A stretch of DNA of 12,545 nucleotides. Origin: a bacterium (GTDB lineage Bacteria; NPL-UPA2; JAGMAN01). A program made the position numbers and the translations under genes. The notes beneath the pieces were generated by a model, which saw nothing but the letters and a program-made list of their open reading frames with translations, did no database searches and was not told the DNA's origin. The stretch covers positions 1-12,545 of the forward strand of contig JAGMAN010000057.1 of assembly GCA_023130215.1 (NCBI GenBank), in the 5' to 3' direction. Below, one piece after another: positions 1 to 12,545 of the stretch (position 1 is the stretch's first letter; each line of letters opens with the position of its first letter).

Positions 1-900
1 TTCCTCATTATTGCCGAGGATGTAGAGGGAGAAGCCTTAGCTACCTTAGTGGTGAATAAGATAAGAGGTATTCTCTCCTGTGCGGTAGTTAAGGCCCCTG
101 GATTTGGTGATAGGAGAAAATCCATGCTTGATGACATGGCTATTCTCACCAAGGGTCAGGTAGTCTCAGAAGACTTAGGCATAAAGTTAGAGAAAGTTAA
201 ATTAGACATGCTCGGTCGAGCCAAGCGGGTGAAGATTGATAAGGAAAACACTACCATTGTTGAGGGAGCAGGTGACAGCTCAGATATTCAGGGTAGAGCC
301 AATCAGATAAGGCGTCAGATTGAGGAGACTACCTCAGATTACGATAGGGAGAAGTTAGAGGAGAGGTTAGCTAAACTAGCCGGTGGAGTAGCGGTGATTA
401 ATGTGGGGGCAGCCACTGAGACTGAAATGAAAGAGAAGAAAGCCAGGGTTGAAGATGCTCTCCATGCTACCAGAGCCGCCGTTGAGGAAGGTATTGTGCC
501 CGGTGGTGGTGTTGCACTCCTTCGCTGCATCGAGAAATTGAAGGGCCTTAAGCTTGAAGGGGATGAAGTCATAGGGGTAGCCATCATTGGAAGGGTTCTT
601 GAGGGACCAGTCAGGCAATTAGCTGACAATGCCGGCCAGGAAGGCTCAGTAGTCGTCCAGCGTCTTTTAAAGGAGAAAGCGGACATTGGCTACAATGTGG
701 AAGCCGATAGATATGAGGATATGCTAAAGGCAGGGATACTTGATCCGACCAAGGTGACCCGATTGGCTCTTCAGAATGCAGGCAGTATTGCTGCTTTGCT
801 CCTTACTACTGAGGCACTGGTCACTGAGATTCCCGAAAAGGAGAAGACTCCTCCAATGCCGCCGGGTGGTGGGATGCCGCCGGGTGGTGGGATGTACTAA
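1..900 (+). CDS. groEL: Chaperonin GroEL (Hsp60), C-terminal part; 5' end outside window
   Basis: ATP-driven cytosolic chaperonin that folds proteins inside a double heptameric ring capped by GroES. The frame is open from base 1 and continues the family text ([20 protein letters not shown]), so the gene starts outside the window; window residue 1 corresponds to about residue 247 of E. coli GroEL. Visible landmarks are [10 protein letters not shown] of the apical domain, [23 protein letters not shown] of the intermediate domain, [15 protein letters not shown] with the ATP-hydrolysis aspartate (window residue 152, E. coli D398), the GGG nucleotide-binding turn, and LDPTKVTR. The tail is MPPGGG repeated twice then MY, instead of the common GGM repeats. 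No terminator is visible after the stop, so the next genes may be co-transcribed. Identity is certain; only the N-terminal half is missing from view. Confidence 0.98.
856..891 (+). repeat. Perfect 18-bp tandem duplication encoding the GroEL tail (MPPGGG x2)
   Basis: Two identical 18-bp units (856-873 and 874-891), each encoding MPPGGG, are followed by ATG TAC TAA. They form the flexible C-terminal tail that projects into the GroEL cavity. Perfect nucleotide identity suggests recent duplication or slippage; unit number could vary between strains. Confidence 0.9.
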
Positions 901-971
901 AAAGAAAAAATAGGGATAAGGGACACAAAGCGAGAGTCTTCATCTCAAGCGAGTTTATAAAGGAGAGAAGT

Positions 972-1067
972 ATGCCATCAGTGAAGAAGAAGAGAAGGGC
1001 TAAGATAGCCAAGCATAAGCGTAAGAAGAGGCTGAAACGGGATCGCCATAAGAAGAAGCTCCGCTGA
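972..1067 (+). CDS. Small basic AURKAIP1/COX24-domain protein, bS22/mS38-like ribosomal protein
   Basis: A 31-residue protein, MPSVKKKRR then KIAKHKRKKRLKR and a KKKLR end, with 19 Lys/Arg of 31. The start is fixed by a good ribosome binding site, AAAGGAG at 959-965, six bases before the ATG. The pattern matches the short bacterial AURKAIP1/COX24 (DUF1713) proteins. The mycobacterial relative bS22 and mitochondrial mS38 bind the small ribosomal subunit near the decoding region, so a ribosomal role is inferred by family. It lies 71 bases after groEL and its stop is three bases before the next ATG, so it is probably translated from the same message. It is too short for most gene callers. The alternative, a generic nucleic-acid-binding peptide, is less likely given the MPSVKKKRR start. 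Confidence 0.85.
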   Translation: MPSVKKKRRAKIAKHKRKKRLKRDRHKKKLR

Positions 1068-1070
1068 GGA

Positions 1071-2030
1071 ATGAATAAGAGGGACACTTTCATTTTAGTT
1101 GTTCTCACTGCCTTAGGGGTTTTCTTTGCTCCCCTGAGCCATGCTGTATGGATCTGGACTCCGGAGACAAAGAAATGGATAAACCCCAAGTATGCAGTGA
1201 AGGAAAATCCCGAGGAGCAGTTTGCCTGGGCAGAGAGTCTCTTCCAGGCAGAGGACTATAAGGATGCCATTAAGGAGCACCGTAAGCTCATTAAAAACTA
1301 CCCTGATAGCATCTATGCTCCTCGCTCCCAGTATGCCATTGGAGACTGCTGGGAGGCCTTGGGAGAATATCAGCAAGCAGTGGATGAATATCAGAAGGTA
1401 ATTGATAACTATCCAACCAGCGATAAGGTAGCTGAAGTGGTAGAGAGCCAGTACAGGATAGGCAACATCTTCTTTGGAGAGGAGATTAAGAGTAAGTTCA
1501 AGAAAGTCTTCGTAGAGAGCAACTATGAAAAGGCAGCTAAGGTCTATCGATTAGTGATAAAGAATGCTCCTTACAGCTCAAGAGCTCCTGAAGTTCAGTA
1601 TAGAATAGGCTTATGCTATCTTAAAGGAGGTGGCTGGTCTGAAGCTATATCTGAATACGAAAAAGTTATTGAGAACTATCCAGAAAGCCAATTTGTAGAA
1701 AGAGCCTTCTATGAAATTGGTCTCTCTTGTTTCAATCAGTCCCTCTCTCCCCTGTATGACCAGACGATGACTGAAGAGGCATTAAAGCATTTTAAGGAAT
1801 TCAGGAAACGCTTCCCGGAAAGCAGTCTGTCCAAAGAAGTCCAGGGGAAGATAAACTCCTTAAGGGAAAGGAAGGCGGAGAGAATATATAAGATTGGCCA
1901 GTTTTATGAGAAACAAGGGAGCACTGAGGCGGCCGGCATCTACTATCAGGAGATAGTTGATGACTACCCGGATATCAAGTGGGCTCGGTCTGCTCTGGAA
2001 CGGTTAAATGAACTTAAAACCACAGATTAA
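1071..2030 (+). CDS. BamD-like tetratricopeptide outer membrane assembly protein
   Basis: A 319-residue periplasmic protein made almost entirely of TPR-type helical hairpins, with repeats at roughly 47-80, 84-117, 124-166, 173-206, 210-250 and 268-302. Several end in the NYP(D/T/E)S turn typical of BamD/YfiO and YbgF-like proteins. BamD is part of the BAM complex that inserts beta-barrel proteins into the outer membrane. Residues 1-25 look like a Sec signal peptide (NKR, hydrophobic stretch, cleavage after LSHA). There is no lipobox cysteine, unlike classical BamD, so it is predicted to be soluble or held by partners. The segment WIWTPET..KWINPKYAVK after the signal recalls BamD-annotated proteins of uncultivated diderms. 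It overlaps lptE by 23 bases, consistent with one envelope-biogenesis operon. TPR architecture is certain; the BamD function is inferred. Confidence 0.8.
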   Translation: MNKRDTFILVVLTALGVFFAPLSHAVWIWTPETKKWINPKYAVKENPEEQFAWAESLFQAEDYKDAIKEHRKLIKNYPDSIYAPRSQYAIGDCWEALGEYQQAVDEYQKVIDNYPTSDKVAEVVESQYRIGNIFFGEEIKSKFKKVFVESNYEKAAKVYRLVIKNAPYSSRAPEVQYRIGLCYLKGGGWSEAISEYEKVIENYPESQFVERAFYEIGLSCFNQSLSPLYDQTMTEEALKHFKEFRKRFPESSLSKEVQGKINSLRERKAERIYKIGQFYEKQGSTEAAGIYYQEIVDDYPDIKWARSALERLNELKTTD

Positions 2031-2523
2031 CATTTACTTCCTTATCTCCTTCCTTGGGCTCTCCCTGTTTTTAATAGCAGGATGTGGTTATAGTTTCTAT
2101 GCGGGAGTAGTTGGCCTTCAGGCTATCGCCATTAAAAATCTGGAGAATAAGACTTACGAGCACGGACTGGAGACATTAGTCGCTGAGGCGATAAGGGATG
2201 AGTTCATTTTTGACGGAAGTCTGAAAGTGGTGAAAGAACGAGAGGCTGACCTTGGGCTCTCCGGCTCGGTTATTGAATATATCCTTGAACCCCTCACCTA
2301 CGATGAAGATGATAAGGCGGAGGGGTATCGGCTGAAGATAAGGGCTAAACTCACCTTAAAGAATTTGAGTAAGGACGAGACTGTCTGGAAGGATAAGATT
2401 ATAGAGGGAGATGCTCGCTACCTTCTCTCCGGGTCCTTGGCCGGGACGGAGTCTGGAGCCCGGGATGAGGCCTTAAAGGACCTGGCCAAAGAGATCCTGC
2501 GACAGATTATAGACACCTGGTGA
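2008..2523 (+). CDS. lptE: LPS assembly lipoprotein LptE
   Basis: A 171-residue predicted outer membrane lipoprotein. The N-terminus has a hydrophobic signal (residues 9-25) ending in the lipobox I-A-G-C with Cys26, followed by GYSF, the usual start of mature LptE-family proteins. The body shows the family pattern: AIKNLENKTYEHGLE, then a segment with DEFIFDGSLKVV and EADLGLSGSVIEY, and a C-terminal helix with a conserved DEALKDLAKEI segment. LptE plugs the LptD barrel that delivers LPS to the cell surface. The only ATG ahead of the signal is at 2008, inside the end of the TPR gene, suggesting translational coupling; holA starts six bases after its stop. The family is weakly conserved in sequence, but lipobox, length and neighbours agree. 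Confidence 0.85.
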   Translation: MNLKPQINIYFLISFLGLSLFLIAGCGYSFYAGVVGLQAIAIKNLENKTYEHGLETLVAEAIRDEFIFDGSLKVVKEREADLGLSGSVIEYILEPLTYDEDDKAEGYRLKIRAKLTLKNLSKDETVWKDKIIEGDARYLLSGSLAGTESGARDEALKDLAKEILRQIIDTW

Positions 2524-2529
2524 AAAATT

Positions 2530-3519
2530 ATGAATTACCGGGAGTTCACAGGAAAACTGGGAAAGGGCAAAGTAGAACTGATTTATCTCTTCTCGGGCGA
2601 AGAAGACTTCCTGCAAGAGGAAGCTTTAAAGAAATTAAAATCCTATCTCCTCTCTCCGGAGACAGCTAACCTTAACTATCAATTTTTTTATGGAAGGGAA
2701 TCCAGGGGGGGGGAGATTGCCGGGACAGCTTCCACTGCGCCATTTATTTCTGAGAAGAGATTGGTAGTGGTAAAAGAGGCTGACCGCTTACCTGCATCCG
2801 ATAAAGAAGAAATTATAAGGTATGCTCAGGCTCCTTCCCCCTTCACCTGTTTGGTCCTCATGGGCTCCAAGTTTGACCGCAGGGAGAGATTTTACTCCAA
2901 TCTTGTGAAGTCGGGAAAAGAGGTTTCCTTCCAGCCAATTTATGAAAAGGACTTGACTAACTGGATTATCTTCAAGAGCAGGGAGAAGGGAAAGCAGATA
3001 GCTCCCCGGGCCGCCTTTGAGCTTAAGGAGAGGGTAGGTAAAAGCTTGAGAGAGTTAGAGAGTGAACTCTCCAAGCTCCTCATTTATGCTGGCGATAAAA
3101 AGGAGATTGGTGTCCAAGAAGTAAGAGCTCTGGTGGGTGAATCAAAGGAAGTGAAGGCTTATAACTTAACCGAAGCTATCGGTGAAAGACAGAAAGGCAA
3201 AGCTCTTAAGATATTGGGTAAGTTGCTGGATGATGGAAAGAAAGCTCCTGAGATAATCGGGCTGATTGCCTATCATATGAGAAAGATGTCCCGGGCCAGG
3301 GCCAGACTAAATAGAGGAGAGGCACGGGATGAGGCGCTTGAATCTCTTGAGATACCCACCTTCTTATGGAGAAGATTTCTCTACCAGATAAAGAATTTCT
3401 CTCCCCAAAAGCTGAGGGAAAACTTCTACCATCTCCTCCAGGCTGACCTTCAGTCAAAGTCAGGCAGACTAACTCCCCGTTTAGTCCTTGAACTCCTGAT
3501 AATCAAGCTATGCAGTTGA
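2530..3519 (+). CDS. holA: DNA polymerase III subunit delta
   Basis: A 329-residue delta subunit of the clamp loader, which opens the beta sliding clamp and loads it on primed DNA. Family features are the N-terminal LIYLFSGEEDFLQEEALKKL (about residues 17-36), then FISEKRLVVVKEADRLP, LVLMGSKFDRRERFY, a helical middle with SLRELESELSKLLIYAG, EVRALVGES, and the C-terminal collar helices ending in RLVLELLIIKLCS. Length is normal. It follows lptE by six bases with only a weak Shine-Dalgarno, so coupled translation is likely. Codons 59-62 contain a run of nine G. The last 12 codons lie in a 40-bp sequence repeated 1,148 bases downstream. In many bacteria holA sits next to rpsT, as it would here without the intervening gene. 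Confidence 0.95.
   Translation: MNYREFTGKLGKGKVELIYLFSGEEDFLQEEALKKLKSYLLSPETANLNYQFFYGRESRGGEIAGTASTAPFISEKRLVVVKEADRLPASDKEEIIRYAQAPSPFTCLVLMGSKFDRRERFYSNLVKSGKEVSFQPIYEKDLTNWIIFKSREKGKQIAPRAAFELKERVGKSLRELESELSKLLIYAGDKKEIGVQEVRALVGESKEVKAYNLTEAIGERQKGKALKILGKLLDDGKKAPEIIGLIAYHMRKMSRARARLNRGEARDEALESLEIPTFLWRRFLYQIKNFSPQKLRENFYHLLQADLQSKSGRLTPRLVLELLIIKLCS
2705..2713 (+). repeat. G9 homopolymer inside holA
   Basis: Nine consecutive G at codons 59-62 of holA (Arg-Gly-Gly-Glu). The frame is intact at this length and the protein is full length. Such runs are prone to replication slippage and to sequencing error, which matters in an essential gene. Confidence 0.9.
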
Positions 3520-3523
3520 GAGT
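3484..3523 (+). repeat. Direct repeat, left copy, of the holA/rpsT junction
   Basis: This 40-bp stretch matches 4632-4671 at 35 of 40 positions by hand alignment; the rightmost 30 bp match at 29 of 30, and all five differences are transitions. On the plus strand it encodes the last residues and stop of HolA (..LLIIKLCS). On the minus strand it still encodes the last four residues and stop of S20 (LSTA, TAG), although rpsT itself lies 1.1 kb away. It is therefore a duplicate of a junction where holA and rpsT once overlapped tail to tail. Together with the right copy it brackets exactly one gene. Confidence 0.9.
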
Positions 3524-3536
3524 AAGACATGAGATA

Positions 3537-4616
3537 ATGCTTCAGGATAAAATCAAAACAAGGACAGAATTATCCCGTATCTGCCAGGGACTAAAAAAAC
3601 AGCATAAGAAGATAGGATTCACTTCCGGTGTGTTTGACCTCCTGCATGCTGGCCACGTTGACTATTTCCAGCAGGCAAAAAAGTTCTGTGATATCCTCAT
3701 CGTTGGGTTAAATTCTGATGAATCAGTAAAAAAATTCAAAGGTCCGGCCAGGCCAGTCATTCCAGAGAAGGAACGGGCCAGGGTTATCGCGGCCCTGGCG
3801 GCGGTGGACTATATATTCATCTTTAATGAACGAAGGAACAAAAGAAATATCGAAATAATTAAACCGCATTACTATATCAAAGCCGGGGATTACTCACCCG
3901 AACAGCTCACTTCCAAAGAGGTAGTGGAAAGTGTCGGTGGCGAAGTGAAGATGATACCGGTGACCATCAAAACATCGGCTACTGAGATTATCAATAAGAT
4001 AGCTTCAGGTTTCGGAATACAGGCAGATAGAGCAGAAAAAGAAAAGGCGGTGTGTTTTCCCTCCCCACCAAAGAAGACCGCACCGGCTATCTTTCTTGAC
4101 CGTGATGGAACAATAAACCGGGAAATAGAATATCTGCATGAGCCGGAAAAATTTGAACTTTTACCCAATGTGGTAGGCGGGCTTAAAAAAATGCAAGCCA
4201 TGGGCTACAGGATGGTCATCGTCACCGCACAAGCTGGTATCGGGCTGGGTTATTTTTCTTCAGAAGATTTCTACCGGGTGAATAGAAAGATGTTGAAACA
4301 GTTTTCTGATAGTGGCGTGATGATAGACAAAATATATTTTTGTCCACACAGCAAAACCGAAAACTGTAGTTGCCGGAAACCGAATATAGCTCTCCTCACC
4401 AGAGCCAAAGAAGAGCTTAATCTCGACCTATCAAAGAGTTGGACTATCGGGGATAAAACCACGGATATTGAATCCGGCCGACGGGCGGGGACCGGAACTA
4501 TCCTGGTAAAAACCGGTTACGCCGGTAAAGACAAAGAGTTCAAAGCAAAACCTGATTATATTGCTCGTGACTTGCTGGACGCCGCAAACTATATACTCAA
4601 AACCGAAAGGACCTGA
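3537..4616 (+). CDS. Fused D-glycero-beta-D-manno-heptose-1-phosphate adenylyltransferase (RfaE2) and GmhB-type phosphatase
   Basis: A 359-residue two-domain enzyme. Residues 1-157 form a cytidylyltransferase-like RfaE2/HldE C-terminal domain: TSGVFDLLHAGHV with the HxGH nucleotide-binding motif at 37-40, LNSDESVKKFKGPARPV, and KTSATEIINKI. After a linker (about 158-182) comes a HAD phosphatase of the GmhB type. Its features are DRDGTIN with catalytic D188 and D190, motif II Thr230, a zinc site C269-x-H271 and C277-x-C279, RKP (K281), and GDKTTD (D306, D310). GmhB removes the 7-phosphate of heptose bisphosphate and RfaE2 then makes ADP-heptose for LPS core, so the fusion joins consecutive cytosolic steps. 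The motif II loop is TAQAGIGLG instead of the usual TNQSGIARG. I chose the ATG at 3537 because it aligns with family N-termini; an upstream ATG at 3510 lies within the repeat. No strong ribosome binding site is seen. The gene is flanked by 40-bp direct repeats and uses CGN for about half its arginines, against about a quarter in holA, suggesting insertion from elsewhere. Confidence 0.9.
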   Translation: MLQDKIKTRTELSRICQGLKKQHKKIGFTSGVFDLLHAGHVDYFQQAKKFCDILIVGLNSDESVKKFKGPARPVIPEKERARVIAALAAVDYIFIFNERRNKRNIEIIKPHYYIKAGDYSPEQLTSKEVVESVGGEVKMIPVTIKTSATEIINKIASGFGIQADRAEKEKAVCFPSPPKKTAPAIFLDRDGTINREIEYLHEPEKFELLPNVVGGLKKMQAMGYRMVIVTAQAGIGLGYFSSEDFYRVNRKMLKQFSDSGVMIDKIYFCPHSKTENCSCRKPNIALLTRAKEELNLDLSKSWTIGDKTTDIESGRRAGTGTILVKTGYAGKDKEFKAKPDYIARDLLDAANYILKTERT

Positions 4617-4631
4617 GTAATGATTTAGTTT

Positions 4632-4671
4632 GTCCCCGAGTTCCTGATAATCAAGCTACGCAGTTGAGAGT
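4632..4671 (+). repeat. Direct repeat, right copy, of the holA/rpsT junction
   Basis: Partner of 3484-3523. On the plus strand it reads VPEFLIIKLRS then TGA, a remnant of a HolA C-terminus with no holA gene in front of it. On the minus strand it contains the genuine end of rpsT. The single mismatch in the 30-bp core is silent for S20 (GCG versus GCA, Ala) but changes Cys to Arg in the HolA reading. Confidence 0.9.
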
Positions 4672-4925
4672 TTGTTTACCTTCTTAGCCAAACGGGACTT
4701 GCGGCGCCGAGCTGTATTTTTATGGATTACTCCCTTGGAGGCCGCCCGATCCAGAGCCCGGCTAACTTTCACCAGAATAGCCCTTGCCTCCTCACCCTTT
4801 TTAAGGTCAATAGCTCGGCGAAGTCCCTTCAGTAGTGCCTTCAGGGCCCCCTTGACCCTCAGATTCCTGGCATGACGCAAGCCATCAGTCTTTAGCCTCT
4901 TCTTAGCTGATTTAGTTACTGGCAT
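4656..4925 (-). CDS. rpsT: 30S ribosomal protein S20
   Basis: An 89-residue basic protein of normal S20 length that binds 16S rRNA early in 30S assembly. It begins MPVTKSAKKRLKTDGLRHARN and carries the family pattern of two long basic helices, with ALDRAASKGVIHKNTARRRKSRLAKKVNKL near the end split across the helix turn. The ATG is three bases beyond the stop of the upstream membrane-protein gene, and its GGGGAG ribosome binding site lies inside that gene's last codons, so the two are co-transcribed from the promoter near 6740. Its last codons form part of the 40-bp direct repeat. No terminator is apparent after it. Confidence 0.97.
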   Translation of the reverse strand: MPVTKSAKKRLKTDGLRHARNLRVKGALKALLKGLRRAIDLKKGEEARAILVKVSRALDRAASKGVIHKNTARRRKSRLAKKVNKLSTA

Positions 4926-4928
4926 ATT

Positions 4929-6674
4929 TTATTTCTCCCCTACCTGCCCCAGGTTAATTATCTCCCGCACTGTCTGGGCCGGGATAGTCAATTCATATTG
5001 CAGTTCTCCCTCATAGAAAACTCCACTAACAGTTACCCGGGACTGTGGCTTTACATCCTCCCAGTTAATTCCTGTCAGAGGAGAAGGGGCAGACATTTTG
5101 GAAAACACCCCAACAAAGTTCTTGGCCATTCCAAGAAGGGATATCCGCAGTAAGATGCTCCGGTCCTTGTAGGCTGCCTCAGTTGCCGGCTTCCCCCCTA
5201 TGATTCGATCCAGGGCAGCCTTCACTGATGCTGATTCTTCACTTATGCTGTAGACCAGGATGTTGTCCTTACAAGCAAACCACATGTGAATGTCCTGTGG
5301 ATATAAGGAGAGCCTCTCTTCCGAGGCAGAATCCATCATGTTAGCCATAGCATCCCGGTAGCCCTTCAGGACAATCTGTCTTATCTCAATGCCCTGGTGC
5401 ATCTCAGAGGGCCCAGCTTGATAGAGGTTAGAAGGGGCCGTAGTTCCTGAAAGAGTCAGCCAGGGTAAAGCTGCACGATTATAGAGCTCTAAATCGGTAT
5501 AGGCGGCTAAAGCAGCGTCTCCATCGGTGACTTCCATGATGTAAAGGAGGTCAAGAAATGTCCCTGGATTAGCCAGCCAGGAAAAAACATACTCACTACC
5601 TTGATAGGAAGCATACTCCTTCCAGGCCTCTATTAACCCCTTTATTTTTTCTCCCTCTGCCATCTCAGTCCGACTATCCATAAAATCCAGGACACTGGCC
5701 ACACACTCATTGATAGCTGACCTTCCTAACTCGGCGTCATATCGGAAGCCCATGACCATGGGAGCATCCTCCGGCAGATAGCCAAGAAGTGTGAAGGAGC
5801 CAGGCTGCGATACCAGATACTTTCTGAGAGCACTATCCTCCTTGCATTGTATAGAGGTAGTAATCTTTGCCTCCTCGTTATCCAGGTCAAGGGCTAGACC
5901 GAAACTGTTTAGCTGTCCTAAAAGGGCAAGTGCCCCAGATACCTCCAATTCTAACATGGCAGTGATGAGAGAGACAGGCTCGCCCTTAGACTGCCCTGCT
6001 CTCTGAGAGGCCATCTTAATGAAAGGCATAGCCATTTCTACCTTTGACTTTATCTCCGGGGATATCCTCACTAAATTGAGATGAAAGGCTAACTCCGAGC
6101 CAGCAGCAACCTTTGGCCGAAGTGCCTTACCTTCCCCGGTGGCCAGCCTGGCAATGGTTAGGAAATCCTCCTCTTCCTTTGAGATGACCAGGCAGGAAGA
6201 TACGACGCCGCAAGTGGCTTTCTCTCCAGCCCAGTAACGAATGCGACTATAACTCTTTTCGGCACTGCCGGCGAGTTTCTCCTTGATTGTCTTTACAGTT
6301 AAATCCTTATCCTTAATCTGAGCGATTAATGAGCGTCTCCTGAACTTCAGGTCGTGCCAGACCAGGCAGAGACCTCCCTCTGGCTCAAGTCCATAGCCTG
6401 ACAAATCCTCCGGGCTATCAATATCCTCAGTCAACTTCATTCCCTTCATAATATCGCTGAAAATACCTTCCTTCCCTTTCGGTATTCCCATCGCTTCAAT
6501 CAGCCTATCTGATTTTTTAACTGCCTCAGATATGTCCGGTATTGACATAGAAGCAGTAGCTTCCACGGGAATAAGCTCCCCGGGACGCATAACCCGCATC
6601 CTCCTTGTCCAAAGGAAGAATAGCACCAGACCGACAACCACCGCCAAAACAAAAATAAATGCTCCCTTCCTCAT
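4929..6674 (-). CDS. Membrane-anchored periplasmic protein, possibly DUF3352-like
   Basis: A 581-residue protein of unknown function. Residues 5-22 (AFIFVLAVVVGLVLFFLW) form one N-terminal membrane helix flanked by Arg/Lys, so the rest should lie in the periplasm. The mature part has repeated short segments such as VEATASMSIPDISEAVKKS, LSGYGLEPEGGLCLV and LGYLPEDAPMVMGF, reminiscent of DUF3352-type proteins; I regard that match as weak. No catalytic motif is recognised. An in-frame TTG at 6683 directly abuts the ribosome binding site AAAGGAGA (6684-6691), whereas the ATG at 6674 has ideal nine-base spacing, so the ATG is chosen. The gene has its own promoter and is followed at once by rpsT. 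It interrupts the neighbourhood between rpsT and murJ. Confidence 0.8.
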   Translation of the reverse strand: MRKGAFIFVLAVVVGLVLFFLWTRRMRVMRPGELIPVEATASMSIPDISEAVKKSDRLIEAMGIPKGKEGIFSDIMKGMKLTEDIDSPEDLSGYGLEPEGGLCLVWHDLKFRRRSLIAQIKDKDLTVKTIKEKLAGSAEKSYSRIRYWAGEKATCGVVSSCLVISKEEEDFLTIARLATGEGKALRPKVAAGSELAFHLNLVRISPEIKSKVEMAMPFIKMASQRAGQSKGEPVSLITAMLELEVSGALALLGQLNSFGLALDLDNEEAKITTSIQCKEDSALRKYLVSQPGSFTLLGYLPEDAPMVMGFRYDAELGRSAINECVASVLDFMDSRTEMAEGEKIKGLIEAWKEYASYQGSEYVFSWLANPGTFLDLLYIMEVTDGDAALAAYTDLELYNRAALPWLTLSGTTAPSNLYQAGPSEMHQGIEIRQIVLKGYRDAMANMMDSASEERLSLYPQDIHMWFACKDNILVYSISEESASVKAALDRIIGGKPATEAAYKDRSILLRISLLGMAKNFVGVFSKMSAPSPLTGINWEDVKPQSRVTVSGVFYEGELQYELTIPAQTVREIINLGQVGEK

Positions 6675-6683
6675 GATAGCCAA

Positions 6684-6691
6684 TCTCCTTT
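6684..6691 (-). promoter_or_regulatory. Ribosome binding site deciding the start of the membrane-anchored protein
   Basis: AAAGGAGA on the minus strand lies nine bases before the ATG at 6674 and touches the alternative TTG at 6683, which is too close to be used. Confidence 0.8.
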
Positions 6692-6716
6692 CCAGACTTT
6701 AAACGCCATCTCCGTT

Positions 6717-6745
6717 AATATACCACTCCTTCCAAACCTTGTCAA
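6717..6745 (-). promoter_or_regulatory. Sigma-70-type promoter for the membrane-protein gene and rpsT
   Basis: Minus strand: -35 TTGACA (6745-6740), a 17-base spacer, and -10 TATATT (6722-6717). Start of transcription would be near 6710, leaving a leader of about 35 bases. The -35 overlaps that of the divergent murJ promoter by five bases. Confidence 0.8.
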
Positions 6746-6767
6746 ATAGTTTAACACCTGATATAAT
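6739..6767 (+). promoter_or_regulatory. Sigma-70-type promoter for murJ
   Basis: Plus strand: -35 TTGTCA (6739-6744), a 17-base spacer, and -10 TATAAT (6762-6767). The predicted start is about 6774, giving a short leader of about 20 bases that contains GGAGA before the murJ ATG. Confidence 0.8.
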
Positions 6768-6794
6768 GCATTTGTCCAAATATGGAGAAATAGG

Positions 6795-8381
6795 ATGGAT
6801 GAGCAGAGGCAAATACTCAAGTCTGCTGGCGGAATTGGTTCAGCCACCCTGGCAAGCCGCATCTTAGGCTACCTGCGCGATATGCTCATTGCCTCCCATT
6901 TCGGGACGGGGATCTTTGCCACTTGCTTCTTTGCTGCCTTCCGCATTCCCAATCTGTTTCGTCGCCTCCTGGGAGAGGGAGCCCTCTCTGCCAGCTTCAT
7001 TCCTGTCTTCACCGATTATTTAACTAAAAGAGGTAAGGAAGAAGCCTGGCATTTAGCCATGGCTATCTTTAACCTGCTCTTGGTTATCCTGGCTGGAATA
7101 ACTCTCCTTGGCATTCTGGCCTCCCCGTTCATCTCTAAACTCATTGTTCCCGGCTTCTCCCCCGGCAAGGTGGAACTGACGGCTAAGCTTCTGAGAATAC
7201 TCTTTCCCTATCTCTTCTTTATTGGGCTTGCTGCTCTTTCCATGGGAATCCTCCACTCTTTCAAGCATTTTGCCCTTCCGGCCATAGCTCCTATCATCCT
7301 CAACCTGGCCATGATTACTTCCCTTCTCTTCCTGGTTAAGCCAGGGACGGAAGAAGGGGCACGGGTGTTAGCTCTGGCCGTCCTGGCCGGAGGATTGGGT
7401 CAACTCCTCATCCAGGTTCCGGTCCTTATAAAGAAAGGGATGCCCGCTAAGGTCTTTTCCGTCTTCCGCCATCCTGAAGTTAAGAAAGTAGTGTTCCTGA
7501 TGGGTCCAGCTACTCTTGGCCTGGCCGTCTACCAGATAAATATTATCATTGACACTATTTGCGGCTCTTTCGAATCTATTGTGGGGGAAGGAGCCATTGC
7601 CTCCCTTTATTATGGAAACCGGGTGATGCAGCTTCCCCTGGCTATTTTTGGGATAGCCATGGCCACGGCTATCTTTCCAATCATGGCTGGCCAGGTTTCC
7701 CGGGAGAGGATAGAAGAGCTCAAGAAAACTCTTCTCTTCGCCTTAAGGTCAGTATTTTTCCTCATCATTCCCGCTTCGGTTGGATTAATGATTCTGGGAA
7801 GGAGAATAATCTCACTTCTCTTCGAGCGCCATGCCTTCGATGCTGTCTCGACCCAGAATACGGCCAGTGCTTTATTCTACTATTCTATCGGACTTTTTGC
7901 TTACGCCGGTGTCCAGATAATCAGTCGAGCCTTTTACTCACTTCAGGATACCAGGACCCCGGTTAAAGTGGGCTGTCTAACTATGGGGCTGAACATAATC
8001 TTCAATCTGATTTTAATGTGGCCTCTGAGGTTAGGAGGATTAGCTTTGGCTACTTCTCTATCAGCCCTAATAAATCTGGGCCTACTGCTTCATATTCTGT
8101 CCAGAAGAATAGGGGGAGTGAACGGGAAAGCTATTTTAAATTCCCTCTTGCGCATTATCTCAGCTTCCATCCTCATGGGTTTTGTCTGCCATCTGGTAGC
8201 TGGTGCATTTATGATGGAGTCAGTCATGGCCAGCTTGTCTCAGAAATGTCTTGCAGTATTTATACCTATTTTAGTTGGGATAATAACCTTTCTCCTTATC
8301 TCCCTTTCCTTCAGATTCGAGGAAGCAAACTATCTCAAAAGGCTCATACTTAAGCGCCCTATAAATAAAAGCAAATGTTGA
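6795..8381 (+). CDS. murJ: Lipid II flippase MurJ (MviN)
   Basis: A 528-residue multi-spanning inner membrane protein of the MOP/MviN superfamily that flips undecaprenyl-linked peptidoglycan precursor to the periplasm. It starts MDEQRQILKSAGGIGSATL and shows the family signature ASRILGYLRDMLIA with Arg22 and Arg28, then FFAAFRIPNLFRRLLGEGALSASF with Arg56-Arg57. These match the conserved cavity arginines of MurJ. Later landmarks are ALYYGNRVMQLPLAIFGIA-type text (here SLYYGNRVMQLPLAIFGIA) and FYSLQDTRTPVKVG. Length and hydrophobic profile fit the usual 14 membrane helices. GGAGA lies ten bases before the ATG at 6795, and a strong promoter precedes it. The gene stands alone, ending nine bases from the convergent glycosyltransferase. 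Confidence 0.97.
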   Translation: MDEQRQILKSAGGIGSATLASRILGYLRDMLIASHFGTGIFATCFFAAFRIPNLFRRLLGEGALSASFIPVFTDYLTKRGKEEAWHLAMAIFNLLLVILAGITLLGILASPFISKLIVPGFSPGKVELTAKLLRILFPYLFFIGLAALSMGILHSFKHFALPAIAPIILNLAMITSLLFLVKPGTEEGARVLALAVLAGGLGQLLIQVPVLIKKGMPAKVFSVFRHPEVKKVVFLMGPATLGLAVYQINIIIDTICGSFESIVGEGAIASLYYGNRVMQLPLAIFGIAMATAIFPIMAGQVSRERIEELKKTLLFALRSVFFLIIPASVGLMILGRRIISLLFERHAFDAVSTQNTASALFYYSIGLFAYAGVQIISRAFYSLQDTRTPVKVGCLTMGLNIIFNLILMWPLRLGGLALATSLSALINLGLLLHILSRRIGGVNGKAILNSLLRIISASILMGFVCHLVAGAFMMESVMASLSQKCLAVFIPILVGIITFLLISLSFRFEEANYLKRLILKRPINKSKC

Positions 8382-8390
8382 GACCTGACA

Positions 8391-9068
8391 TTAATCTATC
8401 AGCCGATACTTGATGAGGCAGGCGAGGGCTACCAGGCCATCCTTCCAGGTAATCTTTTTCCCTTCCCGGTATTCCCGGCCAGTGTAGGAGATGGGAACTT
8501 CGTAGACCCTATGCCCTTTCTTAAGAACTTTAGCTGTTATCTCCGGTTCAAAATTAAACCTGTTGGACTTTATCTTCATCTCCTTAATGAGGTCAGCCTT
8601 AAAAACTTTATAGCCGGTCTCCATATCAGTTAATGTGCTGTCAAAGAGAATATTGGTTACAAGGGTGAGCAGTTTATTTCCCATGCTGTGCCAGAAGAAC
8701 ATGGCCCTGTGCTCTCCTAAAAAACGGGAGCCGTAGACCGCTTCGGCTTTCCCTGTAAGGATGGGCTTCAGCAGGCGGGAGTAGTCCTCGGGGTCGTATT
8801 CTAAGTCAGCATCCTGAATGATGACTATATCTCCGGTCACTCGATTAAGCCCTGTTCTGATAGCTGCGCCTTTCCCCATGTTCCTGGAATGATAAACCTT
8901 CACTGTCTCTTTATCGGAGTAGTGTTGAAGCACTGTTCTGGTTCCATCATCGGAGCCATCATCAATTACGATTATCTCTTTCTCCCACGGGACAGCTTTC
9001 ACCTTCTCTAAAATTTTCAGGATAGTCTCTCTTTCATTGTAGACGGGAATGATGATGGAAAGTTTCAT
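8391..9068 (-). CDS. Family 2 glycosyltransferase, dolichyl-phosphate-mannose-synthase-like
   Basis: A 225-residue cytosolic GT-A fold enzyme expected to transfer a sugar from a nucleotide-sugar to a lipid phosphate or another acceptor. It begins [16 protein letters not shown] and has [10 protein letters not shown] (D36-D37), [12 protein letters not shown] (63-74), the metal-binding DAD at 86-88 in [32 protein letters not shown], and a [17 protein letters not shown]-terminal part. This matches the DPM1/DPG-synthase-like branch of GT2. No C-terminal membrane helix is present, unlike ArnC or GtrB relatives, so the acceptor is unknown. Its ATG overlaps the argJ stop by four bases (ATGA), so it is the third gene of the argCJ array, where argB or argD would be more usual. 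Confidence 0.9.
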
Positions 9069-10267
9069 GTTGGGTAACGAGAATTAATCCTGACATAATC
9101 TTCTGAGAGGTCACAGGTCCAGAAAGTAGCTTCACCTTTTCCTAAGTTCAGGTCTACTGTAATTTTGATCTCTGGCTCAGCCATTATTTTTTTAACTTTC
9201 GCCGAATCAAACTTTTTTTCTTTTCCCCCTTTAACTATCAATTGTCTTCCCAAACGGATGTCCACCTTTCCTTCATTTAGCTCAACCCCGGCCTGACCGA
9301 GAGCAGCCATGATTCTTCCCCAGTTTGGGTCTTCCCCGTAGAGAGCGGTCTTAACCAAATTTGAATTGGCAATGGAGGAGGCTGCCCTTTTTGCCTCCAA
9401 GAAGTTTTTAGCATTCTTCACCTTCACCTCTATGAACTTGGTGGCTCCTTCCCCATCGGCTACCATCATTTTAGCTAAGTAGAGGGTGACCCGGTCCAGA
9501 GCTTCCTGGAATCGCGAGAAATCTTCTCCGCTGTCTCTTATCTCATCATTTTTAGCAAGTCCATTAGCCAGGATAACTACCATGTCATTGGTGCTCATCG
9601 CTCCGTCAATGGTAATGGAATTGAAGGATTTATCCACGGAAACCTTTAATGCTTTTCTCAGTGCTTCCTTAGAGATGAGGGCATCGGTGGTGAGGAAAAC
9701 CAACATGGTAGCTAAATGAGGTGAGATCATCCCGGCTCCCTTAGCCATCCCACCTACCCTTATTTTCTTATCCCTGAGTTGTATCTTAACTGCCATATCT
9801 TTCACTGAAGTATCAGTGGTCATAATGGCCTGAGCCGCTTCTCTTCCTCCTTGACGACTGAGTGATGGAACTAATTTTCTGACTCCCTTTTCCACATAGT
9901 CCATGGGCAGAGGCTTCCCGATTATCCCGGTGGAGGCAACCAGAATATCTTCTTCTTTGATTCCCAGTTGCTCGGCGGTGAGTTTAGCCATTAAACGGGC
10001 GTTGTCCAGTCCCCTCGGACCGGTGCAGGCATTGGCATTGCCGCTGTTGATGATGATAGACTGAGCGCGACTATTCCTGAGATGCTCTCTGGCAATGATG
10101 AGGGGAGCGGCCTGGATGCGGTTGGTGGTGAAAAGGGCAGTTGCCCGGGCAGGGATATCTGAATATATGAGAGCTAAGTCTTTTCTTCGCTTTTTGATTC
10201 CACAGTTAACTGCGGATGCCTTGAAACCTTTTGGGGCAGTGATACCACCCCTTATCGCCTTCGTCAT
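9065..10267 (-). CDS. argJ: Glutamate N-acetyltransferase / amino-acid acetyltransferase ArgJ
   Basis: A 400-residue enzyme of the arginine pathway. It moves the acetyl group from N-acetylornithine to glutamate (recycling step) and, in bifunctional forms, also uses acetyl-CoA. It is made as a proenzyme that cleaves itself. The sequence [16 protein letters not shown] contains the cleavage site between Ala186 and Thr187, Thr187 being the nucleophile of the beta chain. Other family landmarks are the N-terminal [54 protein letters not shown] and [13 protein letters not shown], and the C-terminal SRYPT. Length is typical. It overlaps argC and the glycosyltransferase by four bases each (ATGA), implying coupled translation. 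Whether it is mono- or bifunctional cannot be read from sequence; no argA is in view. Confidence 0.97.
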
Positions 10268-11307
10268 GGTATAAGGGCAACCTGTTCCAATCCCTCTTTC
10301 TCATTGAATCCGCACATGATATTCATGTTCTGAACCGCCTGGCCGGAAGCTCCCTTGACCAGATTATCTATGGTAGAGATGACGATAACACGCCCTGTGC
10401 GTTCATCTACCTTTGCACCGATATGGCAGAAATTTGTTCCGCAGACATTCTTTATCTCGGGGAATTTGTCAGACTCTAAGACCTTTATAAAAGGCTCATC
10501 CTTATAGAAATCCCGGAAAACCGCTAACGTCTCATCTGTCTTCATCTCTTTCTTCAAATCCAGGTAAAGGGTGGTCAAAATGCCCCTTTTCACAGGAAGG
10601 AGATGAGGAGTAAAAGTGATTCGGACCTCTTTCTTGGCTAACTTAGAAAGTTCCTGTTCCATCTCCGGCTGGTGGCGGTGGCCTGCTATCTTATAAGCCT
10701 TGAAATTCTCTTCAATTTCACAGAAGTTAAAACCTTCCCCCGGCCACCTTCCCCCTCCGGAGACACCGGATTTAGAATCAGCAATTATGCTCTCAGTATC
10801 AATTAAACCTTCAGAAAGAAGGGGAGCTACACCTAATACGACACCCGTGGGATAACAGCCGGGATTGGCTATTAGGCGAGCTTTCCCTATTTCATCTCTA
10901 TAAAGCTCGGGTAAACCATAAACGGCTTCCTTCAATAGCTCCGGACTGGTATGTCTTACCTGGTACCATTCTTCGTAAACTTCAGAATCATCAAACCTAT
11001 AGTCAGCACTGAAGTCAACCACTTTTTTGCCCGCCTTAAGGAATTGAGGGACAAGGTCCAGAGAGACCTTATGAGGAAGGGCCAGAAAGAAAAAATCTGC
11101 TTTCTCAACCATCTCCTCAACATTAAGGTCAGAACAGGCAATATTTAGTTTCCCCTCTAAAGCAGGCAAAATATCAGAAATCTTAACCACCTTCCCATCC
11201 ATCTTGGCGGCCATGGCAGTAATCTTTGCCTGAGGATGAGAGAGGAGCAACCTGATCAGTTCCCCTCCTCCGTAACCAGTGGCTCCCACTATTCCTGCTT
11301 TAATCAT
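10264..11307 (-). CDS. argC: N-acetyl-gamma-glutamyl-phosphate reductase ArgC
   Basis: A 347-residue cytosolic NADPH-dependent reductase that converts N-acetylglutamyl-phosphate to the semialdehyde, the third step of arginine synthesis. The Rossmann motif GIVGATGYGGGELIRLL is at residues 5-21. The catalytic cysteine is Cys151 in NPGCYPTG, and the conserved AGHRHQPE (His210, His212) supplies the base. SKSGVSGGGR and TPHLLPVKRGI are also family signatures. Length is typical. A strong AAGGAGGT (11317-11324) lies nine bases before the ATG. It is first in argC-argJ-GT2. An intrinsic terminator ends two bases upstream of the ribosome binding site, so expression may be by read-through or attenuation; no clear promoter is seen in between. 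Confidence 0.98.
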   Translation of the reverse strand: MIKAGIVGATGYGGGELIRLLLSHPQAKITAMAAKMDGKVVKISDILPALEGKLNIACSDLNVEEMVEKADFFFLALPHKVSLDLVPQFLKAGKKVVDFSADYRFDDSEVYEEWYQVRHTSPELLKEAVYGLPELYRDEIGKARLIANPGCYPTGVVLGVAPLLSEGLIDTESIIADSKSGVSGGGRWPGEGFNFCEIEENFKAYKIAGHRHQPEMEQELSKLAKKEVRITFTPHLLPVKRGILTTLYLDLKKEMKTDETLAVFRDFYKDEPFIKVLESDKFPEIKNVCGTNFCHIGAKVDERTGRVIVISTIDNLVKGASGQAVQNMNIMCGFNEKEGLEQVALIP

Positions 11308-11316
11308 TGAGTGGTG

Positions 11317-11324
11317 ACCTCCTT
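11317..11324 (-). promoter_or_regulatory. Strong ribosome binding site of argC
   Basis: AAGGAGGT on the minus strand, fully complementary to the usual 16S tail, nine bases before the argC ATG. It lies just two bases past the U-tract of the upstream terminator. Confidence 0.85.
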
Positions 11325-11326
11325 AT

Positions 11327-11355
11327 AAAAAAGGTAGAAGCATTTCCCTTCTACC
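11327..11355 (-). terminator. Intrinsic terminator after rplM-rpsI, or attenuator of argC
   Basis: On the minus strand an 8-bp perfect stem (GGTAGAAG / CTTCTACC), a seven-base loop and then six T. Arms are 11348-11355 and 11333-11340, with the T run at 11332-11327. It would end the rplM-rpsI transcript about 55-80 bases after the rpsI stop. Confidence 0.88.
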
Positions 11356-11360
11356 CCATG

Positions 11361-11403
11361 TTATTAATTCCAGGTAACACTTAATAATGCTGAACCTGAA
11401 TTC
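11361..11403 (-). other. Dyad-rich leader between rpsI and argC
   Basis: Two overlapping inverted repeats precede the terminator. One pairs ACCTGAATT (11394-11402) with AATTCCAGGT (11366-11375), a 9-bp stem with one bulged base. The other is TTATTAA (11361-11367) with TTAATAA (11381-11387), centres 20 bp apart. They share bases and so exclude one another as RNA folds; as DNA they could be an operator. Function is unproven. Confidence 0.4.
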
Positions 11404-11407
11404 TGTT

Positions 11408-11800
11408 TTATCGCTTGGAGAATTGGAATCTGGCTCTGGCTCCCTTCTGACCGTATTTCTTTCTCTCCTTCGTGCGGGGGTCGCGGGTGAGCATCCCGGC
11501 TTTTCTCAGAACTGGCCTTAACCCTTCGTCCATGCCAAGGAGTGCACGAGCAATGCCATGGCGCACAGCCCCAGCTTGACCAGAAAGCCCTCCTCCCCTG
11601 ACCTTGGCCACAAGGTCAAACTTATCAGCAGTCTCAGTCAACTGGAAAGGCTCTTTAATGAGCACCTCAAGAGTACTTCGACCAAAATGCTGGGAAAGGC
11701 TCCGTCCATTTACTACCATCTTGCCTTTGCCAGAAATGAGTCTAACCTGAGCCACCGATTCCTTCCTCCTCCCGGTAGCGCAATACTGAATATCAGCCAT
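11408..11800 (-). CDS. rpsI: 30S ribosomal protein S9
   Basis: A 130-residue S9, whose C-terminal tail reaches the P-site tRNA anticodon. It starts [21 protein letters not shown] and has [59 protein letters not shown] in family order, split over the last third, with the invariant Lys-Arg end. Length matches the family. The ribosome binding site AGGAGAAAGGA lies directly before the ATG. It follows rplM by 46 bases that fold into a hairpin, the standard rplM-rpsI pair, and is followed by a terminator. Confidence 0.98.
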
Positions 11801-11812
11801 TCCTTTCTCCTA

Positions 11813-11846
11813 TCCCCGTGCTTTCTTGCGAAAGCAAGAACGGGGA
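11813..11846 (-). other. Hairpin in the rplM-rpsI intercistronic gap
   Basis: An inverted repeat fills most of the 46-base gap. The outer stem pairs TCCCCGT (11813-11819) with ACGGGGA (11840-11846), 7 bp. The inner stem pairs TCTTGC (11824-11829) with GCAAGA (11834-11839), 6 bp, closing a four-base loop; four bases (11820-11823) bulge on one side. It abuts the rplM stop and ends just before the rpsI ribosome binding site. No T-run follows, so it is not a terminator. It could stabilise the mRNA or control S9 translation. Confidence 0.65.
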
Positions 11847-12281
11847 CTACGCTCTTATTTCTAATATCTCTGGCTTCTGGGCCTGGTGGGGATGGTCTGC
11901 TCCCGCATAGACCTGTAACTTTCTGAGCATAGCCCGACCCAGAGTATTCTTTGGCAGCATTCCCCTTACAGCCTTTCTTAAGACCTTCTCCGGATTCTTT
12001 TTGAACAAGGTTTCAAACTTCACAGACTTAAGTCCCCCGGCATAGCCACTGTGGCGATAGTAAGTTTTCTCCTTCGCCTTCTTCCCTGTGACCACGATAT
12101 CATTAGCATTGATGATGACTACATGGTCGCCTGTATCCAGATGAGGCGCGTATATGGCTTTATGCTTGCCCCTAAGAATCCTGGCCACTTCACTGGCCAG
12201 ACGACCCAGACGCTTACCTCTGGCATCAACCATAAACCACTTTCTCTCTATTTCCGCAGCTTTAGGGGTAAAAGTTCTCAA
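11847..12281 (-). CDS. rplM: 50S ribosomal protein L13
   Basis: A 144-residue L13, an early-assembling 23S rRNA-binding protein. With the chosen TTG start it begins (M)[19 protein letters not shown], aligning with the E. coli start MKTFTAKPE, and continues [65 protein letters not shown]. The frame stays open up to another TTG at 12308. That TTG lies at the predicted transcription start of a consensus promoter and has no ribosome binding site, whereas GGGAG (12290-12294) sits eight bases before 12281. A TTG start in a highly expressed ribosomal gene is unusual and may lower translation. It is followed by a hairpin and rpsI in the usual order. Confidence 0.95.
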
Positions 12282-12289
12282 GCTTTTAT

Positions 12290-12294
12290 CTCCC
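12290..12294 (-). promoter_or_regulatory. Ribosome binding site deciding the rplM start
   Basis: GGGAG on the minus strand, eight bases before the TTG at 12281. Together with the promoter position it supports the short form of L13. Confidence 0.7.
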
Positions 12295-12313
12295 ACATGG
12301 ATAGCCAAGCTAA

Positions 12314-12342
12314 ATTATACTTACCTAAGAAATAGCTGTCAA
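12314..12342 (-). promoter_or_regulatory. Perfect consensus sigma-70 promoter for rplM-rpsI
   Basis: Minus strand: -35 TTGACA (12342-12337), a 17-base spacer, and -10 TATAAT (12319-12314), an exact match to the sigma-70 consensus at both boxes. The transcript should start near 12307, giving a leader of about 26 bases. The -35 overlaps the stop codon of the upstream small CDS. Confidence 0.9.
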
Positions 12343-12545
12343 GCATTAAATTCCTCCTCACTGATAAACTGGCCACCGCTGACCTCGTGGGAGAGGATAT
12401 TCTTGTTGGAATCGAACTCCATATAAATAAGCATCCTGGTAAAGCACTTACTATCCATAGCTTCCTTCCTCAAAATGTAGGAAGGTTCAGCTTCTTCTGC
12501 TCCTTTATATTGGTCCTCTAAATCAGTATTTTTGTTCACTGCCAA
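12339..12545 (-). CDS. Hypothetical small protein, 5' end outside window
   Basis: An open frame runs from the right edge to a TGA at 12341-12339, giving at least 68 residues of acidic, soluble protein (for example KGAEEAEPSY and SGGQFISEEEFNA). I recognise no family. The gene may start outside the window. Alternatively it may be a 39-residue peptide from the ATG at 12458, which has a purine-rich GAGGAAGGAAG just upstream. The stop lies inside the rplM promoter, so the gene ends where the ribosomal operon begins. No membrane segment or signal is seen. Reality of the gene is moderately supported by the clean, open frame and ordinary composition. Confidence 0.45.
   Translation of the reverse strand: MAVNKNTDLEDQYKGAEEAEPSYILRKEAMDSKCFTRMLIYMEFDSNKNILSHEVSGGQFISEEEFNA

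Follow-up and report, generated by a model that had tools for sequence, protein, structure and literature searches.

The 12,545-nucleotide stretch of DNA analysed here (the window; contig JAGMAN010000057.1 of assembly GCA_023130215.1) carries a gene for a predicted enzyme of heptose metabolism between holA and rpsT, and on either side of it lies a copy of the short sequence in which these two genes end. How could a single gene enter the junction of two essential, convergent genes, and where did it come from? A first-pass annotation of this DNA had described a 40-bp repeat (3484-3523 and 4632-4671, 35 of 40 positions identical) and had offered two histories: either one gene was inserted and the target junction duplicated, or recombination with a related strain occurred. 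We compared the window's genome (G000) with eight other genomes of the phylum: G001, which is the sister species, and G002 belong to the same genus, G003 and G004 to the same order and G005-G008 to the same phylum. The structure of the window was read from one assembly of this species, which consists of 136 contigs. Coordinates are collected in Table 1.

Table 1. Features at and around the holA/rpsT junction in the window
Feature	Position	Strand	Description	Basis
lptE	2008..2523	+	LPS assembly gene; upstream of holA, same direction	PF04390
holA	2530..3519	+	DNA polymerase III subunit delta; left target gene	TIGR01128, 255 bits
Repeat copy 1	3481..3523	+	holds the working end of HolA with its stop codon; on the minus strand, 16 bp left over from the 3' end of rpsT (LSTA and stop)	repeat, translations, alignment with G001, G002, G003
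Left spacer of insert	3524..3536	+	13 bp between repeat copy 1 and fusion start
HldC (RfaE2)-GmhB fusion	3537..4616	+	inserted gene; alternative upstream ATG at 3510	TIGR02199-like and GmhB-like matches
Right spacer of insert	4617..4628	+	12 bp between fusion stop and repeat copy 2
Repeat copy 2	4629..4671	+	bases 4656-4671 (minus strand) give rpsT its working C-terminus and stop codon; the 27 bp at 4629-4655 are a noncoding remnant of the 3' end of holA	repeat, translations
rpsT	4656..4925	-	ribosomal protein S20; right target gene	TIGR00029
Orphan gene	4929-6683	-	584 aa; between rpsT and murJ	no Pfam or NCBIfam match

The duplicated gene junction

The repeat was confirmed and proved slightly longer than first described. 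It spans 43 bp with 37 identical positions at a spacing of 1148, which is far above chance: in shuffled sequence the best match reached 22/43 on average and 26/43 at maximum, and within the window itself the runner-up site matches at 24/43. On the plus strand, copy 1 encodes the HolA C-terminus LVLELLIIKLCS followed by the stop codon. Copy 2 reads FVPEFLIIKLRS and stop in the same frame and has FVPEF.. where copy 1 has LVLEL... On the minus strand both copies encode LSTA and stop, the C-terminus of S20, and only copy 2 is joined to rpsT. The translations agree with the earlier statement that each copy holds the ends of both proteins, the HolA end of copy 2 being a decayed relic. Between the copies the first-pass annotation had counted exactly one gene with 13 and 15 spare bases; the single gene and the 13 bases hold, and on the right side 12 bases are left when the repeat is taken at 43 bp.

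The first-pass annotation had proposed a comparison of the holA-rpsT interval in related genomes as a check. In 8/8 of the other genomes the two genes are adjacent and tail-to-tail, and no gene intervenes; the interval is interrupted, by gene plus repeats, in the window alone. The two genes overlap by 12 bp in both G001 and G002, in line with the tail-to-tail overlap that had been supposed for the ancestor, and in G003-G008 their spacing ranges from a 48-bp overlap of predicted ORFs (G005, G007) to about 119 bp (G006). The sequence to either side of the insert corresponds to that of the congeners and keeps their gene order (holA, rpsT, murJ, GT, argJ). Judged by gene order across this set, the tail-to-tail arrangement is shown to be the ancestral state.

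The bases of the two copies tell which of them changed. The copies differ at six sites. Copy 1 agrees with G002 at every one of them and with G001 at five, the remaining site having a third base in G001. Copy 2 matches neither congener at any of these sites. Thus, copy 2 is the changed copy; five of its six changes fall in the noncoding 27-bp half, and the remaining one is synonymous in rpsT. Furthermore, the copies have A, C and C in common where both congeners have G, T and T, so that both read ATAATC (for GTAATT) and GCAG (for GTRG), forms that are absent from G001, G002 and G003. Since these bases are private to the lineage and present in both copies, the duplication falls inside the lineage, after its split from the congeners. 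Copy 1 can be aligned to the empty junction of G002 along 42 bp (88%) and to that of G001 along 39 bp (87%). On the pattern of these shared and private bases, we conclude that the junction duplication arose within this lineage and that the unused half of copy 2 decayed.

Two further differences were seen close to the junction. Upstream of holA, a TPR gene and lptE are found in G000 and G003, and other ORFs take their place in G001 (L062, G001:C106, 1405-2810), so the neighbourhood is unstable in the genus. On the other side, murJ is present in the window beyond the 584-aa orphan gene. None of the eight relatives yielded a counterpart of this gene, and the rpsT-murJ gap is only about 156-159 bp in G001 and G002; it is a second gain beside rpsT, with no clear target duplication at it.

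The HldC-GmhB fusion and its near relatives

The inserted gene carries an adenylyltransferase and a heptose bisphosphatase domain with the motifs HAGH, DRDGT and CPHS..CSCR, and scores slightly under the curated cut-offs of TIGR02199 (172.9 of 181.5) and NF006506 (175.6 of 178). From family matches and motifs, the product is predicted to act as heptose-1-phosphate adenylyltransferase and GmhB-type heptose bisphosphatase. A separate HldA kinase gene is present in 9/9 genomes and heptosyltransferase-family genes in 8/9. By family membership, the fusion would therefore supply the bisphosphatase and adenylyltransferase steps of ADP-heptose synthesis. The same two activities are known from the separate enzymes HldC and GmhB, whereas HldE joins a kinase to the adenylyltransferase; here the order in one chain is HldC-GmhB. 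Such fusions are scattered over records from KSB1, Delongbacteria, Dadabacteria, deltaproteobacteria and Woesearchaeota. Those in records labelled Woesearchaeota and Nanoarchaeia (L145, L146, L157, L161) form one supported clade.

Translation of the fusion more likely begins at 3537 than at the upstream ATG, since the former start is common to the G001 copy; the ATG at 3510 falls inside repeat copy 1. The start lies 17 bp past the holA stop, in the direction of lptE and holA. No promoter-like site above chance was found around the fusion. Going by gene order and spacing, lptE-holA is a probable operon in which the fusion now lies downstream, and read-through into the fusion is likely.

The fusion occurs once in G000. 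In G001 it is found at another locus (G001:C16:360-1442), between an ABC ATPase and a 284-aa gene that is followed by truA. DNA identity between the two is 91.7%, and the similarity spans window positions 3534-4618, that is, the ORF only. The fusion was not found in G002 (genome 69% complete), and in G003 and G004 there are only separate, remote matches, each to a single half of it. A gene tree of the fusion had also been proposed in the first-pass annotation. In our tree of 25 sequences the fusions of the phylum come together, those of G006 and G008 being sisters of the G000-G001 pair (support 99/98), and a distant donor found no support there.

Composition points the same way. The GC content of the fusion is like that of its neighbours and its codon use is normal, so that neither gives a signal of foreign origin. 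The arginine codons had been said to differ from those of holA; this is numerically true (AGA/AGG 19/26 in holA, 10/20 in the fusion) and carries no weight, because CGN codons are common in rpsT and murJ as well and GC does not differ. Four-fold divergence of the fusion between G000 and G001 is 0.15 against a median of 0.27. Among the first 24 orthologues this was the lowest value, but among 75 it ranks fifth lowest, which weakens the claim of a strong synonymous outlier. Most orthologues differ more between G000 and G001 than the fusion does, which hints mildly at exchange between these species. Since GC, codon use and synonymous divergence bear no foreign mark, relocation or exchange among near relatives would fit better than recent transfer from a distant donor.

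We also searched for traces of the donor site. In G000, truA lies on another contig (G000:C69) with other neighbours, and the 284-aa gene of G001 was not found in this genome; hence, no excision site was found beside truA. The G001 copy of the fusion has no flanking repeats. The left spacer AAGACATGAG resembles the sequence upstream of the G001 copy, AAGATATGAG, at 9/10 positions (AAGAYATGAG; shuffle p about 0.01-0.03), and by this likeness may be the donor's 5' flank. No convincing similarity was seen between the right spacer and the G001 downstream flank. The best candidates for microhomology or a donor footprint at the junctions, TTTAGT at the right edge and TTGAGAGT in the G001 downstream flank, are within chance.

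Known kinds of insertion and other repeat-flanked genes

The closest known counterpart is insertion with long target duplication (ILTD; Nobusato et al. 2000, Gene 259:99). Papers that discuss it (PMC1643837, PMC3031569, PMC2749054, PMC3154945) trace it to two Helicobacter pylori strains, where it was associated with restriction-modification genes. As presented in these reports, ILTD places a gene in a site that is uninterrupted in a relative, between long direct duplications of the target and with no transposase. The window has the same arrangement: the target is empty in 8/8 genomes, both ends carry a long repeat derived from it and no transposase or integrase is found at the insert. The cargo differs. 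The reported cases are mostly restriction-modification genes of H. pylori, a cargo typical of the first description and not strictly required, whereas the present one is a single LPS-heptose enzyme gene, HldC-GmhB, in an uncultivated lineage. Moreover, the target is the overlap of two essential convergent genes, unlike the targets of the ILTD cases in these sources.

Other kinds fit less well. A transposon would likewise leave a direct target repeat on both sides, but the 43 bp seen here greatly exceed the 4-10 bp duplicated by the IS elements named in PMC3031569, terminal inverted repeats are absent from the insert ends and no transposase was found. Attachment-site integration produces a repeat (attL/attR) across gene 3' ends that keeps the genes intact, as here. 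It differs in that the present insert is a single ORF with neither integrase nor other element genes, and in that the repeat serves two convergent genes. The earlier remark that no transposase is visible stands, as neither an integrase nor any other recombinase was detected among the seven window proteins scanned. We regard the locus as a good, legible member of a known and under-studied kind, atypical in cargo and with strong empty-site evidence.

An automatic scan of sampled G000 and G001 contigs gave seven repeat-flanked hits in 0.82 Mb (six without a likely tRNA pair), and control contigs gave four hits at two loci in 0.82 Mb. Seven against four is not decisive for a genus-specific excess, and the rates are inseparable in this sample. 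Candidate insertions of this kind in the sampled contigs, some of them less clear, include several with AbiE or other toxin-like genes. On G000:C1 (L095) an AbiEi/AbiEii toxin-antitoxin pair lies between 2278-2489 and 4601-4812; these 212-bp segments (203/212) both represent the 3' terminal part of an HMGL-like synthase gene, a part that recurs at the start of contig G000:C11 (L105, 1-133), and in G001 the HMGL-like gene is uninterrupted and followed by prs. The same contig has an identical 52-bp repeat (16-67 and 2644-2695) around a gene pair, one member of which has an AbiEi_2 domain. On G001:C39 (L252) an AbiEii-like gene sits at a pilC-like 3' end with a 98-bp duplication (1061-1158 and 2555-2652), and the left end of the insert carries a hairpin-like sequence that is dispersed over other G001 and G000 contigs. 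An ATPase-like gene on G001:C50 (L303) lies between 40-bp copies (156-195 and 1538-1577) that include the start of the next gene. On G001:C28 (L241) a PemK-like toxin pair stands between a 30-bp relic and a pilM-like 5' part (2905-2934 and 3648-3677), a poor fit to simple target duplication. One might read these loci and the heptose gene as products of an active, general route by which the genus inserts bare genes with long target duplications, independently of restriction-modification cargo, and so builds operons and toxin-antitoxin islands at conserved gene ends. This broader reading is tentative, and we think it rather unlikely to hold.

How the gene may have entered the junction

We consider it highly probable that the locus arose by a single-gene insertion with long target duplication, the gene coming from the same or a closely related genome. 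The empty junction in all eight relatives and the presence of the gene at another locus in the sister species bear out this half of the first-pass proposal. A segment of about 1.1 kb with one HldC-GmhB gene would have entered the holA/rpsT overlap from elsewhere in this genome or in that of a close relative, a near donor being suggested by the second locus in the sister species. It may have been captured where a double-strand break had left long staggered ends, which were then filled in; alternatively, a replication template switch may have copied the gene and returned 43 bp upstream. Either way, 43 bp of the target would have been copied, so that copy 1 still ends holA and copy 2 still ends rpsT. 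An insert in the 12-bp overlap with no duplication would truncate one essential gene. To spare both genes, the duplication would have had to be no shorter than the overlap, and selection would have kept such an event. The fusion, placed behind lptE-holA, would then probably be read from that operon and act alongside the HldA kinase encoded elsewhere. The event is well supported; its enzymology is not.

Three other histories would leave a similar picture. A small circular element consisting of the fusion and a core of about 43 bp could have recombined with the holA/rpsT junction as attB, yielding attL and attR, with the recombinase acting in trans or since lost. In its length and its location at gene 3' ends the repeat resembles attachment cores, and the AbiE pair of G000:C1, with its 212-bp HMGL-like 3'-end copy and another copy on C11, looks like accretion at one site. 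However, apart from its one ORF the insert contains nothing recognisable as part of an element, no recombinase is among the seven scanned proteins, and, given the lineage-private bases in both repeat copies, the core would have to derive from this very genome. We judge such an integration improbable.

The same private bases weigh against the other half of the first-pass proposal, in which exchange with a related strain that already bore the gene at this junction, followed by mispaired recombination, left two junction copies. Low divergence of the fusion (rank 5 of 75) would suit it, but other orthologues are equally low, no relative has the gene at the holA/rpsT junction and both copies descend from one lineage-specific junction. 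Strain recombination as the source of the second copy thus found no positive evidence, and we give it a very small chance. Even less probable is an assembly artefact, a chimera joining two contigs at a shared junction. The source assembly is fragmented, yet the copies differ at 6/43 sites and have diverged as expected of one functional and one relic copy, the changes of copy 2 lying almost entirely in its noncoding half; in addition, the flanks on both sides are collinear with the congeners.

Insertion with long target duplication, the preferred reading, makes this locus a clean example of a known and poorly understood route by which single genes move with no transposase, and here neither neighbour was broken. 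When single genes enter new operons unaccompanied by mobile-element genes, the empty site, a second locus and the footprint are rarely all visible. Since both neighbours are encoded in the target, each base of the footprint is legible: the repeat displays a functional and a decaying half, and it follows from the overlap that the insertion could survive only with a long duplication. The case suggests that insertions with long target duplications extend beyond restriction-modification genes and beyond Helicobacter.
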